DNA from: an uncultured Acidimicrobiia bacterium
Lineage (GTDB): Bacteria; Actinomycetota; Acidimicrobiia; Acidimicrobiales; CAIXPF01
Reading direction: 5' to 3'
Length of the DNA stretch: 44,699 nt
Assembly: GCA_903921205.1 (NCBI GenBank)
Contig: CAIXPF010000081.1
Coordinates: 1-44,699, forward strand
Position 1 is the stretch's first letter. Every line of letters starts with the position of its first letter. Both the position numbers and the translations under genes were made by a program. Shown here piece after piece: positions 1-44,699 of this stretch. The notes below the pieces were generated by a model. The model was not told the origin of the DNA. It did no database searches and saw nothing but the letters and a program-made list of their open reading frames with translations.

Positions 1-58
1 CAAACTGCACCACGGGACCATGAGGCTCGGTGAGTATAGCCCACCGAGGAGAACTGTG

Positions 59-131
59 CACCCCCAACGGGATTCGAACCCGTGTTGCCGCCTTGAAAGG
101 GCGGCGTCCTAGGCCGCTGGACGATGGGGGC
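59..131 (-). tRNA. tRNA-Glu (anticodon TTC)
   Basis: The minus strand folds as a 73-nt cloverleaf. The acceptor arms are GCCCCCA and TGGGGGT, closing with a G-U pair. The anticodon stem CCGCC/GGCGG encloses the loop CTTTCAA, so the anticodon is TTC. The T-loop is the standard GGTTCGAATCC. The 3' CCA is not fully encoded (the discriminator is followed by CAC). It decodes GAA and GAG. Confidence 0.95.
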
Positions 132-144
132 CGGACGGTTGTCG

Positions 145-150
145 AAGTTA
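145..150 (-). promoter_or_regulatory. Putative -10 element for tRNA-Glu
   Basis: TAACTT on the minus strand lies 13 nt before the first base of the mature tRNA, which is a reasonable place for a -10 box. No convincing -35 hexamer is visible at 16-18 nt spacing. Confidence 0.4.
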
Positions 151-241
151 GCAGGACGCTTTCGCCAGTACCGCAGCGGCCGGACGGTCCGGTGGGGTCG
201 GCGGTCGCCTCGGGAAGGTGCCGGCCGGCCGGCGCACCGCA

Positions 242-258
242 GCGCCCGCTGCGGGCGC
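242..258 (-). terminator. Hairpin after the DUF2017 gene
   Basis: GCGCCCG and CGGGCGC form a perfect 7-bp stem around a 3-nt loop, 11 nt past the DUF2017 stop in the direction of transcription. There is no T-tract, so it would be a U-less actinobacterial-type terminator or only an RNA-stabilising stem. Confidence 0.4.
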
Positions 259-269
259 CCTACCGACCT

Positions 270-752
270 CTACAGCGTGCTGGCGTCGATGATGAGGGCC
301 AGGACTCCGCTCAGCCAGTGGTAGATCAGCCGCTGCTGGAATTCCGGGTCTTCGGGGTCCTCGGGCTCGTCGAGTTCGTCCGGGTCGTCCTCGCTGATGT
401 CGAGGCGCGTGCCCAGCACCAGCCGGAGTTGGTTGACCGTGGTCATCCAGGCCCGCAGCTCGTCGTCGGACAGGACGGCCGCAGCGACGGTGGCCTGCAT
501 GGTGTCGATGGCGCTCAGCCGGGCGTCGATGAGCTCGTGACGGGCGAGGATCTGGTATTCCGCATCGCGCTCGGGGTCGTCGAGGTAGGCGGTCGGGAAC
601 AGCCGCCGCAGGCCCGGATCGTCGGCATCGTTGGCGATCAGGTGACGCAGCTCGGTGGTGAGCATCTGCAGCAGGGCGCGCTCGTCGCGGCCGAGATCGA
701 CCTCGACGCCCTTGCCGGTACGCCGGATGGGTGGTTTGGGTCGGAAGAACAC
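270..752 (-). CDS. DUF2017 family protein
   Basis: This 160-residue soluble protein matches the DUF2017 family, which in actinobacteria commonly sits directly behind clpS. The chosen GTG start begins MFFRPKPPIRR and lies 5 nt after the clpS stop, so the two are almost certainly co-translated. The middle contains the conserved-looking stretch LLQMLTTELRHLI. The second half has an acidic run (SEDDPDELDEPEDPEDPE) before a C-terminal helical segment (LIYHWLSGVLALI). No catalytic motif is visible and the molecular function is unknown. A role linked to ClpS-dependent proteolysis is inferred from gene order only. Reading the frame further upstream adds residues that overlap clpS and look non-coding. 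Confidence 0.8.
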   Translation of the reverse strand: MFFRPKPPIRRTGKGVEVDLGRDERALLQMLTTELRHLIANDADDPGLRRLFPTAYLDDPERDAEYQILARHELIDARLSAIDTMQATVAAAVLSDDELRAWMTTVNQLRLVLGTRLDISEDDPDELDEPEDPEDPEFQQRLIYHWLSGVLALIIDASTL

Positions 753-757
753 GCGGG

Positions 758-1132
758 TCAGTCCTGCTGCATCGTGGCCCACAGGCCATGTTCGTGCAGG
801 CGGAACACGTCGATCTCGGCCTTGTCCCGTGGACCGCTGGACACCACGGCCCGGCCCTTGAGGTGGACGTCCATCATCAGCTGTTCGGCCTTCTCCTTGC
901 TGAACCCGAACAGCTTCTGGAAGACGTAGGTGACGTACTGCATCAGGTTGATCGGATCGTTCCAGACGATCACGACCCAGGGCTTGTCCTGGTCGACCAC
1001 GACATCGGTGCTCGGGTCGTCGAGCTCGGCGGGGCTGGTCGAGCCGGCCATCGCCGGGGCCGCCAACCGACCCCCCGGGCAGGAGGTGCCGGCCGGGTGC
1101 CGTTCGTGCGGGCGCAGGACGTCGGGGCTCAC
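758..1132 (-). CDS. clpS: ATP-dependent Clp protease adaptor ClpS
   Basis: ClpS delivers N-end-rule substrates to the ClpCP or ClpAP protease in the cytoplasm. The conserved core is present: [20 protein letters not shown], then the [12 protein letters not shown] helix and the [12 protein letters not shown] strand-turn, ending [18 protein letters not shown]. The D-P-x-N-x-M pocket residues are all visible. I chose the GTG at 1132 (124 residues) because it overlaps the ctaA stop as GTGA and has TACTCT 7 nt upstream. A shorter start at the ATG at 1051 would give 97 residues, closer to the usual family length, and cannot be excluded. DUF2017 follows immediately. Confidence 0.9.
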
Positions 1133-2139
1133 TGCTCCGAGAGTACCGGTCGCGCCTGCCCGCCGGAACCGGATGGCTCGCGGTGAAGGCCCGCTGACTT
1201 CGCGCGGGTGATCGCACGTACCTTCAGCACGAGGGCCACCACGGCCGACCACACCAGCGTCGAACCGAGCACGTGCAAGGCGACCAGCCCGGCGGGAACC
1301 CCCAGCGCGTACTGCACGTACCCCAGGACCCCCTGAGCGACGGTCAGCCCGATCAGGGCGGTGAGGTTCGGTCGGAGCAGATCATGGACCCGAGGCGAAC
1401 GGGCCACGACCACCATGAGCACGACGAGCAGGGCGAGGAACAGCCACATCGCCCCGGAGTGCAGACGGGTCACGTTCCGCAGGGCGAACCCGAAGCGGTC
1501 GGCTCGTTCGTCCCCGCCGTGGGGACCGCTACCCGTCACCACCGTCCCGGTCGCGACCACGACCCCCGCGGCAATACCCAGCGCCGTGGTCAGCCGCCCC
1601 ACGGCGCTCGGCAGGGGGGGGACCGAATCGTGACGATCTGCATCGCCGGCGTCGTCGACGCCGATGATCGAGTTGCCCTGCAGGCCGCCATCGTGTGCGC
1701 CGACATGGACCAGGGCCACCGCTGCGGTGATCAGCACCACCGAGGTGGCGAAGTGCAGCACTGTCAGACGCGGGTCGAGCTCCAAGACCACCAGCACCGC
1801 CCCGATCAGGGCCTGGACGACGATGCCTGCCACCAGAACGGCGGACAGGCCGAACGCAGCGCCTCGGTAGGGCTGGCGCCGGCGTGCTGCGACCGTTGCC
1901 ACGGCGGCGGTGGCGATGACCGCAAAGGTCAGCAGCCGGTTGCCGAACTCGACCCAGTGGTGGAAGCCCCACTCCGGGACCAGGCGATCTTCGGTGCATC
2001 CCGGCCAGTCGGTGCAGCCGAGACCCGATCCGGTCAGCCGCACCGCCGCTCCGGTCACCACGATGCCGATCTGGGCGGCCAACGCCCACCACGCGACCCG
2101 CCGGAAGGCGGCCGGGCTGACCGAACGGCGAAGGCGCAT
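1129..2139 (-). CDS. ctaA: Heme A synthase (CtaA/Cox15)
   Basis: This 336-residue integral membrane protein converts heme O to heme A for the aa3-type oxidase encoded next door. It has the two-fold repeated four-helix-bundle layout of CtaA, with about eight TM helices. The N-terminal signature [16 protein letters not shown] carries the conserved Cys42/Cys48 pair, followed by [11 protein letters not shown]. The helix histidines expected for heme binding are visible in [18 protein letters not shown] and [10 protein letters not shown] hydrophilic insert (about residues 160-185) separates the halves. The start is the ATG at 2139, supported by TACGGT 7 nt upstream; longer forms run into the divergent ctaB promoter region. 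Confidence 0.95.
1140..1145 (-). promoter_or_regulatory. Putative leaderless -10 of clpS
   Basis: TACTCT ends 7 nt before the GTG at 1132. If used, transcription would start at the start codon. It lies inside the 3' end of ctaA. Confidence 0.4.
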
Positions 2140-2146
2140 GGGTCCG

Positions 2147-2152
2147 ACCGTA
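2147..2152 (-). promoter_or_regulatory. Putative leaderless -10 of ctaA
   Basis: TACGGT on the minus strand, 7 nt before the ctaA ATG. It faces the ctaB -10 box across a 123-bp interval. Confidence 0.5.
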
Positions 2153-2275
2153 CCGGCTGCCGGCAGCCATGCCGAAGCCGATCCGGCACCGTCGAGGCGA
2201 CCCCGGTGCGCCGCGAACGGGCCGCGGAGGGCACACGTCCACCGTGCGGAGTGCACGACATCGGCCGCGAGCCTC

Positions 2276-2281
2276 TACGCT
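2276..2281 (+). promoter_or_regulatory. Putative leaderless -10 of ctaB
   Basis: TACGCT, 8 nt before the GTG at 2290. This spacing is a main reason for choosing that start. Confidence 0.5.
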
Positions 2282-2289
2282 CAGAGACC

Positions 2290-3186
2290 GTGCTTCTGCA
2301 GTCGGCCACCCGCACCAGGCCCAAGGCGTTGGCCTATGTGGCGCTGACCAAGCCGCGCATCATCGAGCTGCTGCTGATCACCACCGTGCCGACGATGGTG
2401 GTGGCCGAAGGCGGGCTGCCCGGCGTCTGGCTGATGGTCGCCACGGTCATCGGCGGCACCCTCTCGGCGGGGGGTGCCAACGCCATCAACATGTACGTCG
2501 ACCGCGACATCGACCAGCTGATGAAACGGACCCAGGGCCGGCCGCTGGTCACCGGCGAGGTCTCGCCCCGTGAGGCCCTCGTCTTCGCCATCGGCATCGA
2601 GATCGTCTCGTTCGTGTGGCTGTGGACCTTGGTGAACCTGCTCAGCGCGTTGCTCGCCCTGGCCGCCTGCCTGTTCTACGTCTTCGTCTACACCCTGTGG
2701 CTCAAGCGTCGGTCGACCCAGAACATCGTCATCGGCGGCGCCGCCGGTGCGGCGCCGGTGCTCATCGGCTGGGCTGCGGTCACCAACCAGGTCAGCTGGT
2801 CGGCGGTGATGCTCTTCGCCGTCATCTTCTTCTGGACGCCGCCCCACTTCTGGGCTCTGGCGATCAAGTACCGCAACGACTATCAGGCGGCATCGGTGCC
2901 GATGCTGCCCGCGGTTGCGAGCCTGCGGCGCACGTCGCTCGAAATGGTCGTGTACACCGTCGCCACCGTGGCCTGCGCCACGGCGTTCGGCCTGGTTGCC
3001 GGGATGGGCTGGATCTACCAGGCCACCTCTGCGGTGCTCGGCCTGGCCTTTCTCGCCCTCACCGTGCGGCTGCATCGCAGCCACGACACCGACGGGGCCA
3101 TGCGGGTCTTCAGTTTCTCCATCACCTACCTCACGGTGCTGTTCCTGGTCATGGTGGTCGACGTTCTCGTCGCCCACGGTGTATGA
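2290..3186 (+). CDS. ctaB: Protoheme IX farnesyltransferase (heme O synthase)
   Basis: CtaB is a UbiA-family membrane prenyltransferase that farnesylates heme B to heme O, the precursor used by CtaA. The 298-residue product has about eight to nine TM helices. The first catalytic Asp-rich loop is NAINMYVDRDIDQLMKRTQG followed by RPL. The second conserved loop is YRNDYQAASVPMLP. The GTG start gives MLLQSATRTRPKALAYVALTK, a normal N-terminus for the family. An open frame continues far upstream but the added sequence overlaps ctaA on the other strand and does not resemble CtaB. The gene leads into the oxidase cluster, 144 bp further on. Confidence 0.95.
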   Translation: MLLQSATRTRPKALAYVALTKPRIIELLLITTVPTMVVAEGGLPGVWLMVATVIGGTLSAGGANAINMYVDRDIDQLMKRTQGRPLVTGEVSPREALVFAIGIEIVSFVWLWTLVNLLSALLALAACLFYVFVYTLWLKRRSTQNIVIGGAAGAAPVLIGWAAVTNQVSWSAVMLFAVIFFWTPPHFWALAIKYRNDYQAASVPMLPAVASLRRTSLEMVVYTVATVACATAFGLVAGMGWIYQATSAVLGLAFLALTVRLHRSHDTDGAMRVFSFSITYLTVLFLVMVVDVLVAHGV

Positions 3187-3330
3187 CCCCGCCGACACAG
3201 GCCGCCCGGCGGTTTCGAATGCGGCAGCACGGTGCGGTTAGAGTCCCGACCGAACGACAACCCCGATCAGCGCGCTCCTCGACACCGCGGCGGTGTCGGT
3301 GAGCCCGGTGCGAGAGGCCAGACAACGCCC

Positions 3331-4959
3331 ATGACCGTGACCGAGAGCAAACCGGAGGAGGTGGTACCCGACCTGGGTGCCGCTCCGGCACAACCTGCCC
3401 TCCCGCCTGAACCACCCAGCGGCATCGCTGGCGTCCTGGGAACGGCGGACCACAAAACCGTCGGCCGGCTCTATGTCGGGTTCTCGCTGCTGTTCCTGGC
3501 GGCCTTCCTCGTCACGAGCGCCCTGGTCAACGCCGAGGCCATGGATGCAGCTTCGTTGTCGATCCTCGACGGCAACTCGTTCTTCCAGGTCCAGACGCTT
3601 TCGCAGATCGGCGTGGTGTTCCTCGGGCTGATGCCGGCCTTCCTCGGCCTGGCGCTGTTCGTGGTGCCGCTGCAGGTCGGCTCGCCCACCATCGCCTTCC
3701 CCCGAGCGGCCGCCGCCTCGTTCTGGGGTTGGTTGCTCGGTGCCGGCCTCCTCATCGCCGCCTACATCGGCAACGGCGGGCCCATCGGTGGCAACAGCGA
3801 CATGGTGAAGCTGTTCTTCGTGGCCTTCGCCATGGTGATCCTCTCGCTCGGCCTTGCCTCGGTGTGCGTGGTCACCACGGTCGCCACCGCTCGTGCCCGG
3901 GGCATGAGCCTGATGCGGGTGCCCCTGTTCTCCTGGTCCATGCTCGTGGCCGGCAGCATGTGGCTGCTCAATACCGCGGCGCTGTTGGCGAACCTGCTGA
4001 TCGTCTACATCGACACCACCCACGGCCAGGTCCTCTACGGAGCCCCGGCCAATCGGTGGATCCAGCTCACCTGGATCTTCGCCCAGCCTGCGGTGCTGAC
4101 CTTCGCCCTTCCCCTGCTCGGCATCCTGGGTGACGCCACCACAGTCGCCACCCGGATCCGCCCGGCACGGTACGGCGTGAGCCTCGGGGCAATCGGCGCT
4201 GCGGGCGCGCTCACCTTCGGGGCCTACGCCCAGACCGCCTTCAACCCGGCGCTCATCACCGAAGGGCTGTTCGTCCTGCAGAGCCTGGCCGTCATCCTGC
4301 CCCTCCTGGCGCTGCTCGGCGGCGTCGCCGACTCGGTACGCCGGGGCCGCCTCCGTCCGACGTCGGCGTTCCTGGTCGCGGTAGCCGGCATGCTGCTGCT
4401 GCTCGGGGCCGCGGTCGCCGGTGGTCTCTACGCCCTCGAGCCCTTGAACCTTGGTTTCACCGTGTGGGGTGCCGGTGTCGGTAACGCCGCAACGGCCGCC
4501 GCTGTCGCCGGTATCGCTGCCGGGGTGTTCCACTGGGGTTCGAAGATCTGGGGTCACCGCGTCGCCGAACCGATCGGCAAGCTGGTCTTCCTGGCTGTTC
4601 TGGCCGGTGGCGCGCTCTACGCCGCAGGACAGCTGATCGCCGGGGCCAACGGCCAGTTGCCGGTCCTTCCCGACGGCACCGTCGACAGCGTGGCAGCGAA
4701 TGCCGAGCTCGGGGCGATGCTGTCGACCGTCGGGTGTGCACTCCTGGCGGTGGTCACGGTTCTGGTGATCCTCGCCGCACTGCCTGCGGCCTTGCGCCGG
4801 GGTCCGAAGGCCGACGCCGATCCCTGGGGCGGCCAGACGCTCGAGTGGGCCACGTCCTCGCCGCCTCCCCACGGGAACTTCCTGGGCCCGATCGCCGAGG
4901 TGACGAGCCCGAGTCCGCTGCTCGACGTCCGCGAGGGCGCTGCAAAGGAGATCGTCTGA
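3331..4959 (+). CDS. Cytochrome oxidase subunit I paralogue lacking all metal ligands
   Basis: A 542-residue, roughly 12-TM protein with the heme-copper oxidase subunit I fold. It aligns end to end with the catalytic CtaD at 7855: DHKTVGRLYVG against DHKKIGIMYGA, PLQVGSPTIAFPR against PLQIGARDVAFPR, ADPWGGQTLEW against ADPWDARSLEW. Every ligand position is changed. The heme a His (CtaD His94) is replaced at TLSQIG (Ser91). The CuB motif GHPEVY becomes AQPAVL (Gln252, Leu256). The His-His pair becomes AQT (301-302). HFH becomes GAG. The D-channel Asp is Thr120. It therefore cannot bind heme or copper in the normal way. It overlaps the next gene by 1 nt and is probably a structural or assembly subunit (inference). 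The start ATG at 3331 has no strong Shine-Dalgarno site. Confidence 0.85.
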   Translation: MTVTESKPEEVVPDLGAAPAQPALPPEPPSGIAGVLGTADHKTVGRLYVGFSLLFLAAFLVTSALVNAEAMDAASLSILDGNSFFQVQTLSQIGVVFLGLMPAFLGLALFVVPLQVGSPTIAFPRAAAASFWGWLLGAGLLIAAYIGNGGPIGGNSDMVKLFFVAFAMVILSLGLASVCVVTTVATARARGMSLMRVPLFSWSMLVAGSMWLLNTAALLANLLIVYIDTTHGQVLYGAPANRWIQLTWIFAQPAVLTFALPLLGILGDATTVATRIRPARYGVSLGAIGAAGALTFGAYAQTAFNPALITEGLFVLQSLAVILPLLALLGGVADSVRRGRLRPTSAFLVAVAGMLLLLGAAVAGGLYALEPLNLGFTVWGAGVGNAATAAAVAGIAAGVFHWGSKIWGHRVAEPIGKLVFLAVLAGGALYAAGQLIAGANGQLPVLPDGTVDSVAANAELGAMLSTVGCALLAVVTVLVILAALPAALRRGPKADADPWGGQTLEWATSSPPPHGNFLGPIAEVTSPSPLLDVREGAAKEIV

Positions 4960-5561
4960 TGGCTGCCTCTGTCGTGTCCGTCTCCACGGCCCCGCCGGCC
5001 CCGCCGCAGCGGCCGCGAACCCTCCTGGTCGGCACCGCCATCACGGCCTGCACGATCGGCTTCGCCATCTTCTGCATGGTCGGGCTCTACCTGGCCCGTC
5101 GGTCCGACGTGCTCAACACCGGCCAGAAGTGGCTGCCCAAGGGTTCGGTCATCCCGCTGCCCCAGCCCAACATGATGTTCGTCACGCTGCTGATCAGCTG
5201 TGTCACGCTGGCCTGGGGTGCGTACGCACTGCGCCGTGACGACCGTCAGAACGCCTACGTGGCCCTGGGCCTGACCACCCTGCTGGCCTTCGCCTACGTG
5301 GTGCAGGCCACGTACCTGTTCTCCATCAGCGGCGTCACGGTCGACGCTCCGCTCGGCCAGGGTGTGCTGTTCTGGGCCATCTCCGGTACGCACCTGGCCA
5401 TGGTTATCGGGGGCATGGTCTTCATGCTGCTGGTGACCCTTCGAGCCCTCTTCGGTGGTTATCGTCAGTTGCCCGAGGGCGTGACGGCCGCCGCCATCTA
5501 CTGGTCCATCACCGTCGGCGTCTACGCGGTCGTCTGGTACGCCGTCTACATCACCAAGTAA
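4959..5561 (+). CDS. Cytochrome oxidase subunit III-like paralogue
   Basis: A 200-residue membrane protein with about five TM helices, resembling heme-copper oxidase subunit III, best seen in the last two helices: THLAMVIGGMVFMLLVTLRA and IYWSITVGVYAVVWYAVYI. These align with HGAHVLIGIVILMT and YWHFVDVVWVVIF of the canonical CtaE at 9866. The conserved His and Asp of the YWHFVD motif are lost (YWSITV), and the helix bearing the conserved GSE glutamate has no equivalent. The ATG overlaps the upstream stop (TGATG), and AAAGGAG lies 9 nt before it, so it is translationally coupled to the degenerate subunit I. The two probably form a pair. Confidence 0.75.
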   Translation: MAASVVSVSTAPPAPPQRPRTLLVGTAITACTIGFAIFCMVGLYLARRSDVLNTGQKWLPKGSVIPLPQPNMMFVTLLISCVTLAWGAYALRRDDRQNAYVALGLTTLLAFAYVVQATYLFSISGVTVDAPLGQGVLFWAISGTHLAMVIGGMVFMLLVTLRALFGGYRQLPEGVTAAAIYWSITVGVYAVVWYAVYITK

Positions 5562-5576
5562 CGAGGCTGCGCAGAG

Positions 5577-6488
5577 ATGATTACGACGGGCGCCAAGTTC
5601 TACTTCGGTCTCGGATTCCTCCTGCTCGTGGCGGCCGTGCTCTACGGCTGGACGAGCGGCGGTGTCGACTGGGGCCTCTTCCCCGGCCACCTCGGTGACC
5701 TGTACTTCGAGATGCTCGGTGCGCTGACCCTGGGCTACAAGGGCGCCGTCGGTGACCACCTCGGCTACGGGGTGCTCCTCGGAGGCGCCGCGGCCTCGAC
5801 GACCATCGGCTCGTTCATGGTCGCCTTCCGTGACGCCGACGACAAGCCACTCGCCGAGGTCGCCGGCCTTCCGGTCGCTCCGCCGCTGCAGCCGGTGAGC
5901 AGCAGCAACGTCTGGGCCACCATCGGCGCCTTCGCCGTGGCGGTCATCGCCGTCGGCGTCGCCACGAGCGGATGGTTCATCATCGCCGGTGCCGTGCTGT
6001 TGACGATCGCCGCCCTCGAATGGGCGATGTACGCCTGGGCAGATCGCGCCACCGGCGACGCCGCGGTCAACGCCTCGCTGCGCAACAAGATCATGAATCC
6101 GATCGAGGTGCCGCTGTTCGGGGCGATCGTCGCCCTGTTCATCGCGCTGTCGATCAGCCGTCTGTTCCTCACCGTGCCCAAGCTGTCGGCGACCTGGCTG
6201 TTCCTGGGTATCGCCGCCCTCATCTTCGTGACGGCCATCGCCTTGGCGGCTGCGCCGAAGGTACCGAAGGCGGCGGTGCGTGGCCTGTTGGCGCTCGCGG
6301 CGATCGCGGTTCTGGCCATCGGTATCGCCGGTGCGGTCACCGGTCCTCGGGAGTTCCACAACGAGGACGAGGAGTTCACCGTCGAGGGCACCGGTGGACC
6401 CGAGGATCTCTACGTCTACGGTCAGGTCCCGACCACCACGGCTGCGGTGCAGGAACAGTCCGGTCACTCCGAGAAGAAGGGTGAGTGA
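5577..6488 (+). CDS. Extended actinobacterial subunit IV (CtaF)-like membrane protein
   Basis: A 303-residue protein with about seven TM helices. The first helix (FGLGFLLLVAAVLYGWTSGG) and the region 110-155 (helix pair ending ALEWAMYAWAD) resemble the two-part layout of actinobacterial cytochrome c oxidase subunit IV, which is normally about 130-150 residues. Here the family-like part is followed by a conserved-looking loop (ASLRNKIMNPIEVPLFG), three more helices, and an acidic C-terminal tail (about 257-303) with REFHNEDEEF and SGHSEKK. The family assignment is moderate because it rests on pattern similarity. The gene starts 15 nt after the subunit III-like gene, with GAGG about 11 nt upstream. 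It probably belongs to the oxidase complex. Confidence 0.6.
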   Translation: MITTGAKFYFGLGFLLLVAAVLYGWTSGGVDWGLFPGHLGDLYFEMLGALTLGYKGAVGDHLGYGVLLGGAAASTTIGSFMVAFRDADDKPLAEVAGLPVAPPLQPVSSSNVWATIGAFAVAVIAVGVATSGWFIIAGAVLLTIAALEWAMYAWADRATGDAAVNASLRNKIMNPIEVPLFGAIVALFIALSISRLFLTVPKLSATWLFLGIAALIFVTAIALAAAPKVPKAAVRGLLALAAIAVLAIGIAGAVTGPREFHNEDEEFTVEGTGGPEDLYVYGQVPTTTAAVQEQSGHSEKKGE

Positions 6489-6490
6489 CC

Positions 6491-6559
6491 ATGTTCGCAG
6501 TCCTTCCTGGTTGGCAGGCCGACGGCGGCGCAGACAGACTGTCGAGGTGCCAACGGTGA
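6491..6559 (+). CDS. Possible 22-codon leader ORF before ctaC
   Basis: ATG at 6491 opens a 22-residue frame (begins MFAVLPGWQ, ends RLSRCQR) whose TGA overlaps an in-frame upstream GTG of ctaC at 6556 as GTGA. It lies in an otherwise unexplained 106-bp gap inside the operon. It could couple translation to ctaC, or be chance. Confidence 0.25.
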   Translation: MFAVLPGWQADGGADRLSRCQR

Positions 6560-6594
6560 GCGACCAGTTCAACGGCGAGGTTGAAAGAAGGAAG

Positions 6595-7812
6595 ATGTCG
6601 CCGAAGTACGACCACCTCAAGCGGGTCCGCAAGTACGTGACCGTGCTGCTGGGCGTCTCTCTTCTCGCCCTGGCCGGCTGTGGTTCCGAGCGCACCCCGC
6701 TCACGACGCTCGACCCCCGGGGTGAGGCGTCGCAGGCGATCCAGAACCTCGTCGTGCCCGTCTTCATCGTGGCCGGCATCGTGTTCGTGTTCATCAACGT
6801 CGGTGTGCTCTACGTGGCCGTCCGTTTCCGCCGTCGCAAGGGCGAGGAGAACGAGTTCCCCGAGCAGGTTCACGGCAACACCAAGCTCGAGCTGGGCTGG
6901 ACCATCATCCCGGCGCTGATCATGGCCGGTATCGCCGTCGGCACCGTCGCCACCCTGGTGACGCTGAACACCGAGCCCGACAACACCGCCAAGGACTTCG
7001 AGGTCCGCGTCGTCGGTCAGCAGTGGTGGTGGCAGTTCGAGTACGACCTCGGACGTGACGGCACCGTCGACTTCGTGACTGCGAGCGAGATGGTCATTCC
7101 GACGGGCGTCCCGGTGGACCTGACCATGACCTCCCGTGACGTGATCCACAGCTTCTGGATCCCGGCGTTGAACGGCAAGAAGGACGCTGCGCCGGGTCGG
7201 CTGAGCAAGCTGTGGATGCAAGCAGATGAGGAGGGCCGCTTCATCGGTCAGTGCACCGAGTTCTGCGGGCTCTCCCACGCCTACATGCGCATGTACGCCG
7301 TTGCGAAGTCACCGGCCGACTTCGACAAGTGGGTCGCCGGTCAGATGACCAATGCGAAGATCCCCGCAGCGGGCACCGCCGAGCGGCGGGGCCTCGAGGC
7401 CTTCACCGGTAACTGCGCCGGCTGCCACCTGATCAGCGGGGTCAACACCCCCGACTGCACGCCGATCAAGACCGAGGCCGAGTACGACGCCAAGGCCAAC
7501 ACCTGCTGGGTCGGGGCTTCGCCGTACACCGGTGCGCCCCAGGTGTCCGGCATGGCGCCGAACCTGACCCATCTGATGACCCGCTACGTCTTCGTCGGTG
7601 CGCTCTACGAACTGCGCAACGTCGACACCGGTGAGATCAACGTGAACAACCTCGAGGGCTGGATCCGCAACCCCGAGGACTACAAGCCGATGGCACCCGA
7701 ACCCACCCGGGGCAATACGTACGGCCGCGGCATGCCGAAGATCAACCTCACCGAGGATCAGATCGACGATCTGGTCGCCTACCTCTCCACGCTCGCGCCG
7801 ACGAGCGCCTGA
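6595..7812 (+). CDS. ctaC: Cytochrome c oxidase subunit II with fused cytochrome c (caa3 type)
   Basis: A 405-residue lipoprotein that takes electrons from cytochrome c or a quinol-cytochrome c reductase into the oxidase. The lipobox LALAGC gives Cys29. Two TM helices follow (about 52-76 and 102-124), then the CuA cupredoxin domain. All CuA ligands are present: His185, Cys220, Glu222, Cys224, His228 and Met231 (CTEFCGLSHAYM). A C-terminal class I cytochrome c domain has CAGCH (274-278) and a probable distal Met380 (YGRGMP). Between them is an insert with two extra cysteines (288, 304). The ATG at 6595 was chosen for its K/R-rich signal n-region. The GTG at 6556, with GAGG 8 nt upstream, is a real alternative. 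Confidence 0.95.
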   Translation: MSPKYDHLKRVRKYVTVLLGVSLLALAGCGSERTPLTTLDPRGEASQAIQNLVVPVFIVAGIVFVFINVGVLYVAVRFRRRKGEENEFPEQVHGNTKLELGWTIIPALIMAGIAVGTVATLVTLNTEPDNTAKDFEVRVVGQQWWWQFEYDLGRDGTVDFVTASEMVIPTGVPVDLTMTSRDVIHSFWIPALNGKKDAAPGRLSKLWMQADEEGRFIGQCTEFCGLSHAYMRMYAVAKSPADFDKWVAGQMTNAKIPAAGTAERRGLEAFTGNCAGCHLISGVNTPDCTPIKTEAEYDAKANTCWVGASPYTGAPQVSGMAPNLTHLMTRYVFVGALYELRNVDTGEINVNNLEGWIRNPEDYKPMAPEPTRGNTYGRGMPKINLTEDQIDDLVAYLSTLAPTSA

Positions 7813-7854
7813 CGTCCCTGATCGCCGAACGAAGCGCTACGAAGGATTCCCAAC

Positions 7855-9552
7855 ATGGCCCTCGTTGAACGAGAACCACTCGCCCTGCCATCCGGAGCGG
7901 GTACCGGCGTTGCCGTCGAACCGCTCGGTGTGCTGGCGCGGCCGCACACCAAGACGGGCTGGCGCTCCTGGGTGTCGACGGTCGACCACAAGAAGATCGG
8001 CATCATGTATGGCGCCGCGGCGCTGCTGTTCTTCCTCGTGGGCGGCCTCGAGGCCATGCTGATCCGCATCCAGTTGGCCCAGCCCAACGGCACCGTGCTC
8101 AGCGCCGACGTGTACAACCAGGTGTACACGATGCACGGCGTGACCATGGTCTTCCTCGTGATCATGCCGATGGCTGCGGCCTTCGCCAACTACCTGCTGC
8201 CCTTGCAGATCGGCGCCCGTGACGTCGCCTTTCCCCGGCTGAACGCCCTGAGCTTCTGGATGTTCCTCGGCGGCGGTCTGTTCTTCAACACCGCCTGGTT
8301 CGTGGGCGGCGGTGGGGCCGACTGCGGATGGTTCTGCTACGCGCCGAACTCCGGCGTGGCCTTCTCGCCGACCCACGGCGTCGACTTCTACGCCGTCGGC
8401 CTGCAGATCGCCGGCGCGGCATCGCTCATCGGTGCGGTCAACCTGATCGTGACGGTGCTCAACATGCGGGCCCCGGGCATGACGCTGTTCCGCATGCCGG
8501 TGTTCACCTGGATGCAGTTGGTCGTGCAGTTCCTGCTGCTGTTCTCGCTGCCGGTCATCACGGTCGCCCTGTTCCTGCTGACCTTCGACCGGTCCTTCGG
8601 GGCGAACTTCTTCAACATCTCCCAGGGCGCCGATCCGCTCCTGTGGCAGCACTTGTTCTGGATCTTCGGTCACCCGGAGGTCTACATCTTGATCCTGCCC
8701 TCCTTCGGCATCGTCTCGGAGATCATCCCGACGATGTCCCGCAAGCCCATCTACGGCTACCCGTTCATGGTGTTCTCGGGTATCGCCATCGGCTTCATGG
8801 GCTGGGGCGTCTGGGCCCACCACATGTTCGCCTCGGGTCTCGGGCCCATCTCGGTGGCCGCCTTCTCGCTCTCGACGATGTTCATCGCCGTGCCGACCGG
8901 GGTGAAGATCCTCAACTGGATGGCCACCATGTGGGGCGGCAAGATCACCTTCAACACCCCGATGCTGTTCTCGGCAGGCCTGGTGGCGATGTTCACCATC
9001 GGTGGCCTGTCGGGCGTCACCCACTCGGTCGCCCCGGCCGACACCCAGCAGACCGACACGTACTACATCGTCGCCCACTTCCACTACGTGCTCTTCGGCG
9101 GTGCGCTGCTCGGTCTGTTCGCCGGCATGTACTTCTGGTGGCCGAAGGCCTTCGGGCTCATGCTCAACGAGCGCTTGGGCAAGGTGCACTTCTGGGTGAT
9201 CCTCGTCGGCTTCAACCTGACGTTCGGACCGATGCACATCCTCGGTCTGCAGGGCATGTCCCGGCGGATCCAGACCTACCAGCCCTCCGACGGCTTCACG
9301 TTCTGGAACCGGGTGGCGACCCTTGGCGTCTTCGTCATCGCCGTGGCGATGTTGGTCTTCCTCTACAACATCTACGCGAGCTGGTCGTCGTGGAAGAAGG
9401 CCGGCCGTCCCAACCCTGGTGCCGACCCGTGGGACGCCCGGTCGCTCGAGTGGAGCATCCCCTCGCCGACACCGGAGCACAACTTCGACGTCATCCCCGA
9501 GGTCCATGGCCAGGACGACTTCTGGCACCGCAAGTACGGTGAGGACGAGTAG
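7855..9552 (+). CDS. ctaD: Cytochrome c oxidase subunit I, catalytic
   Basis: A 565-residue, 12-TM catalytic subunit that reduces oxygen and pumps protons. Ligands seen: His94 (TMHGVTM, heme a), His273 and the cross-link Tyr277 (GHPEVY), His322-His323 (WAHHMF), and His408/His410 (AHFHYV). The D-channel entrance Asp123 (GARDVAFPR), Glu275 and the K-channel Lys351 (PTGVKI) are also present, so this is an A-type oxidase. AAGGA lies 8 nt before the ATG. The gene ends at TAG 9550-9552. The same frame stays open past that codon into the next gene, which looks like the C-terminal tail of a longer CtaD. Confidence 0.97.
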   Translation: MALVEREPLALPSGAGTGVAVEPLGVLARPHTKTGWRSWVSTVDHKKIGIMYGAAALLFFLVGGLEAMLIRIQLAQPNGTVLSADVYNQVYTMHGVTMVFLVIMPMAAAFANYLLPLQIGARDVAFPRLNALSFWMFLGGGLFFNTAWFVGGGGADCGWFCYAPNSGVAFSPTHGVDFYAVGLQIAGAASLIGAVNLIVTVLNMRAPGMTLFRMPVFTWMQLVVQFLLLFSLPVITVALFLLTFDRSFGANFFNISQGADPLLWQHLFWIFGHPEVYILILPSFGIVSEIIPTMSRKPIYGYPFMVFSGIAIGFMGWGVWAHHMFASGLGPISVAAFSLSTMFIAVPTGVKILNWMATMWGGKITFNTPMLFSAGLVAMFTIGGLSGVTHSVAPADTQQTDTYYIVAHFHYVLFGGALLGLFAGMYFWWPKAFGLMLNERLGKVHFWVILVGFNLTFGPMHILGLQGMSRRIQTYQPSDGFTFWNRVATLGVFVIAVAMLVFLYNIYASWSSWKKAGRPNPGADPWDARSLEWSIPSPTPEHNFDVIPEVHGQDDFWHRKYGEDE

Positions 9553-9588
9553 GGTCGTTCGGTCCGCATCGCCGCCACCGAGGACGTC

Positions 9589-9873
9589 GTGCAGAAGGGC
9601 GACGCCACGGGTGTTCACCTGCCGTCGCCGTCCTTCTACCCGCTGATCCTGGCCGGGGCGCTGCCGATCATCGGCTACGGCGTGATCTTCAACCGCTTGA
9701 TCGCGATTCCCGGCCTGGTGCTGTTCCTGTTCGGTCTCTACGGCTGGGCGTTCGAGCCGGCCACCGAGCCCGACGACCACGCCGGAGACGGGGGCCATGG
9801 TGCCCACGGCGGTGGCGATCACGACGGAGCAGCCCTGGCGGCGCCCAGCACCGAGGAGGCCCACGTTGGCTGA
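9589..9873 (+). CDS. Small two-helix oxidase protein, detached CtaD tail
   Basis: A 94-residue protein with two TM helices (SPSFYPLILAGALPIIGYGV and IPGLVLFLFGLYGWAF) and a His/Gly/Asp-rich C-terminus (GHGAHGGGDHDGA). The HLPSPSFYP helix-pair ending GWAFEP resembles the extra C-terminal region that I recall from some actinobacterial and related subunit I proteins. It is in the same frame as ctaD and separated from it by a single in-frame TAG plus 12 sense codons. The GTG at 9589 has GAGGA 4 nt upstream, so independent translation is plausible. It overlaps ctaE by 8 nt. Confidence 0.7.
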   Translation: MQKGDATGVHLPSPSFYPLILAGALPIIGYGVIFNRLIAIPGLVLFLFGLYGWAFEPATEPDDHAGDGGHGAHGGGDHDGAALAAPSTEEAHVG

Positions 9874-10516
9874 GACCTTGACCGCACCTGCCGAGGGCGG
9901 GCATGCGGCCCACGACGACCACGGTCACGAGACCAACACCGGCATCACCAACGAAAAGCTCGGGATGTGGTTGTTCCTGGGTTCGGAGTGCTTGCTCTTC
10001 GGTGGCCTGATCTCCACCTTCCTGCTGTACAAGAAGAAGCTCAACACCTTCCCGGGCTTCGAGAACACCACCATCGTGCGTCTCGGCCGCAACGTGTTCG
10101 ACATCCCGTTCACCTCGGTGTCGAGCTTCGTGCTGCTGATGAGCTCGCTGACGATGGTGCTGGCGGTCTCCGCGCTCACCCGTGACGACCAACGGCGGAT
10201 GCGCACGTGGCTGCTGGCCACGGTGTTCCTGGGCTCGACCTTCCTCGCCGGTCAGGTGTACGAGTTCACGGCATTCGTGAAGGAAGGGTTGGGCTACACC
10301 ACCAACATCTTCAGCTCGGCCTTCTACACGCTCACCGGGTTCCACGGTGCGCACGTGCTGATCGGCATCGTCATCCTGATGACCATGTTCGCCCGGTCGC
10401 TGCAGGGCAAGCTGCGGGCCCGCAATGCCGAGACCCTCGAGATCGCCGGCCTCTACTGGCACTTCGTCGACGTGGTGTGGGTCGTCATCTTCGTCGTTGT
10501 CTACCTCATCAAGTAA
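9866..10516 (+). CDS. ctaE: Cytochrome c oxidase subunit III
   Basis: A 216-residue membrane subunit with about five TM helices. It stabilises the proton-uptake side of subunit I. Family motifs are visible: MWLFLGSECLLFGGL with the conserved Glu, TGFHGAHVLIG, and YWHFVDVVWVVIF near the C-terminus. The N-terminus is His-rich (GGHAAHDDHGHE). The start is the TTG at 9866, preceded by GAGGAGG at a 6-nt spacing and overlapping the upstream stop. The frame extends upstream to 9797 but that segment lies inside the previous gene. Confidence 0.95.
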   Translation: MAETLTAPAEGGHAAHDDHGHETNTGITNEKLGMWLFLGSECLLFGGLISTFLLYKKKLNTFPGFENTTIVRLGRNVFDIPFTSVSSFVLLMSSLTMVLAVSALTRDDQRRMRTWLLATVFLGSTFLAGQVYEFTAFVKEGLGYTTNIFSSAFYTLTGFHGAHVLIGIVILMTMFARSLQGKLRARNAETLEIAGLYWHFVDVVWVVIFVVVYLIK

Positions 10517-10546
10517 TCGTCAGCCGGGCTGCAGGAGACCATTCGC

Positions 10547-10921
10547 GTGAGCGCTGAAACCGTGGCCACCGCCACCACAGGACATCCGGAGCACGCCGAT
10601 CACGGCGGCGAGGTGCACGAGAGCCACGACCGCATGTACGTGAAGATCGCCTGTATCCTGGCGGTTCTCACGTTCTTGGAGATGCTCACCTACTTCGAGA
10701 GCATCTGGCCCGATGGCGTCGAGCGCTATTTCGCAGCCGTGCTGTTGGTGCTGATGGGCATCAAGTTCTACTTGATCTCTGCGTATTTCATGCACCTGCG
10801 CTGGGACAAGCCCGTCCTCAAGCGAGTGTTCATCACCGGAATCGTGATTGCCGTCGTCGTGTACCTGATCATGCTGACGGCCTTCAACTTCTGGAGCGGC
10901 CCGGGGGTCATGCCCCACTGA
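10547..10921 (+). CDS. Cytochrome c oxidase subunit IV, prokaryotic small type
   Basis: A 124-residue protein with three TM helices and a His-rich N-terminal tail (GHPEHADHGGEVHESHD). The segment YVKIACILAVLTFLEMLTYF, then LMGIKFYLISAYFMHLRWDK, is typical of the COX4-like family (PF03626), the fourth subunit of bacterial caa3- and bo-type oxidases. It lies 30 nt after ctaE. The GTG start has GGAG upstream in CAGGAGACC. It is distinct from the much longer subunit-IV-like gene at 5577. Confidence 0.9.
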   Translation: MSAETVATATTGHPEHADHGGEVHESHDRMYVKIACILAVLTFLEMLTYFESIWPDGVERYFAAVLLVLMGIKFYLISAYFMHLRWDKPVLKRVFITGIVIAVVVYLIMLTAFNFWSGPGVMPH

Positions 10922-10935
10922 CCGGAGGAGCCTTC

Positions 10936-11838
10936 GTGGCGATTCTCGGTGCGCAAGGACCACTGACCTGGCAACCACACCCCGAGGTGTGGTTACTGGT
11001 CGGGATGGTGGTCGGCCTGGGGTTCTACGTGACCCGGGTCATCCAGCCCAAGATGGTGGCGCTGGGGGAGGAACCGGTCACCCGTCGTCAGAAGCGGTTC
11101 TTCGCCGCTGCAGTGCTGGTGCTGTGGCTGGCATCGGACTGGCCGGTGCACGACCTGTCGGAGGAGTACCTCTACTCCATCCACATGGTGCAGCACATGG
11201 TGCTGACCCTGGTGATGCCCCCGCTGTTCCTGTTCGCAACGCCGGCATGGCTGGTGCGGCTCATCCTCGGGGCGGGTCGGGTCGGTCCGGTGTTGCAGAA
11301 GATGGGGCGGCCGCTGTTCGCTGCGCTGCTGTACAACGGGTTGCTGGTGCTGACCCACGCAGCGCCGCTGGTCAACGCCTCGGTCAAGATCGGGCCGCTG
11401 CACTACGTGCTGCACGTGTCGTTGGTGCTTGCGGCGCTGCTGATGTGGAACCCGGTGTGCGGGCCGCTGCCCGAGATGCGGCTGTCGCTGCCCGCTCAGA
11501 TGGCCTACCTGTTCGGGATGTCGATCATCCCGACGATCCCAGCGGCGTTCCTGACCGTGGCGGAGAACCCGATCTACCGTGCCTACGAGCGGGGCCCCTA
11601 TCGGCTCTGGGGGGTGTCGATCATCTCCGACCAGCAGGCGGCGGGGCTGATCATGAAGCTCGGCGGTGGCTTCTACCTGTGGGGTCTGATCATCATCCTG
11701 TTCGCCCAGTGGGCGACGCGCCATCAAGCCACCGAGCGGGCGGCGGTCACCCGGACCCACGAGGACGTCCTCACCTTCGAACAGGTACGGAGCACCTTCG
11801 AGGAGTCCGAGCCGCCGGCTTCTGAGCTGCGTTCCTGA
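10936..11838 (+). CDS. ctaG: Cytochrome c oxidase assembly protein, Caa3_CtaG family
   Basis: A 300-residue protein with about seven TM helices, matching the caa3-type CtaG family (PF09678), which is needed for assembly or copper delivery to the oxidase. Recognisable segments are YLYSIHMVQHMVLTLVMPPL with its two histidines, HYVLHVSLVLAALLMWNPV, and SIISDQQAAGLIMKLGGGFY. The cytoplasmic C-terminus is charged. GGAGGAG sits 5 nt before the GTG start, 14 nt after the subunit IV stop. It is the last gene of the oxidase run and converges on the ABC transporter genes across 72 bp. Confidence 0.93.
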   Translation: MAILGAQGPLTWQPHPEVWLLVGMVVGLGFYVTRVIQPKMVALGEEPVTRRQKRFFAAAVLVLWLASDWPVHDLSEEYLYSIHMVQHMVLTLVMPPLFLFATPAWLVRLILGAGRVGPVLQKMGRPLFAALLYNGLLVLTHAAPLVNASVKIGPLHYVLHVSLVLAALLMWNPVCGPLPEMRLSLPAQMAYLFGMSIIPTIPAAFLTVAENPIYRAYERGPYRLWGVSIISDQQAAGLIMKLGGGFYLWGLIIILFAQWATRHQATERAAVTRTHEDVLTFEQVRSTFEESEPPASELRS

Positions 11839-11910
11839 ACCGCGCGGTTGCCTCGGGCGGCGCTGCACGTGCGGCCGCGTCGACAGCGGCGTGCCGGCCG
11901 AGCCGGACGG

Positions 11911-12639
11911 TCAGGTCGACGGGGACCAGCGGAACGTGGTGGCCGCAGCGATCGGGCTCACCACGGCCCAGATCGCCAGCACGATCAGTGCCCTACCGAC
12001 CGATTGGGTGTCGGTGGTGGCGGCGCGCATGAGCTCGACGAGCGCGCCGGTGGGCAGGCTCGAGGCCACTGCTCCGGCCGGTCCGGGTAGTTCGGAGGCG
12101 GGGACGGCGATGCCGCCGAACAGCAAGAGCACCAGGTAGAGCCCGTTACAGGCTGCAAGGTTGGCGGGGCCGGACAGGGTGCCGGCGAGGAGCAGGCCCA
12201 GCCCGGCGAACGTCGCAGTGCCGAGGACGACGGCGAGCAGCAACAAGGCGGGCTGCCAGCGGGGCTGCCAGCCGAGCAGGAGTGCCACCAGGCTCAGCGA
12301 CAGGACCTGGACGACCTCGATTCCGAAGGTGGCGATGACCTTGGCCCCGAGCAGGCGTGGCCTGCCCAGCGGGGTGACCCCGAGGCGCTTCAGGACCCCG
12401 TAGTGACGCTCGAAGCCGGTGCCGATACCGAGGCTCACCATCGACGAGGACATCACGGCGAGTGCCAGCATCGCCGGGGCGAGCTCGTCGACCGGTCGGT
12501 CCGTCGCACGCGGCAACAGGTCGACCTGCGACAGGAAGACCAACAACAGGATGGGGATACCCAGCGCGACCAGTAACTGCTCGCCCTGCCGGAGCGAGAG
12601 GACCACCTCATTGCGGGTCTGCGCCCACAGTGCGTTCAC
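11911..12639 (-). CDS. ABC-2 type transporter permease
   Basis: A 242-residue membrane protein with six predicted TM helices, of the ABC-2/DrrB type used for drug, antibiotic or lipid export. It opens with WAQTRNEVVLSLRQGEQLLVA, followed by helices around IPILLLVFLSQV, LAVMSSSMVSLGI, VLSLSLVALLLGW, LLAVVLGTATFAGLGLLL and LVLLLFGGIAVPASELP. The GTG start overlaps the ATPase stop as GTGA, with GGAGGA about 6 nt upstream. The substrate cannot be inferred from the sequence. The proximity to the oxidase operon is convergent, not co-transcribed. Confidence 0.9.
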   Translation of the reverse strand: MNALWAQTRNEVVLSLRQGEQLLVALGIPILLLVFLSQVDLLPRATDRPVDELAPAMLALAVMSSSMVSLGIGTGFERHYGVLKRLGVTPLGRPRLLGAKVIATFGIEVVQVLSLSLVALLLGWQPRWQPALLLLAVVLGTATFAGLGLLLAGTLSGPANLAACNGLYLVLLLFGGIAVPASELPGPAGAVASSLPTGALVELMRAATTDTQSVGRALIVLAIWAVVSPIAAATTFRWSPST

Positions 12640-13571
12640 GGGGCGTCCTCCTGGTCGGTGTTCATCGTCGGTGAGGTGCCGGTGAGCCGCAGGAATACGT
12701 CCTCGAGACTGGCGGCGCCGGTGGACAGCCCGGACAGGGCGATGTCGCGCTCGGCCAACCACGACGTCAGTTGGGCGACGGTTGCGGGTGTCGGCTCGAC
12801 CGCGACGACGAACGTCCCGGGCTCGGGTTGGTCGACGGCGGCACCGAGGTGTGCGGCCAAGGCCGCCCGGTCGAGGGAGGCGGGGGCGCGGAAGCGGAGT
12901 TCCGGACGGTGTGCGGCGGCGGCGAGGTCTGCCGGGGTGCCGACCGCTCGGAGCCGGCCCTGGTCGATGATGGCCACGCGATCGGCGAGCTTCTCCACCT
13001 CGTCGAGTTCGTGGCTGGTGAGCAGGACGCAGACCCCCTCGTCGCGCAGTTCCGCCACGATGCGCCGCACCAACAGGCGGCCCTCGACATCGAGGCCTGC
13101 GGTCGGTTCGTCGAGGACGACCACCTCAGGCCGACCCACCAGGGCCAGGGCCAGCGCCAGCCGCTGCTGCTCGCCGCCGGAGAGCTTGCGCCAGGCCACG
13201 CCGGCACGTTGCTGGAGCCCGACGCGTTCGAGCAGGGCCATCGGGTCGAGCGGCCGGCGGTAGTAGCTGGCGAACAGCCGCACGGCCTCGCGCGGTTTGA
13301 TGGCGCTGTACAGGCGGCAGGACTGGAGCATGACGCCGAGATGGGCCATCACCGCATCGTGATCGGTGACCGGGTCGAGGCCGGCGACGCGCACGGTGCC
13401 GGAGGTGGGGGTGCGGAACCCCTCGAGGGCTTCCACGGTGGTGGTCTTGCCTGCTCCGTTGGGGCCGAGCAGGGCGAGGACCTCGCCGGCATCGGCGTGC
13501 AGGCTCAGCTCATCGACCGCCGTCACCGGTCCGAAGCGCATGGTCAGACGGTCGATCTCCACCCGGGGCAC
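12636..13571 (-). CDS. ABC transporter ATP-binding protein (DrrA-like)
   Basis: A 311-residue ATPase partner of the downstream permease. Walker A is GPNGAGKTT (36-44), the Q-loop is in GVMLQSCRLY, the signature is LSGGEQQR (130-137), Walker B is VVVLDEP (150-156) with Glu155, and the H-loop His187 is in TSHELDE. The C-terminal ~80 residues form the regulatory extension common in DrrA-type exporters. The GTG start at 13571 is supported by TAGGTT 6 nt upstream. It diverges from serS across 127 bp. Confidence 0.93.
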   Translation of the reverse strand: MPRVEIDRLTMRFGPVTAVDELSLHADAGEVLALLGPNGAGKTTTVEALEGFRTPTSGTVRVAGLDPVTDHDAVMAHLGVMLQSCRLYSAIKPREAVRLFASYYRRPLDPMALLERVGLQQRAGVAWRKLSGGEQQRLALALALVGRPEVVVLDEPTAGLDVEGRLLVRRIVAELRDEGVCVLLTSHELDEVEKLADRVAIIDQGRLRAVGTPADLAAAAHRPELRFRAPASLDRAALAAHLGAAVDQPEPGTFVVAVEPTPATVAQLTSWLAERDIALSGLSTGAASLEDVFLRLTGTSPTMNTDQEDAP

Positions 13572-13577
13572 CCCGTG

Positions 13578-13583
13578 AACCTA
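13578..13583 (-). promoter_or_regulatory. Putative leaderless -10 of the ABC exporter
   Basis: TAGGTT on the minus strand, 6 nt before the GTG at 13571. Confidence 0.5.
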
Positions 13584-13685
13584 CCGGGTGCCAACGGGTG
13601 GCGATGCGTCAGCCACGCCGGCCACCCCCGGCCCACACCGGTCGGAGCGGACCTACCGTGGCGCCGATCTTTCCTGCGGTGGCGA

Positions 13686-13691
13686 TAGCGT
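13686..13691 (+). promoter_or_regulatory. Putative leaderless -10 of serS
   Basis: TAGCGT, 7 nt before the serS ATG. There is no Shine-Dalgarno sequence in the gap. Confidence 0.5.
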
Positions 13692-13698
13692 CAGCCTC

Positions 13699-15009
13699 AT
13701 GATCGACCTTCGACGTCTCCGCAGCGAGCCCGAGGTGGTACTGGCTGCTCTGGGCCGCCGTGGCATGGACCTCGCCCCGGTGGAGCAGGTGCTCGAGCTG
13801 GACCGGCAGCAGCGGGAGGCCGCCCGCCGTCGCGACGAGGTGCGCAACCAGGTTCGCACCATCTCCGCCGACGTCGGCCGGCTGTTCAAGGAAGGCCGCA
13901 AGGACGAGGCCGGGGAACTGCAGGCCCGCAGCCGTGCCCTCGGCGAGCAGGAGAAGGCGCTCGATGCCGAGGCGGAGGCACTGAGCGAACGGATCCGCAC
14001 GGCGCTGCTGGTCATCCCGAACCTGCCCCATGCCGATGCGCCCGACGGGGCCACCGACGCCGACAACCCCGAGCTTCGCAAGGTCAACTTCGACCCGGAC
14101 GGGTACGGCCCCCACCAGCGGGTGCCGCACTGGGAGATCGGCAAGGAATTGGGCATCCTCGACCTCGAACGGGGCGCCAAGCTGTCGGGCTCGATGTTCG
14201 TGATGTATCGAGGCGGCGGTGCGGCCCTGGTGCGGGCGCTGATCCAACTCGGGCTCGACCGCAACGCCGACGCCTTCGAGGAGATCCGGCCCCCGACCCT
14301 GGTGCGCACCGAGACCATGGTCTCGACCGGCCACCTCCCGAAGTTCGCCGACGACGCCTATCACGTCGAACGTGACGACCTCTGGGCGATCCCCACCGCC
14401 GAGGTGCCGTTGACGTCGCTGGCCCGTGACGAGGTCCTCGACGAGGCCGATCTGCCGTTGCGGTTCATGGCCTACACCCCGTGCTACCGGCGCGAGGCCG
14501 GCTCCGCCGGACGGGACACCCGTGGCCTGTTGCGGGTGCACGAGTTCGACAAGGTCGAGATCCTGGCCTACGCCACCGCCGCCCAGGCGCCGGCGTTGCT
14601 CGAGGAGATGGTCGGCCGCGCAGAGGCGACCATCGCCGGGTTGGGCCTGGCCTACCGGGTCATCGAGATCTGCACCGGTGACATGGGCCAGTCCCACCAT
14701 CGCAGCTTCGACATCGAGGTCTACGCTCCCGGCGTCGATCAATGGCTCGAGGTGTCGTCGATCTCGTGGTTCAGTGACTATCAGGCCCGGCGGGCCAACA
14801 TCCGCTACCGGCCCACCGGCGAGGACGGGGCGCCCGGCAAGGGCACCGAGATCCTGCACACCCTCAACGGGTCGGCCCTCGCCGTGCCCCGTGTCTGGGC
14901 GGCCGTGGTCGAGACGCATCGGCGACCGGACGGGCAGATCGCGGTTCCCGAGATGCTGCGGCCCTACCTCGGTGGTCGGGAGTTGCTTGCGGCCGGCCCG
15001 TCGCGATGA
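13699..15009 (+). CDS. serS: Seryl-tRNA synthetase
   Basis: A 436-residue class II synthetase that charges tRNA-Ser. The N-terminal long coiled-coil arm (about 28-100, with AARRRDEVRNQVRTI and LGEQEKALDAEAEALSERIR) binds the tRNA long variable arm. Motif 2 reads YRREAGSAGRDTRGLLRVHE, followed by FDKVE. Motif 3 is LNGSALAVPRVWAAVVE. The serine pocket TAEVPL is present. The length is normal for the family. The ATG at 13699 is the family start (MIDLRRLRSEPE). The stop overlaps the methyltransferase start as ATGA. Confidence 0.98.
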   Translation: MIDLRRLRSEPEVVLAALGRRGMDLAPVEQVLELDRQQREAARRRDEVRNQVRTISADVGRLFKEGRKDEAGELQARSRALGEQEKALDAEAEALSERIRTALLVIPNLPHADAPDGATDADNPELRKVNFDPDGYGPHQRVPHWEIGKELGILDLERGAKLSGSMFVMYRGGGAALVRALIQLGLDRNADAFEEIRPPTLVRTETMVSTGHLPKFADDAYHVERDDLWAIPTAEVPLTSLARDEVLDEADLPLRFMAYTPCYRREAGSAGRDTRGLLRVHEFDKVEILAYATAAQAPALLEEMVGRAEATIAGLGLAYRVIEICTGDMGQSHHRSFDIEVYAPGVDQWLEVSSISWFSDYQARRANIRYRPTGEDGAPGKGTEILHTLNGSALAVPRVWAAVVETHRRPDGQIAVPEMLRPYLGGRELLAAGPSR

Positions 15010-15665
15010 CCGATCGGGTCGATGCAGCAGCCCGCTTGCGGGAGTTGCCGGCCCGGGCCGTTCCCGATCCCGATGCACCGACCGATCAGGACGGTTCGCT
15101 GAGCCCGATACGCGCGGTGACCCGGCAGATCGCCTTCGACCCCGGTGGGTGGACCCCGCAGCGGGCGGCGAAGATCGCCGAACTGTTCGACGGGCTGGCC
15201 CCGCAGTGGGGAGAGCGGTCGGGTCCGCAGCGGCGTGCCGCGCTGACCGATGCGCTCGAACGGGGCGAGGTGCACGCGTCGGTGTGTGTGGAGGTGGGGT
15301 CGGGAACCGGCACGTTCACCGAGGTGCTGGCCCGCCGGTTCGAGACCGTGCTGGCCGTCGACCTCTCGCTGGAGATGTTGCGGCGGGCCCCGGCGACGGT
15401 GGGCACTCGTCTGTGGGCCGATGCCGCCCGCCTGCCGATGGGCGACGGCTCGGTGGACGCCGTGGTGCTGGTCAACATGTTCCTCTTCGCGGACGAACTG
15501 GCCCGGGTGCTGCGCCCCGGAGGGGCCGTCGTGTGGGTGAGCTCGCTCGGTCCCCGCACGCCCATCTACCTCGCACCCGTCGAGGTGCTCGAGGCGCTCG
15601 GGCCGGGCTGGAGTGGGGTGGCGTCGGCCTGGGGGGAAGCGACCTGGTGCGTGGCGCGCCGCTGA
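15006..15665 (+). CDS. SAM-dependent methyltransferase, class I
   Basis: A 219-residue protein with a Rossmann-type methyltransferase core. Motif I is [16 protein letters not shown], the acidic strand-2 end is [11 protein letters not shown], motif II/III is [11 protein letters not shown], and [15 protein letters not shown] is the post-motif strand. A helical N-terminal region (about 1-85) precedes it. The ATG overlaps the serS stop (ATGA), implying translational coupling. The substrate is unknown. Confidence 0.85.
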
Positions 15666-15722
15666 AGGTGCGGGACCATCACCCCACGTCAGATTGCCCG
15701 GTACGGAACGGCATCCGGCCGC

Positions 15723-15728
15723 TACCCT
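15723..15728 (+). promoter_or_regulatory. Putative leaderless -10 of pdxH
   Basis: TACCCT, 7 nt before the pdxH ATG. Confidence 0.5.
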
Positions 15729-15735
15729 CAGTGAC

Positions 15736-16371
15736 ATGGACCTGGCGCATCTGCGGAAGGAGTACGAGTCGCGGCCGTTCGATCTGGCCGACCTCGACCC
15801 CGATCCGTTTCGCCAGTTCGCCCGATGGTTCGACGAGGTCGCACAGAGCGAGCTGATCGAACCCAACGCCGCAGTGCTGGCCACCGCCGGCGCAGACGGT
15901 CGTCCCTCGGCGCGGCATGTTCTGGTCAAGTCGGCCGAGCGGAAGGGATTCGTGTTCTACACGAACTACCACAGCCGTAAGGCCCGCCAGATCGATATCA
16001 ACCCGGTGGCGTCGCTGGTCTTCGCCTGGGCCCCGCTGGCCCGGCAGGTCATCGTCGAAGGACAGGTGTCGCGGGTCAGCTCCGAGGATTCCGATCGCTA
16101 CTTCGCGCAGCGGCCGCGCACCAGCCAGCTCGGTGCCTGGGCATCTGCTCAGAGCCGGACACTGGTCGACCGGGCCGAGCTCGACGAGGCGTTCGCCCAG
16201 GCCAGTGAACGTTTCGCCGGGCTCGACGTCCCCCGTCCCGAGCACTGGGGTGGCTACCGCATCGATCCGCAACGGATCGAGTTCTGGCAGGGCCGGACCA
16301 GCCGCCTGCACGATCGGCTGGTCTACGAGGCCACCGGCGGCGGCTGGCGGATCGAGCGGCTCAACCCCTGA
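15736..16371 (+). CDS. pdxH: Pyridoxamine 5'-phosphate oxidase
   Basis: A 211-residue FMN enzyme that oxidises PNP or PMP to pyridoxal 5'-phosphate. Family segments are clear: the N-terminal [20 protein letters not shown], the FMN-binding [20 protein letters not shown] and YHSRKARQI, the W/Q contacts in LGAWASAQS, and the C-terminal PxxWGGYRI..IEFWQG motif with RLHDR and RIERLNP. The length is typical. The ATG at 15736 is the family start and is preceded at 7 nt by TACCCT. It is convergent with the LLM oxidoreductase across a 10-bp gap. Confidence 0.96.
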
Positions 16372-16381
16372 GCGAGCCCGC

Positions 16382-17308
16382 TCAGCAGGCCGACATGACC
16401 TCGGCGGCGATCAGCTCGACCTGGTCGAGGTCGTCGAGGTCCAGTACCTGCAGGTACATCCGGTCGGCACCGGCGTCGCGGAACTCGGCGACGCGTGCGG
16501 CCACCTCCGTCGGGGTTCCGGCAGCCCCGTTGGTGCGCAGATCGTCGAGGTCGCGGCCGATGCGCGCGGCGCGGCGGGTCAGCTCGGCCTCGTTGCGACC
16601 GCAGCAGACCACCAGCGCCGCCGAACGGCGCAGCGACGCCGGATCACGGTCGATGGCCTCGCAGGCCCGGTCGATGTTCTCCATCGCCGCCTGGAACGTG
16701 GACAGCGACCGGAACGCCAGGTTGAACTCGCTGCCGTAGCGGGCCACCAGCCTGGCGGTCTTGCGCCTGCCGCCGCCACCGATCACCACCGGCATCGGGC
16801 GCTGTACCGGCTTGGGCAGCGCCGGTGAGTCGGTCAGCTGGTAGTGCGTACCGGCGTAGGAGAACGTGTCCCCCTCCGGGGTGGCCCACAGGCCGGTGAT
16901 GACGGCGAGCTGTTCCTCGAGAATCTCGAAGCGTTCCTTCAGAGCCGGGAACGGGATGCCGTAGGCGGTGTGTTCTGCCTCGTACCAGCCGGTACCCAGG
17001 CCGAACTCGACGCGGCCGCCGCTCATCTCATCGACCTGGGCGACGGCGATGGCCAAGGGCCCGGGCAGGCGGAAGGTGGCGGCGCTCACCAGGGTGCCGA
17101 GCCGGATGGTGGTGGTCTCGCGGGCGATGGCACCGAGGGTCACCCAGGCGTCGGTGGGGCCGGGCAGGCCGCTGACGTTGCCCATGCGCAGGTAGTGGTC
17201 CGAGCGGAAGAAGGCGGTGAAGCCGCACCGCTCCGCGGTCTGGGCCATGGTGAGCAGCTGCTGGTAGCTCGCACCCTGCTGCGGTTCGGTGAAGACGCAC
17301 AGTTCCAT
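16382..17308 (-). CDS. LLM-class F420-dependent oxidoreductase
   Basis: A 308-residue luciferase-like TIM-barrel protein. MELCVFTEPQQGASYQQLL, RSDHYLRMGNVSGLPGPTDA and VEFGLGTGWYEAEHTAYGI match actinobacterial F420-dependent LLM oxidoreductases. The GGGGRRKTARLVARYGSEFN segment and the C-terminal region with DRMYLQV are also in family style. The cofactor assignment (F420 rather than FMN) is by family resemblance. The ATG at 17308 has TACCCT exactly 7 nt upstream, although it follows the previous gene's stop by only 17 nt, so it can be transcribed separately. The physiological substrate is unknown. Confidence 0.88.
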   Translation of the reverse strand: MELCVFTEPQQGASYQQLLTMAQTAERCGFTAFFRSDHYLRMGNVSGLPGPTDAWVTLGAIARETTTIRLGTLVSAATFRLPGPLAIAVAQVDEMSGGRVEFGLGTGWYEAEHTAYGIPFPALKERFEILEEQLAVITGLWATPEGDTFSYAGTHYQLTDSPALPKPVQRPMPVVIGGGGRRKTARLVARYGSEFNLAFRSLSTFQAAMENIDRACEAIDRDPASLRRSAALVVCCGRNEAELTRRAARIGRDLDDLRTNGAAGTPTEVAARVAEFRDAGADRMYLQVLDLDDLDQVELIAAEVMSAC

Positions 17309-17315
17309 GGGCCGG

Positions 17316-17321
17316 AGGGTA
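17316..17321 (-). promoter_or_regulatory. Putative leaderless -10 of the LLM oxidoreductase
   Basis: TACCCT on the minus strand, 7 nt before the ATG at 17308 and just after the stop of the preceding gene. Confidence 0.5.
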
Positions 17322-17325
17322 GCGG

Positions 17326-17937
17326 TCAGACCGGCTCCGCGGGGTCGGGCCAGGTGCGAGCGGCGTGGGCCAGCGCCCTGATCAGTGCCTCGGTGTGGGG
17401 GTTGGGGGTGGCACGGTCCCAACCCAGCCAGTAGGGCCCCATGCCACGGATCCGGGGCGGGAGCTCGATCTGCACCCCTCCGAAGCGAGGGCGGTTCACC
17501 GGGTTGTCCTCGTGCAAGCCCCGCAGGTCGCCCGGGATGGTGTCGATCTCGTCCCGGACCTCGTAGTGGGCGAGGTCGCGACGCAGGACCCCGGCCACGT
17601 GGGTGGCGAGGGCCCGGTGCCGCCCGCCGAGCAGCACGGTGGTGAACATGCCGGCGCGGCCGTACCCGTGCACGGCGATGACGGTGTGCACCCGGTCGAG
17701 GAAGGCCTGCAGGTGTGCCGAGTGGGCCGGATCGACGCGTTTGGAGGGGATGTGCCAACGGAACTCCGGCGGCATCACGACCCCGTAGTAGGAGGCACCT
17801 GCGGCTGCGGCTGCGGCCGCGGCGATCTCGTCGGTGCCGCGTTCGAGTGAGCCGCCGTGGAAGGCCAGGAAGCCGAAGCCGCTGCGCAGCTCCAACTGCT
17901 CTTCGACGAGGGGATGGCTCAACAGCCGGGCGAACAT
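17326..17937 (-). CDS. Poly-gamma-glutamate hydrolase-like zinc peptidase
   Basis: A 203-residue protein of the gamma-PGA hydrolase family (PF05908, phage and Bacillus PghP/YmaC relatives). The signature is FGFLAFHGGSLERGTDEIA, with candidate metal ligands His27 and Glu32. A second histidine cluster is HTVIAVHGYG. The C-terminal half carries VNRPRFGGVQIELPPRIRG, where the His/Glu of the family fold would lie. No signal peptide is seen, so it is probably cytoplasmic. It begins 15 nt after ccdA with an AGGTAGGA Shine-Dalgarno, hence it is the third gene of the tlpA–ccdA operon. The substrate in this host is unknown. Confidence 0.75.
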   Translation of the reverse strand: MFARLLSHPLVEEQLELRSGFGFLAFHGGSLERGTDEIAAAAAAAAGASYYGVVMPPEFRWHIPSKRVDPAHSAHLQAFLDRVHTVIAVHGYGRAGMFTTVLLGGRHRALATHVAGVLRRDLAHYEVRDEIDTIPGDLRGLHEDNPVNRPRFGGVQIELPPRIRGMGPYWLGWDRATPNPHTEALIRALAHAARTWPDPAEPV

Positions 17938-17952
17938 GTCGGTCCTACCTGC

Positions 17953-18840
17953 TCAACTCGGGCCGGGACCGGTGCCGTGCCGCCGGGTGAGCCGCCGGCC
18001 GCGCGCCGCCACGACCGCGCCCCCCACGATGATCACGGCCAGGATGCCGATCCGGATCTCACCGATGCGTCCGACCATGCCCGAGAGCCACTGCTGCGCC
18101 GCGAGGGCCCGGTCCACCACCGGGTCGTCGACGATGCCGTTGCGTAGCCGGATCTCGTACCACCCGTAATACGCCAGGTACGAGCCGGCCACCACCATGA
18201 GCACGCCGGAAAGGGTGGTGACGTGGCGCATCAGGCCGCGGAACCGGGTGACGATCCCGTTGCGGGCGAGGGCCACGGCGACGGTGAGCATCGCCACGAT
18301 CGCACCCATGCCCAGCCCGTACACGACGAACGTGGCCAGCCCGGCGAGGACCCCGTCCTCGGTGAAGGTGGACGACGTCGTGGCGAGGAACGGGGCGATG
18401 GTGCACGACAGCGACGACAGGGCGTAGGACACCCCGAACAGGAACATCGAGGGCAGCTCGCGGCTCGAGGTGCCCTTCTCGAGATGGGGTAGGCGCACGG
18501 TGACCGCGTGGCCGAACAAGGCGGCGACGCCCAGGACCATCACGACGATGCCGACGGCGATGGTGACCCAGGGCAGGTGCTGCTGGACCCGGGAGGACAC
18601 CTGCACGATGACCAGGCCCATCAGCGCGAACACCACCACGAACCCCAGCGTCATGACCCCGGCCACCGCCAGGGCCCGGCCGACGGTGCGCTCACGGGCC
18701 GCATGGTCCTGCGGCGACGTGGCCCCGCCTTCGAGCCCCACGAAGTAGGACAGGTAGGCGGGCAGCATGGCGAAGCCGCAGGGGTTGACGGTGGCGAGCA
18801 TGCCGGCGGCGAACGCCAGCGCCAGCGGTGCCCCACCCAT
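17953..18840 (-). CDS. ccdA: Cytochrome c biogenesis / thiol-disulfide membrane protein CcdA
   Basis: A 295-residue DsbD/CcdA family protein with six core TM helices plus C-terminal helices. It moves reducing equivalents across the membrane to extracytoplasmic thioredoxins. The two redox cysteines are Cys21 (ATVNPCGFAMLPAYLSYFVG) and Cys146 (LSSLSCTIAPFLA), one per three-helix half. The start ATG overlaps the tlpA stop by 1 nt (TGATG). A linker with GGATSPQDHAARERTVGRA follows TM1. It probably supplies electrons to the TlpA-like partner for apocytochrome c reduction, including the caa3 CtaC cytochrome. Confidence 0.93.
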   Translation of the reverse strand: MGGAPLALAFAAGMLATVNPCGFAMLPAYLSYFVGLEGGATSPQDHAARERTVGRALAVAGVMTLGFVVVFALMGLVIVQVSSRVQQHLPWVTIAVGIVVMVLGVAALFGHAVTVRLPHLEKGTSSRELPSMFLFGVSYALSSLSCTIAPFLATTSSTFTEDGVLAGLATFVVYGLGMGAIVAMLTVAVALARNGIVTRFRGLMRHVTTLSGVLMVVAGSYLAYYGWYEIRLRNGIVDDPVVDRALAAQQWLSGMVGRIGEIRIGILAVIIVGGAVVAARGRRLTRRHGTGPGPS

Positions 18841-19391
18841 CAGCGCATGGCCTCGATCTCGGCCCGCAACTCGTCGGCGTCGAGCGCCCGGGTCACCACC
18901 TTCACCACCTTGCCCTTGGCATCGACGAAGGCGGTGGTGGGCATCTGGGTACCGCCGAACCAGTTCAGCAGGTTGCTCTTGGGGTCGCGAACGAGGCGGT
19001 AGGTGACACCCGTCTTGTCCACCATGCGTTCGGCGTCGGCCAGCTGGTCGACGACGTTGACCCCCACGAAGCCCACGGAGTCGCCGAGCTCCTGGTGGAG
19101 CTGCTCGAAAGCCGGCATCTCCTTGATGCATGGCACGCACCACGATGCCCAGAAGTTCACGACCAAGGGCCGACCGACGAACTCAGCGAAGGTACCCGGC
19201 ACCCCGTCGAAATCGACGAAGTCGAGCTTGGCGACCCCACCGCCGGGCAGGGTCTGCTCGGTGTCGAGGCCGCCGACGGTGAGTCCGCCACCGGAGCGCA
19301 CCGTGGTGTCGCTGCCACCACAGGCCCCGAGCAGGACCAACCCGGCCACCGCGATCACGGGGAACGGGCGGATCGCAGGCAGCAGACGCAT
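18840..19391 (-). CDS. TlpA/ResA-like thioredoxin lipoprotein
   Basis: A 183-residue extracytoplasmic thioredoxin-fold lipoprotein. The lipobox LLGAC gives Cys24. The active site WASWCVPC has Cys85 and Cys88, and the cis-proline region is GTQMPTTAFVD. It probably reduces disulfides in apocytochromes c or CuA sites, recharged by the adjacent CcdA. The ATG at 19391 has TAGGTT 9 nt upstream and no Shine-Dalgarno. Confidence 0.92.
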   Translation of the reverse strand: MRLLPAIRPFPVIAVAGLVLLGACGGSDTTVRSGGGLTVGGLDTEQTLPGGGVAKLDFVDFDGVPGTFAEFVGRPLVVNFWASWCVPCIKEMPAFEQLHQELGDSVGFVGVNVVDQLADAERMVDKTGVTYRLVRDPKSNLLNWFGGTQMPTTAFVDAKGKVVKVVTRALDADELRAEIEAMR

Positions 19392-19400
19392 AGCGAGACA

Positions 19401-19406
19401 AACCTA
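19401..19406 (-). promoter_or_regulatory. Putative leaderless -10 of the tlpA–ccdA operon
   Basis: TAGGTT on the minus strand, 9 nt before the ATG at 19391. Confidence 0.45.
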
Positions 19407-19437
19407 CCGGGCGGTCCCGGCCTGGCGAACGGCCGGC

Positions 19438-19470
19438 GTCCCCCGGCCGGTTCGGGTCCGGCCGGGGGAC
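19438..19470 (-). terminator. Perfect 13-bp hairpin between whiB and tlpA
   Basis: GTCCCCCGGCCGG and its exact reverse complement flank a 7-nt loop (TTCGGGT). It lies beyond the whiB stop and before the tlpA promoter. There is no T-tract. Confidence 0.45.
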
Positions 19471-19509
19471 GGTCACTGCGCCGCGCACCGCACCCTCCCT
19501 ACCCACGGT

Positions 19510-19541
19510 CGGGTCGAGCTCGCTCGGCGTTGCTCGACCCG
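19510..19541 (-). terminator. 10-bp hairpin downstream of whiB
   Basis: CGGGTCGAGC and GCTCGACCCG form a perfect stem with a 12-nt loop, 42 nt past the whiB stop. With the neighbouring 13-bp hairpin it makes a tandem stem region likely to end whiB transcripts. Confidence 0.4.
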
Positions 19542-19583
19542 CGCTGATCGTGGCGCAGGGTGGTGTCCGGTGACGGCCGACCG

Positions 19584-19976
19584 TCAGGCGGGTCGCGCCA
19601 CGTACACGGCGGTCGGCCGGAGGTGTTCGGGGATGGGGATCTCAGGGAGGGCGTCCTCCGGGCGGGGGTGCTTTGGGGGTCGCCCGCGCCGGCGCTTCGA
19701 CTCGAGGATGCGGCCGTTGAGGAACAGCTGGCCCCCCCAGACCCCCCAGGGCTCGCGTCGGTCGATGGCGCCTTCGAGGCACTCCGCAAGTACCGGGCAG
19801 CCGCCACAGATGGTCTTGGCCCGGGCGATGTCGTGCAGATCCTCGGAAAAGAAGAGGCCGACGGCGCTGGCGTGGTTGTCGGTGCAGTGGGCGCGGTCCC
19901 ACCAGTCGCGGCGGGCGAAGACCAGCTCGGTCGGGGATTCGTCGGGTTCTTGGATGAGGCCGGACCTGAAGGTCAT
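19584..19976 (-). CDS. WhiB7-like iron-sulfur transcription factor
   Basis: A 130-residue WhiB family protein. Four cluster cysteines are present: Cys31, Cys57, Cys60 and Cys66 (CTDNH and TICGGCPVLAEC). The turn EPWGVWGG (75-82) is followed by a basic AT-hook, KRRRGRPPK. This GVWGG–AT-hook arrangement closely matches WhiB7, which partners the housekeeping sigma factor at AT-rich promoter sites to induce antibiotic resistance genes. A 28-residue tail after the AT-hook is unlike mycobacterial WhiB7. The start is the ATG at 19976. No TANNNT box lies just upstream, so transcription probably enters through the hairpin leader at 20062-20089. Confidence 0.88.
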   Translation of the reverse strand: MTFRSGLIQEPDESPTELVFARRDWWDRAHCTDNHASAVGLFFSEDLHDIARAKTICGGCPVLAECLEGAIDRREPWGVWGGQLFLNGRILESKRRRGRPPKHPRPEDALPEIPIPEHLRPTAVYVARPA

Positions 19977-20061
19977 GCGGGGTCTCGCTTGGGTTCGAGG
20001 CGGGGTGGTTCGGGTCGGGGGAAGATGCGGGTCGACGGAGAGGCGCTGGTTGGGAAGCAGA

Positions 20062-20089
20062 AAGGCCGCCGGGTGATCCCGGCGGCCTT
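20062..20089 (-). terminator. Perfect 12-bp hairpin in the whiB leader (attenuator or terminator)
   Basis: AAGGCCGCCGGG and its exact complement enclose a 4-nt loop. On the minus strand the stem is followed by TTTCTGCTT, a weak T-tract. It lies 32 nt after the stop of the small ORF at 20122-20328 and 85 nt before the whiB ATG. It could end the small gene or attenuate whiB. Confidence 0.55.
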
Positions 20090-20121
20090 CGGAGTTCGAT
20101 CCGTTCGTGGTGGGCGGGTGC

Positions 20122-20328
20122 CTACCGTTCGGATGCCTCCTCGGGCCGCTGCTCGTGGCGCTTGGTGGTGGCCGCCTTGTTGCGCTTGAGCGTGCAGGCG
20201 GCCGGCCGGGCATGGGCGGCGACTCCGGCGGCCATGGTGGTGGCGTAGGCGTGCGCAGCAGCGACGTCGGCGCGCGCCGCTACGGCGGTGGTGCCGATCT
20301 GCGGGTTGCGTACCTGGAGCTGGTGCAC
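20122..20328 (-). CDS. Small Ala/Lys/Arg-rich ORF upstream of whiB
   Basis: I do not recognise this 68-residue product (begins MHQLQVRNPQIGTTAVAA, ends RHEQRPEEASER). It is rich in alanine in the middle and in Lys/Arg/Glu at the C-terminus, with no TM segment. Codon third positions are overwhelmingly G or C, and the frame stays open for 21 codons upstream without another start codon, which supports coding on this strand. A strong hairpin follows the stop. It could be a free-standing small protein or a regulatory leader ORF for whiB. Confidence 0.4.
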   Translation of the reverse strand: MHQLQVRNPQIGTTAVAARADVAAAHAYATTMAAGVAAHARPAACTLKRNKAATTKRHEQRPEEASER

Positions 20329-20480
20329 GACGTGCGCCTTTACGTTGGGGACGGACTCGAGACGAGCCTTGATCCGATAGTGGCCGAGACTTCATCACGT
20401 CATCGTCGAGGCCGTCAACCGAATTTCGCGCTGATGCATTCCCCGATCGGCTCGATCGTGCTCGGGACCGGCGGTGGCAC
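20329..20480. other. Intergenic region between small ORF and thioesterase
   Basis: About 150 bp divergent region. On the minus strand TTGACG (around 20415-20420) could be a -35 box for the small ORF, but the sequence 17 nt on (GATGAAG) is a poor -10. Nothing else is supported. Confidence 0.3.
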
Positions 20481-20486
20481 TACCGT
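20481..20486 (+). promoter_or_regulatory. Putative leaderless -10 of the thioesterase
   Basis: TACCGT, 9 nt before the ATG at 20496. Confidence 0.45.
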
Positions 20487-20495
20487 GGCCGCCCC

Positions 20496-21245
20496 ATGGG
20501 CGGCGCATCAGGTGAGGGTCCCGAAGCGCTGCCGGAGGTGCCCGCGATCGGTCGGGTGTTCCGGGGTGCCCAGCGGGTTCGGCTCGGTGACATCACCCCG
20601 TCAGGGGTGCTCCGCCTCGACGCCATGGCCCGCTATCTGCAGGACGTCGCCAATGACGATGCTTACGACAGCGGCATCAGCAACCCCGCCGAGTGGGTGG
20701 TGCGACGCACCGTGATCGAGGTGCACCGGCCGGCGGTGCTGCGTGAGGACCTCGAGCTGCTGACCTTCTGCTCGGGCACCGGTCCGTGTTGGGCCGAACG
20801 CCGTACGAGCATCCGCGGGAACAGCGGCGCCTCGGTCGAGGCGGCCACGCTGTGGGTGCAGATCGACGCCGCCAGCGGCCGGCCGATACGGCTCGATGCC
20901 GACTTCGTGCAGGTGTACGGGCCTTCGGCCGCTGGACGCACGATCAAGGCCCGTCACCGGCTGACCGACCCGGTTCCACCCGACGCGGCGGTCTCGTCAT
21001 TCCCCGTGCGCTGGAGCGATCTCGACGTGCTGGGCCACGTCAACAACGCCGTCTACTGGGCCATGGTGGAGGAGGCGTTCGCCGTCGACGGCGAGGCGTC
21101 GAACCCGTTCCGCGTCGAGGTCGAGCACCACCAGGCGTTGGGTCGGGTCGCCGATGTCCGGCTGTGCCGCTCGGGAGAGCGGCTGTGGGTGTGCGACGGG
21201 GACCTGCTGGCGGCCGCCGCCGCCCGAGGGCCGATCGCCGGCTAG
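20496..21245 (+). CDS. Acyl-ACP thioesterase-like double hotdog protein
   Basis: A 249-residue protein resembling bacterial acyl-ACP thioesterases (PF01643 or related hotdog families). The first hotdog half has GDITPSGVLRLDAMARYLQD and the N-terminal helix, followed by WVVRRTVIEVHRP. The second half has VRWSDLDVLGHVNNAVYWAMVEE, the typical Asp/Asn-His helix of 4HBT-fold enzymes. It would hydrolyse acyl-ACP or acyl-CoA thioesters; chain length is unknown. It ends tail to tail with the MBL gene, sharing the CTAG stop. Confidence 0.8.
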   Translation: MGGASGEGPEALPEVPAIGRVFRGAQRVRLGDITPSGVLRLDAMARYLQDVANDDAYDSGISNPAEWVVRRTVIEVHRPAVLREDLELLTFCSGTGPCWAERRTSIRGNSGASVEAATLWVQIDAASGRPIRLDADFVQVYGPSAAGRTIKARHRLTDPVPPDAAVSSFPVRWSDLDVLGHVNNAVYWAMVEEAFAVDGEASNPFRVEVEHHQALGRVADVRLCRSGERLWVCDGDLLAAAAARGPIAG

Positions 21246-22414
21246 TCCAACAGCCGGTAGTAGAGGCCCTCACCGGGGATATCGCGTCGCCGGGCCTCGC
21301 CGAGCCGTACCAGGTGCTCGAGGTGGGCGTAGGTCTCCGAGTCGGCCATCGGACCCCACACGGCGGGCTTGAACAGCCGCTCCGAGTAGGACGCGACGGA
21401 CGCCTCACCGAGATCGGCACCGGCGGTTCGCAGCAGGTCGAGCCGCTCGAGGTGATGGTGCTGGATGTCCCGACAGCGCTGATGGAGGTCGTCGAAGGCA
21501 AGGCCGTGGGCCGGCAGCACGGTGGTGACGCCCGAGAACTCGTGGAGACGCTCGAGGGAGTCGAAGTACAGCCGGAGCGGGTCGTCGGCCTGGACCAGCC
21601 CGGAGATGTGCGGGGTGATGGTCGGCAGGACATGGTCGCCGGAGATGAACGCTCCGGTGGTGGGGTCGAGCAGGCAGAGGTGGTCGACGGTGTGACCGGG
21701 GGTGTGCACCGAGATCCACTCCCGGCCGCCGAGCATGATGACCTGCCCGTCGATCACCCGGCTCGAGGGCTTCGGCGGCTTGAAGTAACCCAGCCCGGTG
21801 AGCTGCTGGACCGCATAGGTGTATTGCGCCTTGCGCGGCGGGTGGGGATGGGGTCCGCCCCACGGGGCCGTCCCGTTCCACCGTTGCCACTGACGGACCT
21901 GCTGGCGGCCTCGGCCGACCACCTCGCGGCCGGCGGCGCGGCCGGCCTTCAGCGCCCGCTCCTTCGCTGCGGCCCAACCGTCGAGATCGGCGGGGTCGGC
22001 GAGTTCCTTGTGTTCGTCGTCCTCCTCGGCCGGGTCGAAGAAGGTCTTGAAGTTGGCGTGGGTGATGATCTCGGCCCCGGTGACCCGGCGGATGTGCCCG
22101 GCGGCGCCGAAGTGGTCGGGGTGGGAGTGGGTGATGATCACCGTGTGGACCCGCTCGATGGGCATCCCGGCCTCGTGCAGCCGCCGGACCAACTCGAGCC
22201 AGGGCTTGCGCCCGGGCAGGCCGGGGTCGACCAGGGCGATGCCGCGCTCGTCCTCGATGGCGTAACAGTTGACGTGGCCCAGACCGGGCAGCGCGATGGT
22301 CAGCTGCAGACGGATGACGCCCGGGGCGACCTCGGTGGCCGCCGGTTCGGGCGCACGCTTCTCCTGCCGGACGGTTCGTGCCGCGTCGAGCGTGGGCGAT
22401 TCCTGGACAGCCAT
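21242..22414 (-). CDS. MBL-fold metallohydrolase
   Basis: A 390-residue metallo-beta-lactamase fold enzyme. The metal motif THSHPDHFGAAGH supplies the H-x-H-x-D-H ligands. HTPGHTVDH and ISGDHVLP give the next His and Asp, and LPAHG the last His. A C-terminal winged-helix-like region (VWGPMADSETYAHLEHLVRL..) is in the style of LACTB2/GloB-type relatives. A long insert (about 135-205, with PHPHPPRKAQY) widens the substrate side. The function is an unspecified hydrolase. The ATG has TAGCCT 6 nt upstream. Confidence 0.87.
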   Translation of the reverse strand: MAVQESPTLDAARTVRQEKRAPEPAATEVAPGVIRLQLTIALPGLGHVNCYAIEDERGIALVDPGLPGRKPWLELVRRLHEAGMPIERVHTVIITHSHPDHFGAAGHIRRVTGAEIITHANFKTFFDPAEEDDEHKELADPADLDGWAAAKERALKAGRAAGREVVGRGRQQVRQWQRWNGTAPWGGPHPHPPRKAQYTYAVQQLTGLGYFKPPKPSSRVIDGQVIMLGGREWISVHTPGHTVDHLCLLDPTTGAFISGDHVLPTITPHISGLVQADDPLRLYFDSLERLHEFSGVTTVLPAHGLAFDDLHQRCRDIQHHHLERLDLLRTAGADLGEASVASYSERLFKPAVWGPMADSETYAHLEHLVRLGEARRRDIPGEGLYYRLLD

Positions 22415-22420
22415 GGCTCC

Positions 22421-22426
22421 AGGCTA
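22421..22426 (-). promoter_or_regulatory. Putative leaderless -10 of the MBL gene
   Basis: TAGCCT on the minus strand, 6 nt before the ATG at 22414. Confidence 0.5.
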
Positions 22427-22475
22427 CCTGACTGGTGTGTCAAGTTCGGTATCGTCCCGGGTGTGGGTCCGGCGG

Positions 22476-23030
22476 TCAGCTGTCGGTGCCGGTGGGGCGC
22501 GGGAGGAAGATCCCCGCCCGGTAGTAGCGCAGCTCGTCGAGGCTCTCGCGGATGTCGTCGAGCGCCCGATGGCTGGTGGCCTTGCGCGGCGCCGCGGCGA
22601 GCACGTCGGGGTACCAGCGGCGGGCCAGTTCCTTGATGGTGGACACGTCGACGCTGCGGTAGTGCAGGAAATCCTCGATCTCGGGCAGGTACCGGGCCAG
22701 GAATCGCCGGTCGGTGCCGATCGAGTTCCCGCACAGCGGCACCGTTCGCGGCTGGTCGATGTGGGCCCGCAGGAAGGCCGCGGTCTGGGCGCCGGCTTCT
22801 TCGAGGGTCATCGTGGATGCCCGGATCCGCTCGGTCAGCCCGCTGCTGTGGTGCATCTTGCGGACCACCGGGCTCATGGCTGCGAGCGCCTCGTCGCTGA
22901 CGTGGATGACCAGGTCGGGGCCCTCGGCCACCAGGTTCAGGTCGTCATCGGTGATGAGGGTGGCGATCTCGACGATCAGGTCCTTGGCCGGGTCGAGACC
23001 CGTCATCTCCAGATCCATCCAGGCCAGCAT
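22476..23030 (-). CDS. orn: Oligoribonuclease
   Basis: A 184-residue DEDDh 3'-5' exonuclease that degrades 2- to 5-nt RNAs, including pGpG from c-di-GMP turnover. Exo I is WMDLEMTGLDP with Asp6 and Glu8. Exo II is in CGNSIGTDRRFLARYLPE. Exo III has SHRALDDIRESLDELRYY with the catalytic His and Asp. The length is typical. The ATG has TACGGT 8 nt upstream. Confidence 0.96.
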   Translation of the reverse strand: MLAWMDLEMTGLDPAKDLIVEIATLITDDDLNLVAEGPDLVIHVSDEALAAMSPVVRKMHHSSGLTERIRASTMTLEEAGAQTAAFLRAHIDQPRTVPLCGNSIGTDRRFLARYLPEIEDFLHYRSVDVSTIKELARRWYPDVLAAAPRKATSHRALDDIRESLDELRYYRAGIFLPRPTGTDS

Positions 23031-23038
23031 GGGCGCTC

Positions 23039-23044
23039 ACCGTA
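23039..23044 (-). promoter_or_regulatory. Putative leaderless -10 of orn
   Basis: TACGGT on the minus strand, 8 nt before the ATG at 23030. Confidence 0.45.
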
Positions 23045-23058
23045 GCGCGCCACGACCT

Positions 23059-23095
23059 CGGGTCCCGCTACCGCTCAGAGGCTGCACGGGACCCG
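23059..23095 (-). terminator. Hairpin after typA
   Basis: CGGGTCCCG and CGGGACCCG form a 9-bp stem around a 19-nt loop, starting 14 nt after the typA stop. There is no T-tract. Confidence 0.35.
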
Positions 23096-23109
23096 TCCGG
23101 GGACGACGC

Positions 23110-24963
23110 TCAGCGCGGCCCCTTCATCTGCTTGCGGGCCCGGGCCCGTTGGGTGGCGTCGATGATCACCTTGCGCAGGCGGACGACGCTGGGCGTCACC
23201 TCGACGCACTCGTCGTCGGCGATGAACTCGAGGGCCTGTTCGAGGGTCATGGCCCTGGGCGGGATCAGCTTGACGAAGTCCTCCGCCGTGGCGGAACGGA
23301 TGTTGGTGACCTTCTTCTCCCGGCAGATGTTGACGTCCATGTCCTCGGCCCGGGCGTTCTCGCCCACGATCATGCCTTCGTAGACATCGGCACCGGGGGC
23401 GATGAACAGCGTCGCCCGCTCCTGGATCTGCTCGATGGCGTAGCCGGTGGTGGTCCCCAGACGGTCGGCGACGATCGAACCGGTGGGACGCATGCGGATC
23501 TCGCCGGCCCAGGGGTCCCAACCATCGAAGACGTGGTTCAGCACGCCGGTGCCACGGGTCTCGGTCATGAACTCGGTGCGGACCCCGATGAGGCCACGGG
23601 CCGGGACCCGCCAGTCCATGCGGACCCAACCGACGCCCTGGGGCAGCACCTGCTCCATGCGGCCCTTGCGTACCGACAGCAGCTGGGTCACCGCGCCGAG
23701 GTACTCCTCGGGGACGTCGACCGATACCCGTTCGACCGGCTCGTGGACCTTGCCGTCGATCTCGCGGGTGAGCACCTGCGGCTTGCCCACGGTGAGCTCG
23801 AAGCCCTCGCGGCGCATCATCTCGACCAGCACGGCGAGCTGCAGCTCGCCGCGGCCCTGGACCTCCCACTGGTCGGGGCGGTCGGTGTTGGCGACGCGCA
23901 GCGAGACGTTGCCGATCAGCTCGGAGTCGAGCCGGTTCTTGACCAGACGGGCGGTCAGCTTCTTGCCGTCCCGGCCGGCGAGCGGCGACGTGTTGATGCC
24001 GATGGTCATCGACAGCGACGGTTCGTCGACGGTGACCCGCGGCAACGGCCGGGGATCGACCGGGTCGGCCAGGGTCTCGCCGATGGTGACGTCGGACAGC
24101 CCGGCCACGGCGATGATCTCGCCGGGACCGGCCTCGTCGGCGTCGACCCGCTCGTGGCTCTCGGTGACGTACAGGGCGGACAGCTTGACCAGCTCGACCT
24201 TGCCGTCGAGCCGGCACCAGGCCACCGATTGGTTGCGCTTGAGGTAGCCGTGCTGGATGCGGCACATCGCCAGGCGGCCCAGGTAGGGCGAGGCGTCGAG
24301 GTTCGTGACCAGGGCGGCGAAGGGATGGTCGGGGTCGTAGGACGGTGCCGGGATGTGCTCGATCAGCTTCTCGAACAGCGGCTGCAGGTCGGTGCCGGGC
24401 ACGGCGAGGTCGAGGGTGGCGGTGCCGGCACGGGCGTTGGTGTACACCACCGGGAAGTCGAGATGGTGGTCGGCGTGGGCGAGGTCGAGGAACAGCGAGC
24501 CGATCTCGTCGAGCACCTCGTCGATGCGGGCGTCGGGACGGTCGATCTTGTTGACCACCACCATCACCGGCAGGTCGCGCTCGAGGGCCTTGCGCAGCAC
24601 GAAACGGGTCTGCGGCAGGGGCCCTTCGGAGGCGTCGACCAGCAGCAGGACGCCGTCCACCATGGTCAGGCCGCGCTCGACCTCACCACCGAAGTCGGCG
24701 TGACCGGGGGTGTCCACGATGTTGATCTTCACCGGGGTGCCGTCGGGGCCGGTCCAGCGCACCGCAGTGTTCTTGGCCAGGATGGTGATGCCCTTCTCTC
24801 GCTCGAGATCCATCGAGTCCATGACGCGCTCGACGTCTGCGGAGGAGCCGGCGCGGATGCTGCCCGCTTGGCGCAACATGGCGTCGACCAAGGTCGTCTT
24901 GCCGTGGTCGACGTGGGCCACGATGGCCACGTTGCGCAGGTGGGAAACGGTGCGTGAGGTCAT
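23110..24963 (-). CDS. typA: Ribosome-associated GTPase TypA/BipA
   Basis: A 617-residue translational GTPase involved in ribosome assembly and stress adaptation. G1 is AHVDHGKTT (15-23), G3 DTPGHADF, G4 NKIDRPDA. Switch I and the [13 protein letters not shown] segment are intact. Domain II, the EF-G-like domains, and the BipA-specific C-terminal domain ([29 protein letters not shown]) follow in order. The ATG at 24963 is the family start ([20 protein letters not shown]). A TAGGGT box lies 35 nt upstream rather than at the leaderless position, so this mRNA may have a short leader. Confidence 0.97.
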
Positions 24964-25062
24964 ATGCTCGCCGGTGAACGTGAGAATGGGGCCGGGTAAC
25001 CCTAGTGGGTACTCGCCGATTCTCCCGCTGCCGTGGCCGCGCCGCCGCAGCGGCTGTGACTC

Positions 25063-25119
25063 ATGACCGAGGAAGTCGCTGCCGATACCTACGAGGTGGT
25101 GCGAGGCTTGAACCCGTGA
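25063..25119 (+). CDS. Possible 18-codon leader ORF before the protease
   Basis: ATG at 25063 begins an 18-residue frame ([18 protein letters not shown]) whose TGA overlaps the protease GTG as GTGA. It may promote re-initiation on a start codon with only a modest GAGG site. Chance is possible. Confidence 0.3.
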
Positions 25120-27392
25120 GAGGACCTTCCCGTCGGCCGTTGCGTCTGCCGCGCGTCGCCGCTGCGCTGCTCGGTGCCGGTGCGCTGGTGGCGTCGGTGT
25201 TCACCACCGCCGCAGTGGCCGAGACCGCGTCCGGCGGACGCTCGGCCGAGCTGCCCGTAGCATCCGGTGTCGACCCTTCCGCGGCCGAGGTACCCCTCGG
25301 CGAGCGGCCCGGCTGGCCGTCGGCGGGGGCGACCCCGGCGGTGGTCGAGTCGCTGCCGGCGAAGTTGCCGAGCGGCGGGATCACCCCGCAGATCGTCGGC
25401 GGCGGTACCTCCACCCGCGTCCCCGCGGCGTCGGTTGCGCTGGTGGTCTTCGTCGACCCGGACACCTCGGAAGGCTTCAGCTGCAGCGGCACGCTGGTGG
25501 CCGCCCAGTGGATCCTCACGGCCGGGCACTGCCTGGTGAAGTACGTCTCCGGGAGCCCGGTGCGGGTGGCCAACGACCCTGCCGGGTACCAGGTGTACGT
25601 CGGGAGCGGGCTGTCGGGCACTGCCCGTTCCGTCGACCAGGTCGTGCTCAACGACGGCTACCTCGCCCGCCCGTCGTCGGAGGACGTGCCCGGCTACCGC
25701 AAGAGCGACAACACCTGGGAACCCGGTGCCTACGACGTGCCGAACTACAACGGCACCGACGACTTCGGCCTGCTGCACCTGACCACCGCGCCGTCCGCCA
25801 GCCCGGTGCCGCTGGCCACCGACGACCTGCTGAGTCAGAGCGGACGTACCGTGTGGGCCGCGGGCTGGGGCCTGACGGTGGGCAACGGCAGCAGCGGTTC
25901 GGCGACGCTGCAGGAGGCGGCCATGACCGTCGCCAACTCGACCTACTGCGAGATCGCCTGGTCGCCGCTCGAGGACGGCAGCGGCTCGCGCCTGCCGTCG
26001 CCGGTCAGCTACTTCAGTGCAGGCCCGAACACCTGCTACTACGGCGCGACCACCGCCACCTGCAACGGCGACTCCGGCGGGCCGGTCATGAGCCAGGACG
26101 AGGGTGGGGCCTGGTGGTTGGTGGCCACCATCAGCGGTGGTGCCGCAGGGTGTCCGGTCAACACGCCCTACGTCGGTGTGCGCTCGCAGTTCATGGCGGC
26201 CTGGGTGGCGCTGCAGACCGGCCAGGCCCAGGACGGTCGGGTCGGGGAGAGCTTCAACGCCGTCGCCCCCCAGCGGATCATGGACTCCCGGGAAGGTGCC
26301 GGGGTGACGTTCATCCCGCCCACCGTGACCGATCCGACGGCGAACGCCGTCTACCTGCCGGTGCCCAGGCTGCCAGCGGGCTTCGTGACCCGACGTCCGG
26401 TGTACGGCCAGTACGGGGTGCCCGGCCTGCCCGTCGCCGGGGTGGCCGGGGTGGTCCTCAACGTGACCGTCGACCAGCCCACCTCAGCCGGCTTCGTGGC
26501 CGTCTACCCCTGTGCCGACGGCTGGGGTGGCACCTCGAGCGTGAACTTCGAGATCGGCCAGACGGTGGCCAACCTGGTGGTCTCCAAGGTCGATCGCAAC
26601 GGCGACATCTGCGTCTACGCCCACGCCGAGACCGCGGTGATCGTCGATCTGACCGGCTGGCTCGGCCCCCAACCCAGCACCACGACGACCGATTCAGACG
26701 CACCGACCCGGCTGCTCGACAGCCGTTCCAACCCGCGTCCGGCGGCCGGTTCGACGACAACGGTGCAGGTCACCGGGTCAGGAAAGGCCCCTGCCGGGTC
26801 ACGGGCGGCGGTGCTCAACGTCACCTCGGCCGACGCCGCGGCCGGCGGCTACGTCACGGTGTACCCGTGCGACCAGGCCCGGCCGACCGCCTCGAACCTC
26901 AACCCGGTGCCCGGGCGCGACATCCCCAATGCGGTCATGGTCAAGCTCGACGCGCTCGGTCGGGTCTGCCTTTACACGCAGGGGGCCACCCACCTGGTGG
27001 TCGACCTCAACGGGTGGGTCACCGACGGCACCCCGGGCACGGTGAAGACGCTTCGCCCGAGCCGGTTGCTCGACACGCGTTCGGCTGCACCGGGCCGGGT
27101 GGCGGCTGCGACACCGCTGCGGCTGCACGTCGCCGGCGTCGGGCGCCTGCCCGCCGCCGGACTGGACTCGGTGCTGTTGAACGTGACGGTCACGGAACCG
27201 TCCGGACCCGGCCACGTGACGGTGTACCCCTGCGGGGTGCTCCCGACGGCGTCGAACCTGAACTACCGGAGCGGGCAGACCGTGCCCAACGCGGTGATGG
27301 CCAAGGTCGACCCCGCCACCGGTGACGTGTGCCTGTGGTCGGTGGCGTCCACCCATCTGGTGGTCGATGTGACCGGGTTCGTGCGAACCTGA
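25116..27392 (+). CDS. Secreted trypsin-like serine protease with three YPC repeats
   Basis: A 758-residue exported protein. It has an N-terminal signal peptide (Arg-rich start, then [22 protein letters not shown]), a propeptide, and a chymotrypsin-fold domain (about 93-368). The catalytic triad is His138 (LTAGHC), Asp216 (DDFGLL) and Ser320 (CNGDSGGP). Activation probably frees Ile93 of IVGG. Three C-terminal repeats of about 110-140 residues follow. They share R-L-L-D-T/S-R, a V-L-N-V-T strand, a Y-P-C motif, T/S-SNLN or related, a C-V/L-Y/W, and a hydrophobic VVD-x-x-G-W end. They probably fold as beta-sandwiches that anchor the protease to the surface or substrate. The GTG at 25116 was chosen because the signal peptide begins there. 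Confidence 0.9.
26250..26666 (+). repeat. YPC repeat 1 of the protease
   Basis: Residues about 379-517. It begins at APQRIMDSR, has [16 protein letters not shown] and ICVYAHAE, and ends VDLTGWLG. It is the longest and most divergent of the three copies. Confidence 0.8.
26700..27023 (+). repeat. YPC repeat 2 of the protease
   Basis: Residues about 529-636. It begins at APTRLLDSR, has [25 protein letters not shown] and [11 protein letters not shown], and ends VDLNGWV. Confidence 0.85.
27057..27386 (+). repeat. YPC repeat 3 of the protease
   Basis: Residues about 648-757. It begins at PSRLLDTR, has [26 protein letters not shown] and [11 protein letters not shown], and ends VDVTGFV. Repeats 2 and 3 are the closest pair. 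Confidence 0.85.
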
Positions 27393-27397
27393 CGGGC

Positions 27398-27859
27398 GTG
27401 CACGCCGATCCATCGTCCAACCCGGTCGAACTGCCCGTCGTACGACTCGACCGTGCGCTGGAGCTGCCCCGGCCGGCCCGCCATGGCGACGCCGGGCTGG
27501 ACCTGCTGGCGGTGCACGACCTCGAGCTCGCGCCGGGCGGCGGTCGCGGCGTGGTGGGCACCGGCCTGGCGGTCGCCATCCCGTTCGGCTGCTGTGGGCT
27601 GATCCTGCCGCGCAGTGGGCTGGCCCGGAACCACGGGGTGACCTGCCTCAACACGCCCGGCCTCATCGACGCGGGCTACCGCGGCGAACTGCAGGTCCTG
27701 CTGGTGAACACCGACCCGACCGAGGCGTACACCGTTCGTCGTGGCGACCGGGTCGCCCAGCTGGTGGTCATGAGCTTCCAACCGGTGGCGTTCGTGGAGG
27801 TCGACGCCCTCGACGATTCCGAGCGCGGGGTCGCCGGGTGGGGACACAGCGGCCGTTGA
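27398..27859 (+). CDS. dut: dUTP diphosphatase
   Basis: A 153-residue trimeric dUTPase that hydrolyses dUTP to dUMP, keeping uracil out of DNA and feeding dTMP synthesis. Motif 1 is HGDAGLDLLA, motif 2 PRSGLARNHG, motif 3 NTPGLIDAGYRGELQVLLVN, motif 4 RRGDRVAQLV, and the C-terminal motif 5 is RGVAGWGHSG, a variant of the usual GFGSTG P-loop-like arm. The GTG at 27398 lies 6 nt after the protease stop with no clear Shine-Dalgarno, so read-through coupling from the protease gene is likely. Confidence 0.93.
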   Translation: MHADPSSNPVELPVVRLDRALELPRPARHGDAGLDLLAVHDLELAPGGGRGVVGTGLAVAIPFGCCGLILPRSGLARNHGVTCLNTPGLIDAGYRGELQVLLVNTDPTEAYTVRRGDRVAQLVVMSFQPVAFVEVDALDDSERGVAGWGHSGR

Positions 27860-27902
27860 CCTGCGGGCGGAACGCGACGATCGGGCGACGGGGGAGCGCA
27901 TC

Positions 27903-28526
27903 ATGGCCCTGATGGTCGACGAGGCGCGTTGGTGGTGGCGGGAACGACGTTGGGCCCACCTGGCGTCGGACCTCGACCTCGAGGAGCTGCACCGTTTCGC
28001 CGCGCACCTCGGTCTGCACCGGGTGTCCTTCGGCGGCGACCACTACGACGTCACCGAGGAACAGCGGCAGGCCGCGATCGCTGCCGGTGTCGAGGCGGTC
28101 CCCGCCCGTGAGCTGGTCCGCCGGTTGCACGGCAGCGGGTTGCGTCGCGCCGCCCGGTCGGGTTCGCACCGCTGGGCGTGGGTGGCGGACAACGTGTGGG
28201 ACCCCGCCGCCGGCCCCGACGACGGTCCGGCGGTCCGGCTCGCCGCCGCGCTGGGGTGGCGGGCCCCCGAGCCGGTGGCCGCCTACCTGGCCGAGGTGGG
28301 CCGGGCGTGGGTCGCCGAGCCGTTCGCCGTGCGGGTGCTGGTACGACCTGCGGAGCTGGCCCTGCTGCTGTACGACCCGACCGACCGGGACGACCGGGTG
28401 GTGGCCGATCTCGCCCTGCCTGCGACACCGGTGGCGGTCACCGGGTGCTGGATCACCGCGCCGGCCGCGGTCCGGTTGCTCGAGCTCTTCATCTCCGCCC
28501 CGGATCTGCCGATACCACGGAGGTGA
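27903..28526 (+). CDS. DUF4031 domain protein
   Basis: A 207-residue soluble protein. The N-terminal ~85 residues match DUF4031: MALMVDEARWWW, then WAHLASDLDLEELHRFAAHL, GLHRVSFGGDHYDVTEEQR. The following 120 residues (from about SGSHRWAWVADNVWDP) are hydrophobic/Arg-rich and unassigned. GGGGGAG lies 6 nt before the ATG. It follows dut in the same direction. The function of the family is not known to me. Confidence 0.8.
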   Translation: MALMVDEARWWWRERRWAHLASDLDLEELHRFAAHLGLHRVSFGGDHYDVTEEQRQAAIAAGVEAVPARELVRRLHGSGLRRAARSGSHRWAWVADNVWDPAAGPDDGPAVRLAAALGWRAPEPVAAYLAEVGRAWVAEPFAVRVLVRPAELALLLYDPTDRDDRVVADLALPATPVAVTGCWITAPAAVRLLELFISAPDLPIPRR

Positions 28527-28620
28527 GGGTGGGCAATGCCTGCCGTGGTCCGGCTGCGTGGGCGCAGCGGGGCTGCGGTCACCTTCGCGTTGCATCGGCG
28601 AGCAGGGTGGAAGGTACGAG

Positions 28621-28839
28621 ATGACGCAGTGGCTCCGTGACCAGGTGCTGGCCTGGCGAATCGCGATCGGCCTGGTGGCAACCGCAGTCGTGATGCTGGC
28701 CCAGCCCGCGCCGTGGGTATTGGCCCTCGGCATCGCCGGGGTGTGGCCGGTCGGGGTGGTGGCATGCCTGCCGGTCAGCCGGCGGGCAGAACCGGTTCGC
28801 CGGCGCATCGTGCGGTCCGGCCGCACCTACGCCGTCTGA
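28621..28839 (+). CDS. Small hypothetical membrane protein
   Basis: A 72-residue protein with two hydrophobic segments (AWRIAIGLVATAVVMLAQP and VLALGIAGVWPVGVVACLPV) and a basic C-terminus (RRAEPVRRRIVRSGR), suggesting a two-TM hairpin with both ends cytoplasmic. GGAAGG lies 7 nt before the ATG. It is convergent with the PPOX gene, with a 4-nt gap. No family is recognised. Confidence 0.6.
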   Translation: MTQWLRDQVLAWRIAIGLVATAVVMLAQPAPWVLALGIAGVWPVGVVACLPVSRRAEPVRRRIVRSGRTYAV

Positions 28840-28843
28840 TGGA

Positions 28844-29383
28844 TCAGCCCGCGCCGACCGCGGGCGCGGTGCCGGGGCGCTCCGCGGCGGCCTGCTGGTG
28901 CTCCCGGTCGGCTCGTTTGCCGCGGTAGACCCGCATGTCGATGGCCCGGACGGCATTGGGTCTGTCCTGCGGTTCGAGCCGGAACAGCATGCGGGGTTCC
29001 GTGCGCATGTTGGCCACGAAGGCCGCAACGGCGCCGTCGTTGGCCGGGTCGCCGCGGCCGACGTACTTGTCGGCCAGACGGCCGGAGATCGGCCAGATGT
29101 CGAACGCCGGCTGACGGAGGGCCTCGGCGAGGCCGTCGACCCCGACATGGCCGGCCACCGGGGTCAGCGCCTCGATGCACAACGAGGCGCGCGGGTCGGC
29201 CTCGAGCTGACGGCACCACACCCGATTGGTGGTGCCGGTCAGCCAGAACGCCCCCCGCTCGCCGTCGGTGGCGTCCCACAACCACCACACCGGCACGCTG
29301 TAGGGCATGCCGTTGCGGCGCAGGGTGGACAACACCCCGATGTGCGGTTCGCGCAGGAACGCCTCGAGGACCTCGGGTTGCAT
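28844..29383 (-). CDS. PPOX-class (split-barrel) flavin/F420 protein
   Basis: A 179-residue pyridoxamine-5'-phosphate-oxidase-fold protein. It has the N-terminal MQPEVLEAFLREPHIGVLST, then RRNGMPYSVPVWWLWD, FWLTGTTNRVWCRQLEADPR and ASLCIEALTPVAGHVGVDG, typical of actinobacterial F420- or FMN-binding split barrels. It differs clearly from PdxH at 15736. It is the third gene of an operon with the alpha/beta hydrolase and the LLM monooxygenase, and may reduce or bind a flavin for the LLM enzyme (inference). The ATG at 29383 lies 26 nt after the hydrolase stop. Confidence 0.82.
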   Translation of the reverse strand: MQPEVLEAFLREPHIGVLSTLRRNGMPYSVPVWWLWDATDGERGAFWLTGTTNRVWCRQLEADPRASLCIEALTPVAGHVGVDGLAEALRQPAFDIWPISGRLADKYVGRGDPANDGAVAAFVANMRTEPRMLFRLEPQDRPNAVRAIDMRVYRGKRADREHQQAAAERPGTAPAVGAG

Positions 29384-29409
29384 GCGCGGCACGGCCGGTC
29401 CCGACCCGC

Positions 29410-30210
29410 TCAGCCGAGCAGGCCGGCAACCGCCGCGGCGGTGGCCTCCGGCTGTTCGTAGGGCAGCATGTGGGCGGCGCCCTCGACGATCCGCAGTTCG
29501 GCGGCGGTGGCCGTCAGCAACTCCCGGTAACGCTCGGCGTAGACGGTCGGCAGCAGCTTGTCCGCCGCCCCCCACACCAGCACCGTCGGGGTGGTGACCC
29601 GGTACAGGCGCTTGGACAGCCGGCGGTTGGGGATGGGGAACAGGATCTTGCCGGCCGTGCCCAGCTTGCGGGCATTGCCCACCAGGAAGCGCTTGAGCGC
29701 GTCGTCGTCGGCGAAGTCCAGCCCGGCGGTCAGCACCTTCTCGCCGCCTCTCGGGTCGGCGAAGAGCACCTCGGCCAACTCGAAGGGCAGCATGGCGAAG
29801 ATGTCCGGAACCGGATGGTCGTCGAGCCACAGCCCGGCGGCGGCCAGCAGCGCCAGCCCACGCAGACCGGCGGGGTTGATGGCCGCCATCTCGGCGGCGA
29901 TCATGCCCCCCATCGAATGGCCGGCCAGGAAGGGCCGTTCGAGACCGAGTGCGTCGACGAGGTCCCAGCCGTGCAGGGTGAAGTCGAGCATGTCCTCGAT
30001 CCGGGTCTCGGTCATCTCCTCGCCGAAGCCCGGCCATTCCGGTGCGAACACCGCGAACCGCTCGGCGAGGTGGTCGAGCACCGGTTCGGTGGGCAGCAGC
30101 CCGCCGGCGCCGTGCAGGTAGAGCAGCGGCGGGTTGTCCTCCGCCCCCATGGTGCGGACCTTGGCCTCGATGCCGCGCCGTGTGGTGACGGTGCGGACAG
30201 CGACGCTCAC
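29410..30210 (-). CDS. Alpha/beta hydrolase
   Basis: A 266-residue alpha/beta hydrolase-fold enzyme. The oxyanion HG motif is LYLHGAGG, the nucleophile elbow is LAGHSMGGM, the acid lies near VLVWGAADKLLPT, and the His is in VEGAAHMLPYEQP. The GTG start overlaps the LLM stop as GTGA, with GAGGGGG upstream, so it is coupled to the monooxygenase. A pairing of LLM oxygenase and hydrolase suits a degradative step such as ester or lactone hydrolysis; this is inference. Confidence 0.9.
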   Translation of the reverse strand: MSVAVRTVTTRRGIEAKVRTMGAEDNPPLLYLHGAGGLLPTEPVLDHLAERFAVFAPEWPGFGEEMTETRIEDMLDFTLHGWDLVDALGLERPFLAGHSMGGMIAAEMAAINPAGLRGLALLAAAGLWLDDHPVPDIFAMLPFELAEVLFADPRGGEKVLTAGLDFADDDALKRFLVGNARKLGTAGKILFPIPNRRLSKRLYRVTTPTVLVWGAADKLLPTVYAERYRELLTATAAELRIVEGAAHMLPYEQPEATAAAVAGLLG

Positions 30211-31481
30211 AGCACCCCCTCGGGGGTGTCGGGGTAACGGCGGGCGTGGTTCAGGTCGTCGCCCTCGTGGCGGACCCGGTTGGCCAGCGGCTTGCACCAC
30301 CACTGCTCGGCGTCGTGGTCGGGCCAGATGTTGCGCAGCCGGGGCATGACCTTCTCGGCGAACAGCTGCGTCGAGTACCGGGTCTTCCAGTCGGGCATGT
30401 CGCCGACGCTCATCAGACAGAACACCGTGCCGACCCGCAGCGAGGTGGCCAGGTACTCCATCTGCTCGGCCACGGTGTCGGGGCTACCGGCGATGACGAA
30501 GCCGCCGTCGACGAGGTCCTTCCAGGTGAGCTTGGTGAACATCTCCATGTTCTCCTTGCGCAGCTGGTTGAGCTTGCCGGCCTTGATGGTGTCGACCGTG
30601 CGGTACCCGGCCGGGTCGGAGAAGCCCGGGTACACGTGCAGACACCGGTTGAAGAAGTACAGCACGTGCTCGGCGTAGAGCTTTTCGGCCTCTTCGTCGG
30701 TGTCGGCGACGCACATGATCTGGGCGAAGCTGGTGCGGTACGGCGAGTCGTCGCGGTCGCCGCGTTCGGCCTGTCGCTCCCAGAACCCGTCGAGCAGGGC
30801 TTTGCCGCCCTTGTACCCGTTGAAGCTGAGGTAGCTGTAGTTGTAATCGTGGTCGAGGCAGAAGTCCCACGTCTCGATCGAGCCGCCGCCGGGGATGTAG
30901 ATGGGCGGGTGCGGCTTCTGCACCGGCTTGGGCCACAGGTTCACGTAGCGCAGCTGGTTGTACTTGCCGTCGAACGCGAACACCTCGTCGCGGGTCCACG
31001 CCTGGATGATCATGTCGTGGGCCTCGGCGTACTTGTCGCGGGTGAGCGCCGGGATCTGGCCGTAGGTGAAGTTGGTGTCCATGGCGGTGCCCACCGGGAA
31101 GCCGGCCACCAGCCGGCCGCCGGAGATGCAGTCGAGCATGGCGAACTCCTCGGCGACCCGCAGCGGCGGGTTGTACAGGGCGATGGAGTTGCCGATGACG
31201 CAGATCGCTGCGTCGGAGGTGCGCCGGGCCAGGCCGGCGGCGATGATGTTGGGGGAGGGCATCAGGCCGTAGGCGTTCTGATGGTGCTCGTTGCAGCCGA
31301 TGCCGTCGAAGCCGAGCGACTCGGCGAACTCGAGCTGGTCGAGGTACATGTTGTAGAGCTCGTGGCCCTTCTCGGGGTCGAACAGCGTGTTGGGGATGTC
31401 GACCCATACCGATCGGTATTTCTCTCGGAAGTCCTCCGGCAGATACGGCCACGGCTGCAGGTTGAACCAGACGAACTTCAT
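30207..31481 (-). CDS. LLM-class flavin-dependent monooxygenase
   Basis: A 424-residue luciferase-like TIM-barrel enzyme of the larger FMN-dependent type (alkanal or limonene monooxygenase-like). It opens MKFVWFNLQPWPYLPEDF, has SLGFDGIGCNEHHQNAYG, VGNSIALYNPPLRVAEEFA, LDCISGGRLVAGFPVGT and PHPPIYIPGGGSIE, the usual barrel elements. The C-terminus (DWKTRYSTQLFAEKVMPRL) is typical. AGGAAG precedes the ATG by 4 nt. It heads the three-gene operon; the substrate is unknown. Confidence 0.88.
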   Translation of the reverse strand: MKFVWFNLQPWPYLPEDFREKYRSVWVDIPNTLFDPEKGHELYNMYLDQLEFAESLGFDGIGCNEHHQNAYGLMPSPNIIAAGLARRTSDAAICVIGNSIALYNPPLRVAEEFAMLDCISGGRLVAGFPVGTAMDTNFTYGQIPALTRDKYAEAHDMIIQAWTRDEVFAFDGKYNQLRYVNLWPKPVQKPHPPIYIPGGGSIETWDFCLDHDYNYSYLSFNGYKGGKALLDGFWERQAERGDRDDSPYRTSFAQIMCVADTDEEAEKLYAEHVLYFFNRCLHVYPGFSDPAGYRTVDTIKAGKLNQLRKENMEMFTKLTWKDLVDGGFVIAGSPDTVAEQMEYLATSLRVGTVFCLMSVGDMPDWKTRYSTQLFAEKVMPRLRNIWPDHDAEQWWCKPLANRVRHEGDDLNHARRYPDTPEGVL

Positions 31482-31654
31482 GAGCTTCCTACCCCCCTGT
31501 GAACGGTTGCCCGGTGCCCGGTGCCTCGGCATGTTCGCCTCGGCGACAAGGTACGACGCGACGATACCGGGTGTCCGTCCGGCGGATCAGGCGAAGTGCG
31601 GGCGGTCTGGGGCGCTGTCTGGTGCACGCGCCCGGCCTGGTGAAGACTGTCGGG

Positions 31655-32245
31655 GTGGACAACCCTGGCGATTCCGACCCCACCACCGAACTCGCCCGGT
31701 TCGAGGAGCTCGCCCGGCGGCGACGGACGAACCTCCGTATCGACGTCGGTCGGCCGGTGCCGGAGGCGTTGGTCCGTCGCCTCTGCGATGTGGCCCAATG
31801 GGCCCCGAACCACCATCGCAGCTGGCCGTGGCGATTTGCCGCCCTCACCGGCGATGCCCGTCGCCGTCTCGGCGCGGTGGTCGCCGAGGACCTGCGGGCC
31901 GTTGCCGCGTCGCCGGAGAAGATCGCCAAGGCCGAGGGCAAGTACCTGCGGGCCCCGCTGATGCTGGCCGTGGCCGTGGGCCACGGGGCCGATGACGGCG
32001 ACGAGCGCCGGGTCGAGGACCGCGACGCAGTGGCGGCCGGGATCCAGAACCTGTTGCTCGGGGCCACCGCTGCCGGGCTGGCGAGCTACTGGGGGAGCGG
32101 GGCCGTGCTGGGTCTCGACGGGGTCCGGGCGCTGTGCGGGTTCGCCCCGACCGATACCCTGGTGGCCATGATCTACCTCGGCTACCCCCTCGGTGAGGTG
32201 CCGGCCCCGGCTCGGCCCGATCCGGTCCTGCACCTGGTGTCCTGA
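31655..32245 (+). CDS. Nitroreductase family FMN protein
   Basis: A 196-residue nitroreductase-fold protein. The FMN phosphate contact RRRRTNLRIDVGRPV, the helix RRLCDVAQWAPNHHRSWPW, the central DAVAAGIQNLLLGATAAGL and YLGYPLGEVPAP are the family landmarks. The exact reductase substrate is unknown. I used the GTG at 31655; in-frame GTGs at 31640 and 31622 are alternatives. No Shine-Dalgarno or leaderless -10 box clearly marks any of them. Confidence 0.85.
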   Translation: MDNPGDSDPTTELARFEELARRRRTNLRIDVGRPVPEALVRRLCDVAQWAPNHHRSWPWRFAALTGDARRRLGAVVAEDLRAVAASPEKIAKAEGKYLRAPLMLAVAVGHGADDGDERRVEDRDAVAAGIQNLLLGATAAGLASYWGSGAVLGLDGVRALCGFAPTDTLVAMIYLGYPLGEVPAPARPDPVLHLVS

Positions 32246-32317
32246 GCCGAGGCACACCTCGGGCCGGTTTGCCCGGATCGGCGGTTGGGCCGGGACGGGC
32301 CCCACTGACCGGACATA

Positions 32318-32333
32318 TGACACAAATGCGTCA
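32318..32333 (+). promoter_or_regulatory. Imperfect palindrome upstream of the response regulator
   Basis: TGACAC-AAAT-GCGTCA is a near-palindrome (5 of 6 bases pair per arm) in an unusually AT-rich patch. It lies 19 nt before the -10 box, overlapping the -35 region, so it could be an operator. Confidence 0.3.
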
Positions 32334-32352
32334 ATTGGTGGGGTTGGGCCAC

Positions 32353-32358
32353 TAGCCT
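32353..32358 (+). promoter_or_regulatory. Putative leaderless -10 of the response regulator
   Basis: TAGCCT, 8 nt before the GTG at 32367. A GGAGG between them could instead serve the in-frame GTG at 32379. Confidence 0.45.
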
Positions 32359-32366
32359 GCGGAGGA

Positions 32367-33047
32367 GTGACGCCTTCTGTGCTCGACCGCCAGATCATCC
32401 GGGTCGTCGTCGTCGACGACCACCGCATGTTCCTCGACAGCCTCGTGCGCCTGCTCGAGGACGAGGCCGACATCGAGGTGGTGGCCGTCGCCGGTTCGAG
32501 TGCCGATGCCGTTGCCTCGGTCGCCGCTACCGGCCCCGATGTCGTGATCGTCGACTACCAGCTGCCCGACGAGAGCGGCGCGAAGACCACCACCTCGCTG
32601 CGGGCCGCCCACCCGCACCTCCCGGTGGTGATGCTGACCGGTCAGGCCGACACCTCCGCAGCCCGCGCCGCCTCCGAGGTGGGCTGTGCCGCCTTCATCA
32701 CCAAGGACCGGGCCGCGCAGGACCTCGTCGATGCCATCCGTTCGGCGTATGAGTCGGCCGGAGCCGATGTCGTCGCCGGTCCGCTCGCGACACCGGGCGC
32801 TCCTGCGCTCGGCGCGTCGGCCGGACTCGTCGCCGGATGGGAAGGCGCCCGGGCCACCCGGCTCAGCCGTCGCGAACGCGAGGTGCTCGGCCTGCTCGCC
32901 GACGGTGCCGGCACCGACACCATCTCCGAGCTGCTGTACATCAGCCGGAACACCGTCCGTGCCCATGTCCAGCGCGTGATCACCAAGCTCGGCGCCCACT
33001 CCAAGCTCGAAGCGGTGGCCGTCGCCCGTCGACGCGGCCTGCTCTGA
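32367..33047 (+). CDS. LuxR/NarL-family response regulator
   Basis: A 226-residue two-domain regulator. The receiver domain (about 10-130) has the acidic pair VVVVDDHRMF, the phosphoacceptor Asp63 (VVIVDYQLPDESG), Thr in VVMLTGQA and Lys in AFITKDRA. A linker of low complexity leads to the C-terminal LuxR HTH (about 162-226: LSRREREVLGLLADG, ISRNTVRAHVQRVITKLGAH). It is convergent with the PAS kinase gene with a 3-nt gap, so the two are plausibly partners. Alternative start at 32379. Confidence 0.92.
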   Translation: MTPSVLDRQIIRVVVVDDHRMFLDSLVRLLEDEADIEVVAVAGSSADAVASVAATGPDVVIVDYQLPDESGAKTTTSLRAAHPHLPVVMLTGQADTSAARAASEVGCAAFITKDRAAQDLVDAIRSAYESAGADVVAGPLATPGAPALGASAGLVAGWEGARATRLSRREREVLGLLADGAGTDTISELLYISRNTVRAHVQRVITKLGAHSKLEAVAVARRRGLL

Positions 33048-33050
33048 GCC

Positions 33051-35060
33051 TCAACCGGCCGGGAGCCGGATGGTGACGGTGGTGCCCGAACCGGGGCTGC
33101 TGGTGACCTGCACCCGGCCACCGGCCTGTTCGACGATTCCCTGCACGGTCGCCATGCCGAGCCCGGACGCCTCGCTGCGGGGCTTCGTGGTGAAGAACGG
33201 CTCGAAGATGCGGGCGAGCACCTCGGGGGTCATACCGATGCCGGTGTCGGTGACCTCGACCACGGCCTCGGTCGGCCCCCCGGTGTCGCCGTCGGGCACT
33301 GCGCCGTCGGCTTCGACGGTCCCGAGGCGCACCGACATGGTGATGTCGCCGCCGTCGGGCAGGGCGTCACGGGCGTTGATGAGCAGGTTGATCAACATCT
33401 GCTCGATCTGGCCGGGATCGGCCACCACGAAGATGCCCGGCGGGGCCTCGAGGTGCAGCTCGACCTTCGGGCGCAACGGGCCGGTCATCATGGCCGCCAG
33501 CTCGCCGAGGAGCTGCCCGAGGTCGATGCGTTGCGGACGGAGTTGTTCCCGGCGGGAGAACAGCAGCAGCTGTCGGGTCAGGGCGGCACCCCGGCGGGCG
33601 GCCTCGGCGATCTGGTCGACGTCGGGGCGCAGGGTGTCGGGCAGGTCGGGGCGTTTGGCCAGGAACCCGGCATAGTTCGAGATCACCCCGAGCAGGTTGT
33701 TGAAGTCGTGGGCCACGCCACCGGCGAGGCGTCCGAGGGCCTCGAAACGTTGCGTCTGCGCCAACTGGGCCTCGAGCCGCTCGCGGGACTGCTCGGCGGC
33801 GAGGAGCTCGATGTCCCGGCCGAGCTCGCGCAGCCGGTCCTGCAACTGGAGCTGCTCCGTGAGGTCGAGCACGGTTCCGATCACGCTCTCCACGCTGCCG
33901 CTGGGGCCGATCAGTGGCCGGAAGCAGGCGAGCGCCACCATGTCCCGTCCGTCGGCGTGGACCAGTTTGAACTCGGCGGAGGAACTGTGCCCTTCCAGGG
34001 CCCGGGCGAAGTGCAACCGTACGAGGGACCGTTGCGAGGGGTGCACGAAGGAGTCCGCCGGCCGGCCGATCACCGGGCTGCCGCCGGCGAGGATCATCTC
34101 GGTGAGCGGGGTGACGTCGGCGAGCAGCCCGGCGCGGTCGATCTCGAAGATACCGACAGGTACGGTCTCGGCCAGGGTTCGGTAGCGGGCCTCGGAGCGA
34201 CGCAACTCGGTGATGTCGCTGATCTGCACCGCCAGGTGCGGTGGCCGCCCACCCCGGGAGGGGTCGGCCACCGGGGCCCCGAACAGGCGGACGGCCACCG
34301 CCTCGCCGTGCACGTCGGTACCGCGACACTCGAGGTCGAGCACCGCCGACGGGTCGGTCTGGACCTCGTCGATCCGAGCGAACAGTGCAGGCCAGTCGTC
34401 GGGGTCGATGAAGGACCACCACGGCTGGGCGTCACCCTTGTCCCGGCCGGTGGCGAATCGTTCGAAGGCGGCGTTGGCCTCCACGACGCGGCCCTCGCGG
34501 CCACCGACCACCATGGCCTGCGGCGATGCGTCGAATGCCGATGCGAGCAGGGCCTGTGCCTGCTGCAGCCGACGTTCGTCGTTGCGCTGCCGGGTGACGT
34601 CGTCGAGCAGGATGAGGGCGACGCGACGGCCGGGACGGTCGACGTCGGCCACCGGAAGGCACGTGATCGTCAGCCACCGGGTTCCCTCCGGCCGCGGCCG
34701 GCCGACCAGCATCCGTTCGATCCGCTCACCGTTGCGCAGACAGCGCAGCATCGGCCATCGATCAGGGGGGAGGACCTCGCCCTGGGCGTCGATACAGCCC
34801 TTCCACGCCGCTGCCCACTCCCGCTGGCTCGACCAGTCCGAGGGCAGGCCGCTCAGCTCGGCGGCGCGTTCGTCCGCCACGCGTACCACGCCGTCGGCGT
34901 CGACCACCATGAGGGCGTGGCCGAGGGCCCCGGCGACGGCCAGCGCCGCCTCGAGATTCGCAGCGGGTGACGTCACCGGTCCAGCTTCGGGGGTTGAACC
35001 GCTCCGCTGCAAGCCCTCCCGACGATCGTGGGCTCCCCTCCGGGGTCCGGCGGGGCTCAC
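33051..35060 (-). CDS. Soluble multi-PAS sensor histidine kinase
   Basis: A 669-residue kinase with no TM helix, so cytoplasmic. Three PAS-like domains (about 41-155, 171-283, 291-402) precede a short coiled coil. A DHp follows with phosphoacceptor His451 (LAGGVAHDFNNLLG), then a HATPase domain with N-box LLINARDA, G1 DTGIGM, F-box FEPFFTTK and G2 GLGMATV. The HDFNN form belongs to the NtrB-like HPK4 group. The GTG at 35060 overlaps the peptidase stop (GTGA); the GTG at 34976 is an alternative that removes a low-complexity leader. It faces the response regulator gene. Confidence 0.92.
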   Translation of the reverse strand: MSPAGPRRGAHDRREGLQRSGSTPEAGPVTSPAANLEAALAVAGALGHALMVVDADGVVRVADERAAELSGLPSDWSSQREWAAAWKGCIDAQGEVLPPDRWPMLRCLRNGERIERMLVGRPRPEGTRWLTITCLPVADVDRPGRRVALILLDDVTRQRNDERRLQQAQALLASAFDASPQAMVVGGREGRVVEANAAFERFATGRDKGDAQPWWSFIDPDDWPALFARIDEVQTDPSAVLDLECRGTDVHGEAVAVRLFGAPVADPSRGGRPPHLAVQISDITELRRSEARYRTLAETVPVGIFEIDRAGLLADVTPLTEMILAGGSPVIGRPADSFVHPSQRSLVRLHFARALEGHSSSAEFKLVHADGRDMVALACFRPLIGPSGSVESVIGTVLDLTEQLQLQDRLRELGRDIELLAAEQSRERLEAQLAQTQRFEALGRLAGGVAHDFNNLLGVISNYAGFLAKRPDLPDTLRPDVDQIAEAARRGAALTRQLLLFSRREQLRPQRIDLGQLLGELAAMMTGPLRPKVELHLEAPPGIFVVADPGQIEQMLINLLINARDALPDGGDITMSVRLGTVEADGAVPDGDTGGPTEAVVEVTDTGIGMTPEVLARIFEPFFTTKPRSEASGLGMATVQGIVEQAGGRVQVTSSPGSGTTVTIRLPAG

Positions 35061-36664
35061 CGCGGCAGGGCCGGCATCGTCGGGGCGAACAGCCAGGCGT
35101 CGAAGAAGTCGTCGAGCGGCCGGCCGGCGGCCTCGGATGCCAGGGCGATGAACTGCTCGGTGGTGACCGACTGGTTGCGGTAGGCCGCCGCCCAGCGGCG
35201 CAACAGCGGGAAGAAGGCCGCGTCGCCGATGGTGCGACGCAGGGCGTGCAGGGTCAGCCCGCCGCGGTCGTAGACGGCGTCACCGAAGAGCTCGGCGCGG
35301 TCGACCGCACCGATGGGGCCGAGACGGCGGGCCTGCTGCCACGCCTCCGCCATGGTCGCGTCGAGGTCGTACCCGGGTTCCTGGCGCTCGGCCCACAGCG
35401 CTTCGGCGTAGGTGGCGAACCCCTCGTTGAGCCAGATGTCGGACCACTGCGCCACGCTCACCGAGTCGCCGAACCACTGGTGGGCCAGCTCGTGCACCAG
35501 CGTCTCCTCGCCGCCGTGCAGTGCGAGGTTCGTGTCGAACAGCGACAGGGTCTGGTTCTCGAGGGCGTAGCCGAGCCGTTCGTCGACGACGACGACGCCG
35601 TAGACCTCGAACGGATAGGGCCCGAACAGCTCGCTGAAGGTGTCGATCATCGTCCCGGTGGGGGCGAGGACCCGGGCGAACTCGGCCTCACGCCCCACCG
35701 GGACGGCGTGGCGGATGGCCACGCCGCTGCGCGGGGCGTGCGCCTCGATGGTGCCGAATCGGCCGATGGCGACGCTCACCAGGTAGCTGGCGACCGGGTC
35801 GCGGGGCTCGAAGACCCAGGAGGTGGTGGCCGGGCGCGGCCCCGCCCGGCGCTCGCGCAGCGGGCCGGTGGCGACCACATCGAGCTCGGCCGGTGCCGTC
35901 ACCGACAGCCGGTAGACGGCCTTGTCGGATGGGTGGTCGTTGCCGACCAACCAGGTGGATGCGCCGATGGGCTCGCTGGCGACATAACTGCCGGCCCCGA
36001 GGGTCGTCCAGCCGACCGCGATCCCGGCACCGGTGCCGTCGTCCACCGGTTCGGGACGGCCGGTGTAACGCACCACCACCCGGTGGGTCGAACCCCGACC
36101 GAAGACCTGCTCGGGCGCGAGCACGAGCTCGCCGTCGTCGTGGGTCACCGGTGCGGGCACGCCGTCGACGGTGGCCGCCAGCACCTGCATCGAACGCAGG
36201 TCGAACTGCAGGCCCGGACGGTCGGCGGTGAGGGTCACGTCGAGGGTCACCACGGCATCGAGCACGCCGTCGCCGTTGCCGTCGGGCTGCCAGTCGAGTG
36301 CGGCATCGACCCGTAGGACGTCCATTCCGGCGTTGCCGGCCTGCGGATAGAGCCGATCGCCGAGTCCGTCGAGCCGGTCGAGGCCGGCCACCGGCGCCAC
36401 CGCAGCGGCGGGGCTGGTCGCCGGGCCGGAACCCGGCGTCGGGGTGGCGTCGAGGTCCGTCGTCGCCGGGTCCGGGGCTTCGCCGACCGTGCTGCCCGCC
36501 GCTCGCTCGCCGAATCCAGCGCCGTCGGACGACGCGCAGGCGGCCGGCAGCACGCTGCCCGCGACGACCACGGCCAGCGCAGCCAGGGCCGGTCGCCACC
36601 GGTGACGGGTCGTCGGCGCCGCCGGCGGGTCACCGCAGGCAGTGCGGCGGGCGAAGGACGGCAT
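35057..36664 (-). CDS. M1 family metallopeptidase lipoprotein
   Basis: A 535-residue extracytoplasmic peptidase. A signal peptide ends at the lipobox LPAAC (Cys43), followed by a Pro/Ala/Thr-rich spacer to about residue 92. The N-terminal beta-domain contains LQFDLRSMQVLAATVDG. Zinc motif HELAH (391-395) with the third ligand Glu414 (WLNEGFATYAE) fits HExxH-x18-E. The substrate-binding GAMEN motif appears as GYALEN (365-370). The C-terminal aminopeptidase N helical domain is short. The ATG has TAGCCT 6 nt upstream. Its stop overlaps the kinase start, so peptidase and sensor are co-expressed. Confidence 0.92.
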   Translation of the reverse strand: MPSFARRTACGDPPAAPTTRHRWRPALAALAVVVAGSVLPAACASSDGAGFGERAAGSTVGEAPDPATTDLDATPTPGSGPATSPAAAVAPVAGLDRLDGLGDRLYPQAGNAGMDVLRVDAALDWQPDGNGDGVLDAVVTLDVTLTADRPGLQFDLRSMQVLAATVDGVPAPVTHDDGELVLAPEQVFGRGSTHRVVVRYTGRPEPVDDGTGAGIAVGWTTLGAGSYVASEPIGASTWLVGNDHPSDKAVYRLSVTAPAELDVVATGPLRERRAGPRPATTSWVFEPRDPVASYLVSVAIGRFGTIEAHAPRSGVAIRHAVPVGREAEFARVLAPTGTMIDTFSELFGPYPFEVYGVVVVDERLGYALENQTLSLFDTNLALHGGEETLVHELAHQWFGDSVSVAQWSDIWLNEGFATYAEALWAERQEPGYDLDATMAEAWQQARRLGPIGAVDRAELFGDAVYDRGGLTLHALRRTIGDAAFFPLLRRWAAAYRNQSVTTEQFIALASEAAGRPLDDFFDAWLFAPTMPALPR

Positions 36665-36670
36665 CGCGCC

Positions 36671-36676
36671 AGGCTA
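36671..36676 (-). promoter_or_regulatory. Putative leaderless -10 of the M1 peptidase
   Basis: TAGCCT on the minus strand, 6 nt before the ATG at 36664. Confidence 0.5.
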
Positions 36677-36784
36677 CGGCCCGGTCCCGTCGTTGTGACC
36701 GCAGCCCGGGCGGGTCCGGGCGGGTTCGTGCACGGCCCGGGCGGGTTCGGCCGTGACCGTGGTCGGGCGTCGTCCGGCCGTGAT

Positions 36785-36824
36785 CGGTCGGACGTCGGTC
36801 GGACGTCGGTCGGACGTCGGTCGG
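36785..36824 (+). repeat. 11-bp tandem repeat upstream of purL
   Basis: CGGTCGGACGT occurs three times head to tail, plus a partial fourth CGGTCGG, with no mismatch. It sits 50-90 bp before the purL -10 box in the 222-bp divergent region between the M1 peptidase and purL. Short GGGCGGGT repeats lie to its left. A binding-site array or a slippage product are both possible. Confidence 0.85.
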
Positions 36825-36874
36825 GCAGCGGCGGAACCTGGTTCGTCGTTGTCGGAGGTCCCGGCGGGCTCGGC

Positions 36875-36880
36875 TAGGTT
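36875..36880 (+). promoter_or_regulatory. Putative leaderless -10 of the purine operon
   Basis: TAGGTT, 6 nt before the purL GTG. Confidence 0.5.
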
Positions 36881-36886
36881 CGCACC

Positions 36887-39760
36887 GTGGTCGCCCTCCG
36901 AATCGAGGTGCGCGGCCGAACCGTCGAGGACGGGTCGGCCGCCGCCGCTGTCGCATCGCCAGGCTCCGAGGCGGCAGACCCCGCCCGGGCCGTGTCCTCG
37001 CCGGCCGGGGTCGAGCTCCGCCGGGTCTACCTCCTCGACGGCGATCCCGGCCCGGAGGTGCTCGCGGCGTTGTGCGCGACGGTGCTGGCCGACGACGTGG
37101 TCGAGCAGGCCGAGGTACTGACCGAGCCGCCGGTGGACCCCGCGCGGGTCGAGGTCGGGTTCCTCCCCGGGGTCACCGACACCGAGGCCCGCCAGCTCGA
37201 GGCGGTCATCAAGACGCTCGGCGGTGGCGACATCGCCGCGGCCACGTTGCGGGCCTACCGCCTGCCCGGGGCCGACGCCGACGAGCTGGCCACCCTCGCC
37301 CGCACCCGCTGGGCCAACCCCACCATCGAGCGCTGGGCGCTCGGCTCGTTGCCCGCCCCCTTCGCCCCGGCCCCCGCCGAGCACGCCCGGATCGAGACCG
37401 TGACCCTCGAGGGGCTCGACGACGACGGGCTGCTGGCACTGTCGCGGCAGCGTCTGCTGTCGCTCGACCTGACCGAGATGCGCACCATCGCCGCGTTCTA
37501 CCGAGACCTCGGCCGGACCCCCACCGATGCCGAGCTCGAGACGCTGGCGCAGACCTGGTCGGAACACTGCAACCACAAGACCTTCCGCGCGGTCATCGAC
37601 CTGACCGTGCGCAACGAACTCGGCGAGGTCGTGTCGACCGAGACCGTCGACGGGCTGCTCAAGAGCTACCTGCGCGCCGCCACCGACACGGTGGACAAGC
37701 CGTTCGTGCGCTCGGCCTTCGTGGACAACGCCGGGATCGTGGCCTTCGACGACCGGTGGGACCTGGCCATCAAGGTCGAGACCCACAACCATCCTTCGGC
37801 CCTCGAGCCCTTCGGTGGCGCCAACACCGGCGTCGGTGGCGTGGTGCGCGACGTCATCGGCGTGTCGGCCCGACCCATCGCCTGCCTCGACGTGCTGTGC
37901 TTCGCCCCGCTCGACACCCCCGCCGCCGAGGTGCCCGAGGGCGTGCTGGCACCGGCCCGGGTGGCCGAAGGGGTCATCGCCGGCATCGGCGACTACGGCA
38001 ACAAGCTGGGCCTGCCCACCGTGGCCGGTGCCGTGGTGTACCACCCCGGCTATCTGGGGAACCCGCTGGTGTACTGCGGGGCGGTCGGGTTGTTGCCCCA
38101 CGGTGCCCACCGCACCGGACCGCAGCCCGGTGACCTGGTCGTGGTCCTGGGCGGCCGGACCGGCCGCGACGGCATTCACGGGGCGACCTTCTCCTCGGCG
38201 GAGTTGGTGACGGAGAGCAACGAGCTGTCCGGCTCGGCCGTGCAGATCGGCGATCCGATCACCGAGAAGGCCACCATGGAACTGGTCTGCGACGCCCGGG
38301 ACGCCGGCCTGTACCGGGCGCTGACCGACTGCGGTGCCGGCGGGCTGAGCTCGGCGGTGGGCGAGTTGGGGGCTTCGACGGGTGTACGGGTCGACCTGGC
38401 GGTGGTGCCGCGGAAGTACCCGGGCCTGGCCCCGTGGGAGGTGTGGCTGTCCGAGGCCCAGGAGCGCATGGTCCTCGCCGTGCCGCCCGAGCACCTCGAC
38501 GCCCTCGAGGCGCTCGGGGACCGCTGGGCGTGCGAGGTGACCGTGATCGGGGCCTTCACCGACGACCACCGGTTGCGGGTGGATCACGGCGACACCGTCG
38601 TGGTCGACCTGCCGATGGACTTCCTGCACGACGGATGCCCCCGCCGGCACCTCGAAGCGGTCTGGCAACCCCCGGCGGTTGCTCCCGCAGCCGTGCCGGC
38701 CACACAGCCGTCGGCGTCCACGGCGCTGCTGGCGCTGCTGGCCCAGCCCACCGTGGCGTCGAAGGCCGGCCTGGTGTCCACCTACGACCACGAGGTCCGT
38801 GGCGGGACCCTCGTACGGCCGTGGTGCGGCCCGCGGGCCGAGGGTCCCTCCGACGGCGTGGTCCTGGTGCCGCTGGAGTGCTGGGAGGGATCGCGCGCCG
38901 CGTTCGCCCTCGGCCTGGGCATCAACCCCCGCTACGGCCGGCTCGACCCCTACCGGATGGCCTTGGCCGCGGTCGACGAGGCCTTCCGCAACGTCGTCGC
39001 CGCCGGTGCCGATCCCGATCAGGTCTCGCTGCTGGACAACTTCTGCTGGGGCAACCCCACCCTGGTCGATCGGCTCGGCTCGCTGGTGCGGGCCACCCAG
39101 GGCTGCCACGACGCCGCCGTCGCCTACGGGGCGCCGTTCGTGTCGGGCAAGGACAGCCTGTACAACGAGTTCGACGGCGTGCCGATCCCGGCCACGCTGC
39201 TGATCACCGCGTTGGGCATCGTGCCCGACCGGGACCGCACCGCCCAGGCCTACGCCCGGGCCGACGGCGGGGACCTGTACCTGCTCGGCGAGACCGAGGC
39301 CGAGCTCGGCGGGTCGCTCTACCACGAGCTGATCGGGCGCTCCGACGGCACGGTACCCGGCCTGCCCGCCGGCGATCCGCTGGCGGTGCACCGGGCCCTG
39401 CACCGAGCCGTCGCCGCCGGGCTGGTGTCCGGCGTGCACGACTGCAGCGAGGGCGGGCTGGCGGTGGCGCTGGCCGAGTTCGCCCTCGCCGGCGACGTCG
39501 GCCTCGACGTCGAGCTGCCGGCCGGTGCACTGGCGACCCACGAACTGCTCTTCAGCGAATCCAGCGGCCGTTACGTCGTCCAGGTTCCTGCAGAGACCGC
39601 TGCCGAGTTCGCAGCCGTCGTCGGTGACGTCGCCTGCCGGTGGATCGGTAGGCCGGCGGCCGAGCCGCAGCTGCGCATCGCCGTCGACGGTGAGGTCGTG
39701 GTGGCGGTGCCGTTGGCCGAGGTGCGGGTCGCGTTCTGCGGCCAGGAGGTGACGTCGTGA
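36887..39760 (+). CDS. purL: FGAM synthase, PurS–PurL fusion
   Basis: A 957-residue phosphoribosylformylglycinamidine synthase, longer than the ~750-residue PurL of most actinobacteria. The extra N-terminus (about 1-180) contains PurS-like sequence (VEVGFLPGVTDTEARQLEAV), which is normally a separate small subunit. The linker LTEMRTIAAFYRDLGRTPTD and QTWSEHCNHKTF (222-233) start the synthase. KVETHNHPSALEPFGG, DCGAGGLSSAVGELG, SGKDSLYNEF and HDCSEGGLAVALAEF are the ATP and FGAR site motifs. The glutaminase is encoded separately as purQ, overlapping by 4 nt. The GTG start is set by the leaderless -10 box. Confidence 0.93.
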   Translation: MVALRIEVRGRTVEDGSAAAAVASPGSEAADPARAVSSPAGVELRRVYLLDGDPGPEVLAALCATVLADDVVEQAEVLTEPPVDPARVEVGFLPGVTDTEARQLEAVIKTLGGGDIAAATLRAYRLPGADADELATLARTRWANPTIERWALGSLPAPFAPAPAEHARIETVTLEGLDDDGLLALSRQRLLSLDLTEMRTIAAFYRDLGRTPTDAELETLAQTWSEHCNHKTFRAVIDLTVRNELGEVVSTETVDGLLKSYLRAATDTVDKPFVRSAFVDNAGIVAFDDRWDLAIKVETHNHPSALEPFGGANTGVGGVVRDVIGVSARPIACLDVLCFAPLDTPAAEVPEGVLAPARVAEGVIAGIGDYGNKLGLPTVAGAVVYHPGYLGNPLVYCGAVGLLPHGAHRTGPQPGDLVVVLGGRTGRDGIHGATFSSAELVTESNELSGSAVQIGDPITEKATMELVCDARDAGLYRALTDCGAGGLSSAVGELGASTGVRVDLAVVPRKYPGLAPWEVWLSEAQERMVLAVPPEHLDALEALGDRWACEVTVIGAFTDDHRLRVDHGDTVVVDLPMDFLHDGCPRRHLEAVWQPPAVAPAAVPATQPSASTALLALLAQPTVASKAGLVSTYDHEVRGGTLVRPWCGPRAEGPSDGVVLVPLECWEGSRAAFALGLGINPRYGRLDPYRMALAAVDEAFRNVVAAGADPDQVSLLDNFCWGNPTLVDRLGSLVRATQGCHDAAVAYGAPFVSGKDSLYNEFDGVPIPATLLITALGIVPDRDRTAQAYARADGGDLYLLGETEAELGGSLYHELIGRSDGTVPGLPAGDPLAVHRALHRAVAAGLVSGVHDCSEGGLAVALAEFALAGDVGLDVELPAGALATHELLFSESSGRYVVQVPAETAAEFAAVVGDVACRWIGRPAAEPQLRIAVDGEVVVAVPLAEVRVAFCGQEVTS

Positions 39761-40494
39761 CCAAGCCGATCCACATCGGGGTGCTGACCGCGCCCGGGTC
39801 GAACCGCGACGGCGAGGCCGCGCGGGCCATCGCCATGGCCGGTGCCGAGGCCCACGTCGTGGCGTTCGGTGGTTCGCTCGACCGGTTCGACGGGGTGGTG
39901 CTGCCCGGGGGGTTCTCCTACGGCGACGCGCTCGGGGCCGGCATGCGCTGGGCCCTCGAGGTCGGCGACGCCGTGCGGGCCGTGGCCGAGTCGGGCCGGC
40001 CGGTGCTGGGCATCTGCAACGGCTTCCAGGTCCTGGTGCGCTCCGGGTTGCTGCCCGGAGCCGCGTTCGGCCCGGCGGGTGACTCCGTCGCCCGGTCGGT
40101 GACGCTGACCGCCAACGACCACGGTCGGTTCGTGTGCCGCTGGGTGAGCCTCGCGGTCGAGGCGGGCAACCGGGCCGGGCTCGACGGGCTCGTGCCGCCG
40201 GTCCTTGCGTGCCCGGTGGCCCATGGCGAGGGTCGTCTCGCAGTGCGCGACGCCGCGACCGTGGCCCGGCTCGAAGCGGGGGGCCACGTGCTGTTCCGTT
40301 ACGTGGAGGGCACCAACCCCAACGGTTCGGTCGGTGACATCGCCGGGTTGTGCGACACTTCGGGCCTGGTGTGGGGGTTGATGCCGCATCCCGAGGACCA
40401 CCTGACCGCTGCCCAGAACCCGTTCCCCCACCGTCCCGGTCGTGAAGGCCTGGCCCTTTTCGAGGCGTTTGTGTCCCGTGCTCGAGCGAACTGA
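39757..40494 (+). CDS. purQ: FGAM synthase glutaminase subunit PurQ
   Basis: A 245-residue class I glutamine amidotransferase that supplies ammonia to the PurSL synthase. The nucleophile Cys87 lies in LGICNGFQVL. HGEGR and the triad His-x-Glu in MPHPEDH are visible, as is the N-terminal VLTAPGSNRDGE. The GTG start overlaps the purL stop (GTGA). Its C-terminus overlaps purC by 17 nt. Confidence 0.95.
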   Translation: MTKPIHIGVLTAPGSNRDGEAARAIAMAGAEAHVVAFGGSLDRFDGVVLPGGFSYGDALGAGMRWALEVGDAVRAVAESGRPVLGICNGFQVLVRSGLLPGAAFGPAGDSVARSVTLTANDHGRFVCRWVSLAVEAGNRAGLDGLVPPVLACPVAHGEGRLAVRDAATVARLEAGGHVLFRYVEGTNPNGSVGDIAGLCDTSGLVWGLMPHPEDHLTAAQNPFPHRPGREGLALFEAFVSRARAN

Positions 40495-41404
40495 TCTCCA
40501 CGACCTCGTCGGCCCGCCCACCCGGGGCAAGGTGCGCGACGTCTACGACCTACCCGGTAACCGCCTGTTGCTGGTGGCGACCGACCGGCTCTCGGCGTTC
40601 GACCGGGTGCTGGGCTGCGTGCCGTACAAGGGCCAGGTGCTCACCGAGGTGTCGACCTGGTGGTTCGGGCAACTGGCCTCGGTGGTCGGCCACCACCACC
40701 TCGCCACGGTCGACCCCAACGCCGTCGTCGGTCGACGCTGCCGGACCGTCCCGGTCGAGGTGGTGGTCCGTGGCTATCTGACCGGGGTCACCTCGACCTC
40801 GCTGTGGCCCCGCTACCGCGACGGGGCCCGCGAGCTGTACGGGCTGCGTCTTCCCGACGGGCTGTCGTTCAACGATCCGCTGCCCGAGCCGCTGATCACG
40901 CCGACCACCAAGGCGCAGGCCGGCGCCCACGACGAGCCGATCTCCTCGGCCGACGTGGTCCGCACCGGTCTGGTTCCCGCCGCCCGCTGGGAGGAGATCG
41001 AGCAGGTGGCCCTGGCGCTGTTCCGCCGGGGCGGCGAGCTGGCGGCGGCCGCCGGGCTGACGCTGGTGGACACCAAGTACGAGTTCGGCATCGACGACGA
41101 GGACCGCCTGACCCTCATCGACGAGGTGCACACCCCCGACTCGAGCCGGTTCTGGCGCGCCGGGACCGGCGAGCACCTCGACAAGGAGCTGGTGCGGCGC
41201 TGGTACGCCGAACACGGCTACCGGGGCGACGGGGATCCGCCGCCGCTGCCCGCCGAGCTGGCCGCGACGCTGTCGGAGGCCTACCTGGAGATCCACCGGC
41301 GGTTGCTCGGCCGGCCCTTCGAGCCGGCGGAGACGCCGGAGAACGACCGACTGGCCCGCAACGTGGCGGCCTGGCTCGACGCCGGTAGTCCGGTGGACCG
41401 ATGA
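40478..41404 (+). CDS. purC: SAICAR synthetase
   Basis: A 308-residue phosphoribosylaminoimidazole-succinocarboxamide synthase that joins aspartate to [45 protein letters not shown], the Asp-binding stretch [23 protein letters not shown] and [14 protein letters not shown] are classic. It is the longer form common outside Firmicutes. The GTG at 40478 lies inside the end of purQ. The stop overlaps purE as ATGA. Confidence 0.95.
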
Positions 41405-41916
41405 GCGATCCGGTCCCCGACGGGGGTGCTGCGCCTGCGGTCGGTGTGATCATGGGCAGCGTCTCGGACTGGGAGACGATGCGCAAGGCCGCAGAGGTGT
41501 TGCAACGCTTCGGGGTGGCCTTCGAGGCCGAGGTGGTCTCGGCCCACCGGACCCCCGACCGGATGGTCGAGTACGCGACCACGGCCGAGGGTCGTGGACT
41601 GCAGGTGATCATCGCCGGTGCCGGCGGGGCCGCCCACCTGCCGGGCATGGTCGCCGGCCACACCGTGCTGCCGGTGATCGGGGTGCCGATCCGCTCCCGG
41701 GCGCTGTCGGGCATGGACTCGCTGCTGTCGATCGTGCAGATGCCCGCCGGCGTGCCGGTGGCGACCATGGCGATCGGTGACGCCGGGGCGACCAATGCCG
41801 GTCTGCTGGCGGTGTCGCTGCTCGGGGCGACGCAACCGTCGCTCCGCGCGGCGTTGCACGCCTACCGGGCCGAACGGGCCGCCGAGGTGGGGGCGATCCG
41901 GCTCGACCTTCCCTGA
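41401..41916 (+). CDS. purE: N5-CAIR mutase PurE (class I)
   Basis: A 171-residue mutase that converts N5-CAIR to CAIR. The signature GSVSDWETM and [10 protein letters not shown] carry the conserved Ser and His. [24 protein letters not shown] and [20 protein letters not shown] complete the family. A partner PurK is encoded next, which fits class I. It is coupled to purC through ATGA. Confidence 0.97.
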
Positions 41917-41963
41917 CCGGGCTCGGACCCGGCCCGGCGTCCGGCGGTGGACGGCCCTGCCGG

Positions 41964-41969
41964 TACGCT
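41964..41969 (+). promoter_or_regulatory. Putative internal leaderless -10 of purK
   Basis: TACGCT, 8 nt before the purK ATG, inside the purine operon, in a 61-bp gap. Confidence 0.45.
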
Positions 41970-41977
41970 CGGCGTCC

Positions 41978-43123
41978 ATGTCCTCGCAGCCCGGACCCAG
42001 CTTTGGACCGACCGCCACGGTCGGGATTCTCGGAACCGGCCAGTTGGGCCGGATGCTGGCCCTGGCGGCACGGCGGATGGGCTTCTCGGTGATCACCACC
42101 GGTGACGACCCGCCGGGCTCGCCGTGTGGGCAGGTGGCCGAGCCGGTCGAGGACCTCGCCACCTTCCTGGCCCGCGCCGAGGTGGTCACCACCGAGTTCG
42201 AGAACGTCGATCCGGCGGTGCTCGCCGCCGCGGCGCTGAGCCGACCCGGGCCGTCGGTGGTGGCCCGCTGCCAGAACCGGCGTCTGGAGAAGGCCTTCCT
42301 GCGCGACGCGGGCGTGCCCACGGTCCGTCACCGGGTGGTCGGTGAGGACGGCGGGGCGGCCGGCGCGCCCGACGAGGCCGCCCTACGCGGGGACCTGGCG
42401 TCCTTCGGCCTGCCGTCGGTGCTGAAGACCGCGGCGTTCGGCTACGACGGCAAGGGCCAGTGGGTGCTGCGCAACGAGGCCGACCTCGCCGCGGTGCCGC
42501 TGGACGCGGGCCCCTACGTGCTCGAGGAGCTCGTCGAGCTCGCCGCCGAGGTGTCGGTGGTGGTCGGTCGCGGTCACGACGGCGCCACGGCCTGCTATCC
42601 GGTGATCGAGAACCGTCACGCCCATCACATCCTCGACGTCTCGGTGGCTCCGGCCCGCATCGCGCCGGCGCTGGCCGAGCGAGCAGTGCAGCTCGCGGTC
42701 ACCGTGGCGGAGGCCCTCGATGCGGTCGGGGTGCTGTGCGTGGAGTTCTTCGTCACCACCGACGGGCGGTTGTTGGTCAACGAGGTTGCGCCCCGTCCGC
42801 ACAACTCGGGACACCTCACCATCGAGGCCGCACCCACCTCACAGTTCGAGCAACAACTGCGCACGGTGTGCGGTTTGCCACTCGGTGCCACCGTTCCGTT
42901 CCGGCCGGCGGCGATGGCCAACCTGCTCGGCGAGCTGTGGTCCGAGGGTGAGCCGAACTGGGCGGCAGCACTGGACGTACCCGGCGTGTCGCTGCACCTC
43001 TACGGCAAGGCCGAGGCCCGGCCCGGTCGGAAGATGGGTCACCTGACCGCGGTGGCTTCAACGCCGGAGGAAGCACTAGAACTGGTGGTAGATGCTCGAC
43101 GCCGTCTCAGCCTTCGGCCATGA
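41978..43123 (+). CDS. purK: N5-CAIR synthetase PurK
   Basis: A 381-residue ATP-grasp enzyme that makes N5-CAIR from AIR, ATP and bicarbonate. The N-terminal VGILGTGQLGRMLALAA, TTEFENVDP, the ATP-grasp segments LKTAAFGYDGKGQWVL and VLEELVELAAEVSVVV, and VNEVAPRPHNSGHLTIEA identify it. The ATG at 41978 follows a 61-bp gap with its own -10 box. The end overlaps purF by 32 nt. Confidence 0.95.
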   Translation: MSSQPGPSFGPTATVGILGTGQLGRMLALAARRMGFSVITTGDDPPGSPCGQVAEPVEDLATFLARAEVVTTEFENVDPAVLAAAALSRPGPSVVARCQNRRLEKAFLRDAGVPTVRHRVVGEDGGAAGAPDEAALRGDLASFGLPSVLKTAAFGYDGKGQWVLRNEADLAAVPLDAGPYVLEELVELAAEVSVVVGRGHDGATACYPVIENRHAHHILDVSVAPARIAPALAERAVQLAVTVAEALDAVGVLCVEFFVTTDGRLLVNEVAPRPHNSGHLTIEAAPTSQFEQQLRTVCGLPLGATVPFRPAAMANLLGELWSEGEPNWAAALDVPGVSLHLYGKAEARPGRKMGHLTAVASTPEEALELVVDARRRLSLRP

Positions 43124-44615
43124 CCCGGACCTCGCCGCCCCGGACCTCGACGCCCCTCGCGAGGAGTGTGGTGTCTTCGGCATCCACGCCCCCGGCGTCG
43201 ACGCCGCCCGCTTGACCTTCTTCGCCCTCTACGCGCTGCAGCACCGCGGCCAGGAGGGCGCCGGCATCGTCAGCTTCGCCGACGGCCTGGCCCACCTCCA
43301 CAAGGGTCTGGGGTTGGTGTCGCAGGTCTTCAACGAGGAGAACCTGGCGACCCTCAAGGGCTTCCATGCGATCGGTCACACCCGGTACTCGACGACCGGT
43401 GCGGTGACGCTGCGCAACACCCAGCCCTACGTGCTGGAGACCTTCGACGGTCCGCTCGCGCTGGCGCACAACGGCAACCTGATCAACGCCCCGCAACTGC
43501 GGCGCGAGTTGCTCGAACGGGGTGTCGGCCTTTCGTCCAGCTCGGACACCGAGGTGATGATCCACCTGCTCGCCGGGGCGGGCGGGCCCGGCTCCGACTG
43601 GGTCAGCCGGATCCGGGTGCTGATGGCCCGTGCCGTGGGCGCCTACACCCTCACCATCGGTACGCGTGATGCGGTGTTCGGGGTCCGTGACCCCTGGGGC
43701 CTGCGCCCGTTGGTGTTGGGCGAGCTGGCCGAGGGCGGGTACGCCCTCGCCTCGGAGAGTTGCGCACTGGCCACCATCGGGGCCCGCATGATCACCGAGA
43801 TCGGCCCCGGCGAGATCGTGCGCATCGACGACCGCGGCTACGAGATCTTCCCCGGTGCGGTGGCGCAGCAGCTGAGCTTCTGCACCTTCGAGGAGATCTA
43901 CTTCGCCCGGCCCGACTCGGTGTTCCGGGGCCGGCTGGTCCATCAGACCCGTCAGGCGCTCGGCCGGCAGTTGGCCCGTGAGGCGCCCGTGCCCGGTGGT
44001 GCCGACATCGTGGTGCCCGTTCCCGACTCGGGCATTCCCCATGCCATCGGGTACGCCCAGCAGAGCGGGGTGCCCTACAGCGAAGGTCTCATCAAGAGCC
44101 GCTACATCGGACGGACCTTCATCGAGCCCACCCCCGAGCTGCGCCGTGACCGGGTGGCGATGAAGTTCAACCCGCTGCCCGCCAACCTCGAGGGCCGGCG
44201 GGTGGTGCTGGTGGACGACTCCATCGTGCGGGGCACGACGTCGGGCCCCTTGGTGGCGCTGCTGCGCCGGGCCGGGGCTGCCGAGGTGCACCTGCGGGTG
44301 GCCTGCCCGCCGATCGCCCATCCCTGTTTCATGGGTGTGGACATGGCGAGTCGGGCCGAGTTGATCGCCGCCAACATGAGCATCGACGAGATCGCCGCCC
44401 ACGTCGGCGCCGATTCGTTGGCCTACCTCAGCATCGAGGGCATGATGGCGGCGTTGCAGGAGCGTGACGGCGCCGGCCCGCTGCACCTCGACACCGCGCC
44501 GGTGATCGACGGCGGCTACTGCAACGCCTGCTTCACCGGGACCTATCCCTTCGACGGCGTGCCGGTCGATCTGGAGTCCAAGGAACGTTTCGCCGGCATC
44601 GTCGGACACGGGTGA
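43092..44615 (+). CDS. purF: Glutamine PRPP amidotransferase
   Basis: A 507-residue enzyme for the first committed step of purine synthesis. It probably has a 25-residue propeptide removed to expose the N-terminal nucleophile Cys26 (ECGVFGIH). ALQHRGQEGAGI and GHTRYSTTG mark the glutaminase domain; VLVDDSIVRGTTSG is the PRPP loop. Cysteines in LSFCTFEE, RVACPPIAHPC and YCNAC are placed like the four ligands of the Bacillus-type 4Fe-4S cluster. The start overlaps the end of purK. Confidence 0.95.
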   Translation: MLDAVSAFGHDPDLAAPDLDAPREECGVFGIHAPGVDAARLTFFALYALQHRGQEGAGIVSFADGLAHLHKGLGLVSQVFNEENLATLKGFHAIGHTRYSTTGAVTLRNTQPYVLETFDGPLALAHNGNLINAPQLRRELLERGVGLSSSSDTEVMIHLLAGAGGPGSDWVSRIRVLMARAVGAYTLTIGTRDAVFGVRDPWGLRPLVLGELAEGGYALASESCALATIGARMITEIGPGEIVRIDDRGYEIFPGAVAQQLSFCTFEEIYFARPDSVFRGRLVHQTRQALGRQLAREAPVPGGADIVVPVPDSGIPHAIGYAQQSGVPYSEGLIKSRYIGRTFIEPTPELRRDRVAMKFNPLPANLEGRRVVLVDDSIVRGTTSGPLVALLRRAGAAEVHLRVACPPIAHPCFMGVDMASRAELIAANMSIDEIAAHVGADSLAYLSIEGMMAALQERDGAGPLHLDTAPVIDGGYCNACFTGTYPFDGVPVDLESKERFAGIVGHG

Positions 44616-44619
44616 GCGG

Positions 44620-44699
44620 ATGCGCGTTCTCGTTGTCGGAGGCGGGGGGCGTGAGCACGCCCTGGCCTGGAGCCTGAGCCGTCACGGTCACCGCGTCTG
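44620..44699 (+). CDS. purD: GAR synthetase PurD (partial, cut by window end)
   Basis: The ATG at 44620 begins MRVLVVGGGGREHALAWSLS, the nucleotide-binding N-terminus of phosphoribosylamine-glycine ligase. Only the first ~26 residues lie in the window. It starts 4 nt after the purF stop, so it belongs to the purine operon. Confidence 0.9.
   Translation, partial: MRVLVVGGGGREHALAWSLSRHGHRV

Follow-up and report, generated by a model that had tools for sequence, protein, structure and literature searches.

A ligandless paralogue of cytochrome oxidase subunit I and its partner genes at the head of a caa3 operon in Acidimicrobiia

The heme-copper oxidases take their definition from their ligands. 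What role, then, is left for a protein that keeps the subunit I fold, lacks these ligands and is encoded in a caa3 operon beside a complete catalytic subunit? Such a gene, here called I', lies near one end of the window, by which we mean the whole stretch of DNA analysed (44,699 nucleotides from an uncultured Acidimicrobiia bacterium). The initial annotation held that its product preserves the entire subunit I fold and C-terminal tail, has lost every functional residue of the neighbouring CtaD, and is probably under selection for a non-catalytic role; structural partner, assembly platform or half of a heterodimer were offered as what it might be. The features of the operon are these.

3331-4959, plus strand: I', ligandless subunit I paralogue of 542 aa (PF00115, 2.2e-35; ligand columns; AlphaFold model overlaid on a PDB structure)
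4959-5561, plus strand: III', CtaE/COX3 paralogue (PF00510, 41.5 bits against a cut-off of 23.8, searched from 4971)
5577-6488, plus strand: IV' (ORF303), CtaF-like N-terminal half fused to a membrane C-terminal half (family profile)
6595-7812, plus strand: ctaC, encoding subunit II and its cytochrome c domain (matches to COX2 and cytochrome c)
7855-9552, plus strand: ctaD, catalytic subunit I with all ligands (PF00115, 4.4e-155; TIGR02891 over cut-off; ligand columns)
9589-9873, plus strand: short CtaF-like protein (PF12270, 26.2 bits, cut-off 26.9)
9797-10516, plus strand: ctaE, subunit III, start provisional (PF00510, 1.2e-25)
10547-10921, plus strand: COX4-type small subunit (PF03626, 38.7 bits)
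10936-11838, plus strand: ctaG, assembly factor (PF09678, 1.7e-39)

Thus I', III' and IV' head a ctaC-ctaD-ctaE-ctaG operon. The short CtaF-like gene, which in the window overlaps the longest ctaE frame, is joined to CtaD in a single frame in several relatives (for example L032, L033 and L035). A promoter scan returned no sites (0.6 expected) and a terminator scan nine (4.0 expected), one of them within I' at 3555-3576.

Subunit I fold and empty ligand positions

The I' frame runs uninterrupted from ATG to TGA, with no internal stop over 542 aa. It belongs to the COX1 sequence family (PF00115, 122.8 bits, cut-off 34.8) and falls far below the curated cut-off of the CtaD equivalog TIGR02891 (191.8 bits versus 670.75). 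Its residue columns were read by alignment to the CtaD encoded in the same window. None of the six histidines that bind heme a, heme a3 and CuB is present: H94 and H273 of CtaD correspond to S91 and Q252, the pair H322/H323 to Q301/T302, and H408 and H410 to V383 and N385. The cross-linked tyrosine Y277 is replaced by L256 and E275 by A254, and every K- or D-channel position examined has changed as well (K351 to L328, N112 to L109, D123 to T120, N130 to A127). I' therefore has none of the tested residues of a functional subunit I, as the initial annotation had stated.

The fold is predicted to be intact. The AlphaFold model is confident and helical (pLDDT 88.6, pTM 0.90) and overlays mycobacterial CtaD (6adq_F) over 498 residues with a Z score of 39.4, an rmsd of 2.9 Å and 26% identity, so that the 12-helix subunit I fold is recognised in the predicted structure; the C-terminal LEW tail is likewise conserved among homologues. 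Both parts of the earlier description of the fold hold. Loops II-III and IV-V and the C-terminal tail are prominent in the per-helix conservation of I', the same as in CtaD, and no clear partner interface emerges from this profile.

Relocation of the ligands within I' is ruled out by the conservation of histidine and cysteine and by the AlphaFold model, and this objection to the original claim fails. The protein has only five histidines, of which H41 alone is conserved in the family (57/65 rows), is also present in CtaD, and is the only one among the His and Cys columns to reach at least 60% of rows. C179 (38/65) and H401 (20/65) recur within the helices of main-clade I' proteins. A recent duplication of ctaD is ruled out too, by the 29% identity between I' and the CtaD of the window (protein search) and by the separate position of I' in the tree, where a single branch splits the two groups (a quick search with long branches). 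On its modelled structure, I' is a retained subunit I fold with empty active sites; by sequence and fold it is inside a known superfamily and outside the enzymatic definition of that superfamily. Not every protein that matches COX1 is an oxidase.

Partner genes, selection and gene order

The gene does not stand alone. The start codon of III', a member of the COX3 family, overlaps the stop codon of I' (TGATG, 4957-4961). IV' of the window has no Pfam or NCBIfam match over cut-off, including PF12270 (cut-off 26.9; an IV' homologue in L044 reaches 20.3 bits), and carries no cupredoxin domain. A profile built from its relatives matches true CtaF with its N-terminal half, including the L131 protein, which itself scores 175 bits to PF12270. 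The C-terminal half is homologous to a separate membrane protein that other Actinomycetota encode close to ctaG in their caa3 operons; in 12 of 15 such loci (L072-L086) this protein ends in a cupredoxin-like domain, judged by reading the tails, and Pfam reports Cupredoxin_1 in the one that was submitted (L075). The structure model of ORF303 is weak (pTM 0.46), and a fold search with it gave nothing at E ≤0.001, the top hit being a chain of the C. glutamicum supercomplex (7q21_F, E 0.22). Two homologues of IV' (L044:4907-6061 and L054:5497-6603) carry a long C-terminal extension in which the pattern of copper ligands is missing; it may be a cupredoxin that has degenerated.

According to PMC8361435, subunit III is represented in M. 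smegmatis by CtaE and CtaF jointly. Since III' is a CtaE paralogue and IV' is CtaF-like, the module amounts to a further I+III set that lacks subunit II, and 'dead half-complex' is a better name for it than 'dead subunit'. In this respect the first description needs amending: the dead subunit I belongs, with two other gene products, to a paralogous module.

I' and III' are under purifying selection. Between I' and its nearest relative (L032) dN/dS is 0.098, and over 25 pairs, some of which contain the same genome twice, it ranges from 0.066 to 0.269; for III' it is 0.075. These are simple Nei-Gojobori estimates, with synonymous sites saturated in some pairs. The rate of I' is nevertheless roughly four times that of CtaD (mean distance 1.44 versus 0.38), and CtaD had the lower dN/dS in all eight pairs where both were measured. 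No internal stops were found in the listed relatives of at least 34% identity; two I' rows (G765 and G691) show one stop each at the extreme edge of the match. The open frames and the dN/dS range rule out a pseudogene, so the objection that the gene might be decaying fails as well. I' also occurs in four single-contig genomes (G002, G110, G190 and G706).

The spread of the module was surveyed across genomes. Relatives of known class are all Acidimicrobiia, and Ferrithrix thermotolerans and Candidatus Microthrix are among them. A match to IV' turned up in 201 of the 298 genomes sampled from the order (154 of the 227 good ones), some of these matches being possibly partial. The 97 genomes with no IV' match include the complete G014 and also G750, which is of the window's own genus (88% complete, 480 contigs). 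Among the matches listed for 396 genomes of the phylum, near-full-length ones came from the window's order and the others covered one half of the protein.

Gene order is fixed to a large extent. Of 93 loci with I', ctaD is seen in 50, and every one of these reads I', III', IV', ctaC, ctaD, a count in which only profiled genes are visible and repeats of one place are included (L045 and L090, for example, are the same); the remaining loci are short fetches or contig ends, judging by their lengths. Later-fetched loci, where long enough, have the same order except L186 (G666), in which I' and III' are followed by only the CtaF-like half of IV' and the next 4.9 kb contain neither ctaC nor ctaD. Some 4.7 kb of other genes separates IV' from ctaC in L041, L045 and L090. 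A gene for a ZnuA-type metal-binding protein lies after IV' and before ctaC in two loci (L041:11897-13713 and L042:11853-12866), followed in L041 by an ABC transporter ATPase gene, also before ctaC. Alignments A1, A2 and A3 contain 39, 39 and 38 rows. Distances of I' and CtaD correlate across 29 loci (r 0.84; none of 5000 permutations as high), a result that shared ancestry alone could also produce.

In the window's genome, estimated to be 100% complete in 208 contigs, the protein search found two COX1 proteins, I' and CtaD. The family search found the same two, and its silence on further COX1 is weaker evidence because it missed its Corynebacterium glutamicum control. With no other COX1 and no cytochrome bd match in this genome, the module sits with the sole terminal oxidase found there. 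A frame of 264 residues matches cytochrome b over 124 of 169 positions. By reading, a bc-type complex is encoded elsewhere in the genome (G000:C64; L195:3197-6857); its cytochrome b is divided between two frames, each about 260 aa long, and the other components are a Rieske protein and a c-type cytochrome that carries a pair of CxxCH motifs.

Graded ligand loss and the cupredoxin domain

The emptiness of I' is not uniform among its homologues, and here the initial picture of a complete loss needs a second correction. In 100 distinct I' proteins from 145 loci with I', the CuB triad is never present and any CuB histidine is seen in only four, while the a3 histidine is found in 13, the heme-a histidine pair in 25 and the pair together with the a3 ligand in 11; 57 have none of the six. 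Proteins with the pair mostly have a type-1 copper motif on the accompanying IV'. The states follow the tree to some degree. A group of 17 (L089, L114, L163-L175, L182 and L185) contains nine proteins with the pair and a3, five with the pair alone and three without the pair; a group of eight (L090, L176-L181 and L183) has the heme-a pair alone; and the main clade, including the window, lacks it in 72 of 75. One main-clade protein (L193), deep in the clade, has apparent histidines at both heme-a columns and no cupredoxin on IV'. Glutamine is the commonest residue at two of the former CuB histidine columns (40/70 and 53/70 rows, both in 34/70; 70 of 73 distinct rows were counted, three fragments being left out).

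The cupredoxin motif is present on IV' in 22 of the 25 cases with the heme-a pair versus 1 of 63 without it, a further 12 being unreadable. The count rests on a letter pattern, with which Pfam agreed in all four proteins submitted (P0003 of L041, L075, L089 and L114). The two look like cofactors lost together. This is only suggestive, given that the tree requires about five changes of the heme-a pair and about three of the motif, and that an independent-pairs test was not significant with so few events. From this graded loss, and the type-1 copper motif that mostly goes with the heme-a pair, it is probable that the module passed electrons, with no O2 chemistry, before it became a pure scaffold. 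Living homologues without CuB only, without CuB and a3, or without everything form a natural series for studying the fold without its metals, and as such intermediates exist the question is testable.

Possible roles and relation to known oxidases

We consider that cofactor-free I' probably serves the caa3 oxidase as a structural component without catalytic activity, acting in a pseudo-core with III' and IV', and put the probability of this at roughly 0.55. For its membership of the complex the evidence consists of gene order, overlap and co-inheritance. I', III' and IV' would form a pseudo I+III core with no subunit II, and this would bind the catalytic CtaC-CtaD-CtaE core to give an asymmetric complex IV, in which it might serve structure or stability. 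In such a history the oxidase core would first have been copied without ctaC; every surviving copy seen would then have lost CuB, and most of them the a3 ligand too. Some lineages would have retained the heme-a histidine pair and the cupredoxin on IV', so that electrons could still pass, at that earlier stage via one low-spin heme and the cupredoxin. In the main clade, including the window, both would have been lost, leaving a scaffold. This role is favoured by the fold without ligands, purifying selection, the stop/start overlap, the fixed order, co-inheritance, the separate branch of I' from CtaD, the lack of a second oxidase operon among the COX1 and cytochrome bd matches in the window's genome, and the graded states. 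It is weakened by the faster evolution of I', the 97 of 298 genomes without an IV' match, the L186 arrangement, the want of an interface in the conservation profile and the chance that co-inheritance merely reflects ancestry. The selected, non-catalytic role proposed at the outset is supported by open frames, dN/dS of about 0.1, conservation in the order and place in the operon, with the two changes described above.

It is also possible, and we suggest this tentatively, that the former oxidase core became a redox side-module of another oxidase. I', as a membrane cytochrome of the oxidase fold with a single heme and a tethered cupredoxin, would then feed or buffer electrons for caa3 in some lineages; in the window's lineage the cofactors would be gone and the module would persist as the dead half of an asymmetric complex IV.

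Two further explanations appear unlikely. I' could be an assembly factor, a transient template or holding platform for CtaD, CtaE and their cofactors that is absent from the finished oxidase. Such a role needs no cofactor ligands and would suit the nearby ctaG and the ctaA and ctaB genes upstream (the latter two by reading only), but a set of I, III and CtaF-like parts seemingly exceeds the needs of a chaperone, and the heme-a pair and cupredoxin retained in some lineages fit it less well; neither point is decisive. Just as improbable, in our estimation, is an independent membrane complex with another job, such as ion or small-molecule passage or quinone binding, that is merely co-expressed with caa3. 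The loss of the oxidase channels along with the ligands, the L186 module with no adjoining ctaC-ctaD and the gap before ctaC in three loci would agree with it; the near-fixed position of the module before ctaC-ctaD across sampled loci argues against it.

Binding of a redox cofactor via other residues of I' is very improbable: the recurrence of C179 and H401 and the apparent heme-a pair of L193 speak for it, but the one well-conserved His or Cys is shared with CtaD. A decaying duplicate or assembly artefact can practically be dismissed, for despite the loss of all tested catalytic residues and the faster evolution of I', relatives keep open frames, dN/dS is far below 1 and the gene is present in single-contig genomes.

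Complex IV in the carriers may be built in a way not seen so far. Across much of a bacterial order, a selected, ligandless subunit I of the oxidase fold occurs beside the working enzyme, and a search of the open-access literature by title and start of abstract found no description of such a subunit within an oxidase operon, or of such a module.

With the CtaD of A-type heme-copper oxidases (mycobacterial 6adq and 7rh5, Thermus caa3 2yev) I' shares the full-length fold, the C-terminal tail and the operon setting; unlike them, it lacks the heme and CuB ligands, the cross-linked tyrosine and the K- and D-channel residues. The cupredoxin membrane protein that follows ctaG in other Actinomycetota (L072-L083) is homologous to the C-terminal half of IV' but is a separate gene, whereas IV' of the window is a fusion without cupredoxin. 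CydB of cytochrome bd, which shares the fold of its catalytic subunit and is poor in cofactors, is alike as a structural partner but belongs to a different superfamily, and the partner set here comprises three subunits beside a full oxidase. A further comparison is with the actinobacterial CtaC-CtaD-CtaE-CtaF core (PMC8361435): the module repeats its I, CtaE and CtaF parts, but unlike that core it has no subunit II, and its CtaF part is fused to an extra membrane domain.
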